From Halospina denitrificans (GTDB lineage Bacteria > Pseudomonadota > Gammaproteobacteria > Pseudomonadales > Oleiphilaceae): a stretch of DNA of 64,000 nt. How positions within the stretch are numbered: position 1 is the stretch's first letter; every line of letters begins with the position of its first letter. The notes beneath the pieces are model-generated. The model was not told where the DNA came from and searched no databases. It was given only the letters and a program-made list of their open reading frames with translations. The stretch spans positions 434,001-498,000 of the forward strand of contig NZ_SOAX01000002.1 of NCBI RefSeq assembly GCF_004364635.1, given 5' to 3'. Positions 1 through 64,000 of this stretch are shown here, piece by piece. A program made the position numbers and the translations under genes.

Positions 1-1
1 C

Positions 2-217
2 ATGGCCAAGCTCAAGGCCGGGCGCCTGGGCCGCGAGGTGACCGATGCCTGCCTGCAGTACTGGGGTGGCAACGGCTATATGTGGGACAACCCGGTCTCC
101 CGTGCTTACCGCGATGTGCGGCTTGTGTCGGTGGGGGGCGGTGCCGACGAGATCATGCTCGGGATCATCTGCAAACTCATGGGCACACTGCCCGGCAAGG
201 ACAAAGGAGGCGCGTGA
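2..217 (+). CDS. atuD: Citronellyl-CoA dehydrogenase AtuD (C-terminal end only)
   Basis: Only the last 71 residues lie in the window; the gene runs off the left edge, so the first Met seen here is internal. The tail carries the acyl-CoA dehydrogenase C-terminal signature YWGGNGY followed by an RDVRL / GGGADEI segment typical of the flavoprotein fold's last helices. In the Pseudomonas Atu pathway AtuD oxidises citronellyl-CoA to geranyl-CoA using FAD. The substrate assignment rests on the gene order that follows (atuE, atuF, atuG, atuH), not on this fragment alone. The stop codon overlaps the atuE start (TGATG), indicating translational coupling. Confidence 0.8.
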   Translation: MAKLKAGRLGREVTDACLQYWGGNGYMWDNPVSRAYRDVRLVSVGGGADEIMLGIICKLMGTLPGKDKGGA

Positions 218-1029
218 TGAGTGCCCTGCCCGAGTGCGAGACGCTGAAGCTGGAAACAGAGAAGGGTCTTCTCCATGTGACCCTGAACCGGCCGGACAGC
301 CGCAATGCCATGAGCCTGGCGATGGTGCACGAGCTGCGGGAGGTATTCGCGGCGATCCGGGATGAGACGGAGCCCAGGGCCGTGGTACTGCGCGGTACCG
401 GAGGTCATTTCTGTGCCGGGGGTGATGTGAAGGATATGGCCTCGGCGCGGAGCCAGAAGGTGGAGGATGGCGAGGATCCGATCTTTGAATTGAACCGGGC
501 TTTTGGGCGGTTGCTGACGGAGGTGGAGTCGGCGCCGCAGACGACGGTTGCGGTGCTCGAGGGGGCCGTGATGGGCGGTGGTTTCGGGCTTGCCTGTGTG
601 ACGGATGTGGCCCTGTGCATGGAGGACGCGAAGTTTGGGTTGCCGGAGACGACGTTGGGAATTACGCCGGCGCAGATTGCGCCTTTTGTGGTGCGGCGGA
701 TCGGGTTGACTCGGGCTCGGCGGTTGGCTCTGACGGGGCACCGGTTTGGTGGGAGTGAGGCGTTCTGGCTGGGTGTTGTGCATGACTTTGCGAAGTCTGG
801 TGAGGAGTTGGAGACGAAGGTGGCGAAGACCTTGGAGCGGGTTCGGCATTGTGCGCCTCGGGCTTCCCGGATGACCAAGGAGTTGTTGCTTTCGGTGGAG
901 ACGGAGCCGTTGGAGTCGTTGCTGGATCGGGCGGCTGCGGATTTTGCGGGGGCTGTTCGCGGTGACGAGGGGCAGGAAGGGACTATGGCTTTTATGCAGA
1001 AGCGGAAGCCTTCCTGGGCTGAGGAATAG
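217..1029 (+). CDS. atuE: Isohexenylglutaconyl-CoA hydratase AtuE (enoyl-CoA hydratase family)
   Basis: A 270-residue crotonase-fold protein. The two oxyanion-hole segments are visible: HFCAGGDVKDM near residue 65 and GAVMGGGFGLAC near residue 112. The ATG at 217 is chosen because it overlaps the atuD stop and follows a strong AAAGGAGG; the longer open frame upstream is a read-through of the same frame. In the Atu pathway this enzyme hydrates isohexenyl-glutaconyl-CoA before retro-aldol cleavage. From about position 430 to the stop the plus strand becomes strikingly G/T-rich, so codons change from C-ending to G-ending within the gene, unlike the other + strand genes nearby (see findings). Family certain; exact substrate inferred from synteny with P. 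aeruginosa atu. Confidence 0.85.
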   Translation: MSALPECETLKLETEKGLLHVTLNRPDSRNAMSLAMVHELREVFAAIRDETEPRAVVLRGTGGHFCAGGDVKDMASARSQKVEDGEDPIFELNRAFGRLLTEVESAPQTTVAVLEGAVMGGGFGLACVTDVALCMEDAKFGLPETTLGITPAQIAPFVVRRIGLTRARRLALTGHRFGGSEAFWLGVVHDFAKSGEELETKVAKTLERVRHCAPRASRMTKELLLSVETEPLESLLDRAAADFAGAVRGDEGQEGTMAFMQKRKPSWAEE

Positions 1030-2430
1030 GGTTGGTTTGTCTCCAGACGGTTGGGTTTGTGCAGGTGGCGCGATGGGGGCTCCCTTTCCGGGACCGCTGT
1101 AAACCCATCCATGGGCGCTGGCGCGATGACATCCTGTCATCGAGCCTCCCGGAAAGGGAGCCCCCACCGCACCACTTAGAGTTCATGGGAAAACGCCGCA
1201 TAAGAAACAGCAATGCATCACCAGTAAGGGGTGATAGATGTTCAACAAAGTATTGATTGCTAACCGGGGCGAGATTGCGGTTCGGGTGAATCGGACGGCG
1301 CAGTCGCTAGGATATCGGACCGTTGCCGTGTTCAGCGAAGCGGACCGGGATGCGCCGCACGTGAGCGTGGCAGATGAGGCGGTGTGTATCGGGCCGGCGT
1401 CGGCTTCGGAGTCGTATCTGAATGTGGGCGCGATCATTGAAGCGGCCCGGAAGACGGGAGCTGATGCGGTTCATCCGGGGTATGGGTTTCTTTCCGAGAA
1501 TGCGGGCTTTGTGTCGGCCTGTGCCGACAACGGCATTACCTTTATCGGGCCGCCGGCGCATGCCATGGAGCTGATGGGCTCGAAGCGGCGGTCGAAGGAG
1601 GCGATGGCTGAGGCGGGGGTGCCGACGGTTCCGGGGTTCCAGAGTTCGGAGACGGAGTCGGGGGCCTGGCAGGAGGCGGCTAATGAGATTGGGTATCCGG
1701 TGATGATCAAGGCGTCCGCCGGGGGTGGTGGGCGTGGGATGCGGTTAGTGCATGAGCCGGCGGCGCTGGCGGATGAGTTGGCGCGGGCCCGGTCGGAGGC
1801 GGAGTCGGCCTTTGGGGACGGGGAGCTGATTCTGGAGAAGGCGATTGTCCGGCCGCGGCATATTGAGATCCAGGTGTTTGCGGATCAGCAGGGTAATGCC
1901 ATTCATCTGGGGGAGCGGGACTGTTCGGTGCAGCGCCGGCACCAGAAGGTGGTGGAGGAGGCGCCTTCGCCCTTTGTTGATGAAGCCATGCGGCAGGCCA
2001 TGGGGGATGCGGCGGTTAAGGCGGCGCAGGCCTGTGGTTATGTCGGGGCCGGGACGGTTGAGTTTATTGTTGATGAGTCCGGGGCCTTTTACTTCCTGGA
2101 GATGAATACGCGGCTGCAGGTGGAGCACCCCGTTACCGAGATGGTGACGGAGCTGGATCTGGTGGCGTTGCAGCTACGGATTGCGGCCGGGGAGCCGCTG
2201 CCGCTCGTTCAGGACGAGGTCCGGATCTGCGGGCATGCGATTGAGGTGCGGCTTTACGCGGAGGATCCCGCTCAGAACTACATGCCGCAGACGGGGCCCG
2301 TTCATTGCTGGATTCCGCCTGAAGGCGACGGCATCCGGGTGGATCATGGGATTTCTGCGGGGATGCGCGTGACGCCCCATTACGACCCCATGATCGCCAA
2401 GGTGGTGGCCGGTGGTCCGGATCGTGGCAC
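430..2430. other. G/T-skewed plus-strand domain around repeat copy 1
   Basis: A roughly 2 kb block covering the 3' part of atuE, the intergenic hairpin and the first 60% of atuF is rich in G and T and poor in C and A on the plus strand. My hand count for 541-1020 plus 1261-1740 gives 408 G against 203 C. Coding frames run through it intact. The boundaries are approximate. The skew ends inside atuF, where codons revert to C-ending. Confidence 0.75.
1064..1173 (-). repeat. Long-hairpin intergenic repeat, copy 1 (inverted orientation)
   Basis: Arms 1064-1093 and 1147-1173 pair, including 19 bp without mismatch (1075-1093 with 1147-1165). The loop holds a small hairpin at 1125-1141 (7-bp arms, 3-nt loop). 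Read on the minus strand, about 61 nt of the core match copy 2 (14153-14263) with only two differences, so the copies are the same element in opposite orientation. The rest of the 208-bp gap (1030-1237) shows nothing but the weak ribosome site of atuF. No flanking target duplication is evident. Confidence 0.9.
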
Positions 2431-3226
2431 GGCGCGCCGGAGGCTGATCCGGGCGCTGGAAGACACGGTGCTTTTGGGGGTCACCCATAACGCCTGGTTC
2501 CTGTCCCGGGTTCTGGCACACGAAACCTTCGCCGCCGGCGAGGCAACCACGGCCTTCCTGGACACGGAGTTCAGGGACGACCCCAGCCTGCAGCCAATCC
2601 AGGCCATCTCCATGGAACTGGCCGTTGCCGCACTGGTGCTTTACCGGAACGAGATCAGGTCCGAGTACGCGGACCGGGGCGGCTGGAGCAACAGCCTGCC
2701 GAGTGCCTGCCCGATGCTGCTCAATGACGGGCACACCGCCACCTGGGTCCGGCTTCGGGATCACGGGGGCGAAGCCCGGGTTCAGGTCGGCGACCATGAG
2801 CTCAGACTGACCGCCGAAGACCACCGCAACGGGGAATTGATCCTCAGTGCGGACGGCGTGCGTCAGACGTGCCAATATCAGCTCGTGGATCAGACCCTAT
2901 ATTGTCACCTGTCCGGGCGAACACTGGCATTGCGGGACGATACCCATGCCCCGGCCCGGCGCGCCGATGAACAGGGCAGCGGCGAAGTCCGCGCCACCAT
3001 GGACGGCGCCGTCATTGAAATAAGCGTGACTGAGGGAGACACTGTCCAGGCTGGCCAGACACTGGCGGTGCTCGAAGCCATGAAGATGGAGCACCCCCTC
3101 AGGGCGGACCGCGACGGGAGTGTTTCAGGCATCCGCGTAAGCGCGGGTGACCAGGTCCGCAATCGACAGGTCCTCATGACCGTCTCAGCCGAGGATTCAT
3201 CCAATCCAGGAGAAGAATCACCATGA
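1238..3226 (+). CDS. atuF: Geranyl-CoA carboxylase biotin-containing subunit AtuF
   Basis: A 662-residue biotin-dependent carboxylase alpha subunit. Order: biotin carboxylase N-domain (KVLIANRGEIA from residue 4), ATP-grasp with KASAGGGGRGM near 160 and EMNTRLQVEHP near 290, biotin carboxylase C-domain, a poorly conserved linker, and a C-terminal biotinyl domain with EAMKME whose Lys616 is the predicted biotin site. Length fits AtuF/LiuD-type subunits. Between atuE and atuG homologues it should carry CO2 for geranyl-CoA carboxylation; the partner beta subunit (atuC) is presumably left of the window. LiuD-type methylcrotonyl-CoA carboxylase is the alternative. The ATG at 1238 follows the weak site GGGGTGAT. 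The stop overlaps the atuG start (ATGA). Codon usage flips near 2430. Confidence 0.85.
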   Translation: MFNKVLIANRGEIAVRVNRTAQSLGYRTVAVFSEADRDAPHVSVADEAVCIGPASASESYLNVGAIIEAARKTGADAVHPGYGFLSENAGFVSACADNGITFIGPPAHAMELMGSKRRSKEAMAEAGVPTVPGFQSSETESGAWQEAANEIGYPVMIKASAGGGGRGMRLVHEPAALADELARARSEAESAFGDGELILEKAIVRPRHIEIQVFADQQGNAIHLGERDCSVQRRHQKVVEEAPSPFVDEAMRQAMGDAAVKAAQACGYVGAGTVEFIVDESGAFYFLEMNTRLQVEHPVTEMVTELDLVALQLRIAAGEPLPLVQDEVRICGHAIEVRLYAEDPAQNYMPQTGPVHCWIPPEGDGIRVDHGISAGMRVTPHYDPMIAKVVAGGPDRGTARRRLIRALEDTVLLGVTHNAWFLSRVLAHETFAAGEATTAFLDTEFRDDPSLQPIQAISMELAVAALVLYRNEIRSEYADRGGWSNSLPSACPMLLNDGHTATWVRLRDHGGEARVQVGDHELRLTAEDHRNGELILSADGVRQTCQYQLVDQTLYCHLSGRTLALRDDTHAPARRADEQGSGEVRATMDGAVIEISVTEGDTVQAGQTLAVLEAMKMEHPLRADRDGSVSGIRVSAGDQVRNRQVLMTVSAEDSSNPGEESP

Positions 3227-4056
3227 CGAGCACGCTTAACGGAAAAACCGTCTTCATCACCGGGGGCAGCCGCGGCATCGGACGCGCCATCGCCCTCGCC
3301 TGCGCGCGCCAGGGCGCCAACATCGTCATCGCGGCCAAGTCCGACGAACCGCACCCCAAGCTGCCCGGCACGATTCATACGGTGGCTCAGGAAGTGGAAG
3401 AAACGGGCAGCAAGGCGCTGGCACTGAAGCTCGACGTCCAGGACGAAAACCAGGTCGCCGAAGTGATGAAACAGGCCGCCGACCACTTCGGCGGCATCGA
3501 CTGCCTGGTCAACAACGCCGGCGCCATCCGCCTCCAGGGCGTGGCAGACCTGCCGGTCAAACGCTACGACCTGATGCAGTCCATCAACGCCAGAGCCGTC
3601 TTCGTCTGCAGCCAGGCCGCCCTGCCCTGGCTGAAAGAATCCGACCACGCCCACATCCTGAACCTGTCGCCCCCCATCAGCCTGAACCCCAGGTGGTTCG
3701 CCCAGAACGCCCCCTACACCGTCAGCAAGTACGGAATGTCCATGCTGACCATCGGCATGGCGGAAGAATTCCGCAAGATGCCCGTGGCGGTGAACTCACT
3801 CTGGCCACGAACCCTGGTATCCACGGCCGCCATCGAATTCGAGGTGGGCGGCCCGGACCTGATGGCCAAGGGCCGCAAACCCGAAATCATGGGCGACGCC
3901 GCCAGCGCCATCCTCCAGCGCCCGCCCACACGAACCACGGGCGAGTGCTTGATCGATGACAACGTGCTGGCGGAAGAAGGAATAACAGACCTGGAGCAAT
4001 ACCGTTACGACCCGAACGGTCCGGAATTGATGAAAGACTTTTTCCTAGACGACTAG
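3223..4056 (+). CDS. atuG: Short-chain dehydrogenase AtuG (HSDL2-like)
   Basis: A 277-residue classical SDR. The Rossmann motif TGGSRGIG lies at residues 13-20, NNAGA near residue 94, and the active-site pair as YTVSK near 165 with a preceding Ser in NLSPP. The sequence resembles the HSDL2 / AtuG subgroup rather than FabG. It starts at the ATG overlapping the atuF stop, after CCAGGAG. Genetic linkage places it in terpene catabolism, possibly acting on a hydroxyacyl or alcohol/aldehyde intermediate; the exact reaction of AtuG is not settled as far as I know. The 3' half is markedly C-rich on the coding strand, close to repeat copy 3. Confidence 0.8.
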   Translation: MTSTLNGKTVFITGGSRGIGRAIALACARQGANIVIAAKSDEPHPKLPGTIHTVAQEVEETGSKALALKLDVQDENQVAEVMKQAADHFGGIDCLVNNAGAIRLQGVADLPVKRYDLMQSINARAVFVCSQAALPWLKESDHAHILNLSPPISLNPRWFAQNAPYTVSKYGMSMLTIGMAEEFRKMPVAVNSLWPRTLVSTAAIEFEVGGPDLMAKGRKPEIMGDAASAILQRPPTRTTGECLIDDNVLAEEGITDLEQYRYDPNGPELMKDFFLDD

Positions 4057-4068
4057 CACTGAACCAGA

Positions 4069-4259
4069 GGGTCTCGGTCGGGGGCGGTAATCCGGGAAGC
4101 TCCGGAGCCATGGATGGCGGAGGGCAGCCTACATGGGTTTACGCGACTGAGCGTAAACGGGCTTACAGGATGTAAGGCCTGGACTTTTCAGCGGAGCAGG
4201 ACAGCGCAGCTGAAAAGTACTTGTGGCGATTCCCGGATTACCGCCCCCGACCGGGACCC
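4069..4259 (+). repeat. Long-hairpin intergenic repeat, copy 3 (composite)
   Basis: Outer arms 4069-4097 and 4231-4259 are 29 bp long with one difference. Inside are further hairpins: GCCA/TGGC at 4107-4118, an 8-bp stem at 4137-4144 with 4151-4158, CTTACA-GGA-TGTAAG at 4162-4176, and a perfect 10-bp stem at 4183-4192 with 4209-4218. The segment 4097-4128 is nearly identical to the loop of copy 4. It fills almost all of the 237-bp gap between atuG and atuH, both on the plus strand, so it could be transcribed inside the operon. Confidence 0.9.
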
Positions 4260-4293
4260 CGCCACGAACCCGACAAAAAGAACAGGGAGCCCC

Positions 4294-6120
4294 ATGACCA
4301 CGGAACAGATCCGCCGCAGAGACGTCCTCCGCAAAGTCCCCGGCCTGATGCGCAAATTCCCCTTCATGGCCCGAGGCTATTACTACTACTCCATGAGCAA
4401 CGACGACAAGCTCGGCTCCATGGGCACCCTGATCGAGCGGAACGCAAAACGCCACAGCGAACAGCCCGCCATCCACTACGACGACTGGCAGATCAACTGG
4501 CACGAATTCAACGCCTGGGCCAATCGCTACGCCCATTACTTCCGCCACCAGGGCCTGAGCCGGGGTGACACCATTGCCATCTTCCTCGGCAACCGCCCGG
4601 AGTTGCTGGCCGCGGTAACCGGTGCCGCCAAGATCGGCATCGCCTGCGCCATGCTCAACACCTCCCAGAAAGGCGATGTCCTGGCCCACAGCATCAGCCT
4701 GGTCAACCCGCAGATGATTGTGGTGGGTGAAGAACTTCTGGACAGCTTCGAAGCCGTGCGTGAGAAGGTCATGCCGGAAGAACGCAACAATGCCCTGCTC
4801 TACCTGGCGGATCGTAATACCCGAAACGACTTTGGAGAGGCGCCCGCAGGCTACGAGAACCTGGCCGAAGCCGTCAGCCATTTTGATGACCTAGACCCGG
4901 CCCCCGCCGACCCGCCCCGGCGCGGCGACACGGCCGTCTACATCTACACCTCCGGCACCACCGGCCTGCCCAAGGCCGCACCCAGCAGCCACCGCAAGTT
5001 CTACAAGGCCAGCGGCAGCTTCGGGCTCATGGCGCTGAACATGACACCGGACGACGTCCTCTACTGCACCCTGCCCTTCTACCATGCCACCGCCCTGCTG
5101 GTGTGCTGGGGGTCAGTGGTCGCGGGTGGCTCCTCACTGGTCATGAAACGGCGCTTCAGCGCCAGCACTTTCTGGGACGATGTGCGCTATTACGGCGCCA
5201 CCACCTTCGGCTACGTGGGCGAACTCTGCCGCTACCTCCTGAACCAGCCGCCCAGCCCCCAGGACCGCAACCACCCGCTTCGCAAGATGATCGGCAATGG
5301 CCTGCGCCCCTCCATCTGGAAGGAGTTCAAGGAACGCTTCGGCATCGAGCACGTCGCGGAGTTCTACGCCTCCAGCGAGGGCAACATCGGCTTCACCAAC
5401 ATCCTGAACCTGGACAACACCGTGGGCATGTCCACCGCCCCCTACAAGCTGGTGCGCGTAAAAGAGGGCACCAAGGAGCCCATCCGCAACAGCAAGGGAC
5501 GGCTGGAGGAAGTGAAACAGGGCGAGCCTGGTCTGCTGATCGGCGAAATCACGAAGAAGTGGCAGTTCGAGGGCTATACCCAGAAGGAAGCGACGGAGAA
5601 ATCCATCATCCGGGACGCTTTCAAAAAGGGCGATGCCTGGTTCAACACCGGCGACATGATGCGCGACATCGGCTGCCGTCACCTGCAGTTTGTCGACCGC
5701 ATGGGTGACACTTTCCGCTGGAAGGGGGAAAACGTCTCCACCACGGAAGTGGAGAACATCATTGATGGTTTCGGTGGTTTCGAGGAAGCCATTGTCTATG
5801 GCATCGAGGTCCCCGGAACCGACGGCAAGGCCGGCATGGCCACCCTGGTGCCCCGGGAACAGACACCGGACCTGGAGGCCTTCTACCGGTACCTTCGGGA
5901 CAACCTCCCGCCCTATGCCATCCCCGTCTTCCTGCGGCTGACCGAGACCATCGAAAAGACCGGCACCTTCAAGTACAAGAAGACGGATCTCCGGAAACAG
6001 GCCTATCACCCCGGCGACGACGGGGATCGGGTTTTCGCACTGTTGCCGGGCACGCGGGAGTACCAGGAGATTGACGCGAACACCGCCCGGGCCATTGATC
6101 AGGGCGAGTACAGTTTCTGA
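4294..6120 (+). CDS. atuH: Very-long-chain / terpenoid acyl-CoA synthetase AtuH (FATP family)
   Basis: A 608-residue AMP-forming synthetase. The P-loop YIYTSGTTGLPKAA is near residue 220, the FATP-type YASSEGN near 360, and the GDTFRWKGENVSTTEVE segment near 470 contains the hinge and adenylate-binding residues. ATG 4294 is preferred over the frame's upstream extension because the latter runs through repeat copy 3 and ATG 4294 follows ACAGGGAG. It should activate citronellic/geranic or long-chain acids with CoA and ATP. It ends the atu block in the same position as in P. aeruginosa. Separated from atuG by the repeat, it may have its own expression level. Confidence 0.85.
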   Translation: MTTEQIRRRDVLRKVPGLMRKFPFMARGYYYYSMSNDDKLGSMGTLIERNAKRHSEQPAIHYDDWQINWHEFNAWANRYAHYFRHQGLSRGDTIAIFLGNRPELLAAVTGAAKIGIACAMLNTSQKGDVLAHSISLVNPQMIVVGEELLDSFEAVREKVMPEERNNALLYLADRNTRNDFGEAPAGYENLAEAVSHFDDLDPAPADPPRRGDTAVYIYTSGTTGLPKAAPSSHRKFYKASGSFGLMALNMTPDDVLYCTLPFYHATALLVCWGSVVAGGSSLVMKRRFSASTFWDDVRYYGATTFGYVGELCRYLLNQPPSPQDRNHPLRKMIGNGLRPSIWKEFKERFGIEHVAEFYASSEGNIGFTNILNLDNTVGMSTAPYKLVRVKEGTKEPIRNSKGRLEEVKQGEPGLLIGEITKKWQFEGYTQKEATEKSIIRDAFKKGDAWFNTGDMMRDIGCRHLQFVDRMGDTFRWKGENVSTTEVENIIDGFGGFEEAIVYGIEVPGTDGKAGMATLVPREQTPDLEAFYRYLRDNLPPYAIPVFLRLTETIEKTGTFKYKKTDLRKQAYHPGDDGDRVFALLPGTREYQEIDANTARAIDQGEYSF

Positions 6121-6135
6121 CCTGAGGAGACCGTG

Positions 6136-7524
6136 ATGGCTGAAACGGACAAGCCAAGCATCCACTGTTTTGGGGATGATGCCCTGGGCGAAGCGGACAC
6201 CGTTGGCCTCGCGCAGAAGCTGCGCAGCGGTGAGTGCAGCGTCCGGGAGCTTACCGAGGCGGCTATTGCACGAATTGAAAAAGTAGACCCATCGCTGAAC
6301 GCCATGGCGTTCCGTTCCTATGAACGGGCGCGTGGCGCGGTGTCTCACGGTAATGGACTTTCCGGCATCCCGTTTCTGGTCAAGGACAATACGGATCTGG
6401 CCGGCCTCCCCACGGGCCATGGCTCCGCCGCCGTGGCCCGGCGGCCGGCGAAGAAAGACGGCGCCTATGCCAGCCAGCTCCTTGGCACTGGCCTGAACGT
6501 GCTGGGCAAGACCAACCTGCCGGAGTTCGGCTTCAACGCCACCACCGAGCCGGACTACACCGAACCCACGCGCAACCCGTGGAATACGGAGTTTTCAACC
6601 GGTGGCTCCTCGGGCGGCTCGGCTGCATTGGTTGCCGCCGGGGCCGTGCCCATGGCCCACGCCAATGACGGCGGCGGCTCCATCCGCATTCCGGCCGCCT
6701 GCTGCGGCCTGGTGGGCCTGAAACCCACCCGGGAACGCCATCGTGTTACCGACCAGGCGAAACAGCTGCCGGTTAACGTTCTCAGTGAAGGGGTGGTGAC
6801 GCGGACCGTCCGGGACACAGCGCTTTTCCACGCGGAAATGGAGACGGTCTACAGCAACCGCAGGCTTCCACCCATTGGCCGGGTGGAAGGCCCTGGTAAC
6901 AGGCGCCTGCGCATCGGCCTGATGACGGACTCCATCAACGGCCACCGCACCGACGACGACACGCGCCAGACGGTTGAGGCCACGGCGCGCCTGCTGGAAC
7001 GCAACGGCCATATCGTGGAGTCCGTGGCACCGCCGGTGAAGCCGTCCTTCCCCGAGGATTTCAAGCTCTACTGGGGTTTCCTGGCCTTCATGGCCGAGAA
7101 ACTGGGCTGGCACGCCTTCGGGCGCGGTTTCCAGCCGGAGAAGATGGACGGGCTTTCAAAGGGGCTGAGCCGGCACTACCGGCACAATATGTGGCGGACG
7201 CCCGCCATGGTGGCCCGCCTCAAACGAACCCGACAGCAGTACGCGCACTTCTTCAAGACCTATGATGCCCTGCTGTCGCCGGTCGTGGGCCACACAACGC
7301 CGAGGATCGGCTACCTGTCGCCCGATGTGCCCTTTGAGACACTCTTTGAGCGACTCCAGGCCTATGCCAGCTTCACGCCCTACTTCAATACGGCGGGCGG
7401 TCCGGCACTCTCCATGCCCATGGGGCGGACAGCCGACAACCTGCCCATTAGCGTCCATATTGCCGCCGGGCACGGCCACGAGCGGCTGCTCCTGGAGCTT
7501 GGTTTCGAACTGGAGGCGGGTTAG
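6136..7524 (+). CDS. Amidase signature family hydrolase
   Basis: 462 residues of the amidase signature family. The Ser-cisSer-Lys triad is visible: the Lys in PFLVKDN near residue 83, the cis-Ser in the STGGSSGGS block, and the nucleophilic Ser downstream in GGGSIRIPAA. ATG 6136 is used; a GTG one codon earlier is also possible, after TGAGGAGA. It lies 15 nt after atuH and is probably cotranscribed. The amide substrate is not predictable; I know no amidase in the standard Atu pathway. The last bases overlap the convergent oxidoreductase gene by 4 nt. Confidence 0.85.
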   Translation: MAETDKPSIHCFGDDALGEADTVGLAQKLRSGECSVRELTEAAIARIEKVDPSLNAMAFRSYERARGAVSHGNGLSGIPFLVKDNTDLAGLPTGHGSAAVARRPAKKDGAYASQLLGTGLNVLGKTNLPEFGFNATTEPDYTEPTRNPWNTEFSTGGSSGGSAALVAAGAVPMAHANDGGGSIRIPAACCGLVGLKPTRERHRVTDQAKQLPVNVLSEGVVTRTVRDTALFHAEMETVYSNRRLPPIGRVEGPGNRRLRIGLMTDSINGHRTDDDTRQTVEATARLLERNGHIVESVAPPVKPSFPEDFKLYWGFLAFMAEKLGWHAFGRGFQPEKMDGLSKGLSRHYRHNMWRTPAMVARLKRTRQQYAHFFKTYDALLSPVVGHTTPRIGYLSPDVPFETLFERLQAYASFTPYFNTAGGPALSMPMGRTADNLPISVHIAAGHGHERLLLELGFELEAG

Positions 7525-8498
7525 TCCGCCACCTTTAGAACGATCTTGCCCGTGGCCCGGCGTTCACTCAGCCCGTTCAGTGCCTTGACGTAGTCCTCGA
7601 AGGGGTGGACCTCGCTGACACGCGGGCGGATTTTCCCCTCGCCGTAGAGCTTGAGCAGTTCCATGATGTTCTGCATGTTCGTCTTGGGCTCCTTCATGGT
7701 GAAGTTGCCCCAGAATACACCAACCACGGAGCAGCCCTTGAGCAGCGGCAGGTTCCCGGGAATCTGCGGAATGGTGCCGGAGGCGAAGCCGATGATGAGA
7801 TGCCGGCCATTCCACGCCATGCAGCGCAGGGCCTGCTCGGTGAAGTCGCCCCCCACCGGATCATAGACCACGTCCACGCCCTGGCGGGCCCGGCTTTTCA
7901 CGGCATCCTTGAGGTTTTCCTCGGTGTAGTTGATCAGCTCATCCGCGCCGGCTTCCTTCGCCACATCCAGCTTGGCCTGGCTGCTGGCGGCGGCGATCAC
8001 ATGGGCGCCCATGGCCTTGCCCAGCTCAACCGTTGCCAGGCCCACACCACCACTGGCACCGAGGACCAGGAGCTTTTCGCCTTCCTGGATGTTGGCGCGC
8101 TGCTTGAGGGCGTGGTACGAGGTCCCATAGACCATGGAAAAGGAGGCGGCTTCCTCGTCGGACATGCCGTCGGGAATCGGGATCAGCTGCGCCTCGGGCA
8201 CGACGATTTCCTCGGCAAAGGCGCCGTAGCCCGTCAGGCCCATGACGCGATCGCTGGGCTTGAAGCGGGTTACCTTATCCCCCACGTCGAGAATCTCGCC
8301 GGCCATTTCCCCGCCCGGGGCAAACGGCATCTGGGGCTTGAGCTGGTACTTGCCCTCGATGATCAGGGTGTCCGGGAAGTTGAGACCAGCAGCCTTGACG
8401 CGGACCTTGACGCTGCTCCCCTTGGCCTCGGGGGAGTCCAGTTCCCCGATCTCGAGTGTGTCGGCGGGGCCGTATTCCCGGCAAAGAATCGCGCGCAT
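7521..8498 (-). CDS. NADPH:quinone oxidoreductase family (zinc-free MDR)
   Basis: 325 residues of the medium-chain dehydrogenase/reductase superfamily. The GroES-like N-domain has the GLNFPDTL segment and the Rossmann domain has LGASGGVGLATVELGKAMGA. No structural or catalytic zinc cysteines are seen, as expected of the quinone oxidoreductase branch. Start 8498 (MRAILC) is preferred to the upstream extension because AGGAG sits 8 nt before it. It would reduce quinones or enones with NADPH in the cytosol; the physiological substrate is unknown. It is monocistronic and convergent with the amidase. Confidence 0.85.
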   Translation of the reverse strand: MRAILCREYGPADTLEIGELDSPEAKGSSVKVRVKAAGLNFPDTLIIEGKYQLKPQMPFAPGGEMAGEILDVGDKVTRFKPSDRVMGLTGYGAFAEEIVVPEAQLIPIPDGMSDEEAASFSMVYGTSYHALKQRANIQEGEKLLVLGASGGVGLATVELGKAMGAHVIAAASSQAKLDVAKEAGADELINYTEENLKDAVKSRARQGVDVVYDPVGGDFTEQALRCMAWNGRHLIIGFASGTIPQIPGNLPLLKGCSVVGVFWGNFTMKEPKTNMQNIMELLKLYGEGKIRPRVSEVHPFEDYVKALNGLSERRATGKIVLKVAD

Positions 8499-8610
8499 CC
8501 CTGTTTCTCCTGAACTGTTCATGAATTGACGAATGGCTTTACGCTATTGCAGTTAGCTGTCCATAATCAAATAAATTCGGCTCATAACCCCGGATTAACA
8601 GGAGATCGTC

Positions 8611-9711
8611 GTGAAACACCAGAAGAAGCTCATCATTCCGATCCTCGCGTTACTGCCCATCGCCTGCACGGCTGAGGCCCCCAGCGATGATTTCAGGCTG
8701 GAAACCGTAGCCTCCGGGCTGAAACACCCCTGGAGTCTGGCATTTCTGCCCGACGGGGACGCCCTGGTAACCGAGCGCGCGGGCCGCCTGAGGTTGATCG
8801 AGGATGGCGAGCTGCTGGGTTCACCCATTGAAAACGTGCCCGAGGTGGCTGCACGAGGCCAAGGCGGGCTTCTGGACGTGGTGCTGCATCCCGACTTCGA
8901 GGAAAACCGGCAGCTTGTAATCAGCTACGCCCACCGCACCAGTGAGGGCATGACGACACGGGTCAGCAAGGCCCGGCTTGAGGATAACGCCCTCCGGGAC
9001 CGGGAAGTGATCTTCGAGGCCCTGCCACGCTCCTCCACAACCCGCCACTTTGCCGGGCGCATGATCTTTGATGACGATAACAACCTGTATATTGCCGTGG
9101 GAGATCGCGGAGAGAAGGACCGGGCCCAGGACACCGGGGATGACGCCGGCGGCGTTCACCGCATCACCATGGACGGCGAACCCGTTGCGGGTAACCCCTT
9201 CCTGGATGACCCAAGCACCAACGACACCTTCTACACCTACGGCAACCGCAACATCCAGGGCATGACCCGGCACCCGGAAACAGGCGATATCTGGAGTCAT
9301 GAGCATGGGCCCCAGGGCGGCGACGAGATCAATATCATCCGCGCCGGCACCAATTACGGCTGGCCCGAGATCACCTATGGCATTGATTACGACGGCAGCA
9401 TCATCTCCGAGGAAACCCACAAGGAAGGCATGGCTCAGCCGCTGCACTACTGGGATCCCTCCATCGCTCCCTCGGGCATGGCCTTCTACACCGGTGATGT
9501 ATTCCCGGACTGGAAGGACGATCTCTTTGTCGGCGCCCTGGCCATGGAGAAGCTGGTTCGACTCCGTCTTGACGACGAAAGCGTCGAGCAGGAGCAAGAC
9601 CTGCTGACGGACAATGGCGAGCGGATCCGGGCCGTCGTTGACGGGCCCGATGGCCATCTCTGGCTGCTCACGGACCACTCTGACGGGCGGGTTGTCAGGC
9701 TGGTCCGGTAA
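8611..9711 (+). CDS. PQQ-dependent aldose sugar dehydrogenase-like protein (YliI/Asd type)
   Basis: 366 residues with a soluble glucose/sorbosone dehydrogenase beta-propeller. The mature part starts near FRLETVASGLKHPWSLAF; typical motifs are GQGGLLDVVLHPDF, YGNRNIQGM and HEHGPQGGDEIN. A signal peptide with Cys19 (LLPIAC) suggests a periplasmic protein, perhaps a lipoprotein, although the lipobox is imperfect. Translation appears to start at GTG 8611 behind AGGAGA. It would oxidise aldose sugars with PQQ on the periplasmic side. Its 3' end overlaps the convergent GGDEF gene by 17 nt. Confidence 0.85.
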   Translation: MKHQKKLIIPILALLPIACTAEAPSDDFRLETVASGLKHPWSLAFLPDGDALVTERAGRLRLIEDGELLGSPIENVPEVAARGQGGLLDVVLHPDFEENRQLVISYAHRTSEGMTTRVSKARLEDNALRDREVIFEALPRSSTTRHFAGRMIFDDDNNLYIAVGDRGEKDRAQDTGDDAGGVHRITMDGEPVAGNPFLDDPSTNDTFYTYGNRNIQGMTRHPETGDIWSHEHGPQGGDEINIIRAGTNYGWPEITYGIDYDGSIISEETHKEGMAQPLHYWDPSIAPSGMAFYTGDVFPDWKDDLFVGALAMEKLVRLRLDDESVEQEQDLLTDNGERIRAVVDGPDGHLWLLTDHSDGRVVRLVR

Positions 9712-10759
9712 CCCCTTTGCCAATCCCGGGCCCGCCCTCATTGACCACGAGGTCACGGCCCCGGGATTTGGCCTCATACAGCCGGCGGTCCGCGCACACA
9801 AGAAGCTCGCGAACCTCCCGCCCATCCGCAGGATACTCCGAGATTCCGATACTGACCGTCACTTTCAACCGTTCACCCCCCACCCTGATAGGCGTTTCCG
9901 CAAGGTCCGCCCGCACTGCTTCCGCAATCTGCAGGGCGCCTTTAGAACTGGTCCCGGGCAGGAGCACAAAGAACTCTTCCCCGCCCCAGCGAGCCGCGGT
10001 ATCCGTACGCCGCAAACGGGTGCGAAGAAGATCGGAGACCTGACGCAACGCCTGGTCACCGGCATCATGGCCATACTGGTCATTCACGTTCTTGAAATGG
10101 TCAAGATCCATACCCAGAAGGCAGAAACCCGCGCCCGTGCGCTCCGCTTCACTCAGGGTTCGATCCAGAACCTCCCGCAGGCGCTTGCGGTTGGGGAGCC
10201 CTGTCAGCGAGTCCGTGGCAGCAAGTTTTCCCAGGCGGTCCTCTGCCTTCTCACGGGAATATTCATAAACATGGATCAATCCGGTCAGCACCACGCTGCT
10301 GGCCACCACATTGGCCATATCGGTAAACCCTAGAAGGGTCAGGTCCAGAAAGTTCAGGTAATAGACGGCCCAGGCCGATGCAAGGAAGGCCAGCGACAGC
10401 AACAGGCCAAGTTGTCGCCCATGCAGAAAGTGAGCAATTATGGGGATAATCAGGATCCAGACGAAAACCGTTCTTGAATTGCCGGCGGTGACCAGGGCGG
10501 TGATCAGCATGGCGAAGAAAAGAATCAGGTAGAACAATCCCCAGTACTGCGGGTAGCGGCTTCCCTGCAATATCAACATCAGGATGCCGGAAAGGAAGGC
10601 GACACCCAGTTCAACAGCTCCGAGTATCAGAAGCCCACGGTAAAGGTTGAGGACACCAAACCCCGCTGCGAAAACCATGGTCAGAATGAGCAATGCGCGA
10701 AGCAGTGTTATCCTCTGCACGCCTGCCGAGTAGTAATGATCCTGCTCACTGAGCCTCAT
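9695..10759 (-). CDS. Membrane diguanylate cyclase (GGDEF), paralog 1
   Basis: 354 residues: about five to six hydrophobic segments in residues 20-170, a short linker, then a GGDEF domain with intact active site WGGEEF near residue 265 and an RxxD inhibitory site (RRTD) five residues ahead of it. It should make cyclic di-GMP from GTP with product inhibition. The membrane part is like its neighbour's (shared FVW, FLHGR/FIHGR and YEYSRE segments), so the two arose by duplication. It lies 118 bp after paralog 2 in the same direction. The signal sensed is unknown. Confidence 0.88.
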   Translation of the reverse strand: MRLSEQDHYYSAGVQRITLLRALLILTMVFAAGFGVLNLYRGLLILGAVELGVAFLSGILMLILQGSRYPQYWGLFYLILFFAMLITALVTAGNSRTVFVWILIIPIIAHFLHGRQLGLLLSLAFLASAWAVYYLNFLDLTLLGFTDMANVVASSVVLTGLIHVYEYSREKAEDRLGKLAATDSLTGLPNRKRLREVLDRTLSEAERTGAGFCLLGMDLDHFKNVNDQYGHDAGDQALRQVSDLLRTRLRRTDTAARWGGEEFFVLLPGTSSKGALQIAEAVRADLAETPIRVGGERLKVTVSIGISEYPADGREVRELLVCADRRLYEAKSRGRDLVVNEGGPGIGKGVTGPA

Positions 10760-10877
10760 CTCCGCCTCTCCATGTCGGGGTGTCGAACAAAGACAACCAG
10801 CGGCAGTATTACAGAATCATTAAAGCATGCATATAGTCCCTTCCACCCATGGCGCTGATCATTCCACTGGCGGGTTG

Positions 10878-11930
10878 TCAGGAAACCGCATCATTCACGA
10901 CACGGTCGCGCCCCCGGCACTTGGCTTCATAAAGGCAGTTATCGGCGGCAATCAGCAGTTCCCTGACAGTATTGCCGTCCTCGGGAAACTCGGCAATCCC
11001 GATGCTTGTTGTTATCGACAGGTCTTCCCCATTCACCCTGACAGGCGAGGCGGCAAGGGTTTCACGAACATTCTCCGCAACCCGGGAGGCGCCTTCCCGG
11101 TCCGTTCCGGGCAGCAATACCATGAACTCCTCGCCACCCCAGCGCGCCGGCACATCCGCCTGCCGCAGGCGCTGCTCAAGGACTGAGCCCACCTGTTGCA
11201 GCACCTGGTCCCCCACGTCATGGCCATAGCGATCATTGACCGACTTGAAATAGTCCAGGTCCATGCCAAGGATACTGAAGCCGGCCTTCGTGCGATGGCA
11301 CTCTTCGACCGTATAATCCAGAAGCTCGCGCAGATGCTTGCGGTTCGCCAGCCCGGTCAGTGAATCCGTTGAAGCCATACGATGGAGCCTGTCCTCCGCC
11401 TGTTCACGGGAGTATTCGTAGGCGTAGACGCCACCTGTGAGCACCAGGCTGCAGGCGACCACGTTGGTCAGGCCAACCACGTCAAGAAGTTCAGGGGCAT
11501 CGTAGTAACGGTAGTAGTAGAGCAGCCAGGCCACCGCCAGATAAACCAGGGAGAGCGCCAGTCCCAGTGTGCGGCCGTGAATGAAAAGCGCAAGTACGGG
11601 AATAAGGTAGAACCAGACGAAGACCTTGTCGGAAAGATTCGGCGTCAGCAGCGCAACGACCAGCATGCTGAACAGGACGAGGAGGTACAGGAAGCTCCAG
11701 ACCTGGATGTTGCGACTGCGTGGGATCACAAAGAGAAGAGCGAAAGCAAAAACGGTGACAAAAAGCTCTATCGCCGCGACAAACAGAATGCCTCTGGAAA
11801 GATTCACAAGACTGAACCCCAGGGTAAATGCGGCAGTCAGCAGCAGCAGCCAATGCAGCAACGCACGCCGCTGCGCCTCAATCGAAGAGCGCCGGCTCGA
11901 ATGCTGAACCTGCTCCGATCTCTCCTTCAC
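10878..11930 (-). CDS. Membrane diguanylate cyclase (GGDEF), paralog 2
   Basis: 350 residues with the same plan as the downstream paralog: hydrophobic N-terminal half, the YEYSREQAEDRL linker, and a GGDEF domain with WGGEEF and the inhibitory-site motif RQAD. Both catalytic and feedback residues are intact, so activity is expected. It starts at GTG 11930, preceded by AGGGGA. The 142-bp gap upstream is shared with the divergent FAH-family gene. Whether the two cyclases form one transcript is unclear given 118 bp between them. Confidence 0.87.
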   Translation of the reverse strand: MKERSEQVQHSSRRSSIEAQRRALLHWLLLLTAAFTLGFSLVNLSRGILFVAAIELFVTVFAFALLFVIPRSRNIQVWSFLYLLVLFSMLVVALLTPNLSDKVFVWFYLIPVLALFIHGRTLGLALSLVYLAVAWLLYYYRYYDAPELLDVVGLTNVVACSLVLTGGVYAYEYSREQAEDRLHRMASTDSLTGLANRKHLRELLDYTVEECHRTKAGFSILGMDLDYFKSVNDRYGHDVGDQVLQQVGSVLEQRLRQADVPARWGGEEFMVLLPGTDREGASRVAENVRETLAASPVRVNGEDLSITTSIGIAEFPEDGNTVRELLIAADNCLYEAKCRGRDRVVNDAVS

Positions 11931-12072
11931 CCGGAGAATCCCCTATCAACCATAACTTACGTAAAGTACAGCACGGGGGTTCCGATCGGTATAGTCGATA
12001 CCTGTTAGTTTTCGTTAAAGCCGGACTGGCCTATGCTACGGGGAATATCAGAACAAGAGAGCAGGAGAACCC

Positions 12073-12738
12073 GTGCCATTACCCTACGCCCGCTTCCATG
12101 ATGGAAGCCGCTTCGAGTCCCCCATCAGCAAGGTGGTGTGTGTGGGCCGCAACTATGCCGAACACGCCAAAGAACTGGAAAATCCGGTTCCGGCGCAACC
12201 ACTGCTGTTCATGAAGCCGCCCTCCTCCGTGGTCCGGCTCGAGGATCCGATCGTTCTTCCCCCGGGGAACGAACCCGTGCATTATGAGACTGAGCTGGCC
12301 CTGCTCATTGGCCGGACACTGCGGGCCGCCGGCGAGACAACGGCCATGGAGGCTATTGCCGGTGTTGGTCTGGCCCTCGACCTGACCCTGAGGGAACGCC
12401 AGAGCCAACTCAAGGCTTCAGGCCATCCCTGGGAAGTCGCCAAGGCGTTTGACGGCGCATGCCCACTCTCAGCGTTCGTCCCGATTGATGAATTCCGTAA
12501 TACTGATCGTTTCCGGTTTTCGCTGAGCGTTGACGCCGAGCTGCGCCAGGACGGTGACACTGCGGACATGATCAAACCCGTTCCAGCACTGCTATCGTAT
12601 ATGAGTGAACACTTTACGCTGGAGCCCGGAGACGTGATCCTGACGGGAACGCCCGCCGGCGTCGGCCGACTTGAATCCGGCCAGCAACTGGCGCTGACCC
12701 TGGAAGACCGGCTGCGTGTCGAAACCAACGTCTCCTGA
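12073..12738 (+). CDS. Fumarylacetoacetate hydrolase family protein (YcgM-like)
   Basis: 221 residues with the FAH domain: VGRNYAEHAKEL near residue 23, the metal-binding HYETELALLIG near 70, DLTLRE near 104 and the closing GDVILTGTPAGVG. This family covers fumarylpyruvate/acylpyruvate hydrolases and oxaloacetate tautomerases, and sequence alone cannot choose. The start is GTG 12073 behind GCAGGAG. It is 18 nt ahead of the ABC1 kinase gene and likely cotranscribed with it. Confidence 0.85.
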   Translation: MPLPYARFHDGSRFESPISKVVCVGRNYAEHAKELENPVPAQPLLFMKPPSSVVRLEDPIVLPPGNEPVHYETELALLIGRTLRAAGETTAMEAIAGVGLALDLTLRERQSQLKASGHPWEVAKAFDGACPLSAFVPIDEFRNTDRFRFSLSVDAELRQDGDTADMIKPVPALLSYMSEHFTLEPGDVILTGTPAGVGRLESGQQLALTLEDRLRVETNVS

Positions 12739-12756
12739 CTTTTTGAACGAGGTACT

Positions 12757-14076
12757 ATGAGCAGAAAACCGGTAACCACGCGAACCGGGCGCTTTTTCCG
12801 TCTCGCCGGCATGACCGGCTCCGTGGCCTCGCGCTACGCGGCCCGGCGGGCGAAGAACTGGTTCAGTGAAGACACGGAACAGAGCCGTCACGAGTACTAC
12901 AGCCAAATGGCGGAGGAAATCGTCGACACCCTGGGGGAGCTCAAGGGCGCCGTCATGAAGGTGGGCCAGATCGCCTCCCAGACCCAGGACTTCCTGCCCC
13001 GGGAACTGACCGATGCCCTGCAGCGCCTCCAGAAAGAGGCGCCGGCCATGGATTACGGGGTCATCAAAGACCAGATCGAGAGCGAACTCGGGGACCGGAT
13101 CGAGAACCTCTTCGCCGAAGTGGACGAAACCCCCTACGCCGCCGCCTCAATCGGTCAGGTCCACCGGGCACGCCTGAATGACGGCCGGGAAGTCGTCGTC
13201 AAGGTCCAGTACCCCGGCGTCGACCGCTCCTGCGACTCGGACCTGAGACAGCTCCGCACCGCCCTGCGCCTGGGCGGCCTGCTGAAAATGCCCAAGGAAA
13301 GCGTGGACGAGCTGTTCAACGAAGTCCGCGACCGCCTCCACGAGGAACTCGACTACGAGAACGAAGCCCGCAATATCGAACAGTTCGCCCGACAGCACAA
13401 GGATGACCATTGGCTGCTGATCCCGGACGTCGTCCACGAACGCTCCTCACGCCGCGTGCTCACCATGGAGAAAGTCGAAGGCGACCACATCAGCGAAGTC
13501 ACCCGGGAGCGCTACGACCAGGACACCATCAACCTCATCGGCCAGCGCATCTTCCAGGCCATGGCCGACGGCCTCTTCCGCCACCGCGCCATCCACGGCG
13601 ACCCCCACGCCGGCAACTTCGCCTACCGGCCGGACGGCACCATCATCCTCTACGACTTCGGCTGCATCAAAAACCTGCGCCCATCCACCGTCGAAGCCTA
13701 CCGCAACTGCATCATCGACGCCCTGGATGAAAACTACCGATCCCTGGACCAACACCTCATCCACCTCGGCGCCCGAGTCGAAGACCACCCCCCGGTAGAC
13801 CCCGACTACTACGCCATGTGGCGCAACATCCTCTACCAACCCTTCGCCCCGGAAAACCAACCCTACGACTTCGCCCAATCCGACCTCCACCAACAGGTAG
13901 CGGCCAACACCCACACCGTCTTCAAACACCTAAACGCCTTCAAACCCCCGGTCGAAAGCATCCTCATCGACCGCATGGTCGCCGGCCACTACTGGATGCT
14001 CAAACGCCTGGGCGTAAAAACCGATTTCCGGCCGCTGCTGGAGGAATACATCAAAAAGGAAGAAACAGCAGAATAG
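12757..14076 (+). CDS. ABC1/AarF/UbiB-type atypical kinase
   Basis: 439 residues of the ABC1 (ADCK/UbiB) family. The family-specific KxGQ motif appears as MKVGQIASQ near residue 66, the Ala-rich nucleotide loop as YAAASIGQVHRA near 127, the catalytic loop as HGDPHAGNF near 282 and the metal-binding DFG near 300. No clear C-terminal transmembrane pair as in true UbiB is visible, so it is a paralog whose role in quinone or lipid metabolism is uncertain. The last 500 bp are unusually C-rich and G-poor on the coding strand, bordering repeat copy 2. Confidence 0.88.
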   Translation: MSRKPVTTRTGRFFRLAGMTGSVASRYAARRAKNWFSEDTEQSRHEYYSQMAEEIVDTLGELKGAVMKVGQIASQTQDFLPRELTDALQRLQKEAPAMDYGVIKDQIESELGDRIENLFAEVDETPYAAASIGQVHRARLNDGREVVVKVQYPGVDRSCDSDLRQLRTALRLGGLLKMPKESVDELFNEVRDRLHEELDYENEARNIEQFARQHKDDHWLLIPDVVHERSSRRVLTMEKVEGDHISEVTRERYDQDTINLIGQRIFQAMADGLFRHRAIHGDPHAGNFAYRPDGTIILYDFGCIKNLRPSTVEAYRNCIIDALDENYRSLDQHLIHLGARVEDHPPVDPDYYAMWRNILYQPFAPENQPYDFAQSDLHQQVAANTHTVFKHLNAFKPPVESILIDRMVAGHYWMLKRLGVKTDFRPLLEEYIKKEETAE

Positions 14077-14650
14077 GCGCATGCCAAACAGATGCAGCCT
14101 GAGGAATAAAGCTTTTTTGGAGATCCAGGAAGCGCCCCGCACCCACCACGAAGTGGCACGGCGGGGGCTCCCTTTCAGGGAGGCTCGATGACAGGATGTC
14201 ATCGCGCCAGCGCCCAGGGATGGGTTCACAGCGGTCCCTGAAAGGGAGCCCCCGCCGTGCCACCCGCACCAACCCTGAAGGCTAGGAGCAACTCACTCGG
14301 AGTCGATCAATTTCCCGGGATTCATAATGCCGTTAGGATCAAACACCCTCTTGATCCCCTTCATAACAGCAATCTCCGCCTCACTCTTCGTATACCCAAG
14401 ATACTTCTTCTTGACCATACCAACCCCATGCTCGGCAGAAACACTCCCCTCATACCGCTCAACAATCCCAAACACCAGATCATTCACCGTCTCACACCGC
14501 CTGAAGAACTCCGCCTTCTCCATGTCCTCCGGCTTGAGAATGTTCAGATGCAGATTGCCGTCCCCGATGTGCCCGAACCACACAATCTCAAAGTCCGGAT
14601 ACTCCTTCTGCACCACCGAATCAATCTCCTGCAGGAACTCCGGCACCCGG
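13550..14650. other. C/A-skewed plus-strand domain around repeat copy 2
   Basis: Flanking the 14153-14263 hairpin, the plus strand is rich in C and A and poor in G on both sides, although the left gene is on the plus strand and the right gene on the minus strand. My hand count for 13681-14040 plus 14281-14640 gives 279 C against 122 G. Gene direction therefore cannot explain it. Limits are approximate. Confidence 0.75.
14153..14263 (+). repeat. Long-hairpin intergenic repeat, copy 2
   Basis: Arms 14153-14181 and 14235-14263 form a perfect 29-bp inverted repeat. The loop carries GATGACA-GGA-TGTCATC and a second small stem around CCCAGGGATGGG. Its core is the reverse complement of copy 1 with two differences, and the inner part of the stem is also similar. 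It lies between the convergent ABC1 kinase and D-2-hydroxyglutarate dehydrogenase genes, where it could stop transcription from both sides, though no T-run follows either arm. Confidence 0.92.
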
Positions 14651-15702
14651 GAAACCCGCACGGACAGATCATTCTTGTAGGGCGTACGCGGCGCAATCGA
14701 CTCCGAAATCCGCTCACGCAGCTGCCACAGTTTCTCGGCCTGGGCCTCGCTCTGACTGATTACGCCATCCAGCACCCAGCCGGACTCCACGCACTGCTCA
14801 AAGATCCCCATGGCCTCCTCCAGCACGCCATCGGAAATCGCCTCGAACTCCAGCAGCGCGTAATACGGCGCTTCCGTCTCGAATGGCGACTGGACCTCCG
14901 CATGCTGCTGCACATGCTGGATCGCTTCATGGGAGAAAAACTCATACGCGGTCAGATCCAGCTTGTTCCGGAATGCCTGAAGCACATCCATGGTATTGGT
15001 CAGGTCATTGAGCCCCAACACCATCACCGTCAGCCCCGTCGGCTGGCGCGTGAGCTTCATGGTCGCTTCCGTGATGAAACCCAGGGTCCCCTCGCCGCCG
15101 ATGAACAGCTGGCGCAGGTCGTAACCCGTGTTGTTCTTCTCCAGCCCCCTGTTCAGCTCCAGGATCTCGCCACTGCCGGTCACCACCTTAAGCCCGGCCA
15201 CCCAGTCACGGCTCATGCCGTAGCGGATCACCTTGATGCCGCCGGCGTTGGTCGAGAGGTTGCCCCCAAGCTGACTGGAGCCGGCGGAGGCAAAATCCAC
15301 CGGGTAATACAGATCCTGCTCCTCGGCAAAGTTCTGAAGCTGCTCGGTCACAACCCCCGCCTGGCACTGGACGATACGGTCACTGGCATTGAAATCCAGG
15401 ATCTGGTTCATGCGGTCAAACGCCACCACCAGCTCGCCATTCGCGGCAACAGCACCCGCACTGAGGCCGGTACGCCCACCCGAAGGCACCAGCGCCATAT
15501 GCTGCTCGTTCGCAAACCGAACAATCGCCTGCACTTCTTCCGTGCTCTTGGGCAGCACGACCGCGATGGGCGCCGGTTCATAGATGCGTGTCCAGTCGCA
15601 GCCGTAGGATGCAAGGTCGTCAGGCGCCGTGAGAACCTTGCCCCCGTCGGTCAGCAGTGACTCAAGAGTTTGCGGATCAAAAGCTGTGCCCGTGCTACTC
15701 AT
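14293..15702 (-). CDS. FAD-linked D-2-hydroxyglutarate dehydrogenase-like oxidase
   Basis: 469 residues. The N-terminal FAD-binding (PCMH-type) domain has PSGGRTGLSAGA near residue 78 and SAGSSQLGGNLSTNAGG near 140; the C-terminal FAD-oxidase domain has GHIGDGNLHLN near 390 and SAEHGVGMVKKKYL near 430. Start 15702 (MSSTGT) is preferred to a 35-residue upstream extension because it has an AGAGGA site and matches the family start. In Pseudomonas this enzyme recycles the D-2-hydroxyglutarate that SerA makes while turning 2-oxoglutarate over. Divergence from serA supports that role. The 3' end is strongly skewed (C-rich plus strand) beside repeat copy 2. Confidence 0.85.
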   Translation of the reverse strand: MSSTGTAFDPQTLESLLTDGGKVLTAPDDLASYGCDWTRIYEPAPIAVVLPKSTEEVQAIVRFANEQHMALVPSGGRTGLSAGAVAANGELVVAFDRMNQILDFNASDRIVQCQAGVVTEQLQNFAEEQDLYYPVDFASAGSSQLGGNLSTNAGGIKVIRYGMSRDWVAGLKVVTGSGEILELNRGLEKNNTGYDLRQLFIGGEGTLGFITEATMKLTRQPTGLTVMVLGLNDLTNTMDVLQAFRNKLDLTAYEFFSHEAIQHVQQHAEVQSPFETEAPYYALLEFEAISDGVLEEAMGIFEQCVESGWVLDGVISQSEAQAEKLWQLRERISESIAPRTPYKNDLSVRVSRVPEFLQEIDSVVQKEYPDFEIVWFGHIGDGNLHLNILKPEDMEKAEFFRRCETVNDLVFGIVERYEGSVSAEHGVGMVKKKYLGYTKSEAEIAVMKGIKRVFDPNGIMNPGKLIDSE

Positions 15703-15762
15703 AGACTCGGAAATCCTCTGATGTCTGTTCAAAATCCGATCAAAAATCGGGAAATTCTGGGG

Positions 15763-15780
15763 AGCTATGCTACCATAGCT
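15763..15780. promoter_or_regulatory. Inverted repeat between divergent dehydrogenase gene and serA
   Basis: AGCTATG-CTAC-CATAGCT is a perfect 7-bp inverted repeat with a 4-bp spacer, in the 159-bp gap shared by the FAD dehydrogenase (-) and serA (+). A second, shorter palindrome CCGAT-CAAAA-ATCGG is at 15736-15750. The first looks like a dimeric regulator operator; the regulator is unknown and no regulator gene lies alongside. Confidence 0.5.
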
Positions 15781-15861
15781 GTTCCCAGGATGCGGCCAAT
15801 GCCGCAACTAATTGATTTTCCTTCATTTTTTTCGAAAACCTGATTAAATCTGGATTCTGTC

Positions 15862-17091
15862 ATGGCTAACACATCGCTCGACAAGAGTAAGATCCGTTTT
15901 CTTCTGCTCGAAGGTGTTCACCAATCCGCCGTGGAAAAGCTCAACGCTGCCGGCTACACCAACATCGAACACCTGAGCCATTCGCTCGCGGAAGAAGACC
16001 TTCTGGAAAAGATCGCCGACGCCCATTTCGTTGGCATCCGTTCACGCACCCAGCTCACCGAGAAAGTCTTCGACCACGCTAAGAAACTCGTCGCGGTCGG
16101 GTGCTTCTGCATCGGCACCAACCAGGTTGACCTGGAAGCGGCCAAGAAGCGTGGTATTGCTGTATTCAACGCGCCCCACTCCAACACGCGGAGCGTTGCG
16201 GAGCTGGTTCTGGCCCAAACCATCATGCTGCTGCGCGGCACCCCGGAGAAGAACGCGGCGGCCCATCGCGGCAAGTGGATGAAGTCCGCCAAGAACAGTT
16301 ACGAGACCCGGGGCAAGAAGCTGGGCATCATCGGCTACGGCAACATCGGCACCCAGCTCAGCGTTGTGGCCGAGTCACTGGGCATGGACGTCTACTTCTA
16401 CGACGTGGTCTCCAAGCTGCCCCTCGGCAATGCCACACAAGTGGGTTCCATGAAGGAACTGCTGGCGCTGTCCGACGTGGTCACGCTGCATGTGCCGGAG
16501 ACCGAGTCAACCCGTAACATGTTCGGCGCGCGGGAACTGGACCAGATGAAGGAAGGCAGTATCCTCATCAACGCCTCCCGTGGCACCGTTGTCGACATCG
16601 AGGCGCTGAGCGAGAGCCTGCGCTCCGGCAAGCTGCTGGGCGCCGCCGTGGACGTCTTCCCGACCGAACCCAAGTCCAACGATGAGGAATTCGTATCGCC
16701 GCTGCGCGAGTTCGACAACGTCATCCTCACGCCCCATGTTGGCGGCAGCACCGTTGAAGCCCAGGAGAACATCGGCTTTGAAGTGGCGGAAAAGCTGTCC
16801 ACCTACAGCGACAACGGCACTTCCGTTGGCTCGGTCAACTTCCCGGAAGTGGCGCTGCCCTCGCATCCGGACCAGCATCGCCTGCTCCACATCCACAAGA
16901 ACATTCCGGGTGTGATGTCCGAGATCAACCAGATCTTCTCGGAAAATGACATCAACGTATGTGGACAATACCTGCGCACCAATGATGAGATAGGCTACGT
17001 CGTCATCGACGTCGACAAGGCCTACAGTGATGTTGCCCTTCGCAAGCTCAAGGAAGTGAAGGGCACCATCCGCGCACGGGTACTGTTCTGA
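15862..17091 (+). CDS. serA: D-3-phosphoglycerate dehydrogenase SerA
   Basis: 409 residues, the length of E. coli SerA. The NAD-binding loop is GYGNIGTQLS near residue 157; the catalytic Arg is in NASRGTVVD near 236, the Glu in FPTEPKSNDEEF and the His in LTPHVGGSTVEAQENIG near 290. A C-terminal ACT domain (residues 335-409) follows, expected to bind serine for feedback inhibition. It catalyses the first committed step of serine synthesis, 3-phosphoglycerate to 3-phosphohydroxypyruvate. The start ATG fits the family N-terminus. The adjacent D-2-hydroxyglutarate dehydrogenase would pull this unfavourable reaction. Confidence 0.95.
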   Translation: MANTSLDKSKIRFLLLEGVHQSAVEKLNAAGYTNIEHLSHSLAEEDLLEKIADAHFVGIRSRTQLTEKVFDHAKKLVAVGCFCIGTNQVDLEAAKKRGIAVFNAPHSNTRSVAELVLAQTIMLLRGTPEKNAAAHRGKWMKSAKNSYETRGKKLGIIGYGNIGTQLSVVAESLGMDVYFYDVVSKLPLGNATQVGSMKELLALSDVVTLHVPETESTRNMFGARELDQMKEGSILINASRGTVVDIEALSESLRSGKLLGAAVDVFPTEPKSNDEEFVSPLREFDNVILTPHVGGSTVEAQENIGFEVAEKLSTYSDNGTSVGSVNFPEVALPSHPDQHRLLHIHKNIPGVMSEINQIFSENDINVCGQYLRTNDEIGYVVIDVDKAYSDVALRKLKEVKGTIRARVLF

Positions 17092-17104
17092 TAAGGAATT
17101 AACC

Positions 17105-17386
17105 ATGTCTATGAAAGACACGCTGATTCAGAAGCTGGAAAAACAGGTGGACAGCTGGGAAAGCCGGCTGGACACCCTCAAGGCCCAGTTCAATGAATAC
17201 AAGCAGAAAGCGGAAAACCAGGAAGCCACGGAAGAGCTGAAACAGGAGACCGCCAAGCGGATCAGCGACCTTCAGGAGAAGGTCGAGTCCGCCCGCAGGC
17301 GCCTCTCCGAACTGCGTGAAAGCGGTGAATCCCATGTGAAGGAGGTCCGCGGCCAGGTTGAAGACTGGCTGAACCGGAACTCCTGA
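17105..17386 (+). CDS. Small coiled-coil protein of unknown function
   Basis: 93 residues, almost entirely predicted helical and coiled coil, very rich in Glu, Lys and Arg, with no signal peptide and no membrane segment. Heptad-like spacing of Leu, Ile and Val runs through residues 5-75. It starts 13 nt after serA behind AAGGA and is likely cotranscribed. I do not recognise a named family with confidence; it resembles small cytosolic coiled-coil proteins found beside housekeeping genes. A link with serine metabolism cannot be inferred. Confidence 0.7.
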   Translation: MSMKDTLIQKLEKQVDSWESRLDTLKAQFNEYKQKAENQEATEELKQETAKRISDLQEKVESARRRLSELRESGESHVKEVRGQVEDWLNRNS

Positions 17387-17393
17387 GTCCTGA

Positions 17394-17417
17394 CGCACCC
17401 GGCCCGGTCCGGGTGCG
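17394..17417 (+). terminator. Hairpin after the serA transcript
   Basis: CGCACCCGG at 17394-17402 pairs perfectly with CCGGGTGCG at 17409-17417 across a 6-nt loop, 8 nt after the coiled-coil gene. The downstream run is only weakly pyrimidine-rich, so this is terminator-like rather than a textbook intrinsic terminator. Confidence 0.6.
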
Positions 17418-17526
17418 TACCCTCCTTATATCAAAACAATCTATCAAGATGAAACATCATTCTTTCTGGTCATATAAAACCAGTGCTAGGCTGCGCTATC
17501 ACTGACATGACCCGTAGAGAACCTGC

Positions 17527-19296
17527 ATGGATTGGACCGGCTGGACAAGCCTTCTGACGGTAGTTGCCGTTCTCACAACCCTGATGACCACGCGCCTGGC
17601 CACGGACATGGTCATGCTCACGGCGCTTATATTCCTGAGCGTCTCCGGCATTCTCACACACCAGGAAGCCCTGGCGGGGTTCAGCAACAGCGGTCTCATC
17701 ACCGTCGCCTTCATGTACGTCATCGCCTCCGGAATCCATAACACCGGCGGACTGGACTGGATCATCAAGAACCTGCTTGGCCGTCCGGCATCCGTGCGCT
17801 ACGCCCAGGCGCGGGTCATCGCGCCGGTCGCCGGTCTCAGCGGCTTCCTGAACAACACCCCGGTGGTGGCCACCTTCATCCCGGCCGTCGCACGCTGGGC
17901 CCGCCACCAGCAGGTGCCCCTTCCGCCACTGCTGATGACACTCAGTTATGCGGCCATACTCGGCGGCACCCTCACGCTCATCGGCACCAGCACCAACCTG
18001 ATCGTGAATGGCCTCTACATGGACCTGGCCGATTCCGAGGGTTTCCATCTCTTCGACATCACCTGGGTAAGCCTGCCCGTGATCCTGATCGGCCTGGCCT
18101 TCATCGTCGTCTGGCTGCCCTTTGCGCTTCGGTCCCGGAAAGGCAACGGCAAGCAGATGTTCGGGGACTTCCGGGAATACACCGTGGAAATGGCCGTCGC
18201 CAATGATGGCCCCCTCGTCGGCCAGTCCGTTCAGGACGCAGGACTGCGCCACCTTCGCGGACTTTACCTGGTTGAAATCGAGCGCGAAGGCGGCGTGGTA
18301 ACCGCCGTGCCCTCCGAGGAACGACTGCGCAGTGGTGACCGCCTTGTGTTTGCCGGTGACGTACAATCCGTCATGGAGCTCCGCCAGATCCGCGGCCTCG
18401 TCCCCTCCACCGAAGAGCAGCCACTACTGGCCAAGGAAGCCCCGGAGCGCCGCATCGTCGAAGCCGTGGTCTCTCCCGAGTGCCTGGCCGTGGGCAGCAC
18501 CATCCGCGAAAGCCGGTTCCGCGAGAAATACGGCGCCGTGGTCCTCGCCATCGCCCGCAACGGCCGGCGCATCGAAGGCAATCTCGGCAATATCCGGCTT
18601 GAACCGGCGGATACCCTGCTACTGGAGGCACGCCCCGTCTTTGTCACACGCCAGCGTTACTCCAGAGATTTCCTGCTGGTCAACGACACCGAGGAAGAGA
18701 GCCCCGACCACCGCAAATCCTGGCGGGCCTGGGCCATCCTCATCGCCGTGGTCCTTCTGGCCGCCACCAACACCCTGAGCATGCTCCACGCCGCCATGGT
18801 CGGCGCCCTGGCCATGCTGCTGACCAACTGCCTGACCCTGAACCTGGCCCGGCGCAGCCTCGACGGCCACGTACTACTGACCATCGCCTGCTCCTTCGCC
18901 CTGGGCAACGCCCTGGACAAAACCGGCGCCGCCACCTGGCTCGGCCACGGCATGCTGTCCTTCACCGCCGGCGACTACCTGCTGATGCTGATCGCCACCT
19001 ACGTGCTCGTGAACGTCATGACCGAAATGATCACCAACAACGCCGCCGCCCTCCTGACCCTGCCCATCGTACTGGCCGTCACCCAGAACGCCGGCATGCC
19101 CGCCGAGCCCTTCGTCCTGACACTAATGATGGCCGCGTCGGCAAGCTTCGCAACGCCACTGGGCTACCAGACAAACCTGATGATATTCGGCCCGGGGGGA
19201 TTCCGGTTTATAGATTTCGCAAAGGCGGGATTGCCGCTCAACATCATCTGCGGCATTGCAACGGTTACAACGGTTTCCTTGCTTTACCCCCTCTAA
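17527..19296 (+). CDS. SLC13/DASS-type permease with two TrkA-C domains
   Basis: 589 residues. A membrane half with about five segments (residues 1-205) includes the LNNTPVVATF and GTSTNLIVNG motifs, a cytoplasmic insert (about 215-390) contains two RCK/TrkA-C-like domains, and a second membrane half carries TNNAAALLTLPI and ATPLGYQTNLMI. The paired NT motifs are the sodium and anion sites of DASS carriers. Homologues are annotated as sodium-coupled sulfate, dicarboxylate or similar anion transporters; the substrate here is open. Coding strand C-rich towards the 3' end, next to repeat copy 4. Confidence 0.85.
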   Translation: MDWTGWTSLLTVVAVLTTLMTTRLATDMVMLTALIFLSVSGILTHQEALAGFSNSGLITVAFMYVIASGIHNTGGLDWIIKNLLGRPASVRYAQARVIAPVAGLSGFLNNTPVVATFIPAVARWARHQQVPLPPLLMTLSYAAILGGTLTLIGTSTNLIVNGLYMDLADSEGFHLFDITWVSLPVILIGLAFIVVWLPFALRSRKGNGKQMFGDFREYTVEMAVANDGPLVGQSVQDAGLRHLRGLYLVEIEREGGVVTAVPSEERLRSGDRLVFAGDVQSVMELRQIRGLVPSTEEQPLLAKEAPERRIVEAVVSPECLAVGSTIRESRFREKYGAVVLAIARNGRRIEGNLGNIRLEPADTLLLEARPVFVTRQRYSRDFLLVNDTEEESPDHRKSWRAWAILIAVVLLAATNTLSMLHAAMVGALAMLLTNCLTLNLARRSLDGHVLLTIACSFALGNALDKTGAATWLGHGMLSFTAGDYLLMLIATYVLVNVMTEMITNNAAALLTLPIVLAVTQNAGMPAEPFVLTLMMAASASFATPLGYQTNLMIFGPGGFRFIDFAKAGLPLNIICGIATVTTVSLLYPL

Positions 19297-19315
19297 CCCC
19301 ACACTCCAAACCATG

Positions 19316-19448
19316 GTGAAGAAGGAAGGAGGGGCGAGGGCACACTGTCAGGGAAGCTCCGGAGCCATGGATGGCGGAGGGCAGCGTACAGGGACGTATT
19401 CACAGCGTTTCCCTGACAGTGTGCCCTCGCCCCTCCTTCCTTCTTCAC
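19316..19448 (+). repeat. Long-hairpin intergenic repeat, copy 4 (39-bp perfect stem)
   Basis: Arms 19316-19354 and 19410-19448 form a 39-bp inverted repeat without a mismatch, around a 55-nt loop. The loop start (AGCTCCGGAGCCATGGATGG and following) is shared with copy 3; its end, GTACAGGGACGTA then TTCACAGCGT, parallels the end of copies 1 and 2. The stem sequence is unrelated to the other copies. It lies between the convergent permease and OmpA genes. Confidence 0.93.
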
Positions 19449-19464
19449 TCCCCAAAAACGCAAT

Positions 19465-20121
19465 TCACTCCATGGGCATCAACTGAATCTCAACACGCCG
19501 GTTCTGCTGCCGACCCTGCTCCGTATCATTACTCGCAACCGGGAAACGCGGCCCATAGCCCTTGGTATGAAGCCGACCCTGAGCCACACCCTTATCCCGA
19601 AGATAAGACCCCACCGACTGGGCACGACGTTCACTCAGCTGCTGGTTATACTCGAAGCTTCCGGTACTGTCCGTATGCCCACCAACGGCAATTGCCGTCT
19701 GATCAAATTCCTTGACCACAATGGCTACCGAATCAAGGACCTCATAGAACGACGTCCGGATGTTGGATTTGTCCACGTCAAAGGTGATGTTCCCCGGCAT
19801 GATAAGATCGATCTGGTTCCCGTCACGCTTCACACGTACACCGGTACCCTCGAGTCTCTGCCGCAGTTGCGCCTCCTGGCGATCCATGTACTGGCCCACG
19901 CCAGCGCCAATCAGACCGCCTGAAGCCGCACCGATCAGGATGCCCTTGTTCCGGTCCCCTTTGCTGGACGTGGCAGCCCCGGCCGCAGCCCCGGTGACCG
20001 CACCAATAATACCGCCCATCATCGTCTTCGACGTCTTCTCCTCACCCGTGTAGGCATCCTGTGTCGCACAGCCACTGATCATCGCCGCGCTGACCACGAC
20101 GGCCATAAGCACTTTTTTCAT
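19465..20121 (-). CDS. OmpA-family lipoprotein (YiaD-like)
   Basis: 218 residues. A lipoprotein signal ends at ISGC (Cys19), followed by a Gly/Ala-rich glycine-zipper region (residues 35-80) and a C-terminal OmpA peptidoglycan-binding domain with ITFDVDKSNI, GHTDSTGS, NQQLSERRAQSV and NRRVEIQL. Expected to sit in the outer membrane and bind peptidoglycan. ATG 20121 is chosen over a TTG one codon earlier; it overlaps the stop of the upstream hydrolase (TGATG), implying coupled translation. Its 3' end is next to repeat copy 4. Confidence 0.9.
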   Translation of the reverse strand: MKKVLMAVVVSAAMISGCATQDAYTGEEKTSKTMMGGIIGAVTGAAAGAATSSKGDRNKGILIGAASGGLIGAGVGQYMDRQEAQLRQRLEGTGVRVKRDGNQIDLIMPGNITFDVDKSNIRTSFYEVLDSVAIVVKEFDQTAIAVGGHTDSTGSFEYNQQLSERRAQSVGSYLRDKGVAQGRLHTKGYGPRFPVASNDTEQGRQQNRRVEIQLMPME

Positions 20122-21158
20122 CAAGTCGTCTCCAGAGTTTCGTTGATTGTGTCCTGCGACCCCAGGAGTCGTTCCATTTCCGCGGAAACCGCTCCCAGCA
20201 CCTGCCCCAGTATCGGGTCGGCCTCATTCACCAGATGATGACGGCCTTCGGGGATCTGATAGACCCGGACCCGCCGGAACTTGCGTCTTAGTACGCGAAG
20301 GTTGTGGCGCCACTCCACGGTCGTGTCCTGCTCACCCTGCACGATGGCCAGGTCATAGTCTACAGGCAGGGCTGCTTCGATACGTGAAACCCACCGCCTC
20401 AGCGCCGTCAGCCAGGCCATCGCAATACCCTGGGCCTGAAGCGGGTCATGGTCCTTCAGGAAGCGGAGAAAATCACCGTCATTGCTGTTGGCGACGAATA
20501 CCCGCTTCCACTGATCCTGGAAGGGTCGCGTCAGGGTATGGACCAGCTTTCCCATCCGGAACCCCGCGGGCCGAATCAGCGGTGCGAGCAGAACCACACC
20601 CCTGAAGGCGATGGCCTCGGGCGCCTCACGGCAGGACAGCAGGTAGTCCACCAGCACACCGCCACCGGTACTCTGCCCAACCCCAATCCAGGGGTCTGTT
20701 GTCTGCCCCCGGCTCAGTGCCAGAACCGTCAGCAGAATCCGCTGGTACTCCCGAAAGCTCTGGATCGCCGTGGGCTCACCGCTGGACAGGCCGTGGCCGG
20801 GCAGATCATAGACGAGCACGTCCATGCCCTGCCACAGGCAATGGTGGATAATGCGGCTATAGAGCCCAGTGTGGTCCAGGTAGCCATGAAAGAGGAACAC
20901 CGTGCCGAGACTCTCGGGCTGGCGGTAATAGTGGACCGCCAACCGGTAGCCCGCCGCATCAAGATACCCGAGTCGATAGGTTGTGTTCGGAGTGTCCGGT
21001 CCGGGTTCCAGGCCGTAGAACTGGAGGTAGGGGTAAACCGGTTCGCCGGGTGCCTCGGTTTCCGCAAAGCGGAACGGCGGCATGGCGGCCACCACGGCGT
21101 CACGGTCCCACGATGATGCGTAGACGGTCGCTTCAGGCTCTTCGCTGTATAAGGTCAT
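20121..21158 (-). CDS. Alpha/beta hydrolase (monoglyceride lipase / S33-like)
   Basis: 345 residues with an alpha/beta hydrolase core: oxyanion region LFHGYLDHTG near residue 90, nucleophile elbow GQSTGG near 160, and a late His in EGRHHLVNEAD. There is no obvious signal peptide, so a cytoplasmic place is likely. The start at 21158 overlaps the preceding hydrolase stop (ATGA) and the stop overlaps the OmpA start, so three genes form a tightly coupled set. It may be an esterase or lysophospholipase; substrate unknown. Confidence 0.82.
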   Translation of the reverse strand: MTLYSEEPEATVYASSWDRDAVVAAMPPFRFAETEAPGEPVYPYLQFYGLEPGPDTPNTTYRLGYLDAAGYRLAVHYYRQPESLGTVFLFHGYLDHTGLYSRIIHHCLWQGMDVLVYDLPGHGLSSGEPTAIQSFREYQRILLTVLALSRGQTTDPWIGVGQSTGGGVLVDYLLSCREAPEAIAFRGVVLLAPLIRPAGFRMGKLVHTLTRPFQDQWKRVFVANSNDGDFLRFLKDHDPLQAQGIAMAWLTALRRWVSRIEAALPVDYDLAIVQGEQDTTVEWRHNLRVLRRKFRRVRVYQIPEGRHHLVNEADPILGQVLGAVSAEMERLLGSQDTINETLETT

Positions 21159-22063
21159 TCCAGAAGATGCCGCCTGAAGAAATCCAGTTGATCCGAGGAC
21201 GAGCGCTTGAAGCCTTCACCCGTATAGATATCGAAATGGCCCATACCATCATAGCGACGGAGTTCCGCCCGGAAACCGGCCCGCTGGGCGGTCTTTTCAG
21301 CCGCCTCCGGTGGCGCCACTGAATCCTCGGAACAGGTGATAATCAGCGCCGGACAGGGCAGGCGCTTCGCATGGCGCACCGGGCGATAGAACGGCAGCTG
21401 CAGCGCAATGCGGGCTGCCAGCTCGTTGCGCCAGTTTTCAGGCGTAATACTCTTATAGCCGGGAAGCGCATCATCGGTGGCCATGGCGGCGGTTTCCCCG
21501 GGGGCGCCGACGATGGGCGCGTACAAAGGTGAACGGCCGAGCAACGCTCGGAACTGATCCCGCACCGCCAGCCCACTGAGCTTCGTGAGTCCCGCGAGAC
21601 CGGCGTATCCAAGCACATTGGTGACCGCCGCCAGACCATCCATCATCGGACCCTGGGAGGAAACCGCGGCTACGCGCCTGTCGCGGGCCGCGGCAACAAT
21701 CACATGCCCGCCGGAGAACGATGAGCCCCAGAGCGCGATTCGCTCGGGATCAATCCCCTCCTGCTGACGGGCAAAATCAATCGCCGCCTGCCAGTCGGCA
21801 AGCTGGCGGGACACGGAAACCAGCTGACGCGGCTCACCCTCGCTGTCACCGAAATGGCGGTAATCAAAAAGCAGTACTGGAAAACCAGCTTCCGCGAAGA
21901 CACGGGCATAGGGAACCAGTCCGGCATCCCGGGTCCCGCCAAGACCATGTGCCATAACGATGCAGGGCGCCGGCTTCGAAACCGGTGTCTCCGGCCAGAA
22001 CCACCAGGCAGCGACGGCATCACCGTCCACCCGAAAGCGCACATCCGTCTGTTGCAGTTCCAT
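21155..22063 (-). CDS. Alpha/beta hydrolase (dienelactone hydrolase / acetyl xylan esterase-like)
   Basis: 302 residues. VMAHGLGGTRD near residue 37 gives the oxyanion loop, GSSFSGG near 113 the nucleophile Ser, and DGMGHFDIY near 275 the catalytic His; ITCSEDSVAP supplies the acid. The type resembles the COG1073/UPF0227-like hydrolases. It is the first gene of the hydrolase-hydrolase-OmpA set and starts at 22063 after GGAG. Function not assignable beyond ester, thioester or amide hydrolysis. Confidence 0.82.
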   Translation of the reverse strand: MELQQTDVRFRVDGDAVAAWWFWPETPVSKPAPCIVMAHGLGGTRDAGLVPYARVFAEAGFPVLLFDYRHFGDSEGEPRQLVSVSRQLADWQAAIDFARQQEGIDPERIALWGSSFSGGHVIVAAARDRRVAAVSSQGPMMDGLAAVTNVLGYAGLAGLTKLSGLAVRDQFRALLGRSPLYAPIVGAPGETAAMATDDALPGYKSITPENWRNELAARIALQLPFYRPVRHAKRLPCPALIITCSEDSVAPPEAAEKTAQRAGFRAELRRYDGMGHFDIYTGEGFKRSSSDQLDFFRRHLLE

Positions 22064-22089
22064 CAGTGATAATCTCCGTCGCGTCTGGA

Positions 22090-23424
22090 CTAGTTACGCA
22101 TCAGTTCAGGCAGAAAGAGAGCAATCTGCGGGAAAATAATCAGCAGGGCGGTGGAGAGCAGCAGGATCGCCACAAAGGGTGGTGTCCCGCGTATCACCTC
22201 CATATAGGGTCGCCTGAAAATCGCCACGGCAGTGAATATGTCACATCCGAACGGTGGTGTCGCAGACCCGATCGCCGCCTGCAGCACTACCAGTGTCCCG
22301 ACGTGAACCGGATCCAGGCCGGCGGTGGCGATTGCGGGAGAAAAGATAGGTGTCAGCACCAGGATGACCACGATGGGATCCACAAACATGCAGCCCACGA
22401 AGTAGGCCACGGCGATCAGGATCAACAACTGGTAGGGGTGCTCCGACGCCGCCGTGAGCATATCCCCGAGCAACAGGCTGGGGATCTGAGCGAACGAAAT
22501 CATCCAGGAAAATGCCATACCCGCCGCCACCAGGATAAAGACCACAGCCGTGATCATTCCGGTTGAAAGCGCGATTTCCGGGATCTGGGACATCTTCACC
22601 TGCCGGTAGATGACCATTTCCAGCAGCAGCGCATAGGCCACGGACATCGAAGCCGCTTCCGTGGGACTGAAGGTACCGGAATAAATGCCACCGATGATGA
22701 TGACCGGGAAACCACCGGCGAGAATGGATCGCTTGAGCGCAAGGAGCCGCTCGGACCAGCTCGCCTTGGGCAACACTGGAATGCCCTTCCAGACGGAAAT
22801 GCCGTAACAGTAGGCGGCAAAAAGCGCGAGGATCATGAGCCCAGGCCCGATACCGGCAATGAAAAGGGCACCGACAGAGGTGCCGGAGACAACACCGTAG
22901 ATGATCATGCCGATGGAGGGCGGAATCAGCAGCGCAATGTCGCTGGCATTGATGATCAGGGCGATGGAAAACCGGTCCGTATAACCGGCCTCGATCAGTC
23001 TGGGCCTGAGTGGTCGCCCCATGGCTACAACCGTGGCCTGGGTCGAACCTGAAACCGCCCCGAACATGGTGCAGGAAATGGCGGTGGTGACGGGCAGTCC
23101 GCCACGGATATGGCCCACGAACTTGCTGACCAGATCCAGCAGCCGGTTCGCCGTGTTGCCCTTGATCATGATATCGGCGGCGAGTATGAACATGGGGACC
23201 GCCACCAGAACGGTCTGCTCCACCCCACCGATCATCTGCTGAACCAGGTTGGAGGGGTGCAGCCCCGAGAATTTCGCCATCAGCAGCAGCAGCGCGCCCA
23301 CTGTGAGCGGCACCATCATGGGGTAGCCCATGAGCAGCAGAACGATCATCACAACGCCCACGAGCAGTGCGGCATCGGAAGTTGCCAGGGATGCGATGTT
23401 GAGCCACTCGAGAAAATCAATCAC
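22090..23424 (-). CDS. dctM: TRAP transporter large membrane subunit DctM
   Basis: 444 residues and about 12 hydrophobic segments, the standard length for DctM. Typical motifs are MFGAVSGSTQATVVAMG near residue 135 and FSPTEAASMSVAYA near 255. I place the start at GTG 23424, behind GAGGGAGG and overlapping the dctQ stop by 8 nt, instead of the longer frame that reads into dctQ. With DctQ and DctP it forms a sodium-driven secondary importer for a carboxylate-like solute. Confidence 0.9.
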   Translation of the reverse strand: MIDFLEWLNIASLATSDAALLVGVVMIVLLLMGYPMMVPLTVGALLLLMAKFSGLHPSNLVQQMIGGVEQTVLVAVPMFILAADIMIKGNTANRLLDLVSKFVGHIRGGLPVTTAISCTMFGAVSGSTQATVVAMGRPLRPRLIEAGYTDRFSIALIINASDIALLIPPSIGMIIYGVVSGTSVGALFIAGIGPGLMILALFAAYCYGISVWKGIPVLPKASWSERLLALKRSILAGGFPVIIIGGIYSGTFSPTEAASMSVAYALLLEMVIYRQVKMSQIPEIALSTGMITAVVFILVAAGMAFSWMISFAQIPSLLLGDMLTAASEHPYQLLILIAVAYFVGCMFVDPIVVILVLTPIFSPAIATAGLDPVHVGTLVVLQAAIGSATPPFGCDIFTAVAIFRRPYMEVIRGTPPFVAILLLSTALLIIFPQIALFLPELMRN

Positions 23425-24364
23425 GGTTGTCGCCTCCCTCGCTGTTATTATTCTCCTCAGCCACTTCCAGTTCCTCGTCACTCAGGCCACTGGCCGTCGC
23501 CAACCCAGGGTCAATACCTTCTTCCTCGTACTCGTCCTTCTGATACCAGGACAGGTAGTTCTCACGACTGATCAGGTTGCGGACCCCGGCGAGGAAAAAC
23601 TGGATACCCCCGAGCAGGAACCCGAGAGGAACGACCATATAGTAGAGGTAGACAGGGAAACCCGTGGAGGAAGTGACACGACACTGGCCGGAACGCGCCT
23701 CCACGAGGCCGATGAACAGGCTGAAAAGCCAGTAGGCCAGCAACAGGCCCACAAGAATGGAAATCCAGAGGGCAACACTGCGCTGCCACCCCGTAAACAG
23801 GTTGACCAGTCGGGCATAAAGGGCTTCAACGAGCCGGATGCCATGGCCAGCAATGGCCAGTGCCACCACAGTGATAATGACCCCAGCGGTCAGGGGCATG
23901 CCGCCGACCGGCATATTGAACAGGCCAAGGTTCACGGCTTCCGGCAGAACCCGGCAGCTTCGCTGCGCCGCCCCGGCGTAGTTCCAGGCGTAATCCGCAA
24001 ACACGAACAGCAGGCCGGCAGTCGTGAAGCTGACGAAAATCAGCAGAATCTTCTGGCCCAGCGGCGGCAGCAGATCGTGCACCGCCGAGACGCGGATGTG
24101 GCGGGCGTGACGCGCGCCGATCCCGATACCCAGAAAGGTCACCATGACCAGCAGTATCTGGGCGGCGTCATTGGCGAACTGAAGACTGAAACCCATCAGG
24201 TTCCGGGCGAGGACATTGGCGACGGTTACCACCGCCATGGCGATCACGCACGCAATAAGAGCGCTTCGCTCAAACCAGTCGAGCCCCGTGTCCACCCACT
24301 CGAATGAACTCTTGGAAACCGCCTTCCATACCGGTCCTGAACCGGTCCTGCCCCGGTCGGTCAT
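23417..24364 (-). CDS. dctQ: TRAP transporter small membrane subunit DctQ (extended form)
   Basis: 315 residues, far longer than the usual 160-200 of DctQ. About six hydrophobic segments are visible instead of four: around residues 33-55, 65-85, 100-125, 155-178, 200-225 and 240-265, ending in an acidic cytoplasmic tail. A periplasmic loop with two Cys (QRSCRVL, SGQCRVT) separates the extra segments. ATG 24364 follows GGGAG. It diverges from dctP across a 174-bp gap, so the three subunits are in two transcripts. Confidence 0.85.
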   Translation of the reverse strand: MTDRGRTGSGPVWKAVSKSSFEWVDTGLDWFERSALIACVIAMAVVTVANVLARNLMGFSLQFANDAAQILLVMVTFLGIGIGARHARHIRVSAVHDLLPPLGQKILLIFVSFTTAGLLFVFADYAWNYAGAAQRSCRVLPEAVNLGLFNMPVGGMPLTAGVIITVVALAIAGHGIRLVEALYARLVNLFTGWQRSVALWISILVGLLLAYWLFSLFIGLVEARSGQCRVTSSTGFPVYLYYMVVPLGFLLGGIQFFLAGVRNLISRENYLSWYQKDEYEEEGIDPGLATASGLSDEELEVAEENNNSEGGDNRD

Positions 24365-24538
24365 TGGATACTCCCTCAATCAGCCCTTGGTAACAATAGC
24401 GGGTAGACCTGCTGTTGGGCAACAACGGCTGTAAATAGATTCTGCAAACGCAAAATTCGATATAGGACTTTTGCTGAACAAAAACTGTGTTATGTTTAAC
24501 AGGGATAACGAAAAAAAATCCATACAGGGAGACACGTT
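24365..24538. promoter_or_regulatory. Divergent promoter region of the TRAP transporter
   Basis: This AT-rich 174-bp gap separates dctQM (-) from dctP (+). The small palindrome GTTA-TGTT-TAAC lies at 24489-24500 and overlaps a possible -10 (TATGTT) for dctP. I see no convincing -35. A clean ribosome site CAGGGAG precedes dctP. Confidence 0.4.
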
Positions 24539-25708
24539 ATGATCCAATCTCGCCAATGGCTGACAGGCCTGATGATGATTTTTGCACTGGGCCTCTATGG
24601 CTGCTCGGATTCCGGTGATTCCGATTCCAGTGAATCCGGTGATTCCGGTGACGAGGGCAAGACCAAAGAGGAACTGGCTGCGGAACGCGAACCCGACACC
24701 TGGCGCTTCGCGCTTGAAGAAGTGGAAGGCAGCGTTCAGGACGCCTACGCGAAGGAATTCAAGCGGCGCATCGAAGAGAAAACCGATGGTGGCGTAACGG
24801 TTGAAGTCTACCCTTACGGCACACTCGGAACCTCCTCCCAGCTCACCGAGCTCATGCAGAATGGCGCGGTGGAACTGGCATTCGCATCACCCGGCCATCT
24901 CGCGGACGCGATTCCCGAAGTCGGTATCTTCACCCTGCACTTCATCCTGTCCCAGGATCCGGATGTAAACCGCGAAGTACTCTCTTCGCCGCAGACCTAC
25001 GACCTGTTCCAGCCGCTCTATGAAGAGCAGGATCTTCAGCTTCTGGACATTGTTCAGGAAGGCTGGATGGTCTGGAGCGCGGACAAGCCGCTGCGCAGCC
25101 CCGAGGACTTCGAGGACTTCAAGATTCGTACCATGACGTCTCCGATCCTGGTGGAATCCTACAAGGCCTATGGCGCCGACCCGACGCCAACGCCCTACTC
25201 GGAAGTCTACAGCGGCCTGCAGCTCGGTCAGATCGACGGCCAGGTCAACCCGATCTTCGCGATCGAGGAAATGAGCTTCTATGAAGAGCAGGATGTGCTC
25301 ACTTCGGCACGTCACGCGCAGTTCATCTCCACCTTTGCGGCGGGCAACGACTGGTTCGAAGGTCTGTCGGACGAGCGACAGGAACTGATCCTGGAGGTTC
25401 GTGACAACATGGTGCCCTGGATTGATGAGAAGCAGCGTGAATACAACGAAGAACGGCTGCAGAAAATCCTGGACGCGGGTGGTACTGAATTTGTTGAGCT
25501 CAACGAAGACGAGCGTGACGTCTTCCGTGAAGCCAGCAAGAACGTACGCCAGATCTATCTGGAGCAGGCTGGTGAGAAAGGGGAGGAAATCCTCAACAGT
25601 CTCCTCGAAAGGACCCAGAAAGCCGACGCTGAAAGCCAAGGCGAATCTGAAGGCGAATCTGAAGGCGAAGACGAAGACGAAGACGAAGAAATGGATGACG
25701 CGGCCTGA
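24539..25708 (+). CDS. dctP: TRAP transporter solute-binding protein DctP (lipoprotein with acidic tail)
   Basis: 389 residues. A lipoprotein signal ends LYGC (Cys22), then comes a Ser/Asp/Gly-rich linker (23-42), a DctP domain (about 52-345) with the conserved Arg in FKIRTMTSP that contacts substrate carboxylate, and a highly acidic tail (about 362-389) built from repeated Glu-Ser-Glu-Gly and Glu-Asp units. Most proteobacterial DctP proteins are free periplasmic; membrane anchoring plus an acidic tail is unusual for a Gram-negative. Substrate unknown. A terminator follows 20 nt later. Confidence 0.88.
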   Translation: MIQSRQWLTGLMMIFALGLYGCSDSGDSDSSESGDSGDEGKTKEELAAEREPDTWRFALEEVEGSVQDAYAKEFKRRIEEKTDGGVTVEVYPYGTLGTSSQLTELMQNGAVELAFASPGHLADAIPEVGIFTLHFILSQDPDVNREVLSSPQTYDLFQPLYEEQDLQLLDIVQEGWMVWSADKPLRSPEDFEDFKIRTMTSPILVESYKAYGADPTPTPYSEVYSGLQLGQIDGQVNPIFAIEEMSFYEEQDVLTSARHAQFISTFAAGNDWFEGLSDERQELILEVRDNMVPWIDEKQREYNEERLQKILDAGGTEFVELNEDERDVFREASKNVRQIYLEQAGEKGEEILNSLLERTQKADAESQGESEGESEGEDEDEDEEMDDAA

Positions 25709-25727
25709 ACCCGGCCACCATCCCATG

Positions 25728-25755
25728 AAACCCGGCCATGCGCCGGGTTTTTTTT
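25728..25755 (+). terminator. Intrinsic terminator after dctP
   Basis: AAACCCGGC at 25728-25736 pairs with GCCGGGTTT at 25742-25750 across a 5-nt loop, followed by a run of T to 25755. A textbook Rho-independent terminator for dctP. Confidence 0.9.
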
Positions 25756-25831
25756 GCCTGGAAAACGGATGAGAAGCGGGCCTTCAGCCGCTATAATGCG
25801 TCCACTCTTAGACTGATTCCGGGAGCGGACT

Positions 25832-26890
25832 ATGAGCCCTAATGCCGCAACGGCCCGCCTGCTGAGCCCCATCCTGCTCATCCTGCTCGCCGCCTGTAGC
25901 GATGCCCCACCCGAAACCAGTCCCACCCGAATCCAGGGGGAGACCTTTGGCACCTTCTATCAGGTCAGTGTGGCCAACGACCTGGCAGATGAGCAGAAGG
26001 ATACGCTTCGCAGCCAGCTTGAGGCTGAACTGGACAGGGTGGACCGGCAGATGTCCACCTACCGTGAGGACTCCGACCTGAACCGACTCAACAGCGCCGA
26101 GACCGGCGAGTGGGTCGCACTGCCCGACCCCGTCATCGAGCTGCTCGCCCTGTCCCGGACGATCTCGGAAGCAACAGACGGCGCCTTTGATATTACCGTG
26201 GGTGGACTGGTTAACCTCTGGAGTTTCGGGCCCGAGGCACGCCCCCGGGAAAAACCCTCCGACGAGGCATTGCAACAGCGCCTTGAACAGGTCGGATTCC
26301 AGCAGCTCGACGTGGACCAGGACGCGGGCAGGGCCCGCCGGCTGAGCGACATTTACGCTGACCTCTCGGCAATCGCCAAGGGGCACGCTGTTGACCGTCT
26401 CGCCATGCTGCTCGAGGAGGCTGGTTATGAGGCCTATCTCGTCAATATCGGCGGCGACCTACTGGCCAACGGCCGCAAGCGTTCCGGCGAACCCTGGCGG
26501 ATTGGTATCGAGCTGCCGCGCGATGGGGAACAGGTCGCCCGGCATGCACTGCCATTACTGAACATGTCACTGGCAACATCCGGGGACTACCGGAACTATT
26601 TTGAAGTCGATGGCCAACGATATTCGCATACCATTGACCCACGGGACGGGCGACCCGTGCAGCACACACTCGCGTCGGTCAGTGTTTTCCATCCGGAAAA
26701 CACCATGGCGGATGCCCTGGCAACCGCCTTCATGGTGATGGGGACGGAAGATACCCTGACTTATGCCCGGAAGAACGAGATCCCGGTGCTGGTAATTGAA
26801 CGGAGTCGGGGAGATTTCCGTACACGCATATCCCCGGCACTGCGAGAGATGCTTGCCGGGGAAGACGTTGAGCGACTTTTAACCGACTGA
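25832..26890 (+). CDS. apbE: FAD:protein FMN transferase ApbE
   Basis: 352 residues with lipoprotein signal LLAAC (Cys22) and an ApbE domain. Seen are GTFYQV near residue 40, the metal and FAD region IGGDLLANG near 208, SHTIDPRDGRPV near 270 and ADALATAFMVMG near 300. It attaches FMN by a phosphoester bond to Thr/Ser of periplasmic flavoprotein domains (NqrB/C, RnfG type). No such target is in the window; the target must lie elsewhere. It starts a plus-strand run that may reach 36540, with mgtE 15 nt later. Confidence 0.93.
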   Translation: MSPNAATARLLSPILLILLAACSDAPPETSPTRIQGETFGTFYQVSVANDLADEQKDTLRSQLEAELDRVDRQMSTYREDSDLNRLNSAETGEWVALPDPVIELLALSRTISEATDGAFDITVGGLVNLWSFGPEARPREKPSDEALQQRLEQVGFQQLDVDQDAGRARRLSDIYADLSAIAKGHAVDRLAMLLEEAGYEAYLVNIGGDLLANGRKRSGEPWRIGIELPRDGEQVARHALPLLNMSLATSGDYRNYFEVDGQRYSHTIDPRDGRPVQHTLASVSVFHPENTMADALATAFMVMGTEDTLTYARKNEIPVLVIERSRGDFRTRISPALREMLAGEDVERLLTD

Positions 26891-26905
26891 CCCGGAGAGA
26901 CTGCC

Positions 26906-28261
26906 ATGACTGAAGTAACCGAACTGCAGTCCGAGGTCCGGGCGCTGCTTGAAGAGGAAGACATCGATACCGTTGTCGAGCTCCTCAATAACCGTCACCC
27001 GGCAGAGATTGGTGGGGTTATTGACGAGCTTGAAGCGGAATCGGCCTTCTTCCTGTTTGACCGCCTGGACCGCCGCACCCAGGCACGCATCCTGCCCTAC
27101 ATGCAGGAGTCCCACCAGCTCAGCATGGTGCAGCACCTGAGCCGCCACGCCCAGGCCCGCCTGCTGACGGACATGAACGCGGACGAGCGTGCCGACCTTT
27201 ACCAGGAGTTGCCCGAGGAGGTTCAGGAAACCCTGATGCCCGCCCTGGCCAAGGCGGAGCGGGAAGACCTGCTGCGCCTGACCAGCTACCCGGAGGGCAC
27301 GGTGGGGTCGGTCATGACCAGCGAATACGCCACGGTCCCGGCCCACATCACGGCACGTCAGGCCATCGAACGGCTGCGCTTCCAGGCCCTGAACAAGGAA
27401 ACCATCTACATTGCCTATGTGCTCGACTCGGATCGGCGCCTCCTGGGCATCGTCACGCTCAGTGGGCTGGTGGTCGCCTCACCCCAGGAAGCGGTCGAGG
27501 ACCTGATGCAGACCGAGGTGGTCAATGTGCACACGGACGCCCCCAGCGCCGAGGCTGCCCGGCTGATCGCGGATTACGACCTTCTCGCCATTCCCGTGGT
27601 GGATGACAATGAGCGCATGGTCGGGATCGTGACCCACGACGATGCCATGGACGTCCAGGAGGCCGAGGCCACCGAGGACATCCACAAGGGTGCCACGGTC
27701 GGCAATCTCCCCGGCAGCCTCAAGGAAACCGCGCTGACCACCCTCTACCAGAAGCGCATCCTCTGGCTGGTTCTGCTGGTCTTCGCCAACGTGTTCTCAG
27801 GCGGCGGCATTGCCCTCTACGAGGACACCATCCAGGCCCATGTTGGCCTGGTCTTCTTCCTGCCGCTGCTGATTGCCAGCGCTGGTAACGCCGGTGCCCA
27901 GTCCTCGACACTGATGGTTCGCGCCATCGCCACCGGCGATGTGGTCAGCCGGGACTGGCTCCGCATGCTGTTTCGCGAGATCAGTGTCGGCATGTTGCTC
28001 GGCCTGACCATGGCCATTGCGGTGGCCGCTATCGGTTTCTATCGCGGCGGGTATGAAATGGCCATGGTGGTTGCCCTGACCATGATCATCGTGGTCCTCA
28101 GCGGCAGCCTGGTGGGCATGTCTCTGCCGTTCGTGCTCAACCGCCTGAACCTCGACCCCGCAACGGCCAGCGCGCCAGTGGTTACCTTCATCGCAGACGT
28201 AACCGGGATCCTTGTCTACTTCGCCATCGCCTCGGCACTGCTTTCGGTACCAGGCGCCTAG
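26906..28261 (+). CDS. mgtE: Magnesium transporter MgtE
   Basis: 451 residues. An N-terminal superhelical domain (about 1-135), two CBS domains (about 138-260) that gate the channel by cytosolic Mg2+, a plug helix, and five transmembrane segments with [19 protein letters not shown] near residue 330. Architecture and length are those of MgtE. It would import Mg2+ down the electrochemical gradient. Placed between apbE and the FemAB-like gene, with gaps of 15 and 10 nt, it is very probably in one transcript with them. Confidence 0.94.
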
Positions 28262-28271
28262 GTGGCCATGC

Positions 28272-29405
28272 ATGGCATTCGCTGAACGGATTTCTGACCT
28301 CAGCCCGGACCAATGGAACCGTCTTGAGGGAACCGGCAACCCCTTCCTCAGGCACGAGTTCCTGTCGGGGCTGGAATCCACGGGCTGTGTAACAGCCGAA
28401 ACCGGCTGGCAGCCCCACCACTGGGTTGAGTGGGATGACGACGGCGTTCTGAAGGCCGCCCTGCCCTGCTACCTCAAGACTCACTCCTTCGGGGAATATG
28501 TCTTCGACTGGGCCTGGGCCGAAGCCTGGGCCCAGTACGGACTCGACTATTACCCCAAGCTGCTCAGCGCCATCCCCTTTACACCCTGTGAAGGGCCCAG
28601 GCTCCTGGTCGCGCCCGGAGAGAATCCGTCCGGGCCCGGAAGCCGTGCCGCTCAGGCCATGCTTGATGAAGTCCTGGCGCAGTCCGCCTCCGGCTGGCAC
28701 CTGTTGTTTCCGGATGAAACCGCACGGCAGAGCCTCCACCGCGAGGAATGGATGACGCGGCTGAGCTGCCAGTTCCACTGGCACAACGAGGGGTTTGGCA
28801 GCTTCGAAGACTTTCTGGGGTCACTGAAATCCCGCAAGCGCAAGCAGATACGCAAGGAGCGCAGCGCGGTTACCGAGCAGTCCATCCACTTTCAGAAACT
28901 CCGGGGTAACGAGATCACGGAACAGGCCCTGGACGCCTTCTTCCTGTTCTACCAGGCCACCTATCTCAAGCGCGGCCAGCGCCCCTACCTCAACAGGGCC
29001 TTCTTCGAGCACCTTGTCAACGCCATGCCCGAGCAGCTTTTCCTGGTCATGGCCGTACACGAAGGCCGCTTCTGCGCCGCCTCCCTCTTCCTGCACGATC
29101 AACACCGGCTTTACGGCCGCTACTGGGGCTGCCTTGAGGAATACGACCAGCTGCATTTCGAGGCCTGCTATTACCAGGGCATTGATTTCTGCATTGAACG
29201 GGGGCTGCACCGGTTCGATGCGGGTGCGCAGGGAGAGCACAAACTCAAGCGGGGCTTCCGCCCGCACCTGTTCGAGTCCTTTCACTGGATCCAGGATCCC
29301 CGGCTTCGCCCTGCGGTTGCCGATTTCTGCCGGCGGGAGGCCCGAGCCGTCAGGGCTTACGCCCAGCAGGCGCGCCAGGAACTGCCTTTCCGGGAAGGCC
29401 TCTGA
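28272..29405 (+). CDS. GNAT/FemAB-like protein (COG3146, peptidoglycan-biosynthesis-like)
   Basis: 377 residues of the COG3146 type, a duplicated GNAT fold related to FemAB aminoacyl transferases. Recognisable are PFLRHEFL near the N-terminus, the Lys/Arg-rich KSRKRKQIRKERS near 190, YLKRGQRPYLN near 232 and the C-terminal HRFDAGAQGEHKLKRGF. The start is ATG 28272; an upstream extension would overlap mgtE. Family members are annotated from similarity as peptidoglycan-related, and the substrate is unproven. It is 74 bp ahead of the antiporter locus. Confidence 0.8.
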   Translation: MAFAERISDLSPDQWNRLEGTGNPFLRHEFLSGLESTGCVTAETGWQPHHWVEWDDDGVLKAALPCYLKTHSFGEYVFDWAWAEAWAQYGLDYYPKLLSAIPFTPCEGPRLLVAPGENPSGPGSRAAQAMLDEVLAQSASGWHLLFPDETARQSLHREEWMTRLSCQFHWHNEGFGSFEDFLGSLKSRKRKQIRKERSAVTEQSIHFQKLRGNEITEQALDAFFLFYQATYLKRGQRPYLNRAFFEHLVNAMPEQLFLVMAVHEGRFCAASLFLHDQHRLYGRYWGCLEEYDQLHFEACYYQGIDFCIERGLHRFDAGAQGEHKLKRGFRPHLFESFHWIQDPRLRPAVADFCRREARAVRAYAQQARQELPFREGL

Positions 29406-29479
29406 TAACCGGATTATCCCCGGGGCGCGCCTGTGTTAGCCTTTTCCCGTTCATCAAACGCTTTTCCGGACGCCGGACC

Positions 29480-30001
29480 ATGCAAACCATCAAGACTGCC
29501 CTGCTTCGCACCCTCAGCCTTTTCATCGTCTGGTGGGCCCTGACCGAGGGTGACAGCTCCGGGGCAGTCTTCGGGGCTGTGGTATCCCTCCTTGTTGCAC
29601 TGGTTTCGATCCGGCTTTTTCCGCCCGGAACCTATGCCGTCCGTCCGGGCAGCTACCGGCTCCGTATTCTGGGCGTCCTGTCCTTCACAGGCCACTTTGT
29701 CGGAAACTCCGTCATCGCGGGCGTGGATGTCGCCCGGCGACTGCTGTTGCCCCGGCTCCCAGTCGATCCGGGGTCGCTGACGCTGACGACCAGACTCCCC
29801 GAAGGCAGCCCCCGGTGGTTGTTGGCCAATGCGCTCTCACTGATGCCTGGCACGCTCAGCGTCAACCTTATTGATGACCAACTCGAACTGCACTGCCTGG
29901 ACCAGCGCATGCCCGTCACCGCCTTCGTGCGCCAGACCGAAGCGCGCATTGCGGCCATGTACGGCATCACCCCGCCAGACGACAGCGGAGCCCAATCATG
30001 A
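29480..30001 (+). CDS. Mrp/Mbh antiporter subunit E (MrpE-like)
   Basis: 173 residues, MrpE/MbhA family: two N-terminal membrane helices, then a conserved soluble part with ANALSLMPGTLSVNL near residue 115, matching the NLISLTPGTLSLDV motif of the canonical MrpE at 59186-59659 in this same window. First gene of a nine-gene plus-strand locus in which each gene overlaps the next. The ribosome site is weak, and no strong promoter is visible in the 74-bp gap before it, so transcription may come from the apbE-mgtE side. Confidence 0.85.
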   Translation: MQTIKTALLRTLSLFIVWWALTEGDSSGAVFGAVVSLLVALVSIRLFPPGTYAVRPGSYRLRILGVLSFTGHFVGNSVIAGVDVARRLLLPRLPVDPGSLTLTTRLPEGSPRWLLANALSLMPGTLSVNLIDDQLELHCLDQRMPVTAFVRQTEARIAAMYGITPPDDSGAQS

Positions 30002-30273
30002 CGCTGTTGCTGAACACTGTGGCCGCCTTCCTGCTGCTGACGCTGATGATTGCCCTGGTCAGGATATGGCTCGGTCCGGATCCGGCGGATCGGATGCTGG
30101 CCTCGCAACTGTTCGGCACCACCGGCGTGGCATTGATGCTGGTACTGGCGGAGGCCCAGGCAATGCCGGCACTCAGGGACGTGGCGCTGGTGCTGGCGAT
30201 GCTTTCGGTGCTGGCCATTGCCGGCTTTGTGACACGGGTGGTTCGAATAGACCGGAGTCCGGCTGATGATTGA
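29998..30273 (+). CDS. Mrp/Mbh antiporter subunit F (MrpF-like)
   Basis: 91 residues, three membrane helices, with the MrpF signature RIWLGPDPADRMLASQLFG near residue 22. It overlaps subunit E by 4 nt (ATGA) and subunit G by 8 nt. Corresponds to MbhB in archaeal nomenclature. It is a structural part of the membrane complex with no catalytic residue known. Confidence 0.85.
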   Translation: MTLLLNTVAAFLLLTLMIALVRIWLGPDPADRMLASQLFGTTGVALMLVLAEAQAMPALRDVALVLAMLSVLAIAGFVTRVVRIDRSPADD

Positions 30274-30586
30274 GTTCACAATCCAACTGGTTCAGGTCCT
30301 GCTTCTCATTACCGGCTGTCTGTTCTTTGCCATCGGCACGCTTGGCCTCTTCCGCTTCCGCGACACCCTCAGCCGGATTCATGCGTTGACCAAGGTGGAC
30401 AACCTCGGACTCGGCTTTCTGGTCATTGCCTTGCTGCCACAGGTTGCCTCCCCCACTGTGGGCCTTAAAGTGCTGCTGATCTGGATGGTGGCGCTTGCCG
30501 CCAGCGCCACGTCCGCCCACCTCGTGGCACGGGCCGTGGTCTCTGAACAGAGGGGAACAGAAGGCGGAGAGGGTCCCGATGCTTGA
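30266..30586 (+). CDS. Mrp/Mbh antiporter subunit G (MrpG-like)
   Basis: 106 residues, three membrane helices, with the MrpG/PhaG motif GTLGLFRFRDTLSRIHALTKVDNLG at residues 24-48. It corresponds to MbhC. Overlaps both neighbours by 8 nt, so translation is coupled. Confidence 0.85.
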   Translation: MIEFTIQLVQVLLLITGCLFFAIGTLGLFRFRDTLSRIHALTKVDNLGLGFLVIALLPQVASPTVGLKVLLIWMVALAASATSAHLVARAVVSEQRGTEGGEGPDA

Positions 30587-30869
30587 ATGGTTCCTGGATC
30601 TCCTGCTGGTCACGGCTCTACTGACCACGGCCATCGCCACACTCAGTTCCCGGGATCTCTTCCGCGCGGTCGTGGTCTTCATCGCCTTCGGCCTGCTGAT
30701 GGCAGTGGCCTGGGTGCGACTCCAGGCGCCGGACATCGCCCTGGCGGAAACCGCTATCGGCGCGGGTCTGACCGGCGTATTGCTGCTTGACGCGGTCAGC
30801 CACTTCCGGCGCGGCGGGACCGTTGCAGCATCAGGGCGTTCCGACGCGGCAGGAGGCAGGGAGCAATGA
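30579..30869 (+). CDS. MbhD-like subunit (DUF4040)
   Basis: 96 residues from ATG 30579 (site GCGGAGAGGG); the longer open frame is not needed. Three helices with the MbhD/MrpA-C signature LQAPDIALAETAIGAGLTGVL near residue 44. In canonical Mrp this module is fused into the C-terminal part of MrpA; here it is a free-standing subunit as in archaeal Mbh. Overlaps both neighbours. Confidence 0.82.
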   Translation: MLEWFLDLLLVTALLTTAIATLSSRDLFRAVVVFIAFGLLMAVAWVRLQAPDIALAETAIGAGLTGVLLLDAVSHFRRGGTVAASGRSDAAGGREQ

Positions 30870-31564
30870 AGCGGATTCTCGCGGTTACCCTCCCGCTGCT
30901 GGCCTCAATGGCATTGGTCCTGCTCCTTGGGGCCAGTCTCTGGAGCATTGCCGGCAGCCAGACACCGGTTAATCTTCCAGAGCTTCTTGCCGGGAAAATG
31001 AACGAAAGCGGTGTGAATCATCCCGTTACCGCCGTGCTGCTGAACTTCCGCAGCTACGACACCCTCCTGGAAATCGCCGTTCTTGTCATCGCTGGCATCA
31101 CGGGCATATCAATGGCAAGGACCGCGTCGCTGGAAGATCCCGAGCTGCGAACCTCGGATTCGCTCCTCTACGCCCTCCAGCGCTGGTTCATTCCGCTGAT
31201 GCTGTTGCTTGCGGGCTACCTGTTGTGGGCCGGGGCCGATCGCCCTGGCGGCGCCTTTCAGGCCGGGGCCGTGCTCGCCGGCTGCGGGGTGCTGATGCGT
31301 CTGGGCGGCATTCCCCTGGGGTTTCTTCGTCCCGGGCTGCTGCTGAGGGTGGGGCTTGGCCTCGGCTTTGCCGTCTTTCTGCTGGTGGCCGTGCTCAGCG
31401 CCATGGCCGGCGAGGCCTTCCTGGCCTATCCGCCAGGAATGACCAAGCCATTGATCATCACGATCGAAACCGTTCTGACCTTCTCCATCGCCATGGTGCT
31501 GCTGGCTCTTTTTGTATCCGCACCCGTGAATGACGCCGGGGCTCCCGGGGAGGACGATTCCTGA
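30866..31564 (+). CDS. MbhE-MrpB fusion subunit
   Basis: 232 residues. The N-terminal part (about 1-88) has one long helix and the MbhE-type NHPVTAVLLNFRSYDTLLEI segment, which parallels [16 protein letters not shown] at the C-end of MrpA in the second locus. The C-terminal part (about 100-225) is an MrpB domain with DRPGGAFQAGAVLAG. So the E module normally attached to MrpA is joined here to subunit B. Overlaps the next gene by one base (TGATG). Confidence 0.82.
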   Translation: MKRILAVTLPLLASMALVLLLGASLWSIAGSQTPVNLPELLAGKMNESGVNHPVTAVLLNFRSYDTLLEIAVLVIAGITGISMARTASLEDPELRTSDSLLYALQRWFIPLMLLLAGYLLWAGADRPGGAFQAGAVLAGCGVLMRLGGIPLGFLRPGLLLRVGLGLGFAVFLLVAVLSAMAGEAFLAYPPGMTKPLIITIETVLTFSIAMVLLALFVSAPVNDAGAPGEDDS

Positions 31565-31887
31565 TGACGCCATCCCTGCTGTACGCCTTTGCCGGTGCGG
31601 GGCTCTGCGGCATTGGCATGTTCGGTTTCATCCAGCTCCGACACCTGCTGCGCAAGCTTCTCGCCTTCAACCTGATCGGCTCGGGTACCTTCCTGGTACT
31701 GGTGGGGCTGGCCCAGCACGGCCAGGGCCCCGATGCCGTGCCCCAGGCACTGGTCCTGACGGGCATCGTGGTATCCATTGCCGCCACGGCCCTGGCCATT
31801 GTCCTGATACGTCGCTACTTCCACCTCTCCGGCCATACGTCCCTGGAGGCCGATGACAGTGATTCCGGGCAGGGAGGGGCTGAATGA
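31564..31887 (+). CDS. Mrp/Mbh antiporter subunit C (MrpC/NuoK-like)
   Basis: 107 residues with three helices related to NuoK. GMFGFIQLRHLLRKLLAFNLIGSG near residue 18 and VPQALVLTGIVVSIAATALAI near 58 carry the MrpC pattern. It corresponds to MbhG and should contact the MrpD-like pump subunit encoded next. Confidence 0.86.
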   Translation: MTPSLLYAFAGAGLCGIGMFGFIQLRHLLRKLLAFNLIGSGTFLVLVGLAQHGQGPDAVPQALVLTGIVVSIAATALAIVLIRRYFHLSGHTSLEADDSDSGQGGAE

Positions 31888-33356
31888 TCACGGCATGGCT
31901 TATGGCTGGCCTTCTGTTCACGCCTCTGGCCTGGGCGGTGCTCTGTCTGCTCCTCGACTTTTCACGGGGGCGCCTGGTCAGCTGTCTGGGTATCACGGTA
32001 CAGGTTCTGGTGTCACTGGGGCTCTGGGTGGCAGTCGCCCGCGAGGGCGGTTTCCTTTACGGACTTGGCGGCTGGGAGGCGCCACTCGGTATTGAGTTGC
32101 GCGTGGACGGGTTGGCCGTCACCTTTATCCTCCTTACGGCCATCGTCGCTGGTGCCTGCGGCCTTCATGCCAGTGTCTATCTGGCGCCGGACAACGCCTG
32201 GTACCGCTATTTCTGGCCCCTGTTCTGGTTCCTCTGGGCGGGACTGAATGGCGTCTGGCTCGGTGGCGACCTGTTCAACCTCTATGTGGGGCTGGAACTG
32301 CTCAGCCTGTCGGCTGTTGGTCTCGTCGCCCTTGGCGGTGGCATCAATGCCCTGCGTGCATCGCTGCGCTACCTCCTGGCCGCGCTGCTTGGCTCCATGG
32401 CCTACCTGCTTGGTGTGGCACTGATGTACGGCCAGTTCGGCACCCTGTCCATTGCCGGCATCGCCTCGCTTCTACCTGAAACCCAGGCGCTGGTCGGACC
32501 CGGCATGGCAATGGCACTCATGCTCTCCGGGCTGGCCCTGAAAACGGCCCTCTTTCCGCTGCATGGCTGGCTGCCCCCCGCCCACGGAATCGCAAAATCA
32601 CCGGTCAGCGCACTGCTCTCGGCACTGGTCGTGAAGGCTTCCTTCTACATTGCGGCGCGGCTCTGGCTTGAGTTCGGCCATGAGCTGGGCTCAACGGCCG
32701 TTGCCCAACTTATTGGCGGCCTTGGGGGCGCCGCGGTTATCTGGGGGAGCTGGCTGGCCTGCCGTCAGTCGCAGCTCAAGCAGGTGGTTGCCTACTCATC
32801 CGTGGCCCAGATCGGTTACCTCTTCCTGCTGTTTCCGCTGACGTTTGCGGTAAGCGATACGGCTTCCCTGCAGGCGCAGCAGGGCATGACCCTTCAGGTG
32901 GTCAGCCATGCCCTGGCCAAGGCGGCCATGTTCCTGGCAGCAGGCAACCTGATCCTTGCCACGGGAAGCCATCAGGTCGCAGGGCTCGCCGGCGTCAGCC
33001 ACTTCCTGCCGTTTTCGCTTTTCTCTTTCGGGCTGGCCGGCGTATCGCTCATGGGCATGCCGCCTTCCGGCGGCTTTGCCGCCAAGTGGATGCTCCTCCA
33101 GGCCAGCCTTGCCAGCGGACAGTGGTGGTGGATTGTGGTCCTGGTAGCGGGGAGCCTGCTGTCGGCGGCCTATGTATTCCGGATCTACCAGGCATCCTTT
33201 GTTGCGAAAACCGGTGTCGATGACTTCTACCACCCACCAGGGAGCCTTGAGGTCATCCCCCTGCTGCTGGCCCTGATGTCGCTGGGGCTGGCACTGGTAG
33301 CTGAACCGTTACTGTCGGTTATGGCGCTGTCGCTTGAAACTGGAGGGGCACCATGA
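31884..33356 (+). CDS. MrpD/NuoM-like ion-translocating subunit 1
   Basis: 490 residues and about 14 helices. Key ion-path residues of the NuoL/M/N-MrpA/D family are intact: Glu138 in NLYVGLELLSLS, Lys220 in LALKTALFPLHGWLPPAH and Lys251 in VVKASFY. This is the closest of the three to canonical MrpD and corresponds to MbhH. Overlaps both neighbours by 4 nt. Confidence 0.88.
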   Translation: MITAWLMAGLLFTPLAWAVLCLLLDFSRGRLVSCLGITVQVLVSLGLWVAVAREGGFLYGLGGWEAPLGIELRVDGLAVTFILLTAIVAGACGLHASVYLAPDNAWYRYFWPLFWFLWAGLNGVWLGGDLFNLYVGLELLSLSAVGLVALGGGINALRASLRYLLAALLGSMAYLLGVALMYGQFGTLSIAGIASLLPETQALVGPGMAMALMLSGLALKTALFPLHGWLPPAHGIAKSPVSALLSALVVKASFYIAARLWLEFGHELGSTAVAQLIGGLGGAAVIWGSWLACRQSQLKQVVAYSSVAQIGYLFLLFPLTFAVSDTASLQAQQGMTLQVVSHALAKAAMFLAAGNLILATGSHQVAGLAGVSHFLPFSLFSFGLAGVSLMGMPPSGGFAAKWMLLQASLASGQWWWIVVLVAGSLLSAAYVFRIYQASFVAKTGVDDFYHPPGSLEVIPLLLALMSLGLALVAEPLLSVMALSLETGGAP

Positions 33357-34849
33357 GCCTGAGCGCCCTGCTGCCACCCATTACCCTGATGACGTCCCTT
33401 CTGGCGGCCGTGCTCATTTTTGCCACCCCGGAACACCGTTCAGGGCTCAGGACCACCATCAATCTGACGGCAGCCCTGATCAAACTGCTCCTGGTGGCCA
33501 TCATGGTCTGGGGGGTCTTCCAGGGCGTCGACTACCATCTGACGTTTACCATGCTCCCCGGGGTGGCGTTTACCCTGAAAGCCGATGCGCTCTCCGTGAT
33601 GTTCGCCGGCCTGTCAGCCATCCTCTGGTTGCTGACAACCGTCTATGCGGTGGGGTACCTCGAGGACTCGCCCAACCGCAGCCGTTTCTTCGGCTTCTTC
33701 AGTCTCTGTGTCGCCAGCACCATGGGCATTGCCCTGGCCGGCAACCTGTTCACCTTCCTGCTTTTCTACGAAATGCTGACCCTGGCCACCTATCCGCTCG
33801 TGGTACACCGGGGTACCGTTGAGGCCCTGCGCGCGGGGCGCACCTACATCCTTTACACGCTGACGGGTGGCGCGGTGCTGCTGGTCGCCATTGCCTGGCT
33901 CCACGGGCTCGTCGGGGATCTTCCATTCCGGCAGGGAGGTCATTTCCAGCAGGCGGCATCGGACCTGGAGACACCGCTGACACTGATCTTTGTGCTGTTG
34001 ATAGCAGGTCTCGGGGTCAAGGCGGCCATTTTCCCCCTGCACGGCTGGCTGCCCCAGGCCATGGTGGCGCCCGCCCCCGTCAGTGCCCTGCTTCACGCGG
34101 TTGCCGTGGTCAAGGCGGGGGCTTTCGGCATTGTCCGGGTGGTCTACGATATCTATGGGATTGAATCGGTCGCAGCACTTGGGTTGCTGGAGCCACTGGC
34201 CTGGCTGGCTGCCTTCACCATTCTCTACGGCTCGGTCCGTGCCCTGAGCCAGGCGGACCTCAAGCGACGACTGGCGTTTTCCACCATCAGCCAGGTGTCC
34301 TACATCATCCTGGGGATCAGCCTCTTTGGGCCCATTGGTACGGCCGGAGGACTGGTGCACCTGCTGCATCAGGGAATCATGAAAATCACGCTTTTCTTCT
34401 GCGCCGGCAACTACGCCGAAACCCTGGGCATACACCGGGTTGACGAACTCGACGGTGCCGGGCGACGAATGCCGGGCACCTCAATTGCCTTCACCATTGG
34501 CGCCTTTGGCATGATTGGCACCCCGCCGCTGGCTGGCTTCATCACCAAGTGGACCATCGCTTCCGGGGCCATTGCCGCGAACATGCACTGGGCCATCGCG
34601 GTTCTCCTACTCAGCAGCATTCTCAATGCCGCCTATTTCCTGCCCGTCGTCCAACGACTCTGGTTCCGGGAGGCGGTAAACGACTGGCCCCATGAGCGTT
34701 TCTGGGGGCGTCTGGAAACCAGTGCCTGGCTCTTCTGGCCCCCATTGATCACGGCCCTGATGACCATCATGGTCGGGGTGCTGGCCTCCATGCCCTTCAG
34801 TCCCCTCAGCTGGGCTGAGCTGATCGCGGCAAGGGAGTATCTGCCATGA
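33353..34849 (+). CDS. MrpD/NuoM-like ion-translocating subunit 2
   Basis: 498 residues. Intact residues: Glu140 in FLLFYEMLTLATYP, Lys223 with His230 in GVKAAIFPLHGWLPQAM and Lys254 in AVVKAGAFG. It is diverged from subunit 1, so the two are not recent duplicates. Its presence, with the next gene, extends the module beyond the archaeal Mbh core, in place of the MbhI and hydrogenase genes. Overlaps both neighbours by 4 nt. Confidence 0.87.
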   Translation: MSLSALLPPITLMTSLLAAVLIFATPEHRSGLRTTINLTAALIKLLLVAIMVWGVFQGVDYHLTFTMLPGVAFTLKADALSVMFAGLSAILWLLTTVYAVGYLEDSPNRSRFFGFFSLCVASTMGIALAGNLFTFLLFYEMLTLATYPLVVHRGTVEALRAGRTYILYTLTGGAVLLVAIAWLHGLVGDLPFRQGGHFQQAASDLETPLTLIFVLLIAGLGVKAAIFPLHGWLPQAMVAPAPVSALLHAVAVVKAGAFGIVRVVYDIYGIESVAALGLLEPLAWLAAFTILYGSVRALSQADLKRRLAFSTISQVSYIILGISLFGPIGTAGGLVHLLHQGIMKITLFFCAGNYAETLGIHRVDELDGAGRRMPGTSIAFTIGAFGMIGTPPLAGFITKWTIASGAIAANMHWAIAVLLLSSILNAAYFLPVVQRLWFREAVNDWPHERFWGRLETSAWLFWPPLITALMTIMVGVLASMPFSPLSWAELIAAREYLP

Positions 34850-36540
34850 TGCCGGTGCTGGTTCCTGCCGCCGTTCTTCTGCCCCTGCTGTTTCCCGCGC
34901 TGGCCCTGGTGCCCGACTCGGGGCGCATCATGCGCTACGGGTTACCGCTATTACCGCTGCCAGCACTGACGGTGGCGCTTCTGTCCGGGCCCGGCTGGAC
35001 ACTCGAGCTTCCCTACCTGCTCAACGGGGGTGTCTGGCTGCTGGATGAACTGCGACGGGTGTTCCTGCTGCTGACTGCCTGCCTCTGGACAACCGCGGGG
35101 CTCTATGCCGCCGGTTACCTGCATGGAGAACATCTTCGTCGGTTCTGCGCGTTCTGGGGGCTTACCCTGGCCGGCAACCTTGGGCTGATCATGGCAGGCG
35201 ACATTGCCAGTTTCTACAGCTTCTTTGCCCTCATGACCTTTGCCGCTTATGGCCTGGTAGTGCATGAGGGCTCACCTCAGGCGCTCCGTGCCGGGCGGAT
35301 CTATCTGGTCATGGCGGTTCTGGGGGAAATGGCGTTGCTGGCGGGCCTCATCTTTTCCGCCTCCGAAGCGCAGAGCGGCATGCTGCAGGATCTGCCACCC
35401 GCCATCGCGGAGGCTGAGCACCGGGACCTCATCCTTGGGCTCCTGATCACCGGTTTTGGCGTCAAGGCGGGTCTGCCACTGCTTCACTTCTGGCTGCCCC
35501 TGGCCCACCCAGTAGCGCCGACGCCGGCAAGCGCCGTGCTCAGCGGCGCAATGATCAAGGCGGGGCTTCTGGGCTGGCTGCTGACACTGCCGCTGGCGGA
35601 AACGGCGTTGCCACAGTGGGGAACCGTCATGATCATGGCAGGCGCCCTGGCGTCCATCGGTGCGGCCCTTATCGGTGTCTGCCAGCAACAGGCAAAAGCC
35701 GTCCTTGCCTACTCGAGTATCAGCCAGATGGGGCTGATCACCATCATGCTGGGGGTGGCGCTCGCTGATCCGGAACGTGCTCCGGTCATTATCCCGGTCA
35801 TCGGCCTTTATGCGCTGCATCACGGGCTGGCTAAGGGCAGCCTCTTTCTCTCTGCCGGCCTCTCAATCCCTGCCCATAAACAGGAACGCTGGTTGATGTG
35901 GGCGTTAATCACGCTTCCCGGCCTGGCGCTTGCCGGCCTCCCTTTTACCAGTGGCGCTGTTGCCAAGCTCGCCATGAAAGAGGCGCTGGCCCCGGAGGCT
36001 CTGGAACTCGGGCCAAGGGCGTTGCTGGCGCCCCTGATAAGCGCCGGTGCCATTGCGACGTTGCTGCTGGTCCTGCGCTATCTGTGGGTGCTCCATAAGC
36101 ACACCCGCACGGCACCAAACCATCGCGCCGTTCTGATGGGATGGCTGGCAACCGTCCTGATCAGCCTGCTGGGCTTCTGGCTGATGCCATGGAACCTGGC
36201 CAACGCCCCGGGATTTCTCCCTTCGCCCTACGAGCTCTGGAAGCTGGGCTGGCCCATGCTGACCGCACTGGTGCTGGCCTGGATGGTATCCCGATCCGCG
36301 CCCGGAACTCCATCAGTGCCCGCAGGGGATGGCATCGTACTGATCGAGCGGCTGGCGTCGTCCATTGGCACAGGGGTGCTCAGGGCACCCACCAGGCCGC
36401 GAATGACGCGCGGGCAAAAACCGTCCTATATGAATCTATTCGGGAGACTCAGGGAAATCCTGGAGGCCAAGGAGCGACAGTTCCGCCAGGGGATGGGTTT
36501 GACGATGCTGCTGCTCGTACTGTTGCTCAGCCTCCTTTAG
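34846..36540 (+). CDS. MrpD/HyfB-like subunit 3, lacking the conserved TM5 glutamate
   Basis: 564 residues with about 14 helices and a C-terminal extension (about 480-564) that includes a charged amphipathic stretch and a final helix, recalling the lateral arm of NuoL-type proteins. Lys207 (GFGVKAGLPLLHFWLP) and Lys238 (MIKAGLL) are kept, but the position aligned to Glu140 of subunit 2 is Ala128 (SFFALMTFAAYGLVVH against LFYEMLTLATYPLVVH). Last gene of the locus; it overlaps the convergent TPR gene by 4 nt. Confidence 0.85.
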   Translation: MMPVLVPAAVLLPLLFPALALVPDSGRIMRYGLPLLPLPALTVALLSGPGWTLELPYLLNGGVWLLDELRRVFLLLTACLWTTAGLYAAGYLHGEHLRRFCAFWGLTLAGNLGLIMAGDIASFYSFFALMTFAAYGLVVHEGSPQALRAGRIYLVMAVLGEMALLAGLIFSASEAQSGMLQDLPPAIAEAEHRDLILGLLITGFGVKAGLPLLHFWLPLAHPVAPTPASAVLSGAMIKAGLLGWLLTLPLAETALPQWGTVMIMAGALASIGAALIGVCQQQAKAVLAYSSISQMGLITIMLGVALADPERAPVIIPVIGLYALHHGLAKGSLFLSAGLSIPAHKQERWLMWALITLPGLALAGLPFTSGAVAKLAMKEALAPEALELGPRALLAPLISAGAIATLLLVLRYLWVLHKHTRTAPNHRAVLMGWLATVLISLLGFWLMPWNLANAPGFLPSPYELWKLGWPMLTALVLAWMVSRSAPGTPSVPAGDGIVLIERLASSIGTGVLRAPTRPRMTRGQKPSYMNLFGRLREILEAKERQFRQGMGLTMLLLVLLLSLL

Positions 36541-38255
36541 TACAGGGTTGAGTTGGATGGCACGTCCTCGCCGTGGGTCCTGCTGAACGACGACTGTATT
36601 TTTGCGGCTGCAGCCTCATTACCCAGCTTTCGATGCACGCTGACCAGGGTATCGGCAATGTTGGCATCATACGGGGCCAGCTCATGGGCCCGCTCTGCCA
36701 GTTCCAGTCCTTCCTCCGGACGATCCAGCCGTGCCAGAGTCGCGGCAGCCTGCTTCAGCGCATAGGGAGAATCCGGTTCCTGCTCCAGAAAACGCTCGTA
36801 CTGAAGCAGCGCCGATGCCGGATTCCCCAGCTCGTTATAGAGATCGCCGAGCCGCACCTGCAGCTCCGGCAGTTCCGGATGTCGAATTACGGCATTCTCA
36901 TAGGTGGCCAGAGCTTCAGCATGGTCGCCCTGGTGAAAATGAATGTCAGCAATCTCCAGACGGGGCGCCAGCAGTTTCGGGTAGTCGCGGACAAGGGCCT
37001 CAAGGGTATGGACGGCTTCATCGGCTCTCTCCATCTTCCCGTACGCCCGCCCGAGGACCAGACGCCCAAACGCGGACGCCTTCAGGTTTCCCACCGGCTC
37101 CGAAAGCGATAATGCCAGTTCCGGAAACCCCTGATTCAGATAAAGCTGAGCGGTGACCACAGCCACAAGCTCCTGATTATAATCGGCCTCGCTCATGGGC
37201 GAGGACCCAACCAGCCCGGACAGCGACAGCAACGGCCGCTGGAGGTCAAGCCAGACGGGAGAACCGGCTTTCAGCGTATGCTGCACGCCATCGTTCCCGG
37301 ATTCATTGGTCATCAGGCTGGCGGCCAGGATGGTCGACAGGGGCGCATCCCGGGTGTCCGCATTATTCAGGACGCTGCGCGCCTGGTCGATACGCTCCCG
37401 GGCAATATCGCACAGCGCCCGCCCGACCACGGCGTCATCGCCCCACTCCGAATACCGGCCCAGCGCTGAAAACGCCTCGTGCGCCCGTTCATAATGGCCG
37501 GTGGCAAACTCGCTCAGTGCGATATTGGACAGGGCGGCGGGGTTCGGCGCGCGTTCCCTGAAGGTACGTGTTTTGGCCAGGGCCTTTTGGGGTTGATTGA
37601 GCTTGAGGTAGGCCGTGCTGGCAACGGTAAGCGCGCCGCGATGCTCCGCATATTGATCCAAGAGCCGTTCTGCATGATCGGCCGCTTCCGGGAAGCGACC
37701 GCTGACGAGGTGAGTGCGTGCCAGGCCCAGGCGTGCCCCTTCATGCCGTGGCGCCTGCTCCAGAGCCTTTTCGTAGTTAACGACCGCAAGGTCCATGCGA
37801 TTGCCCTGATGATGCAGATCCCCTGCCAATACGTAGAGGTCGGTGGTTTTCGCCTCCGGTTGCAAGTTCCCGAAATGCCTCAACGCAGCCTCACTGCGTC
37901 CGTCCCGCGCATAAAGCGTCATCAGTGACGACCGTATGGACTGCGCAATATCAGGGAAACGCGCATCCAGTTCGCGAAGGTGGCGATCAATCGCCGTGTG
38001 TCCACCCTGTCCGTACCAGGCCAACACAAGAATCAGGTGGGCTCGCTCATCCTTTGGTGCCAGGCGCGCGTACTCCTCGCCCAGCGAGATTGCTTCCTGA
38101 TAACGCTCATTCTCAAGCGCTTCAATACCAGGCCGGTATTGCGACGGTGGCTGCGGAAAAAACCGATCAATGACCAGAGCATGGGCTGATGAGAGCGTCA
38201 ACAGCATCAGTGCCAGTAAAGCAGCAGAACTACGAATGCGCATACGCTTTCCCAT
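36537..38255 (-). CDS. Secreted tetratricopeptide-repeat protein
   Basis: 572 residues from ATG 38255. A signal peptide (AALLALMLLTLSSAHA) points to export. The rest is a chain of TPR-like repeats, clearest at residues 130-240 (GDLHHQGNRMDLAVVNYEKALEQAP type) and 400-540. No enzyme motif is seen. Start uncertain: ATG 38243 is also plausible and neither has a strong ribosome site. It lies 181 bp after cydC on the same strand and is convergent with the antiporter locus. Role unknown; probably a scaffold or an envelope assembly factor. Confidence 0.75.
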   Translation of the reverse strand: MGKRMRIRSSAALLALMLLTLSSAHALVIDRFFPQPPSQYRPGIEALENERYQEAISLGEEYARLAPKDERAHLILVLAWYGQGGHTAIDRHLRELDARFPDIAQSIRSSLMTLYARDGRSEAALRHFGNLQPEAKTTDLYVLAGDLHHQGNRMDLAVVNYEKALEQAPRHEGARLGLARTHLVSGRFPEAADHAERLLDQYAEHRGALTVASTAYLKLNQPQKALAKTRTFRERAPNPAALSNIALSEFATGHYERAHEAFSALGRYSEWGDDAVVGRALCDIARERIDQARSVLNNADTRDAPLSTILAASLMTNESGNDGVQHTLKAGSPVWLDLQRPLLSLSGLVGSSPMSEADYNQELVAVVTAQLYLNQGFPELALSLSEPVGNLKASAFGRLVLGRAYGKMERADEAVHTLEALVRDYPKLLAPRLEIADIHFHQGDHAEALATYENAVIRHPELPELQVRLGDLYNELGNPASALLQYERFLEQEPDSPYALKQAAATLARLDRPEEGLELAERAHELAPYDANIADTLVSVHRKLGNEAAAAKIQSSFSRTHGEDVPSNSTLY

Positions 38256-38436
38256 CGAAACAGATAGGGGCCGCTTGTCCTTCAACGACTCCGGAATACC
38301 AATGGGACCAGGACCAGGATACCCCTGTAACCATCAAGCATAGAGCGGGCCGTGAAAGGGCATTTTCGGGTCAAACAAAGGGTTGGGAAAGGACGGGAAA
38401 TCCTGGAACAGGGCAAGTGTAAGGAAATCCGACACT

Positions 38437-40116
38437 TCAGGCTGGACTCTGCCATCCCGGATCCAGGGGCAGGCGTATTACCCGCTGAACGGAGTCTGGG
38501 CCTGGGCCCTCATGTAGCAGAAATACCACACTCCGCCCTGCCAGCCAGGGCTGGATACTGGTGCGCACGCGCTCCTCAATGCCCCGGTCCAGGCCGGTGA
38601 AGGGTTCATCCAATACAACAATGGGCGCCTGTTTCAGCAGTACCCGGGCCAGCGCCAGGCGGCGCGCTTCACCCCCGGAAACCTGACCACCCATTTCGCC
38701 CACACGGGTTTCGAGCCCAAGGGAAAACGCACGCACCGTTTCATCAAGCTGAACCGCTGCCAGCACCTCCCATAACCGCGCATCCGTGGCCTGGGGCAAC
38801 GCCAGCCGGAGGTTTTCCGCTATGGATTCATTGAACAGGTGGGCGTCCTGGGAGAGGAGTGCAATGCGCTGTCGCCATTCATCACCATGGAATTGGCGAA
38901 TATCCCGCCCATCAGCAAGAACCGCTCCCTCATCCGGTTCAAGGAGACGAGCCAGGAGCAGCGCCAGGGTGGACTTCCCGCTCCCGGAGGGCCCGGTAAT
39001 GGCGATATGCTCCCCGGGTGCCAGGGAGAGGTTGAAATCATCAAAGACCGAAGGCGTTCCCCGCGCCACCGCGATTCCGGACCAGGTTATTGCGGGGTGA
39101 GCGGGAACGGGAGCCGGCTCATCCGGCTCGGGAAGACACCCCGTCAGGGACGATTGTTCATTGAGCCTCGAGGCGGCGGCCTCAGTGGCGCCCCATTGGG
39201 CAAAGGCAGCGGGCAACACGGAGAATCCCTCACTGAGAGCCATCACCGCCAGTGGCATCATGACCATCACGGGCCCTGAGACAACCTCTGCCTGCCAGGC
39301 CAGAGCGGCAAGAATCAGGACAATAACCACCAGCGCCTGAACCCCCAGGGTGCTCAGGGCCTGCGCGAGCGCAGTTCTTTTCGCAAGACGGTACTGGCAG
39401 TGGCGCTGCCCGGCCTCCAGCCTCAACAGCTGCTCCTGGTGGGAAACCAGCTGCGACGCCGCCTGTAACTCAGCCAGGCCCCGAAGCTGATCCACAACAC
39501 GACTGCGTATCAGGTCACGGGCTCGCCCCTCCCTGGCACTGAGCCGACGTGTCACCAGCGCGACACCAACAGTCACTACGCCCAGCAGAAGCAGCAGAAC
39601 CACCCCCGCAAACAGGGCAATAGGCAGCGCAAAGAACGCAATCAAGCCCGTGACGGCCAGCACGGCAACCAGGGCCACAACAGGCGGAGCAATCTGGCGC
39701 AGGTAAAGGTTATCCAGCGTATCGACATCGCTGACCAACCGGTTCAGGAGCTGGGCCGATCGCAACCCGGAGCGGGCGCGCTCATCCAGGCACACCAGAT
39801 TCTGGAACAGGCATACCCGGAGATCCGCGAGAAGGCGCAGGACGGTATCGTGATTGTGGAGGCGTTCGAAATACCGGGAAGCCGTGCGGGACAGCGCAAA
39901 GAAACGGATACCGCCGCCGGGCACATAGAGGTTCAGGCTGGCCTGCAGACCGGCTCCCCAGGCCAGCGCGGTCACGGCGGTGGCGGTAATGAACCAACCG
40001 GACAAGGCCAGGAGGCCAACCCCTGACAGCAGCGTCGCCGTCATCAGAAGCGCCCCCAGCACCAGCCTCCCTCGATGCCGGAGCAGCAGACTGAGCCAGG
40101 GTCTGAGCTCAGTCAT
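38437..40116 (-). CDS. cydC: ABC transporter CydC (cytochrome bd assembly)
   Basis: 559 residues: six-helix ABC exporter membrane domain, then an ATPase with Walker A GPSGSGKST, signature VSGGEARRLALAR and Walker B IVVLDEP. The start is ATG 40116, which overlaps the cydD stop by 8 nt (ATGACTGA) behind GGGAGA. CydDC exports reductant (glutathione/cysteine) and binds haem for bd oxidase maturation. It completes a cydA-B-D-C operon order. Confidence 0.92.
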   Translation of the reverse strand: MTELRPWLSLLLRHRGRLVLGALLMTATLLSGVGLLALSGWFITATAVTALAWGAGLQASLNLYVPGGGIRFFALSRTASRYFERLHNHDTVLRLLADLRVCLFQNLVCLDERARSGLRSAQLLNRLVSDVDTLDNLYLRQIAPPVVALVAVLAVTGLIAFFALPIALFAGVVLLLLLGVVTVGVALVTRRLSAREGRARDLIRSRVVDQLRGLAELQAASQLVSHQEQLLRLEAGQRHCQYRLAKRTALAQALSTLGVQALVVIVLILAALAWQAEVVSGPVMVMMPLAVMALSEGFSVLPAAFAQWGATEAAASRLNEQSSLTGCLPEPDEPAPVPAHPAITWSGIAVARGTPSVFDDFNLSLAPGEHIAITGPSGSGKSTLALLLARLLEPDEGAVLADGRDIRQFHGDEWRQRIALLSQDAHLFNESIAENLRLALPQATDARLWEVLAAVQLDETVRAFSLGLETRVGEMGGQVSGGEARRLALARVLLKQAPIVVLDEPFTGLDRGIEERVRTSIQPWLAGRSVVFLLHEGPGPDSVQRVIRLPLDPGWQSPA

Positions 40117-41788
40117 TGCGACAATCTCCCAGCAACAGGTGGCGGTCCGCCAGAGCCATGGCAGCAGGGCGGTGGGTCGCAAGCACACAGATCCGGCCGC
40201 CCCCGATGATTCCCTTCAATCCCTCAAGGACTTCCGCTTCCGTCGCGGCATCGAGACCGGCGGTGGGCTCATCCAGCAGCATCACTGGCGAGGGCGTCAG
40301 GAACAGTCGTGCCAGGGCCAGGCGCCGGGCCTGCCCTCCGGAAAGTCCAACGCCGCCCTCGCCAAGGGTCGCATCCAACCCTGCCTCCTGCGCCGCCAGT
40401 ACCTTGCCCATACCGACACGTTGCAACGCCTCCTCCATCTCAGCATCGCTGGCCCGGGGTGCCGTGAGTTGCAGATTCTCCCGCCAGCTTCCGGTGATGA
40501 GCCAGGGACGCTGCCCCATCCAGCCCAGCGGGAAGGAGCCGGGCGGGTGGCCAAGTACACGGACCTCCCCTGAGTCCGGGCGGATAAAGCCTGCAAGCAC
40601 CGCCAGCAGTGTGGTTTTCCCGGATCCCGAGGCGCCCGACACGACCAGTGTTTCGCCCGGATTCAGGTCGAAACTGACGTCCGTGAGAACCGGGGGCCGC
40701 CTGGGGTGAGAGACGTTGAGCCCGGCGGCGTGAATCCCCTGCCCCATGTCACCATCTGGTTGATCCTCCACATTCGCCCTGACAGCGGACCTCTCGGCGC
40801 CTGTATCCAGCCGCGCCATCAGATGGGACGCCGCCCCCAGCGCCGCAGCCCGGTCATGATAGTACTGGGAAACCAATCGCAGGGGCTGGAAGAACTCTGG
40901 CGCGAGCAACAGCACCAACAAACCTGAAAACAGCGTCATGTCCGCCGCCGGCCCGAACTCGATCGAACCCAGCAACGCAAAGCCCACGTAGATGGCAACG
41001 GCCGCGATGGCCACGGAGGCAAAGAACTCCAATACCGCCGAGGACAGGAAGGCAATCCGGAGCGTGGCCATATTCAGGCGGCGATAATCCTCAGCGGCTT
41101 CCGCCACATCGGAAACGGCCGCCGTGGTGGCGCCGAACAGCTGCAGGGTGGTCAGGCCCCGGATGCGATCCAGGAAATGCCCGGACAGACGCGCAAGGGA
41201 TTCGTAATGACGGCGGTTGACACGCTCGGCGCCCATGCCGACCAGCGCCATGAACAGAGGAATCAGGGGCGCGGCCGCCAGAAGGAACAGGCCCGCGAGC
41301 CAGTCCAGATAGAACACCAATACCAGGATGATGACTGGAACCGCCACCGCCAGGATGACCTGGGGCCGGAAACGGGCGAAATAGCCGTGAAGCGCGTCAA
41401 CCTGCTCCACCCATTCACTCGCCAGCCGCCCGGCATCCGTTCCTGCCAGGCCAACCGGTCCAGCGCCGGCCCAGGCCGCCAGTAACGACTGACGCACCCC
41501 GGCCCTGACCTGGTCACTGGCCCGGGCGCCGGCAATTTCCTGCACCGCCTGGGCAAGGGCCCGGATGGCGACTGCCAGCAGAAGTACACCACCAAGCCAG
41601 AGGAGGCTGAACGAACCTCCGCCCACAACCACCTCGTGCACCAGCCAAGCCATCAGGAAAAGCTGGGCGATGGTGGCCAGGGCGTTGATTACCCCCGCCA
41701 CCACGGACAGAGTCAGCGTTCCGCGGACTCCACGGGCCTGCGCTGCCAGCCAGTGGCCAGCGGCCCGTGGCTCAGTGGTAGCCGTCAC
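40109..41788 (-). CDS. cydD: ABC transporter CydD (cytochrome bd assembly)
   Basis: 559 residues with a membrane domain and ATPase (GASGSGKTT, LSGGQARRLALARLF, VMLLDEP). No ATG fits the N-terminus; GTG 41788 (then TATTEPRAAGHW) is chosen, with AAGG at good spacing, giving a 17-nt overlap with cydB. GTG 41794 is the alternative. The much longer open frame reads through cydB and is not credible. Works as a heterodimer with CydC. Confidence 0.88.
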   Translation of the reverse strand: MTATTEPRAAGHWLAAQARGVRGTLTLSVVAGVINALATIAQLFLMAWLVHEVVVGGGSFSLLWLGGVLLLAVAIRALAQAVQEIAGARASDQVRAGVRQSLLAAWAGAGPVGLAGTDAGRLASEWVEQVDALHGYFARFRPQVILAVAVPVIILVLVFYLDWLAGLFLLAAAPLIPLFMALVGMGAERVNRRHYESLARLSGHFLDRIRGLTTLQLFGATTAAVSDVAEAAEDYRRLNMATLRIAFLSSAVLEFFASVAIAAVAIYVGFALLGSIEFGPAADMTLFSGLLVLLLAPEFFQPLRLVSQYYHDRAAALGAASHLMARLDTGAERSAVRANVEDQPDGDMGQGIHAAGLNVSHPRRPPVLTDVSFDLNPGETLVVSGASGSGKTTLLAVLAGFIRPDSGEVRVLGHPPGSFPLGWMGQRPWLITGSWRENLQLTAPRASDAEMEEALQRVGMGKVLAAQEAGLDATLGEGGVGLSGGQARRLALARLFLTPSPVMLLDEPTAGLDAATEAEVLEGLKGIIGGGRICVLATHRPAAMALADRHLLLGDCRND

Positions 41789-42773
41789 CGGCACGCACCT
41801 TGCCCCGGAATACCCAGTAGGTCCAGGCGGTATAGATGAGCACAAACGGGAGCACGAACAGCAGGCCGAGCAGCAGGAACAGCTGGGACTCCCAGGCGGA
41901 TGCCGCGTCATAGAGCGTGATATCGGGCGGCACCACATAGGGCCACTTGCTCACCAGCAGGCCCAGGTAGGTGAATACGAACATCCCCATGGTGGCCACA
42001 AAAGGCACACCTTCCCGACCCTGGCGAACCGATCGCCAGATCTTCCAGGCACAGAACAGCGCCAGGGCCGGCAGGACCCAGATAACATGAATTGTCGAGA
42101 ACCAGCGTTCATAGGCTGCCGGGTCGATGGAGGGCGTCCAGATACTAATCAGCAGGAATACCGCGAGCACGGCACCGAGCAACCAGGGTGTGATCCGGTA
42201 AGCCCAGGCCTGGGTGGTGCCCTCGGTCTTCATGATGGTCCAGGTGCTGCCAAGCAGGGCATAACCGGCCACCAGTCCGAGGCCGGTGAGTACGGTAAAG
42301 GGTGTCAGGAAGTCTAAGGGGCCGCCCACAAAGACACCATCCGCCACCTGGATGCCTTCAATATACTTGCCCACAACCACACCCTGGGCAAAAGCGGCCA
42401 CCGTGGAACCACCGGCAAAGGCGATGTTCCACAGATAGCGGGAGCGGTTGGCCTTGAACCGGAATTCAAAGGCAATCCCCCGGAAAATCAGCCCGGCAAG
42501 CATCAGAAAAACGCCAATGTAGAGCGCCGGCAACATGATTGTATAGACCATGGGGAACGCTGCCAGCAGCCCTGCTCCCCCGAGAACCAGCCAGGTCTCG
42601 TTGCCGTCCCAGACCGGGGCCACCGAGTTCATCATCAGGTCCCGGGACTCCTCGTCCGGCGCCAATGGAAAGAGGATGCCCACGCCCAGGTCAAATCCGT
42701 CCATGAGCACATACATGATAACGCCGAAGGCAATAATGCCGGCCCAGATCAGTGTCAGGTCGAAAGGTTCCAT
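41772..42773 (-). CDS. cydB: Cytochrome bd-type quinol oxidase subunit II (CioB/CydB)
   Basis: 333 residues with about 8-9 helices. MDGFDLGVGILFP near residue 24 and PVWDGNETWLVLGG near 53 are subunit II signatures. The short length matches the CioB-type subunits of cyanide-insensitive oxidases rather than the 379-residue E. coli CydB. Its start overlaps the cydA stop (TGATG) after a GGAGGGCAGG site. Confidence 0.93.
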   Translation of the reverse strand: MEPFDLTLIWAGIIAFGVIMYVLMDGFDLGVGILFPLAPDEESRDLMMNSVAPVWDGNETWLVLGGAGLLAAFPMVYTIMLPALYIGVFLMLAGLIFRGIAFEFRFKANRSRYLWNIAFAGGSTVAAFAQGVVVGKYIEGIQVADGVFVGGPLDFLTPFTVLTGLGLVAGYALLGSTWTIMKTEGTTQAWAYRITPWLLGAVLAVFLLISIWTPSIDPAAYERWFSTIHVIWVLPALALFCAWKIWRSVRQGREGVPFVATMGMFVFTYLGLLVSKWPYVVPPDITLYDAASAWESQLFLLLGLLFVLPFVLIYTAWTYWVFRGKVRAGDGYH

Positions 42774-44179
42774 CAGGCCTGCCCTCCTGTGCTTTCAAGT
42801 GGTACGTGGGCGGCGGAGAAAGGCCGCTTGGGGCGTTCGGCGTCATCATGCGCCTGCTCGGCATCGTCGGCCTCCAGCCCGGCCTCGAAAAGCCGGGTCA
42901 GATAGTAGACACCGGCGGTGAATACCACCGCGTAGACCAGCATGTAGCCGATCAGGCTGAACAGCGCCACGCCACCACTGAGCGATGGGGTTACCCCCTC
43001 GGCCTGCGTCATCTGGCCATAGACGAGCCAGGGAACGCGGCCGATTTCGGTGACGAACCAACCGGCAAGCACCGCGATAAAGGGCGCAACACCCATGGGC
43101 ACCAGCCCCTTCAGGAACCAGCGCTTCTGCCAGTAGCGGCCACCGGGGCGCAACAGCAGCCCGGCGACGGCAAAGGCGATCATGAGCATGCCGAGCCCAA
43201 CCATCACGCGGAACGACCAGAACACGATGGCCACCGGCGGCTGCTCGTCGCGGGGCACCGCGGAAATACCCGGCACCTCGCCTTCCACGTCATGCTTGAG
43301 GATCAGGCTCGCCAGCCCGGGAATGCCCACCTCGAAGTGGTTGGTCTGGGCCTCCTGGTCCGGCCAGGCAAAGAGCAGCAGCGGCACATTGCCGGAGGTC
43401 TCCCAGTTGCCCTCCATCGCCGCCACCTTGGTGGGCTGGTGCTCGAGGGTATTGAGCCCGTGCAGGTCGCCCACCCAGAGCTGGGCCGGGGCGATGATCA
43501 GCAGCAGCCAGAGGCACATGGACAGGGCCCTGCGGTTGGCCTCAACCTCCCGACCCTTGAGCAGGAACCAGGCACTGACCGCCGCCACCACGAAGGAGCC
43601 CGTGAGAAACGAGGCAAGCCCCATGTGAGCGAACCGATACCAGAACGAATCATTGAAGATCGCCGCGCTCCAGGAGACCACCTGGTGCATGCCATTCTCC
43701 ATTTCCGTGCCCGCCGGGGTATGCATCCAGCTGTTGGCGGACAGAATCCAGAATGACGAAATGAAGGTTCCGATGGCCACCATGAAGGAGGCAAACAGAT
43801 AGACGCCCGCCGGAACCTTGTTCCGCCCGAAAAGCAGGATCCCCAGGAACGCCGCCTCCAGGAAGAAGGCCGTCACCACCTCGTAGCTGAGCACCGGCCC
43901 CATGAAGTTGGCCGTCGCCTGGGCAAAGTTGCTCCAGTTGGTCCCGAACTGGAAGGACATGACGATGCCGGACACGACCCCCATGCCGAACACCACTGCA
44001 AAGACCTTGATCCAGAATTTCGAGAGCCGGGTGTATATCGGATTGCCCGTGCGAAAGGCCAACGTCTCAAGGAAGGCGATGAAGGAAGCCAGGCCAATGG
44101 TGAAGACCGGGAAAATCGCATGAAAAGACACGACAAAGGCGAACTGAATGCGGGAAATCAGGACGGGATCTAACTCCAT
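42773..44179 (-). CDS. cydA: Cytochrome bd-type quinol oxidase subunit I (CioA/CydA, short Q-loop)
   Basis: 468 residues against 522 in E. coli; the shortening is in the Q-loop, as in cyanide-insensitive oxidases. Haem ligands are recognisable: His20 (SFHAIFP), His185 (RFAHMG) and a Met in WSFRVMVG (326). Glu100 and Glu108 (YEVVTAFFLEAAF) and the quinol-site pair Lys251/Glu256 (KVAAMEGNWE) are kept, as is GRVPW near 380. It oxidises ubiquinol and reduces O2 without pumping protons. The AT-rich 214-bp upstream gap holds a weak TGAA-N4-TTCA palindrome (44266-44277), only a poor match to an Anr/FNR box. Confidence 0.94.
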   Translation of the reverse strand: MELDPVLISRIQFAFVVSFHAIFPVFTIGLASFIAFLETLAFRTGNPIYTRLSKFWIKVFAVVFGMGVVSGIVMSFQFGTNWSNFAQATANFMGPVLSYEVVTAFFLEAAFLGILLFGRNKVPAGVYLFASFMVAIGTFISSFWILSANSWMHTPAGTEMENGMHQVVSWSAAIFNDSFWYRFAHMGLASFLTGSFVVAAVSAWFLLKGREVEANRRALSMCLWLLLIIAPAQLWVGDLHGLNTLEHQPTKVAAMEGNWETSGNVPLLLFAWPDQEAQTNHFEVGIPGLASLILKHDVEGEVPGISAVPRDEQPPVAIVFWSFRVMVGLGMLMIAFAVAGLLLRPGGRYWQKRWFLKGLVPMGVAPFIAVLAGWFVTEIGRVPWLVYGQMTQAEGVTPSLSGGVALFSLIGYMLVYAVVFTAGVYYLTRLFEAGLEADDAEQAHDDAERPKRPFSAAHVPLESTGGQA

Positions 44180-44360
44180 ATGCGCCTCCGGGCAAGGGGA
44201 AAGGTGCTGTTTCAGTCGCCAATACTAATTTAGCTTTAACTAATATAAAAGACTCAGAACCCGTATGAACCGATTCAATAATGGACATCCTCACCCGCAA
44301 TTGCGACCCAACACCTCACCGCTGACAGCCATCATTGCCAGCTGAGGCAAGCCTCCCTTA

Positions 44361-44380
44361 TACTGTTTTTATATACAGCT
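44361..44380 (+). promoter_or_regulatory. LexA (SOS) box upstream of the radical SAM gene
   Basis: TACTGT-TTTTATAT-ACAGCT contains the full CTGT-N8-ACAG LexA core at 44363-44378 with an AT-only spacer, nearly the E. coli consensus. It overlaps a possible -10 (TTATACT) 14-36 nt ahead of the ATG at 44394, the right place for repression. Confidence 0.85.
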
Positions 44381-44393
44381 AAGGTTTAACCCC

Positions 44394-45440
44394 ATGCGCG
44401 CCAGAGGCACCCACGGCAACATTGCACACCGTTTCCAACCGGATTCGGTAGACCCGGTCGATGATGGCTGGCACCGGGAGGCGGAGCCGGACTCCATCGC
44501 CACCGAGGTCCGGGAAGTCCGGGCTGATCGCATCATCAGCACCAACCAGTCGCCGGATGTGCCCTTCAGTCAGTCCATCAACCCCTATCAGGGGTGCGAG
44601 CACGGCTGCATCTATTGCTTTGCCCGACCGACGCACAGTTACCAGGAACTCTCCCCCGGGCTGGACTTTGAAACCCGGATTATTGCCAAGCCCAATGCCG
44701 CGAAGCAGCTCCGCGCTACCCTGGACAAACCCGGTTACCGGCCCTCGCCCATTGCCCTGGGCGTCAATACCGACGCCTATCAGCCCCTGGAAAAGCGCTA
44801 CCGGCTCACCCGGGAGATTCTTGAAGTGCTTCTCGAATACCGTCACCCGGTATCCATTATCACCAAGAGCGGCCTGATCCTGCGGGATCTGGACCTGCTG
44901 GAAGCGCTGGCGGCGAGGGGCCTTTGCTCGGTGAGCGTCAGCCTGACAACCCTCGATAACCGCCTGAAGGGCCAACTCGAACCCAGGGCCACGGCAGCGG
45001 CCACCCGCCTGAAGGTGGTTCGGGAGATGGCGGGACACGGCGTCCCCGTCGGGGTGCTGACCGCTCCGATCATCCCCTTCATAAACGATCATGAGATGGA
45101 ATCCATGCTGGAAGCGGCGGCGGACAGCGGCGCTGAGCGAGCGGATTGGGTACTTCTGCGACTCCCCCATGAGGTCGCGCCCCTGTTCGAAACCTGGCTT
45201 GAAACGCACTACCCGGATCGGGCCGGACACGTCATGAACCGCATCTGCGACCTACGGGGCGGGCGTACCAACAACAGCAGTTTCGGGGAACGGATGCGGG
45301 GAACGGGGCCATTGGCGGATCTGTACCGGCAGCGATTTCACCGCAAGTGTCGGGCACTGGGTCTTAACAAGGCGGGGGAGGAACCGCTGGACACCGGCCA
45401 ATTCCGGCGTCCAGCGGGTGAGCAGATGGGACTTTTCTAG
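44394..45440 (+). CDS. PA0069-family radical SAM protein (spore photoproduct lyase-like), SOS-controlled
   Basis: 348 residues. The iron-sulfur triad is CEHGCIYC near residue 68 (Cys-x3-Cys-x2-Cys), the spacing of the COG1533 / SplB-like group. The SINPYQGCEHGC and IITKSGLILRDLDLL segments are family-specific. The LexA box just upstream suggests induction by DNA damage, and I recall PA0069 itself being in the P. aeruginosa LexA regulon. A DNA-lesion repair or related function is therefore attractive, but I know of no demonstrated reaction. Ends by overlapping the convergent ATP-grasp gene by 4 nt. Confidence 0.88.
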   Translation: MRARGTHGNIAHRFQPDSVDPVDDGWHREAEPDSIATEVREVRADRIISTNQSPDVPFSQSINPYQGCEHGCIYCFARPTHSYQELSPGLDFETRIIAKPNAAKQLRATLDKPGYRPSPIALGVNTDAYQPLEKRYRLTREILEVLLEYRHPVSIITKSGLILRDLDLLEALAARGLCSVSVSLTTLDNRLKGQLEPRATAAATRLKVVREMAGHGVPVGVLTAPIIPFINDHEMESMLEAAADSGAERADWVLLRLPHEVAPLFETWLETHYPDRAGHVMNRICDLRGGRTNNSSFGERMRGTGPLADLYRQRFHRKCRALGLNKAGEEPLDTGQFRRPAGEQMGLF

Positions 45441-46660
45441 ATGTAGAAGTCCAGTTCTTCCTGGTGCTTGAGCAGGTCGCGCATCTTATGCGGATCATCG
45501 CCGAAGAAGTAGATCAGCCCCCAGTGGGTACCAAAGGCGGTACGCTTGGTGACCGTCTGCTCCGCAGGTGCTGTCAGCTCATGCCACTCGAAATACTCGT
45601 GGTTTTCGGTCTCTTCCGGAATCTCCAGCTTACTGACAACCCGGCGTCTCGGGTAAACCCCGAAACAGCCCGCGACACCCTTGGCATCCGTCACTTCCTT
45701 CGGGAAGAAGGCTTCAATCTCTTCCTCCGTGGTCTTCGGATCAAATGCCAGGACCATGCCCTGATAGGCATTGAACCCGTAAGCGCGCTCAAGCAGCTCG
45801 AAGACCTTGAAACCCGGTGGGCGATAGGCCACTTCGCCAAAGTACATGGTGCCATCACTGGTCACAAAGTACTCGGGGTGGATAAACCCGAACTGGATAT
45901 CGAACGCCTTGATGAGCTTCTCGATTTCCTGGGTGATCAGGTTACGCCAGCTTTCCAGCTCCGGTGTTGCCGGAACAAACACGGAATACCCGAGAGTGAC
46001 GTACTCGGAGATGTTCAGGAAACGGATCTTGCCGTTGTGAATCCAGGCCTCGACCGCGAATTCCCAGCCATCCAGGTGGCTTTCCATCAATACCGGGAAC
46101 TCTTCCTCCGGGATGTTATCCACTTCCTCGGGCGTACGGATCACGCGGTGCCCCAGGCAACCCGCCTTGTCGAACGCCTTGAGGTGAATCGGGTCATCCG
46201 GGTCACCATCCAGCTTGAGCAGGGTCTGGTTGACCCGCTTGAGAAAGCGGATCACGTCGTCACGGTCGTGGGCTTCCTCAAAGATCCCCACCCGGATGCC
46301 GCCGAGCTGCGCACGGCGCTTCATCAGGGCCTTGTCGCGCATGAGCACGGCCTGTCCGTGGAGACGCGGATTACCCATGAGCACCGAGTTGATGGCGCCG
46401 GCCCATTCCACGGTTTCCTCGAAAAGCGGGATGGCGACATCCACGCCCTCGTCTTTCAGCCGTTCCGCGATTTCAAGGGAGCGGTCGTTCAGGCGCTCGA
46501 AATCCCAGGGGGTGTAGGGAATATTATGCTGCTTGCAGTAATCCTCAGCCCAGGGGGGCGCGACCACAATGTAACGGCGGTCAAACTTGTCCAGTGCCTC
46601 GACGGCGCTGAGGCTCCAGCCCAGCAGGGCCACGTAGCCTTTATTGGGATTCTTTTCCAT
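45437..46660 (-). CDS. ATP-grasp domain enzyme of unknown substrate
   Basis: 407 residues from ATG 46660 behind GGAGTG; the longer frame lacks support. The N-terminal Rossmann-like part starts at GYVALLGWSLSAVEAL, followed by an ATP-grasp fold: HLKAFDKAGCLGHRV, the acidic VLMESHLDGWEFAVEAW near residue 214, and YFGEVAYRPPG near 295 supplying metal ligands. Such enzymes ligate a carboxylate to an amine or thiol with ATP. I do not recognise a named member. The neighbours (radical SAM, HrpB) give no clear pathway. Confidence 0.75.
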   Translation of the reverse strand: MEKNPNKGYVALLGWSLSAVEALDKFDRRYIVVAPPWAEDYCKQHNIPYTPWDFERLNDRSLEIAERLKDEGVDVAIPLFEETVEWAGAINSVLMGNPRLHGQAVLMRDKALMKRRAQLGGIRVGIFEEAHDRDDVIRFLKRVNQTLLKLDGDPDDPIHLKAFDKAGCLGHRVIRTPEEVDNIPEEEFPVLMESHLDGWEFAVEAWIHNGKIRFLNISEYVTLGYSVFVPATPELESWRNLITQEIEKLIKAFDIQFGFIHPEYFVTSDGTMYFGEVAYRPPGFKVFELLERAYGFNAYQGMVLAFDPKTTEEEIEAFFPKEVTDAKGVAGCFGVYPRRRVVSKLEIPEETENHEYFEWHELTAPAEQTVTKRTAFGTHWGLIYFFGDDPHKMRDLLKHQEELDFYI

Positions 46661-46833
46661 TATCCACTCCGTTGCGTGTATTGATTCTGTCAAAGCCGGA
46701 GGTTCATGATCTCGGGCCCCGGCAAGCTTACGTGATACCCTCAAAAATGTTATTAAGCCCACCGTGGGCCACTCAGGGCCATCTTTGCAAACCGTTCGTG
46801 GCATTCGCTCAAACGATCCAGCTTAAGGCTATA

Positions 46834-49173
46834 ATGCACCCATTACCCATTGATGACCACTATCAGCAATTCCAGAATGCCCTTGAAAACGGGCATGTAG
46901 TGGTAACTGCGGATACGGGTTCAGGCAAGTCAACACGCCTTCCCGTCTGGGCCAGTGAAGGCTCACCCACACTGGTGATTGAACCCCGGCGCGTGGCCTG
47001 TACCGCCCTGGCCGGCTACCTGGCTCAGCAGCACGGCACGGAGCCCGGTGACCAAGTGGGTTACGCCATCCGCTTTGATGCGCGCTACCGAGCGGCAACC
47101 CGCCTGATCTTTGCGACACCCGGCATGGCCCTGCGCTGGCTGGGGCAGGGCGATCTTGAGCGCTTCGGCACCATTATCCTGGACGAATTCCATGAGCGGC
47201 GCTGGGACACGGACCTGCTCCTGGCGTTGCTGCGCCATTCCGGCCATCACCGGCTGGTGGTCACCTCCGCCACGCTCGCCGCGGAGGACCTCGGCGAATA
47301 CCTGGCAGCCCCTCTGATCCAGGCAGAAGGCCGCCGCTACCCCGTTTCGGTGCGTCACCAGGCCCGCGAAAGCCACGACATGCCGGACAGCAGAAAGCTC
47401 GCCGAGCGTGTTGCCGCAGCCGTACGCCAGACATTGAAGGAAACGGAGGGCCAGATACTCGTCTTCCTCCCCGGGCGGGGCGAGATCAACGATGCGGCGA
47501 GCGCGCTGCGGGATCTGGCTATGCCTGTCCAGCCTCTGCATGCCAGCGCCAGCAACGAACAACAACGGGCGGCGCTCGCCGATGATGGGCGCCAACGGGT
47601 CATTCTTGCGACCAACGTGGCCGAAACCTCGCTGACAATTCCCGGTGTAACCGCTGTTATCGACAGTGGCCTTGAACGGCGCACCCATCAGCGCAATGGC
47701 CGTACCGTGCTGACCCTGGCCCCCATTTCCAGCGCAGCGGCGGATCAGCGCAGTGGCCGCGCCGGGCGAACCGCCCCGGGGACGGCATTACGGCTCTGGG
47801 GTGAACACGCGCCGCTCGAGGAGCGGACAGCCCCGGAAGTCCAGCGTGAGGAGTTGACCGAGCTGGTGCTGGCCGCCGCCTGTTCCGGCGTCCCGGTCCA
47901 TGAGCTGTCATTCCCCGACCCGCTTCCCGGGAAATCCCTCAACAGTGCGCTCGAACAACTGCAGCGGATGGGCGCCATCGATGACGAAGGGCTCGCAACG
48001 ACCCATGGCCAGCGACTCTTTGCTCTCCCCATCGACAGCTTCTTCGCGCATCTCATTTCCAGCATGCCCGATGCGAGCACCCGGGGTGCGATGGTGGACC
48101 TGACGGCGGCGCTGAGCACGCGCCCGCGACTGTTCCGCTTCCCTGACAAAGAGGATCAGAGGCGGGCGCTCGGGGACTGGCTTCCGGAGCCCTGCGACGC
48201 GGCAACGCTGATCAGTATGCTGCGCCAGCAGCCACCTGCCCCGTTGGCGACCCATCAGAACGCCCGCCGGGAGGCACGGACTCTGGCCAGCCGGATCCGC
48301 GAGACCCTTGAACTTCCGGGCATTCCGGATGAACCACTGGGCGACCGGAATGCCTTGATGAACGCCATACTGAAAGCCGCCCCGGAGCTGGCGTTCATAC
48401 GCCGGGAAAAACGACGCCAGGCCATGGGCAATGACCAGCGTGAAGTCATTCCCGACGAAGCATCCCGTTTTCCCGAAGACAGCGAAGCGGCCCTGGTGCT
48501 GGACGAACACAGCACACCAGGCAAACGCGGCCACCGCCAGACCATCACCATCGCCACCTGTCTGGCGCCGATCCCTGTGGAATGGCTGTCCCGGGCCGGC
48601 CTGGGCGAGGTCCGGATGGGCCCGGTCTCGATTGAGGAGGGTGAACCGCGCACGACCCAGGAGCGCCACTATGCGGGCCGGGTAATTGAGCGCCGCGAAA
48701 CCACCCCTTCCGGAGCGCCACTGCGCCGGGCGCTCGCCGACCTGATCCTCAGGGGCGAGCTTCTTCACCCGTCCGGGGAACAACTGGAAACCGATGTCGC
48801 GCAGTGGTCGCTCTACGTTGGGCTGGGCCATGCCGACGGCGAAGTCCCGGAAAGCGCCGCAGCCTGGCTGGAGGCGGAGCTTGAGCGCCTTGGTGTGGAA
48901 GAGCCCGGAGATGAGGGCCTGCTGGAGCCCGACGACCTGCGCTTCGATGGGATTCCCGAATGGGAGCGCGAGCGTTTTGACCGCCAGTACCCGAGACGGG
49001 TGTCACTCGGTGACCTGGTCATGGACGTGTCCTACCAGCCGACACTCAAGCGCATTACACTTGATTACCGTCACGGAACCCGTAAGGCCGAACCCAAACG
49101 CTGGGAGCTCCCGGCATGGCAGGGCTGGAAGGTCCGCTACCGGCGTGCGAGCCGAGTCGTGGACGTTCGCTGA
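46834..49173 (+). CDS. hrpB: ATP-dependent RNA helicase HrpB (DEAH/RHA family)
   Basis: 779 residues. Walker A ADTGSGKST near residue 29, DEFHER (the HrpB variant of DEAH) near 117, TSATL near 148 and the motif VI QRSGRAGR near 307. An HA2-like helical region and the HrpB C-terminal domain follow. ATG 46834 (MHPLPIDDHY) fits the family N-terminus. Cellular role of HrpB is poorly defined. A TATAAT overlapping this ATG is probably fortuitous. Confidence 0.92.
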   Translation: MHPLPIDDHYQQFQNALENGHVVVTADTGSGKSTRLPVWASEGSPTLVIEPRRVACTALAGYLAQQHGTEPGDQVGYAIRFDARYRAATRLIFATPGMALRWLGQGDLERFGTIILDEFHERRWDTDLLLALLRHSGHHRLVVTSATLAAEDLGEYLAAPLIQAEGRRYPVSVRHQARESHDMPDSRKLAERVAAAVRQTLKETEGQILVFLPGRGEINDAASALRDLAMPVQPLHASASNEQQRAALADDGRQRVILATNVAETSLTIPGVTAVIDSGLERRTHQRNGRTVLTLAPISSAAADQRSGRAGRTAPGTALRLWGEHAPLEERTAPEVQREELTELVLAAACSGVPVHELSFPDPLPGKSLNSALEQLQRMGAIDDEGLATTHGQRLFALPIDSFFAHLISSMPDASTRGAMVDLTAALSTRPRLFRFPDKEDQRRALGDWLPEPCDAATLISMLRQQPPAPLATHQNARREARTLASRIRETLELPGIPDEPLGDRNALMNAILKAAPELAFIRREKRRQAMGNDQREVIPDEASRFPEDSEAALVLDEHSTPGKRGHRQTITIATCLAPIPVEWLSRAGLGEVRMGPVSIEEGEPRTTQERHYAGRVIERRETTPSGAPLRRALADLILRGELLHPSGEQLETDVAQWSLYVGLGHADGEVPESAAAWLEAELERLGVEEPGDEGLLEPDDLRFDGIPEWERERFDRQYPRRVSLGDLVMDVSYQPTLKRITLDYRHGTRKAEPKRWELPAWQGWKVRYRRASRVVDVR

Positions 49174-49247
49174 CATCAGCGGAAAACCGGTTCCCACGCC
49201 GGGTTAGCTGTGGAACAATATGGGCTTTCCAGCTCAAAGGGGTTGCA

Positions 49248-50204
49248 ATGGAATTCTGGCACTTCAAGCGTCTGTCTTTCACCCTGGCCGGCATCCTCCT
49301 TCTCGTTGCCGGCTTGATGCCGATCAATGCGCTGGCAGCGCAGACCCCAAGCGTTCAGAACCTGAACCTGGCATCCGTCCACGCGGCCGTTGTGGATCTG
49401 GACTCCGGTGAAAAGCTGCACGAGAAGTACGCGGACACGGCGGTGCCCATCGCATCCCTGACCAAGATCATGACGGCCCTGGTTATCCTGGAATCGGATC
49501 AACCCCTCGATGAATACATCACCATCGTCGAGCGCCACCGACCCACGCCGGTCAATGCGTATTCGCGCATCCGCATCGGCTCCGAAGCGAAACGCGAGGA
49601 CCTGGTCCGGATCGCCCTGATGGCCTCGGAAAACCTGGCGGCGCACGTGCTTGCGCGCCATTACCCCGGTGGCTTCGATGCCTTCATCAATGCCATGAAC
49701 GACAAGGCCCAGTCCCTGGGAATGAGCAACACCCGGTTCGTCGACCCCGCCGGCCTGTCATCCGATAACCGCGCGAGTGCCTCTGACATGGCACGCCTGC
49801 TGGCGGCCGCCTGGAAACACGAGAAAATCCGGGAGCTCTCAACGACTCGCTACTTCGGCATCTGGTTCCAGAACCCGCGTTACGAGCTCCGCTACGGCAA
49901 CACCAATGTACTGGTGCACCGCAACCGCTGGGACCTTGAGCTGACCAAGACCGGTTACCTCGACGCCGCCGGTCGCTGCCTGATGATGGCCACGACCGTG
50001 GATGGTCGCACGCTCGGAATGGTCTTTCTCGACTCCTTCGGCAAGCGCACCCCGCTGGGTGATGCCGGCCGCGTCCGGCGCTGGATTGAAACCGGCAACA
50101 GCGGTGCCGTTGCGGGCGCAGCCCGGCGTTACGAACGGGAACAGGTACAGGCCCTGAATTCCGCTGGTAACACCGAGCACGCACTGACCGACAATTCACA
50201 GTAA
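49248..50204 (+). CDS. pbpG: D-alanyl-D-alanine endopeptidase PbpG (PBP7-like)
   Basis: 318 residues with a signal peptide ending around NALAAQ and a low-molecular-mass penicillin-binding domain: SxxK as SLTK near residue 73, SxN as SEN near 128, and KTG near 229. It would cleave DD-crosslinks in peptidoglycan in the periplasm. The start is ATG 49248 behind AAAGGGG; the longer frame overlaps hrpB. It lacks the C-terminal amphipathic anchor domain of DacA-type enzymes. The membrane-protein gene follows at 18 nt. Confidence 0.9.
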   Translation: MEFWHFKRLSFTLAGILLLVAGLMPINALAAQTPSVQNLNLASVHAAVVDLDSGEKLHEKYADTAVPIASLTKIMTALVILESDQPLDEYITIVERHRPTPVNAYSRIRIGSEAKREDLVRIALMASENLAAHVLARHYPGGFDAFINAMNDKAQSLGMSNTRFVDPAGLSSDNRASASDMARLLAAAWKHEKIRELSTTRYFGIWFQNPRYELRYGNTNVLVHRNRWDLELTKTGYLDAAGRCLMMATTVDGRTLGMVFLDSFGKRTPLGDAGRVRRWIETGNSGAVAGAARRYEREQVQALNSAGNTEHALTDNSQ

Positions 50205-50222
50205 CCCGCAGGGATTACCACG

Positions 50223-50675
50223 ATGGGAATTTCCATTGCACTGCATGCTCTGGCAGCCGTCATCTGGGTCGGTGGCATGTTTTTCGCCTACATGGCCATG
50301 AGACCAGCCGTCATCAGAGTCATCGAACCGTCACGCCGGCCTGAGCTCTGGTGCCACACCCTCTCACTCTTCTTCCGGTATGTCTGGGGCTGTGTTGGCG
50401 TGCTCCTGGTTACCGGCTACGGCCTTATTCATGCCCTTGGCGGGATGGGGTCAGTTAACTGGCATATCCATGTCATGCACGGGCTCGGCCTGCTGATGAT
50501 GCTGATTTTCCTGCACCTGTTCTTCGCTCCCTACCGGCGCCTGAAGCAGGCCGTCCACAGCGGCGACATGGATGAGGGCTCCCGACGTGTGGGTCAGATA
50601 CGCCAGTTTGTCGGGATCAACCTGTTGATTGGCCTGATCGTCATTCTTGTTGCAGCCGGAGGCCGCTACTGGTAA
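50223..50675 (+). CDS. CopD-family small membrane protein
   Basis: 150 residues, four predicted helices, with conserved His residues (LHALAAVIWVGGMFF, NWHIHVMHGLG). Related to the CopD / UPF0093 type of integral membrane proteins, some of which are linked to copper or haem. Similarity to full CopD is limited to this four-helix core, so the copper role is only suggestive. The 3' end overlaps the convergent DbpA-like gene by 10 nt. Confidence 0.7.
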   Translation: MGISIALHALAAVIWVGGMFFAYMAMRPAVIRVIEPSRRPELWCHTLSLFFRYVWGCVGVLLVTGYGLIHALGGMGSVNWHIHVMHGLGLLMMLIFLHLFFAPYRRLKQAVHSGDMDEGSRRVGQIRQFVGINLLIGLIVILVAAGGRYW

Positions 50676-51433
50676 AGAGACAGGCTGCGCACGCCGAAGG
50701 TCTTGCCATGAAGACGGGCCGTGCGCAGTGACTGCAGGCCTTCGCGCGCATGCTCCCGGGAGACCGCGAGGTAGACACAGAAATCGCGCACATCGATACG
50801 CCCCACTTCGTCCGCTTCCAGGCCGCCCTGTTTGGTCAGTGCATCGACCACCGCTCTTGAGGAAATATGGTCCTTTTCACCCCCATCGAGCATTAATGTC
50901 ACCATCGGTGCTTCGCGCCGGACCTGGGGGTGCATCTCGTCCGGAAACGGCAGGTTTTCCGGCTCGCTGACGCCGGGATACTGCTCCGCAAGCCGTTCGA
51001 AGCGCTGGCGTTCGTCCGGTGCCACCAGGCTCGCCATCAGCCCCTTATCGGAGACAAAGCCGGCACGCACGGCATGAATGGCCGGGTTACGCGGGAGATC
51101 AAAGCTCACCACCAGCCCCAGCGCTGTCTCACCCAGGGCCTCCGCCGCCACATCCGTGGCCACGAGCACGTTGCAGCTCCCATTCACGAACTGGACGAGC
51201 ACCTGTTCGCGATCGCGCTGTTCAAGATTGCCGTGCAGTGCCCGCGCGGACCAGCCACCGGCGCGCAGGTTGCGCGCCACTATCTCACACTGCTGCTTCA
51301 TGTTGCAGAGCACCAGCGTGGCGCCGCGATGATGATGCTCGAGGAGCGCTTCCAGCGTTTTCTCCCGTCGTGCGCCCGCAACCCGGAAAAACGCCTGGGT
51401 GGGCATTACTTCTGCGATAGGTTCCTTTGTCAT
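50666..51433 (-). CDS. Truncated DbpA-like protein: degenerate RecA2 domain plus DbpA RNA-binding domain
   Basis: 255 residues from ATG 51433 behind a perfect GGAGGT; GTG 51502 is an alternative. Residues 11-150 match the second helicase domain of DbpA (ALHGNLEQRDREQVLVQF), and residues 176-255 match its C-terminal RRM that binds 23S rRNA hairpin 92 (MVTLMLDGGEKD). The first RecA domain, with Walker A and DEAD, is absent and no remnant is seen upstream. Motif V reads ATDVAAEALGE instead of ATDVAARGLD, and motif VI reads HAVRAGFV instead of HRIGRTGR. It cannot be an ATPase; the open frame is intact and the ribosome site strong, so it is likely a functional RNA-binding protein. Confidence 0.85.
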   Translation of the reverse strand: MTKEPIAEVMPTQAFFRVAGARREKTLEALLEHHHRGATLVLCNMKQQCEIVARNLRAGGWSARALHGNLEQRDREQVLVQFVNGSCNVLVATDVAAEALGETALGLVVSFDLPRNPAIHAVRAGFVSDKGLMASLVAPDERQRFERLAEQYPGVSEPENLPFPDEMHPQVRREAPMVTLMLDGGEKDHISSRAVVDALTKQGGLEADEVGRIDVRDFCVYLAVSREHAREGLQSLRTARLHGKTFGVRSLSLYQ

Positions 51434-51644
51434 GGCAACGTGACCTCCATTGTTCGTGCCGCCTCGGGCTGATGTGGGCTCAGCCGTGGTGAGTTCAATC
51501 ACATGATCCGCCTCCCAGCCCGGTTATGCAAAACTGGTTGATTACGGGGGCCGGGACCAGCGCCATATCTGAGGGCATTAGATAACACACATCCATCGAA
51601 GCGCCCATTAACCCGGCATTACAAAAACCCAACCTGCGTCGCCG

Positions 51645-52985
51645 TCAGGCCGCCTCCTCGCTGTCACGCCAGCCCTCGGCCGCCGCGCGACCGCGCGCCT
51701 CGTTCAGCGGCAGCACGGTGACCATCGCCAGCACAAAAAGCACCAGGCAGAACAGGATGGCATCGGCAAGCCCCAGCGCCCACTGGATAAAGCCCAGGCC
51801 CAGGATCCCGAAAATGGCCGCCAGCTTGGAGGCGGTGCCCCAGAACCCGAAAAACTCGGCGGCCTTGCCGGAGGGCGTCAGCACCCCAACCAGGGCTCGA
51901 CCCGCCGACTGGGCCGAGCCGAGACTCAGCCCGGAAAGCACCCCGGCGAAGAGGAACACGTCCTGGGCCTCAAGCGCGACCCCAAAGGCCGCGTTGATCA
52001 GCGGGGTCACGGCTGGCGTCTGCCAGATGGCCAGTATGGCCACCACCCAGAGCACGAGCGTCATCAGATAGGTGGTCTTGGCCCCGATGCGCCCCTGCAG
52101 CCAGCCAAACAGGATAGCGCCAATGGCCGCCGTGATCTGCACCGTGATGAACATCAACACCCGGGTGGCCTCGTCCCACTTGATCACCTGGGAGCCGTAG
52201 ATGAACGAGAAACTGACAATGATGTAGATCCCGGCCATCGAGAAGAAAATGGAGACCAGCAGGGCTCTCAGGTCCCGGAAATAGGTCACCGCGCGGGCGG
52301 TTTCCAGCATCCGGTGCATGCCCAGGGACACCAGTGACTGGCCATTTGGAATGGGCCTGGCGTGGCCCCGTTCCTTGAGCCATGCAAAGGTCGGGATGGC
52401 CGTTACCAGGAAGAAAACCGCGGCAAAGGGTCCAACCCAGCGGATGGTGTCATAGTTCTCCGCCGAGACATCGCCCAGGAACGCCAGCGTGAAGGCCGTG
52501 GCCACCAGGCCGCCCACATACCCCAGGCTCCAGCCGAGCCCGGAAATCCAGCCCAGCTCGTCACGGGGCCCCAGGTCCGGCAGGAAGCTGGAGATAAACC
52601 CCTCGCCGATGGCATAGGCAAAGTTCGAGACAATGATCAGGATCACGGCCGTGACAATCCATCCCGGCTCGACAAAGTACAGCAGGCCGGTGGCGCCAAC
52701 GGTAAGCAGATAACTGGCAAACAGAAAGCGTTTGCGCGAGCGCGTGTGATCCATCACCGCGCCGCACACCGGATTGGCCACAACCACCATCAGGTAGCTG
52801 ATGGCCAGAGCCAGGCTCCACAGGAAATTGCCAAGGCGATAGTCCGGGCCGTCCCCCACAATCACACGGGTAAAGAGATCACCAAAGACCACGGTAATGA
52901 TGAGAAGGGTATAGGCCTGATTCGCAAAGTCGAACATGGCCCAGCCAAAAATCTCCCGCGCTGGCGCACGCCGGGCTTCCACCAT
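51645..52985 (-). CDS. MFS transporter, UMF1/ATG22-like
   Basis: 446 residues and 12 predicted helices. The N-terminus REIFGWAMFDFANQAYTLLIITVVFG is the hallmark of the UMF1 (Atg22-like) branch of the MFS. The DHTRSRKR loop between helices 2 and 3 is the MFS A-motif equivalent. Yeast Atg22 exports amino acids from the vacuole; the bacterial substrates are unknown. ATG 52985 follows AAAGGGG. Divergent from sodC. Confidence 0.85.
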   Translation of the reverse strand: MVEARRAPAREIFGWAMFDFANQAYTLLIITVVFGDLFTRVIVGDGPDYRLGNFLWSLALAISYLMVVVANPVCGAVMDHTRSRKRFLFASYLLTVGATGLLYFVEPGWIVTAVILIIVSNFAYAIGEGFISSFLPDLGPRDELGWISGLGWSLGYVGGLVATAFTLAFLGDVSAENYDTIRWVGPFAAVFFLVTAIPTFAWLKERGHARPIPNGQSLVSLGMHRMLETARAVTYFRDLRALLVSIFFSMAGIYIIVSFSFIYGSQVIKWDEATRVLMFITVQITAAIGAILFGWLQGRIGAKTTYLMTLVLWVVAILAIWQTPAVTPLINAAFGVALEAQDVFLFAGVLSGLSLGSAQSAGRALVGVLTPSGKAAEFFGFWGTASKLAAIFGILGLGFIQWALGLADAILFCLVLFVLAMVTVLPLNEARGRAAAEGWRDSEEAA

Positions 52986-53069
52986 TGCTTACCCCTTTAC
53001 TGTTGGCCTGAATGCATTCAATCTGAGGCTTCTCTTTGACACTCACGGCAGGACGAAAGGAGTCATTGT

Positions 53070-53615
53070 ATGCACATTTCAGGACAGCTCGTCATCTCGA
53101 CACTCATGGCCGGCATGCTGGCGGCCACTGGCACGGCGATAGCCGACGATCATGGCGACACGGCCAGCGCCAGTTTCATCAGTACCGATGGCTCCGAAGT
53201 GGGAGAAGCCACCATCCGTGAAGGCAACGCCGGCATCGTGGTCGACCTTGAAATCCAGGGGCTTGAACCGGGATGGAAAGCAATCCACATCCACGGTAAT
53301 GGGACCTGTTCAGACAACAACAGTGGCTTCAAGGCCTCCGGCGGCCACCTGAATCCGGACGACCGCAAGCACGGCCTTCTCAACGACGATGGCCCGGATG
53401 CCGGCGATTTTGCCAATTTCCACGTAAACAGCGACGGCACGGCCAAAGTTCAACTGCTGAATGAGCGCGCCAGCCTGGAGGGCAACACCGGCGCCAAAAT
53501 CCTGAATGACCATGGTGCCGCCCTGGTGATCCATGAGAACCCGGATGATCACAAGGCGCAGCCCATCGGGGGCGCGGGTGCGCGGGTTGCCTGTGGTGTG
53601 ATTCAAAAGAGCTGA
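53070..53615 (+). CDS. sodC: Periplasmic Cu/Zn superoxide dismutase SodC
   Basis: 181 residues with a signal peptide ending near TAIADD. Metal ligands are evident: HIHGNGTC near residue 73, GGHLNPDDRKHG near 91, NFHVN near 115 and the zinc-loop Asp region, and VIHENPDDH near 150; the disulfide pair is the Cys in NGTC and in RVACG. Converts superoxide to H2O2 and O2 in the periplasm. Strong AAGGAG site. Its end lies 9 nt from the end of the convergent TonB receptor gene. Confidence 0.95.
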   Translation: MHISGQLVISTLMAGMLAATGTAIADDHGDTASASFISTDGSEVGEATIREGNAGIVVDLEIQGLEPGWKAIHIHGNGTCSDNNSGFKASGGHLNPDDRKHGLLNDDGPDAGDFANFHVNSDGTAKVQLLNERASLEGNTGAKILNDHGAALVIHENPDDHKAQPIGGAGARVACGVIQKS

Positions 53616-53624
53616 CCCCGGGCT

Positions 53625-55649
53625 CTAGAACCGCAGCCGGGCCCCGACGTAAAAATTACGATCCGGGGCCGGCTCGAAAAAGCGATCCGCCGCCGCATTG
53701 ATCCGCACATTGCTGTTGTAGTCACGGTCCATCAGATTGTTTATCCCGGCTGAAAGCTCGAACTCACCACCCTGAAGGTCCAGGGTGCGAGCCACACGGC
53801 CATTCAGAACCCCGTATCCGGCCACCGCCTCCCGGTTAGCATCGTCGGCATAAACCCGGCTGACCGCAAGGCCATCAATGGCGGCAAACCATCCGCCCTG
53901 ACGCCAGGCAAGCTCCAGGAACAGGTTATGTTCGGGCAGCCCCGGAAGACGATTACCCGCTCGGTTACCGGCCCCCGAATCATCCCGGAAACGGAAGTCC
54001 GACCAGGTATAGGCGCCACTCAGTGACAGTCCATAATCAAGGAAGTGCTGAATCCCCAGTTCAAGGCCGTCCCGGCGCGTTTCCCCCAGGTTCGCAAAAC
54101 GATCAGGCTCGCTGTCCACCTGGACAATCTCATCCCGGGTCCGGATGCGGAAAACCGCCAGGTCATACCGTGTCCGGTCGCCCAGCTGCCCCTTCATGCC
54201 AAGCTCCAGGTTGAGGGCTTGCTGGGGAACCAGGTCCGGATCAAAACCCTCGTCTGGCGTGGTCGGGTCGTAGAATTCCGTGAAGGTAGGCGTCTCAAAG
54301 GCGGTTCCAACAGTGCTGTAAAGGCGGTGGCGTGGGTGAAACCGCCAGAGGGCGCCGGCGCTGGCACTGAACTCATCATAAACCCGGCTTCCGGAGGCCT
54401 GCCCCTGCCCGCGCCGATCCTCAATCCGGAAACGCACCCGGTCATAGCGACCACCCAGCCTGAAGCGCCAGCCCGAGGTGGGCTTGATTTCAAGCTGGCC
54501 GTAGACCGCGCTGCTGGTGGCTTTCTCCAACGCATCCTGGATCCGGTCACCCCGATTGCCATCGGCATCGACCAGGTACCGTTCCCGGTCATCCCGCTGC
54601 TCACGGACCTCGGCGCCAAGCACCCAATCAACGGGCATTCCGCCCAGCGCCAGGCCGTGCCGGTACTCCGATGAAACCCCGTAAAAATCCCGATCGTAAC
54701 CAAGCAGGCTGGGGCCTGGAAAAGGCAACTGCTGCTCAAAGTCTCTGGCCGTGTAGAACGCGGTCAGATTGAGGGTACCGGGCAGTGCCCTGCTGTCTTC
54801 ATAGATCAGGCCAAGGCGCTGCTGATCAACCACCTGCCCGGTGTCCAGGCGATCCGCGTTGGGCGCGGCCTGTTGCCGGTCATCGCGCCGTTCCTCACGG
54901 GTCAGGCCGCCCGGGTCCTCCCCTTTGGGCTGATCGTAGGCGGTAAAGACCGTTGTCAGGCGCCGCCCCGGCGAGACCTTATAGCTGGTCTTGCCGTTGA
55001 ACATCATCTTCTCGGTTTCGCTCTGGTCGCGATAACCGTCGTAGTTCATGTGCCAGGCACTGGCATGACCGCGCCATGCGCCCTGTTCCCCGCCGCCCAT
55101 CACGGTGGTGCGTCGCAGACCATAACTGCCACTGGTCATGCGCCCCTGCACATAGGGCTCGGTATCGCCCGAGCGGGTCCGCACATTGAGCACGCCACCG
55201 GCCGCATTGCCGTAGAGTGCCGAGGATGGCCCCCGCAGCACCTCCACCTGTTCGACGGTTTCCAGGTCGATGGTATCCACCTGGGACTGCCCGTCCGGCA
55301 GCGTCTCCGGGATACCGTCAACACGGACACGCACCCCGCGCACACCGAAAGGCGCCCGGGCGCCGAAGCCACGGATCGACAGGCGCAGGTTCTGGGCAAA
55401 ATTGTAACGGTTCTGGAAGAACACGCCCGGCACCTGGTTGAGGGTTTCGTCCAGGGCCAGGCGCTGGCGTGCTCTCTGGAGCTCGGGAGCTTCAACGACG
55501 CTGATCGCCGCCGGGGTATCGAGTTGATCGCGAATCAGACCGGGCGCGGTAACTTCGATGGGATCAAGGTCAAGCTGGGTGTCCGAAGCCTGGACCCCGC
55601 CAGCCAACACACCCAGAAGGACGCCGATCGTGCCCACCCTGCTCCGCAT
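53625..55649 (-). CDS. TonB-dependent outer-membrane receptor
   Basis: 674 residues. After a signal peptide (ATG 55649, MRSRVGTIGVLLG) comes a plug domain (about 30-150) with IEVTAPG TonB-box-like start, LSIRGFGARAPFGVRG and VEVLRGPSSALYGNAAGGVLNV, and a 22-strand beta-barrel ending in the canonical terminal Phe (GARLRF). The ligand is unknown; iron or copper chelates are typical, and SodC next door hints at metal. It begins 26 nt after the first GTPase gene and should be in that operon. Confidence 0.87.
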   Translation of the reverse strand: MRSRVGTIGVLLGVLAGGVQASDTQLDLDPIEVTAPGLIRDQLDTPAAISVVEAPELQRARQRLALDETLNQVPGVFFQNRYNFAQNLRLSIRGFGARAPFGVRGVRVRVDGIPETLPDGQSQVDTIDLETVEQVEVLRGPSSALYGNAAGGVLNVRTRSGDTEPYVQGRMTSGSYGLRRTTVMGGGEQGAWRGHASAWHMNYDGYRDQSETEKMMFNGKTSYKVSPGRRLTTVFTAYDQPKGEDPGGLTREERRDDRQQAAPNADRLDTGQVVDQQRLGLIYEDSRALPGTLNLTAFYTARDFEQQLPFPGPSLLGYDRDFYGVSSEYRHGLALGGMPVDWVLGAEVREQRDDRERYLVDADGNRGDRIQDALEKATSSAVYGQLEIKPTSGWRFRLGGRYDRVRFRIEDRRGQGQASGSRVYDEFSASAGALWRFHPRHRLYSTVGTAFETPTFTEFYDPTTPDEGFDPDLVPQQALNLELGMKGQLGDRTRYDLAVFRIRTRDEIVQVDSEPDRFANLGETRRDGLELGIQHFLDYGLSLSGAYTWSDFRFRDDSGAGNRAGNRLPGLPEHNLFLELAWRQGGWFAAIDGLAVSRVYADDANREAVAGYGVLNGRVARTLDLQGGEFELSAGINNLMDRDYNSNVRINAAADRFFEPAPDRNFYVGARLRF

Positions 55650-55675
55650 GGCCATTGCTCTCCCTGACATCCGAA

Positions 55676-57199
55676 TCAACCCATGCGCCGACTCTGCTCA
55701 ACCACAAAACGCCCGGCGTTACCCAGCTGGCGCCACAGGTAACGCCAGTTCTCATCCCGGTGCCGATCCTTGAGGCAGCGCAGAAAACGCACGCGCCGAG
55801 CTTCATCAAACTCGCCACAGATCACGGTCAGCAGCGCATCGTCATTGTAGATTGCCTCGGGGCGAAGGCAGACCGGGACGAGGCGTTGCGTGGGAATCGC
55901 CAGTTCGTCGGCGATAGCCGTGACTGCCGCCTGTATGGATGAGGCCTTTGCCGAGGAGAGGTCCGCCAGATCATAGGGCGGGTTCCATTCACGCAGGGGG
56001 CGCAACCGGTCCACATGGGTCAGTGCGCCGACGATCGGCGGAGGCCGCCGCCGGGGATCATCCCGGAACCACTCGCGGATCCGGTCCAGGGTTTCCCGTT
56101 CGATGGCCCGGTCCGCCCTCACCGCGGACGTGACCCACAGGATCAGGTCGGCCCGTAACACTTCCCGGCGCAGGGTCGCCGTATCCATGGTGTCTGTCTC
56201 AATCCCCGGGGTATCCAGCATAAGGGCGCCCGTGCCCGAATCAGGCTCCCAGCGGTAGCCCTGAATCCCTTCCGTGATGCCGGTAACCGCGTCCGTTGCC
56301 GCGCGCTGCCCACCCAGGAGCGCATTCACAAGGCTCGAACGGCCGCTGCCGGAGCGCCCCAGGATCAGTATCCGCAGCGGTTCCGCCTCAGGCTCGTCCT
56401 CCTCTGACTGCATCCGTGAGGCGTCGGTCAGCTTCTCAACCCGGCCCGCGTCATCGAGAAGCAGGCGCCCGCTGTAGAGTTCAATCGCGTAGTAGCCCAC
56501 CTTGCGCACGTACTCGCGAAGCAGCCAGGTCTGGACCTGTTCCGAGCCATAGCCCAGGATCCGGTTGCCCATGTCACGGCGCAGTTCGCGGAACACCACG
56601 CTGGTGGGATCAACCGCCGCATGCCCCAGGCGATACAGGTTCTCCAGTCGCGCCGCAGTATCCTTCCACTGGCGGAACCGGGCCATGCGGCCCAGCGTCA
56701 GCCTGTGACTCAGCGGGATATGATCGGTAATCTCCTGGCGCAGCTCAGCGCTGGCCCGCTCAATAATCAGGAGCATGTGGGGCACGGTGAGTTCCAGGAG
56801 CGGACGCTGGCGCCTGGGGTGAAAATGGCGGGCCACGTCTTCCAGGGTATCCCGTCCCAGGCGGAAAAGCCCGGAGGCATCATTGAGCGGCCACTGCTCT
56901 GGCGTCACGGACGCTGCCTTTGCGTCCACCATGGCCCAGGCCGAGGTGGCCCCGGGAGCCCAGTTCGGATCCGGCCCGGTTATGGCCTCTTCCATGCGGT
57001 TGCGGTTATGCCAGCGGCTCAGTGCGTGCAGTCCATAACCGACAAGGCCACACAGGGCAAGCCCGGCCAGCCAGTACCATAGATACCCTGTTTCCCACAG
57101 TGCCGCGATACCCAGCAGGGGCAGAACGACCATGGGCAGGAAGGCCACGACCACCGCCAGCAGCCGAAGATAACCGAATTCGCGCAACAGGGCGCTCAT
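55676..57199 (-). CDS. Membrane-anchored GTPase-like protein with Arg in the P-loop
   Basis: 507 residues. Two N-terminal helices (about 12-57) anchor a long helical linker; a GTPase domain starts near residue 275. The P-loop is GRSGSGRSS (281-289), so the usually invariant Lys is Arg287. G3 is DTPG near 330 and the G4 position reads THVD. Its start overlaps the partner GTPase stop (ATGA). Related to YcjX/dynamin-like and Era-type membrane GTPases; function unknown. Nucleotide hydrolysis is doubtful given the Arg. Confidence 0.78.
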   Translation of the reverse strand: MSALLREFGYLRLLAVVVAFLPMVVLPLLGIAALWETGYLWYWLAGLALCGLVGYGLHALSRWHNRNRMEEAITGPDPNWAPGATSAWAMVDAKAASVTPEQWPLNDASGLFRLGRDTLEDVARHFHPRRQRPLLELTVPHMLLIIERASAELRQEITDHIPLSHRLTLGRMARFRQWKDTAARLENLYRLGHAAVDPTSVVFRELRRDMGNRILGYGSEQVQTWLLREYVRKVGYYAIELYSGRLLLDDAGRVEKLTDASRMQSEEDEPEAEPLRILILGRSGSGRSSLVNALLGGQRAATDAVTGITEGIQGYRWEPDSGTGALMLDTPGIETDTMDTATLRREVLRADLILWVTSAVRADRAIERETLDRIREWFRDDPRRRPPPIVGALTHVDRLRPLREWNPPYDLADLSSAKASSIQAAVTAIADELAIPTQRLVPVCLRPEAIYNDDALLTVICGEFDEARRVRFLRCLKDRHRDENWRYLWRQLGNAGRFVVEQSRRMG

Positions 57200-58419
57200 G
57201 AGGCCGCCTGATCGTCATCACGGCTGAAGGGCACGCCCCGGGCAAAGGCTTCGGAATAGATGCGGCGCACCGAGTCCGCCTCAACCGGCAGACCCTGGCC
57301 GGTACGCGACAGATAGAAGTCCGCGGCTTTACCCAGCGCATAGGTAACCGCCGCGGCACTGGAGGCCCCCCAGGCCGCACCCAGGGTCTGCCCCCATCCC
57401 GGAACCAGTTTCACCAGGCTTCGCCCTGCCCAGCGCAGACCATACCCGGCCAGTGTCCCCGCGCCGAGAAGGCCGAAGAACTCGGACGTGGTGCGCGCAT
57501 TCCACGGCTGCTGGTAGATTTCCGCAAGGGTGTGCAGCAGCTTGACCTGCAGGGCAGGCAGCAGCGCCACGTCAACCAGAGGCAGAGCACCAACGCCACT
57601 GGCGGCGAGACTGTACCCCATGATGTGCGGATGGGCCGCCCGGCTGAATACATCGCGGATGGCGGGGTCATGCTGGAGGCGGGCCCGCAGCTCGAAGGTG
57701 GAGGTTTCCTCGATGGCATCCCAGAGGGCTTCCAGGCCGTAGCAGGGCGTGCTGAAGCCGTCCTCGGGCAATGTCAGGTCCACCGGCACGCGCACGATCG
57801 GCCCGTAGCCCGGCAAGCCCTCAAGCAACTGGCCCTGTTCGGCGAGAACGCGGCGCAGATCCTCCGGAACGGACTCCGGCAGTGGCGACTGCCCGAAGGG
57901 CCAGGGTTCAACGTGGTCCCTGTCATCCGGGTAGAGTTCGTGCAGGCAGCTGTGAAGGACCACGACGGGCCACTCGGGATGACGGCGGCGAACGGATCTG
58001 AGCGCCCGGATCACGGCCTGCTGGTCCGGATCCGACACTTTCATGACCACCATCACCAGATGCGACTGGGATTCGCAGAAGGCAAGGTCCTCCCCCGAAT
58101 CATAGTCGACCTCACCCAGTCCCCGGGTGTCGAGGAAACGGATGACGGGAGCCTCCTGGGGGAAATCATAGAAACTGGCGGTGGCCGTACAGGCCTGGAA
58201 GCCGTTACCGATCTCGGCGCGGGAACTGCCCGTGAGCGCCCGGATCACAGACGTCTTGCCGGACTGGGCCTTACCCAGGAGCCAGATGACAGGCGGCGGC
58301 TGTCTCTCGGTTGCGGTATCGAGTGCTTCCCCAAGCCGCTGTTCATTGATGCGGGGATTGAGCAGCCATTCACGGACCCGCTGCAACACAGGGAACTGCC
58401 ACCTGGATTCCGCGCCCAT
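57196..58419 (-). CDS. GTPase with DUF697-like membrane domain
   Basis: 407 residues from ATG 58419 (GGAGG 11 nt upstream). The N-terminal GTPase has a normal P-loop GKAQSGKTS (49-57) and G3 DTRGLG near 100; no clear NKxD is visible (HSCLHE in that place). The C-terminal third (about 265-385) is Ala/Gly-rich and hydrophobic, like the DUF697 membrane domain of YcjF-type proteins. It precedes, and overlaps, the second GTPase, so they probably act as a pair at the membrane. Confidence 0.78.
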   Translation of the reverse strand: MGAESRWQFPVLQRVREWLLNPRINEQRLGEALDTATERQPPPVIWLLGKAQSGKTSVIRALTGSSRAEIGNGFQACTATASFYDFPQEAPVIRFLDTRGLGEVDYDSGEDLAFCESQSHLVMVVMKVSDPDQQAVIRALRSVRRRHPEWPVVVLHSCLHELYPDDRDHVEPWPFGQSPLPESVPEDLRRVLAEQGQLLEGLPGYGPIVRVPVDLTLPEDGFSTPCYGLEALWDAIEETSTFELRARLQHDPAIRDVFSRAAHPHIMGYSLAASGVGALPLVDVALLPALQVKLLHTLAEIYQQPWNARTTSEFFGLLGAGTLAGYGLRWAGRSLVKLVPGWGQTLGAAWGASSAAAVTYALGKAADFYLSRTGQGLPVEADSVRRIYSEAFARGVPFSRDDDQAAS

Positions 58420-58443
58420 AATTGCGATCAACCTCCGACTGGT

Positions 58444-58477
58444 ACCGTTAAAGCATTGCTAGTGCAACCATAACGGT
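58444..58477. repeat. Nested inverted repeat between mrpG and the GTPase genes
   Basis: ACCGTTA (58444-58450) pairs with TAACGGT (58471-58477), and inside it TTGC-TAGT-GCAA (58456-58467) is a second palindrome. It fills much of the 82-bp gap between mrpG and the downstream GTPase gene, both minus-strand. No T-run follows, so it may be an operator or a processing/attenuation hairpin, not a classic terminator. Confidence 0.55.
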
Positions 58478-58501
58478 TTCAATAGAGGACGTCAGCTGTT
58501 T

Positions 58502-58894
58502 TCAGGGCTCTTCGCGATCCTTGCCGGGCTCCTGCTCACGCCGCTCGCTCTGCAGGCTGTGGCTCTGGAGGTCGTAATTATCGCGCAGCTCGTCCTTGAT
58601 CGTGCCATCCCACAGCGGAACCCCCACCATGTAACCCGCACGGCCTATGGCATGGGCCGCAATCGGGGTCGTGAGCATGATGAAGAGAACGATGGCGGCG
58701 CCACGGGCAAACGCCAGCCACTCGGCGAATCCGATAACAACACCGACCATGATCAGCATGGCGCCCAGAGCACCGGCCTTGGTGGACGAATGCATGCGTG
58801 TCGGCAGATCCGGCAGACGCAGAATGCCCAGTGCAGCCAGGAACATGAAGGCAGCACCGCTGAGCAGGAACACGGCAATAAAAAGATCAATCAC
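58502..58894 (-). CDS. mrpG: Na+/H+ antiporter subunit MrpG
   Basis: 130 residues from GTG 58894, preceded by GGGGAGG and overlapping the mrpF stop by 8 nt. Three helices with LGILRLPDLPTRMHSSTKAGALG near residue 22, the MrpG/PhaG motif, then a charged cytoplasmic tail. Last gene of the canonical operon. Confidence 0.92.
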   Translation of the reverse strand: MIDLFIAVFLLSGAAFMFLAALGILRLPDLPTRMHSSTKAGALGAMLIMVGVVIGFAEWLAFARGAAIVLFIMLTTPIAAHAIGRAGYMVGVPLWDGTIKDELRDNYDLQSHSLQSERREQEPGKDREEP

Positions 58895-59159
58895 TGCGCG
58901 GCCCTCCCCGTTCGATGAATCGGGCAAACCCGATGGCGGCCAGGAATGCGATCAGGGCCACGACAATGGCCACATCCAGAAGGCTGAGAACCCCGGTATC
59001 AATCGCGTGCACCCCGATCACGCCAACCACGATGGAACTGATCAACTCCAGCGCCACCACTCGGTCCGGCAACGACGGCCCCTTGCACAGGCGGATCGTC
59101 GCCATGAACAGCGCCAGGGCCAGCATGGCGTAGACCAGGGAAAACACAAAACCATTCAT
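58887..59159 (-). CDS. mrpF: Na+/H+ antiporter subunit MrpF
   Basis: 90 residues, three helices, with RLCKGPSLPDRVVALELI near residue 23. ATG 59159 follows GGAGGT and is preferred to an upstream TTG. Overlaps mrpG; 26 nt after mrpE. Confidence 0.92.
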   Translation of the reverse strand: MNGFVFSLVYAMLALALFMATIRLCKGPSLPDRVVALELISSIVVGVIGVHAIDTGVLSLLDVAIVVALIAFLAAIGFARFIERGGPRSD

Positions 59160-59185
59160 CCAGTGCACCTCCAGCAACAGCGCAT

Positions 59186-59659
59186 CTAGCGCAATACTTC
59201 CAGTATGCGCCGCTCGAGCTCATGCAGGCTCTCCCGCAGCTCGGCTTCATCCGCCATGAACATTGCGTGTATGTAGAGCACCCGCCGGTCATCGGAAACG
59301 TCAAGACTGAGCGTGCCCGGCGTCAGGGAAATCAGGTTCGCAACCAGGGTAATCTCGATGTCCGTCTTCGCCTCGAGCTCATAGCCAATCACGCCCGGTT
59401 TCATGTACCAGACGGGGGTGATCACGTCATACGCCACCCGGACGTTCGCCACGAACAGTTCCTTGATGAAGAACACGGCAAACCGGATAAAGCGGGGCAC
59501 CCGCTGTGAATAACCGCGAAGCGCCGGGACGTGGCGCTGCATAACCGCCACGGCGAAGTAACTGAACACAAACCCTGCCACCAGGTTACCGCCGGAGAAA
59601 CTCCCGGTCAGAGCGACCCAGAGCAGGGCCAGCACCACATTCCAGAAAAATCCGATCAT
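59186..59659 (-). CDS. mrpE: Na+/H+ antiporter subunit MrpE
   Basis: 157 residues with two N-terminal helices and the MrpE soluble domain NLISLTPGTLSLDVSDD near residue 108. Overlaps mrpD by 4 nt (ATGA). Needed for complex assembly in studied Mrp systems. Confidence 0.92.
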   Translation of the reverse strand: MIGFFWNVVLALLWVALTGSFSGGNLVAGFVFSYFAVAVMQRHVPALRGYSQRVPRFIRFAVFFIKELFVANVRVAYDVITPVWYMKPGVIGYELEAKTDIEITLVANLISLTPGTLSLDVSDDRRVLYIHAMFMADEAELRESLHELERRILEVLR

Positions 59660-61158
59660 GGCCTGCCCTCCAGAACCGCATCGATATAGCCCTGCGGCTG
59701 CATGAGCTGCTCGGCGGCCACCTCAGCCAGGTTGTAGATGGGCTGCCCGTTCAGGCCAATGAAGATCGTACAGGCCGCCAGCCCCGTAATGGCAACATAC
59801 ATCCAGACCAGCCCCTCGGTGCGTGGTTCAGGACGCTGGACGCCGTCCTCCGCCTCCGGGCGCGCCTTCCAGAAGACTTCCGCCCAGATCTTGACCATGG
59901 AATAAAGCGTCAGCAGCCCCACCAGCAATGCCACGGCAGTCACGGTCCATGCCTCGGCCTCAATGCCCGCCCTGATCACAATGAGCTTGGCAAAGAAGCC
60001 CGACAGCGGCGGCATTCCGGCGAGCGAGAACGCCGGAATCAGGAACAGGACCGAGAGCATGGGCCGTTCGCGGTAGAAACCGCCCAGCTCGCTCAACTCG
60101 TGGGTGCCGGTCAGTCGATAGGTCACCCCGCTGACCAGGAACAGCGTTGTCTTAACAATGATGTGGTGCATGATGTAGAAAACACCACCGATGATCGCGA
60201 GCGGGGTGTAGAGCGCCAGTCCCAGTATCATGTAGCCGATCTGACTGATGATGTGGAACGACAGGATGCGCCGGAACTCGAACTGGGCGGCGGCCCCGAG
60301 AACCCCGGAGAGCATGGTCAGGGCGGCCACCCAGAGCAGGATGGTGTGCGTATAGGCCACATCATGATCAAACACCACGGTGAACATGCGGAACAGCGAA
60401 TAGACGCCCACCTTGGTCAGCAGCCCCGCGAACAGCGCTGAAACGCCCACCAGCGGGGTGTGATAGGAAGCCGGCAGCCAGAAGAACAGCGGAAATGCCG
60501 AGGCCTTGATGCCGAAGGCCACCATGAACATGACCGCGACCACATTGACCATGCCGGTGTCTTCCACCTGCCCCAGCTTCTGGGCGATATCCGCCATGTT
60601 CAGGGTCCCCACCAGCCCGTAGAGAATGCCCACGGCCGACAGGAAAATCGCCGAGGAGAACAGGTTCAGGGTCACATACTTGATGGCCCCTTCCATCTGG
60701 GCACGCTCACCGCCCAGGGTCAGAAGCGCAAAGGAGGCGATCAGCATCACCTCGAACCAGACATAGAGGTTGAAGATGTCCCCCGTGACGAAGGAGCCGG
60801 CGACACCGGCAAGCAACAGGTGCATCAACGGGTAGTAGCCGAATTTCTCATGGCGTTCGGGCGTGTCCCCCAGCGAGAACAACGCAATCGCCAACCCCGT
60901 GATGCCGGTCAGCAACACCATGATGGCCCCCAGCATGTCCACCGCCAGGGTAATGCCAAGCGGGGCCTGCCAGCCCCCCATGTGCAGGACCACAAAGCCT
61001 TCGCTGTGCACCTGCTGCATCAGCAGTATGGACACAAACAGCAGGATGAGGGTCCCGGCCAGCGCGATGGCCCGCTGGGCGGCCACTGAACGCCAGAACG
61101 CCACGGACAGTGCGCCCGCGGCCAGGGGAACCAGTATGGGGAGTGCGGCCAGGGACAT
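59656..61158 (-). CDS. mrpD: Na+/H+ antiporter subunit MrpD
   Basis: 500 residues, about 14 helices, NuoM/N-related. Glu136 (NLYVWFEVMLIASF), the Lys in FGIKASAFPLFFWLPAS near 215 and LTKVGVYS near 245 are the expected ion-path residues. Overlaps mrpC by one base (TGATG). With MrpA it should conduct the proton and sodium exchange. Confidence 0.94.
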   Translation of the reverse strand: MSLAALPILVPLAAGALSVAFWRSVAAQRAIALAGTLILLFVSILLMQQVHSEGFVVLHMGGWQAPLGITLAVDMLGAIMVLLTGITGLAIALFSLGDTPERHEKFGYYPLMHLLLAGVAGSFVTGDIFNLYVWFEVMLIASFALLTLGGERAQMEGAIKYVTLNLFSSAIFLSAVGILYGLVGTLNMADIAQKLGQVEDTGMVNVVAVMFMVAFGIKASAFPLFFWLPASYHTPLVGVSALFAGLLTKVGVYSLFRMFTVVFDHDVAYTHTILLWVAALTMLSGVLGAAAQFEFRRILSFHIISQIGYMILGLALYTPLAIIGGVFYIMHHIIVKTTLFLVSGVTYRLTGTHELSELGGFYRERPMLSVLFLIPAFSLAGMPPLSGFFAKLIVIRAGIEAEAWTVTAVALLVGLLTLYSMVKIWAEVFWKARPEAEDGVQRPEPRTEGLVWMYVAITGLAACTIFIGLNGQPIYNLAEVAAEQLMQPQGYIDAVLEGRP

Positions 61159-61505
61159 CAGGTATCGGTATCCTTCATCTGGTCCAGATCATCGGTTCCA
61201 ACCACCTCATAGGCCCGGTGGATGAGGACCACGGAGAAGGCAAGCACGCCGAAGGCAATCACGATGGCCGTCAGGATCAGCGCCTGGGGCAGCGGGTCGG
61301 CAACGGCCGTCGCGGGCGCTTCCGCGCCTTCCGGAATCAGTGGTGGTGCCCCCTGCTTCATACCTGCCACCGTGAAGATGAGCAGATTGGCAGCATTGCT
61401 GAGCAGCATCAGCCCAATCACGAGCTTGACGATGGAGCGCCGCAGCATCATGTAAACAGCGGCTGCAAACATCACTCCCACCACATAGGCCATGAGTGTT
61501 TCCAT
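61158..61505 (-). CDS. mrpC: Na+/H+ antiporter subunit MrpC
   Basis: 115 residues, NuoK-like with three helices. [23 protein letters not shown] near residue 20 and [20 protein letters not shown] near 70 are diagnostic. A strong AAGGAGGG site precedes ATG 61505; 18 nt from mrpB. Confidence 0.94.
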
Positions 61506-61523
61506 TAGATCCCTCCTTCTGCC

Positions 61524-61958
61524 TCAGGCATCCGACTCGGCCTGGGAGAGCGCGAATACCATGGTCAGGATGGCCCCAACCACCGTCAGGTAGACACCGA
61601 TGTCAAAAATAAGGGGCGTCGAGAGCTTCAGCGTGCCACCGCCGGGCATGGGCAGATACCACCACTGGGCGGTCATCAGGGGGTCGCCCACAAGAAGCGC
61701 CGGAAATACGGAGGCGAGCCCAAACAACAGTCCCGCAGCCAGAAGATCGCGCGGATCCACCCGCAGCAGGGAACGGGCCTCGCGAACCCCGTAGGAGAAC
61801 AGAAACAGCACCACAGCCCCGGAGGCCACAAGCCCGGCGATGAAACCGCCTCCGGGCTCATCGTGACCCCGCAGGAGCAGAAAGACCGAAAACAGCAACT
61901 GCAGCGGCATCAGGAACAGCGCCGCCGTTCGCAGTATCAGCGTATTGCTTTCGTTCAT
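61524..61958 (-). CDS. mrpB: Na+/H+ antiporter subunit MrpB
   Basis: 144 residues, four helices, with the MrpB motif [15 protein letters not shown] near residue 29. Separate from the A subunit here, unlike the MbhE-B fusion of the first locus. Overlaps mrpA by 4 nt (ATGA). Confidence 0.94.
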
Positions 61959-64000
61959 GAGCGCTGATCCTCCGCCCGCAGGTTGATCATGGAGTAGACC
62001 CCAACCGCCGCCAGCGCCAGAACGAAGATCTCACCCAGGGTATCCAGCGCCCGGAAGTCCACCAGGATGACGTTGACGATATTACGACCATGGGCGTCCG
62101 GCGCACTGCGAGCGACCTGCTCCGCGGAAATCGGATCAAAGAACTGAAGGTCAGTCGCCGCAAGGATAAGCAGTGTCATCAGCACACCGGCGAAGATCGC
62201 CACCACAATGTCGCGGCCCCGCTCGAGCGGTGACGACAGCCGGATAAAACCCGGAAGCCGGAAAAGCACCAGTACCAGCAGGATCACGGTCAGGGTTTCC
62301 ACCAGGATCTGGGTGATACCCAGGTCCGGCGCACTGAACAGAATGAAGATCAGGGCGACACTGAACCCCATGACCCCCATGGACGCCACGGCGCCCAGCC
62401 GGGAGCGTGTGATGCTCGCAAAGAGCGCCGAAACAAGCATCAACAGCGCAATCGACCAGGCGAAACCGGAGTCCAGGGCCGGAACCGGCACCCGCAGCGT
62501 GGAACCATGCTGGGACAGCAGCGTATAGCCCGTAATCAGGACCGTGGTCATCACCAGGGTGATCAGGTAGTTCCCCATGGTGCCGTTCTGCAGCACCCGT
62601 GTCTGCCAGGACGCAATCCGGGTCAGCCACTCCATGATGCGGAAGTACCCGGCCTCGGGCCCAAAACGCCCGCCCGCCTCACGCAGGATGGCAAGGGAGG
62701 GCTGAAGCCGCGACCAGAAGGCGAAGATCGCCAGGGCAATGACCAGACTCAGCCCGGACAGCATCAGCGGCACATTGATCCCGTGCCATAGCGACAGATG
62801 CACCTTGTCCGCCGCGCCTCCCAATGACGTCACCACGGGGCCGACCAGTGCCTGCTCCGGGATGAACAGCGCCAGCCCGAACAGCAGCGACAGGGAGGCC
62901 AGAACCACGGGGCCGGCCAGCATGGAAACGGGCGCCTCGTGGGGATGCTTCGGGGTCTCACGCCGCTCGCCAAAGAAGGGTTTTATCGCAATCACGCCGG
63001 CCGCCACCATCACGCCAACCCCGGCCCCGACGGCCAGCACGATCAGCAGCCCGCCAAGAACCGGGGCACCCAGAACCGCCTCGAACATCAGCTCCTTGCC
63101 CACAAAACCAAGCAGGGGCGGAACAGCAGCCAGTGACAGGGCCGCCACGACCGTGAAAATCGCTGTTATCGGCATCAGCCGAGCCAGCCCCCCCATTTCA
63201 GAAACGTCCTTGGTCCCCGTCTCATGATCAAGAATGCCCGCGATCATAAAGAGCGCGCCCTTGTAGAGGGAATGCGCGATCAGGAAAGTGGCAAAGGCCA
63301 CCATGGCGTAGTGGGTACCAATACCGATCAGCATGACCAGCGTCCCCAGCGCCATGATGGTGGAGTAGGCAAGCAGCTTCTTGGCCCCGGTATGGGTAAT
63401 CGCCATGAAAGCACCCAGGAACATGGTCATCCCGCCGAAGAGTGACAGCAACAGCGTCCAGAGCTCACTGTCTCCCATCGCCGGACTCAGCCGCGCCAGC
63501 AGGTAGACCCCCGCCTTGACCATGGTGGCCGAGTGGAGGAAGGCGGATACCGGTGTCGGCGCCGCCATGGCATTGGGCAACCAGAAATGGAAGGGCACCT
63601 GGGCGGACTTGGTAAAGCAGCCGGCCAGGACGCAGAGCAGTAACGGCGTGAACCAGGGATGCTCCGAGAGGACGGTTTCCGATGCCAGCACGTCACTCAG
63701 GGCATAACTACCCGTAATCGTCCCGAGCATGACCAGCCCGGCCATCAGCGCCAGCCCCCCTGCAGCGGTTACGAACAACCCCTGGAGGGCACTGCGGCGG
63801 GCATTCATATCCTCATGGTCAAAACCAATCAGCAGGTAGGACGTAATACTGGTCAGCTCCCAGAACACAAAAAGGCTGATCAGGTTGTCAGAGAGCACCA
63901 CCCCCAGCATGGACGCCATGAAGGCAAGCATCACCACGTAGAAACGCGCAATGTCGGGGTGCCCCTTCAGGTAGCCCCCGGCATAGATCAGGATGAAGGT
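61955..64000 (-). CDS. mrpA: Na+/H+ antiporter subunit MrpA (N-terminus beyond the window)
   Basis: 681 codons are seen, running open to the right edge; the first part of the NuoL-like domain is missing from the window. Visible are [21 protein letters not shown] with the TM5 Glu, [26 protein letters not shown] with the usual Lys upstream, the long NuoL-type second half, then MbhD-like ([20 protein letters not shown]) and MbhE-like ([16 protein letters not shown]) C-terminal modules. This is the full canonical MrpA architecture. The operon mrpABCDEFG reads leftwards and would export Na+ in exchange for protons. Confidence 0.95.

Follow-up and report, generated by a model that had tools for sequence, protein, structure and literature searches.

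Strand composition bias in bacteria is usually read as a footprint of replication or of transcription. Replication-strand skew is one of the closest described parallels to the pattern reported here, in that one strand is enriched in C and A over G and T, most strongly at synonymous sites; the effect around the hairpin repeat differs from it in being kilobase-scale, centred on the repeat, signed by repeat orientation and dominated by G-to-C change. The repeat skew follows neither the direction of replication, as replication-strand skew does, nor that of genes, as a transcription or codon-usage effect would, and the C-to-T and A-to-G changes typical of deamination are not the main changes in the repeat flanks.

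Several families of short elements share features with the repeat. Like the REP/REPIN/RAYT (TnpA-REP) elements, it consists of scattered intergenic palindromes in about 100 copies that often form inverted pairs, but it is a 130-bp element with variable arms and a conserved core, and we know of no flanking skew in REP/REPIN/RAYT systems. TwoAYGGAY RNA (Rfam RF01731) likewise has GGA-loop hairpins inside an outer stem, although the hairpin repeats score below the gathering threshold and are long, near-perfect, dispersed DNA palindromes; no flanking skew is reported for this family in the open-access sources read. Quasipalindrome correction by template switching also keeps arms near-perfectly complementary while they diverge, but it acts within the palindrome, whereas the repeat effect also reaches DNA more than 1 kb away. 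Oriented sites such as USS/DUS and Chi-like sequences are short and could fix a donor strand or direction, whereas the hairpin repeat is two-sided, hairpin-based and low in copy number. No precedent for a repeat-centred strand skew was found in the open-access literature, and no known system that we tested accounts for it.

Copy 2 and the structure of the repeat

The window, i.e., the whole 64,000-nucleotide stretch of DNA that was analysed (G000:C2:434001-498000), comes from the 3.32-Mb genome of Halospina denitrificans, whose closest named relatives are Halovibrio salipaludis and strains labelled Vreelandella utahensis. Copy 2 of the repeat lies between convergent UbiB/ABC1-like (+) and GlcD-like (-) genes, and the features of its locus and the other copies in the window are as follows.

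1053..1177, - strand: copy 1, type A, reverse orientation; + strand flanks G/T-rich
4069..4259, + strand: variant copy, long core with extra hairpins; flanks C/A-rich on +
12757..14076, + strand: UbiB/ABC1-like gene, overlapping the left flank of copy 2
12950..14150, + strand: left skewed flank, C/A-rich on + (approximate, extent per genome-wide profile)
14151..14275, + strand: copy 2, hairpin repeat with type A core; 29-bp perfect arms, 53-nt spacer
14153..14181, + strand: 5' arm of copy 2, G-rich; perfect inverted repeat with 14235-14263
14187..14203, + strand: core hairpin 1, GATG-ACAGGATGT-CATC, loop GGA, CsrA-site-like (sequence and fold)
14213..14224, + strand: core hairpin 2, CCCAGGGATGGG, loop GGA (sequence)
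starts 14215, + strand: orientation-defining motif CANGGAYGNNTTYACRGCG of core hairpin 2
14235..14263, + strand: 3' arm of copy 2, C-rich; perfect inverted repeat with 14153-14181
14276..14980, + strand: right skewed flank, C/A-rich on + (approximate, extent per genome-wide profile)
14293..15807, - strand: GlcD-like FAD oxidase gene, overlapping the right flank of copy 2
19316..19448, + strand: copy with type B core; flanks C/A-rich on +

The first-pass annotation had reported a C-rich plus strand on both sides of copy 2, and its counts were reproduced exactly: 279 C versus 122 G in 13681-14040 plus 14281-14640 (where we also count 183 A versus 136 T), and 15 A and 7 T in 13861-13920. Its reading of copy 2 as opposite in orientation to copy 1, and of the left and right genes as lying on the plus and minus strands, was borne out, and so was its claim that every copy in the window carries the predicted sign. 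In a strand- and codon-corrected scan, z was -10.2 at 13675 and -8.4 at 14700 for copy 2, and the flanks scored +10.3/+8.8 for copy 1, -6.0/-5.8 for the copy at 4.2 kb and -6.3/-5.7 for that at 19.4 kb. The copy 2 locus taken alone is nonetheless poor evidence, because part of its right-hand skew is present independently in relatives without the repeat. In the terminal 250 bp of the right gene, GC skew on the gene strand is +0.46 in the own genome and already +0.24 to +0.28 in three relatives that lack copy 2 (L109, L110, L112), with +0.28 in one that has it (L111). The repeat thus accounts for only about half of the right-hand skew at this locus.

The repeat arms (median 29 bp) are 98.9% complementary, yet only 58% identical between copies. 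A difference between copies at one arm base is accompanied by a difference at its pairing partner in 98.7% of cases, G.T wobbles account for 15 of 2411 arm pairs, and 88% of arm substitutions between orthologs are fully compensated. The arms thus diverge in concert while remaining complementary, as in inverted repeats whose arms are homogenised by template switching (comparison cases in PMC8604942 and PMC8794818). Judged from the sequences, complementarity this strict points to DNA synthesis templated on the hairpin (template switching) and not only to selection on RNA, which would imply that the repeat is recurrently single-stranded or extruded.

The core has the TwoAYGGAY architecture, with two GGA-loop hairpins (AYGGAY-type loops) within the outer stem. 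The best score against the RF01731 covariance model was 32.4 bits (one copy) versus a gathering threshold of 43, and neither TwoAYGGAY RNA nor any other known RNA family was found at the gathering threshold in the window or in 20 further loci. CsrA binding has been proposed for the TwoAYGGAY family (PMC4333381). The GGA hairpins of the core resemble CsrA sites in sequence, a possible likeness to CsrA/RsmA-sequestering sRNAs of the CsrB/RsmZ type. The long-core variants (window 4069-4259; L073:7801-7991) bear extra hairpins, e.g., GTTTACGC..GCGTAAAC, CTTACAGGATGTAAG and CTTTTCAGC..GCTGAAAAG, and look as if GGA-hairpin modules had been added within the same arms. No match to the Y1 transposase (PF01797) was detected in the genomes that show the effect (G000, G001 and G003), and RAYT/HUH nicking was rejected as an initiator on this ground.

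Skew around repeat copies in the genome and its relatives

The repeat is dispersed, with about 100 copies in the genome. A core pattern search allowing up to two mismatches gave 121 matches in the own genome versus 16 with a control pattern, and filtering left 84 copies on stretches of that genome totalling ~0.75 Mb (69 with a type-B and 15 with a type-A core), 54 of them isolated. On the repeat's own strand, which bears the CANGGAYG core, C and A are in excess and G and T in deficit over a stretch reaching about 1.2 kb to the left and 0.7 kb to the right. Near GC skew on this strand was negative, as predicted, in 76 of the 84 copies and in 52 of the 54 isolated ones (binomial p = 1.6e-13). 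For type-B copies, mean GC skew was -0.10 to -0.14 on the left within 750 bp, and -0.17 (0-250), -0.10 (250-500) and -0.04 (500-750) on the right, against a background of about -0.01 beyond the flanks; type-A copies behaved similarly, and AT skew was positive on both sides of the repeat. The proposed correlation of orientation and sign therefore holds over many copies, the proposed fall-off with distance is supported by the genome-wide profile, and the observation is confirmed, in a form much stronger than a first reading from sequence alone could know.

Most wrong-sign copies belong to opposite-orientation pairs about 120-650 bp apart. In close pairs of this kind, i.e., L066 (C8), L105 (C3), L061 and L062 (C6), and L100 and L096 (C2), the skews do not simply cancel, and in several of them one orientation dominates the whole region. 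One further minus-strand copy with wrong-sign flanks (L108, near 6027) may owe its exception to a plus-strand variant that the pattern had missed, about 2.3 kb away at 3678-3788 and itself strongly skewed. Stem energy showed no clear correlation with skew, and stem stability was rejected as its driver.

Neither genes nor replication explain the sign. Near repeats, GC skew at third codon positions moves from about -0.12 to -0.35 in plus-strand genes and from about +0.09 to -0.23 in minus-strand genes, with little movement at first and second positions. At four-fold sites, C and G start from 0.41 each; between about -1250 and +700, C climbs to ~0.57 and G drops to 0.23-0.29. The amplitude is equal whatever the direction of the neighbouring genes, and control 3' gene ends without repeats showed no skew shift; as both gene directions shift alike, codon usage and gene direction are out as causes. 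Replication direction is out as well, since copies in the majority and minority chromosomal orientations have equal amplitude (-0.138 versus -0.133). The earlier proposition that the sign on either flank follows from the orientation of the repeat, irrespective of gene direction and chromosomal orientation, thus stands. A blind scan for strand-corrected skew peaks (|z| of at least 5) gave 104 peaks, 84 of which had a known copy no more than 1.2 kb away, and inspection of remote peaks uncovered five variant repeats missed by the pattern, all five with the predicted sign. Peaks with |z| of 5 to 9.7 away from known copies lay at L064:8625, L064:4525, L097:2225, L074:925 and window positions 36950 and 39450. 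That at L097:2225 lies some 600 bp from a variant repeat, and no palindrome was found in the regions inspected near those in L064 and L074 and at window 36950/39450.

Two congeners have the same skew profile, G001 with 30 copies and G003 with 27 of 27 copies negative at 0-250. Orthologous flanks from G001 were compared pairwise with the own genome, so that gain and loss are unpolarised by an outgroup. At 19 loci that lack the repeat in G001, mean skew was -0.036 there versus -0.165 in the own genome, with the empty ortholog less skewed in all 19, and at 13 loci with the repeat in both genomes in the same orientation it was -0.127 (G001) and -0.144 (own). An opposite-orientation copy occurred nearby in three orthologous loci, too few to judge and clearly at the same site only in L073 (own -0.236, relative -0.100). 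Between these two genomes, skew goes with the presence of the repeat. In four genomes from other genera or families with repeats of the same core (G051, G024, G041 and G039), the skew was absent or weak; the repeat alone is therefore insufficient, and either a lineage-specific factor is needed or the copies in those genera and families are younger. The repeats of G051 (another family; L191, L247-L275) are near-identical, with conserved arms and ends ACTAGTAA..TTACTACCG, and resemble a recently spread MITE; this genome has nine Y1 transposase matches. In G041 and G039 (two other families; L355-L394), many copies are arranged as inverted pairs, a minus copy being followed by a plus copy at a spacing of about 200 bp.

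Overall, our data show that in this genus a strand-asymmetric bias in substitutions, with C and A gained and G and T lost on the core-bearing strand, goes with the orientation of the repeat and is found only where the repeat is present.

Substitutions near the repeats

The substitution spectrum was taken at four-fold sites on the repeat strand in empty/filled loci compared with G001, the changes being unpolarised. G-to-C reached 0.44-0.49 per relative G near repeats versus a background of ~0.27, and T-to-C 0.54-0.65 versus ~0.34; C-to-G fell to 0.10-0.16 versus ~0.24 and C-to-T to ~0.03 versus ~0.06, with almost no change in G-to-A. Divergence was not raised at empty/filled sites (0.473 near versus 0.454 far), and at shared sites it was 0.378 near versus 0.377 far. 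Adding G-to-C to a transitions-only model improved the fit by a 2 delta lnL of 232.7 at empty/filled loci (locus bootstrap 112-341) and of 39.9 at shared loci (bootstrap 10-389). Deamination alone firmly fails to explain this spectrum. The interpretation first attached to the locus thus survives in part: its orientation rule and distance decay hold, and its proposed cause, exposure of one strand to C-to-T and A-to-G change, does not, as G-to-A hardly rises and G-to-C and T-to-C are the largest changes.

A three-parameter preference model, with C and A favoured and G worst, fits as well as twelve free rates, its fitted strength being ~0.6 at shared loci versus ~2 at empty/filled loci. Its advantage over a model of raised G-to-A, T-to-C and G-to-C rates was not robust under locus resampling, and we therefore propose a fixation-type bias toward C and A only tentatively.

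Explanations for the orientation-dependent bias

The explanation we favour, with a probability of roughly 0.5, is that recurrent hairpin extrusion directs strand-specific DNA processing, with the bias arising at resynthesis or mismatch correction and not by deamination alone. Mechanistically, the repeat would recurrently extrude as a hairpin, which would start a single-strand gap or a strand exchange, through a putative initiating enzyme, with the same strand always treated alike; bias would then enter when the tract is resynthesised or its mismatches are corrected. As the skew is independent of genes and replication, the process would be directed to one strand by the repeat itself, and its ~1-kb scale on both sides would fit a processed single-strand tract. 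The single sign on both flanks argues against two-ended resection of a double-strand break and against origin-like bidirectional synthesis, either of which would leave the two sides of the repeat with opposite signs. We lean toward biased mismatch correction or gene conversion with a fixed donor strand as the form of the bias, and mutagenic resynthesis with a G-to-C component would do almost as well. C.C mismatches escape mismatch repair, and G.G and G.T do not, so that with a fixed donor strand C would be favoured most and A next, as observed. The fuller proposal that the dispersed hairpin is a strand-choosing gap or recombination site, with orientation-locked conversion toward C and A over ~2 kb independent of replication and transcription, is possible but has less than even odds in our judgement.

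In a special case of hairpin-directed processing, the repeat would mark imported homologous single strands for uptake or recombination, with the donor strand fixed and mismatch repair biasing conversion. Such a signal would account for both flanks, the length scale, the lineage specificity and the strong G/C asymmetry, and a strand preference is reported for gonococcal transformation with single strands (PMC12061091); we nevertheless regard it as improbable, given that the copies number only about 100 and that the Pasteurellaceae-type uptake 9-mer AAGTGCGGT (122 sites) has no flanking skew in G308. We give similarly low odds to selection for low G and U in repeat-sense RNA (unstructured or Rho-loading), which the base preferences of the three-parameter model would suit and for which the flank RNA is indeed less structured (MFE -45.3 versus -52.5). 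That reduction does not go beyond composition (z -0.56 near, -0.47 far), the effect also occurs inside genes antisense to the repeat, up to 1.2 kb off, and T is not favoured, contrary to what Rho sites require.

Two accounts invoke exposure of the complementary strand. Transcription through the repeat on that strand, exposing it and biasing its mutation, would yield one sign on both sides, but it is quite improbable in view of an amplitude that is indifferent to neighbouring gene direction, a profile with the repeat at its centre and a fall-off to either side, without a promoter-like start, and a spectrum unlike that of deamination. If the complementary strand stayed persistently single-stranded (in open DNA or an R-loop) and underwent no change other than C-to-T and A-to-G deamination, the GC and AT skew signs would come out right on both flanks; the nearly flat G-to-A, the dominance of G-to-C, the better fit once G-to-C is added and the unraised divergence make this account highly improbable. 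Preferential insertion of the repeat into already skewed DNA could draw on the right-hand skew of copy 2 that repeat-less relatives share, but the G001 empty orthologs are nearly unskewed, all 19 differing in the same direction, which refutes it as a general explanation and leaves it with practically no probability.

Around these copies, a short dispersed repeat sets strand composition locally, with a sign given by its own orientation, and its dozens of natural replicates, together with empty-site controls, can serve to study how one-strand processing shapes base composition. Hairpin-directed processing would mean that intergenic hairpins host a strand-specific DNA transaction that has gone unrecognised, and the fuller proposal of orientation-locked conversion, if true, would constitute a local, repeat-encoded evolutionary force on bacterial synonymous sites.
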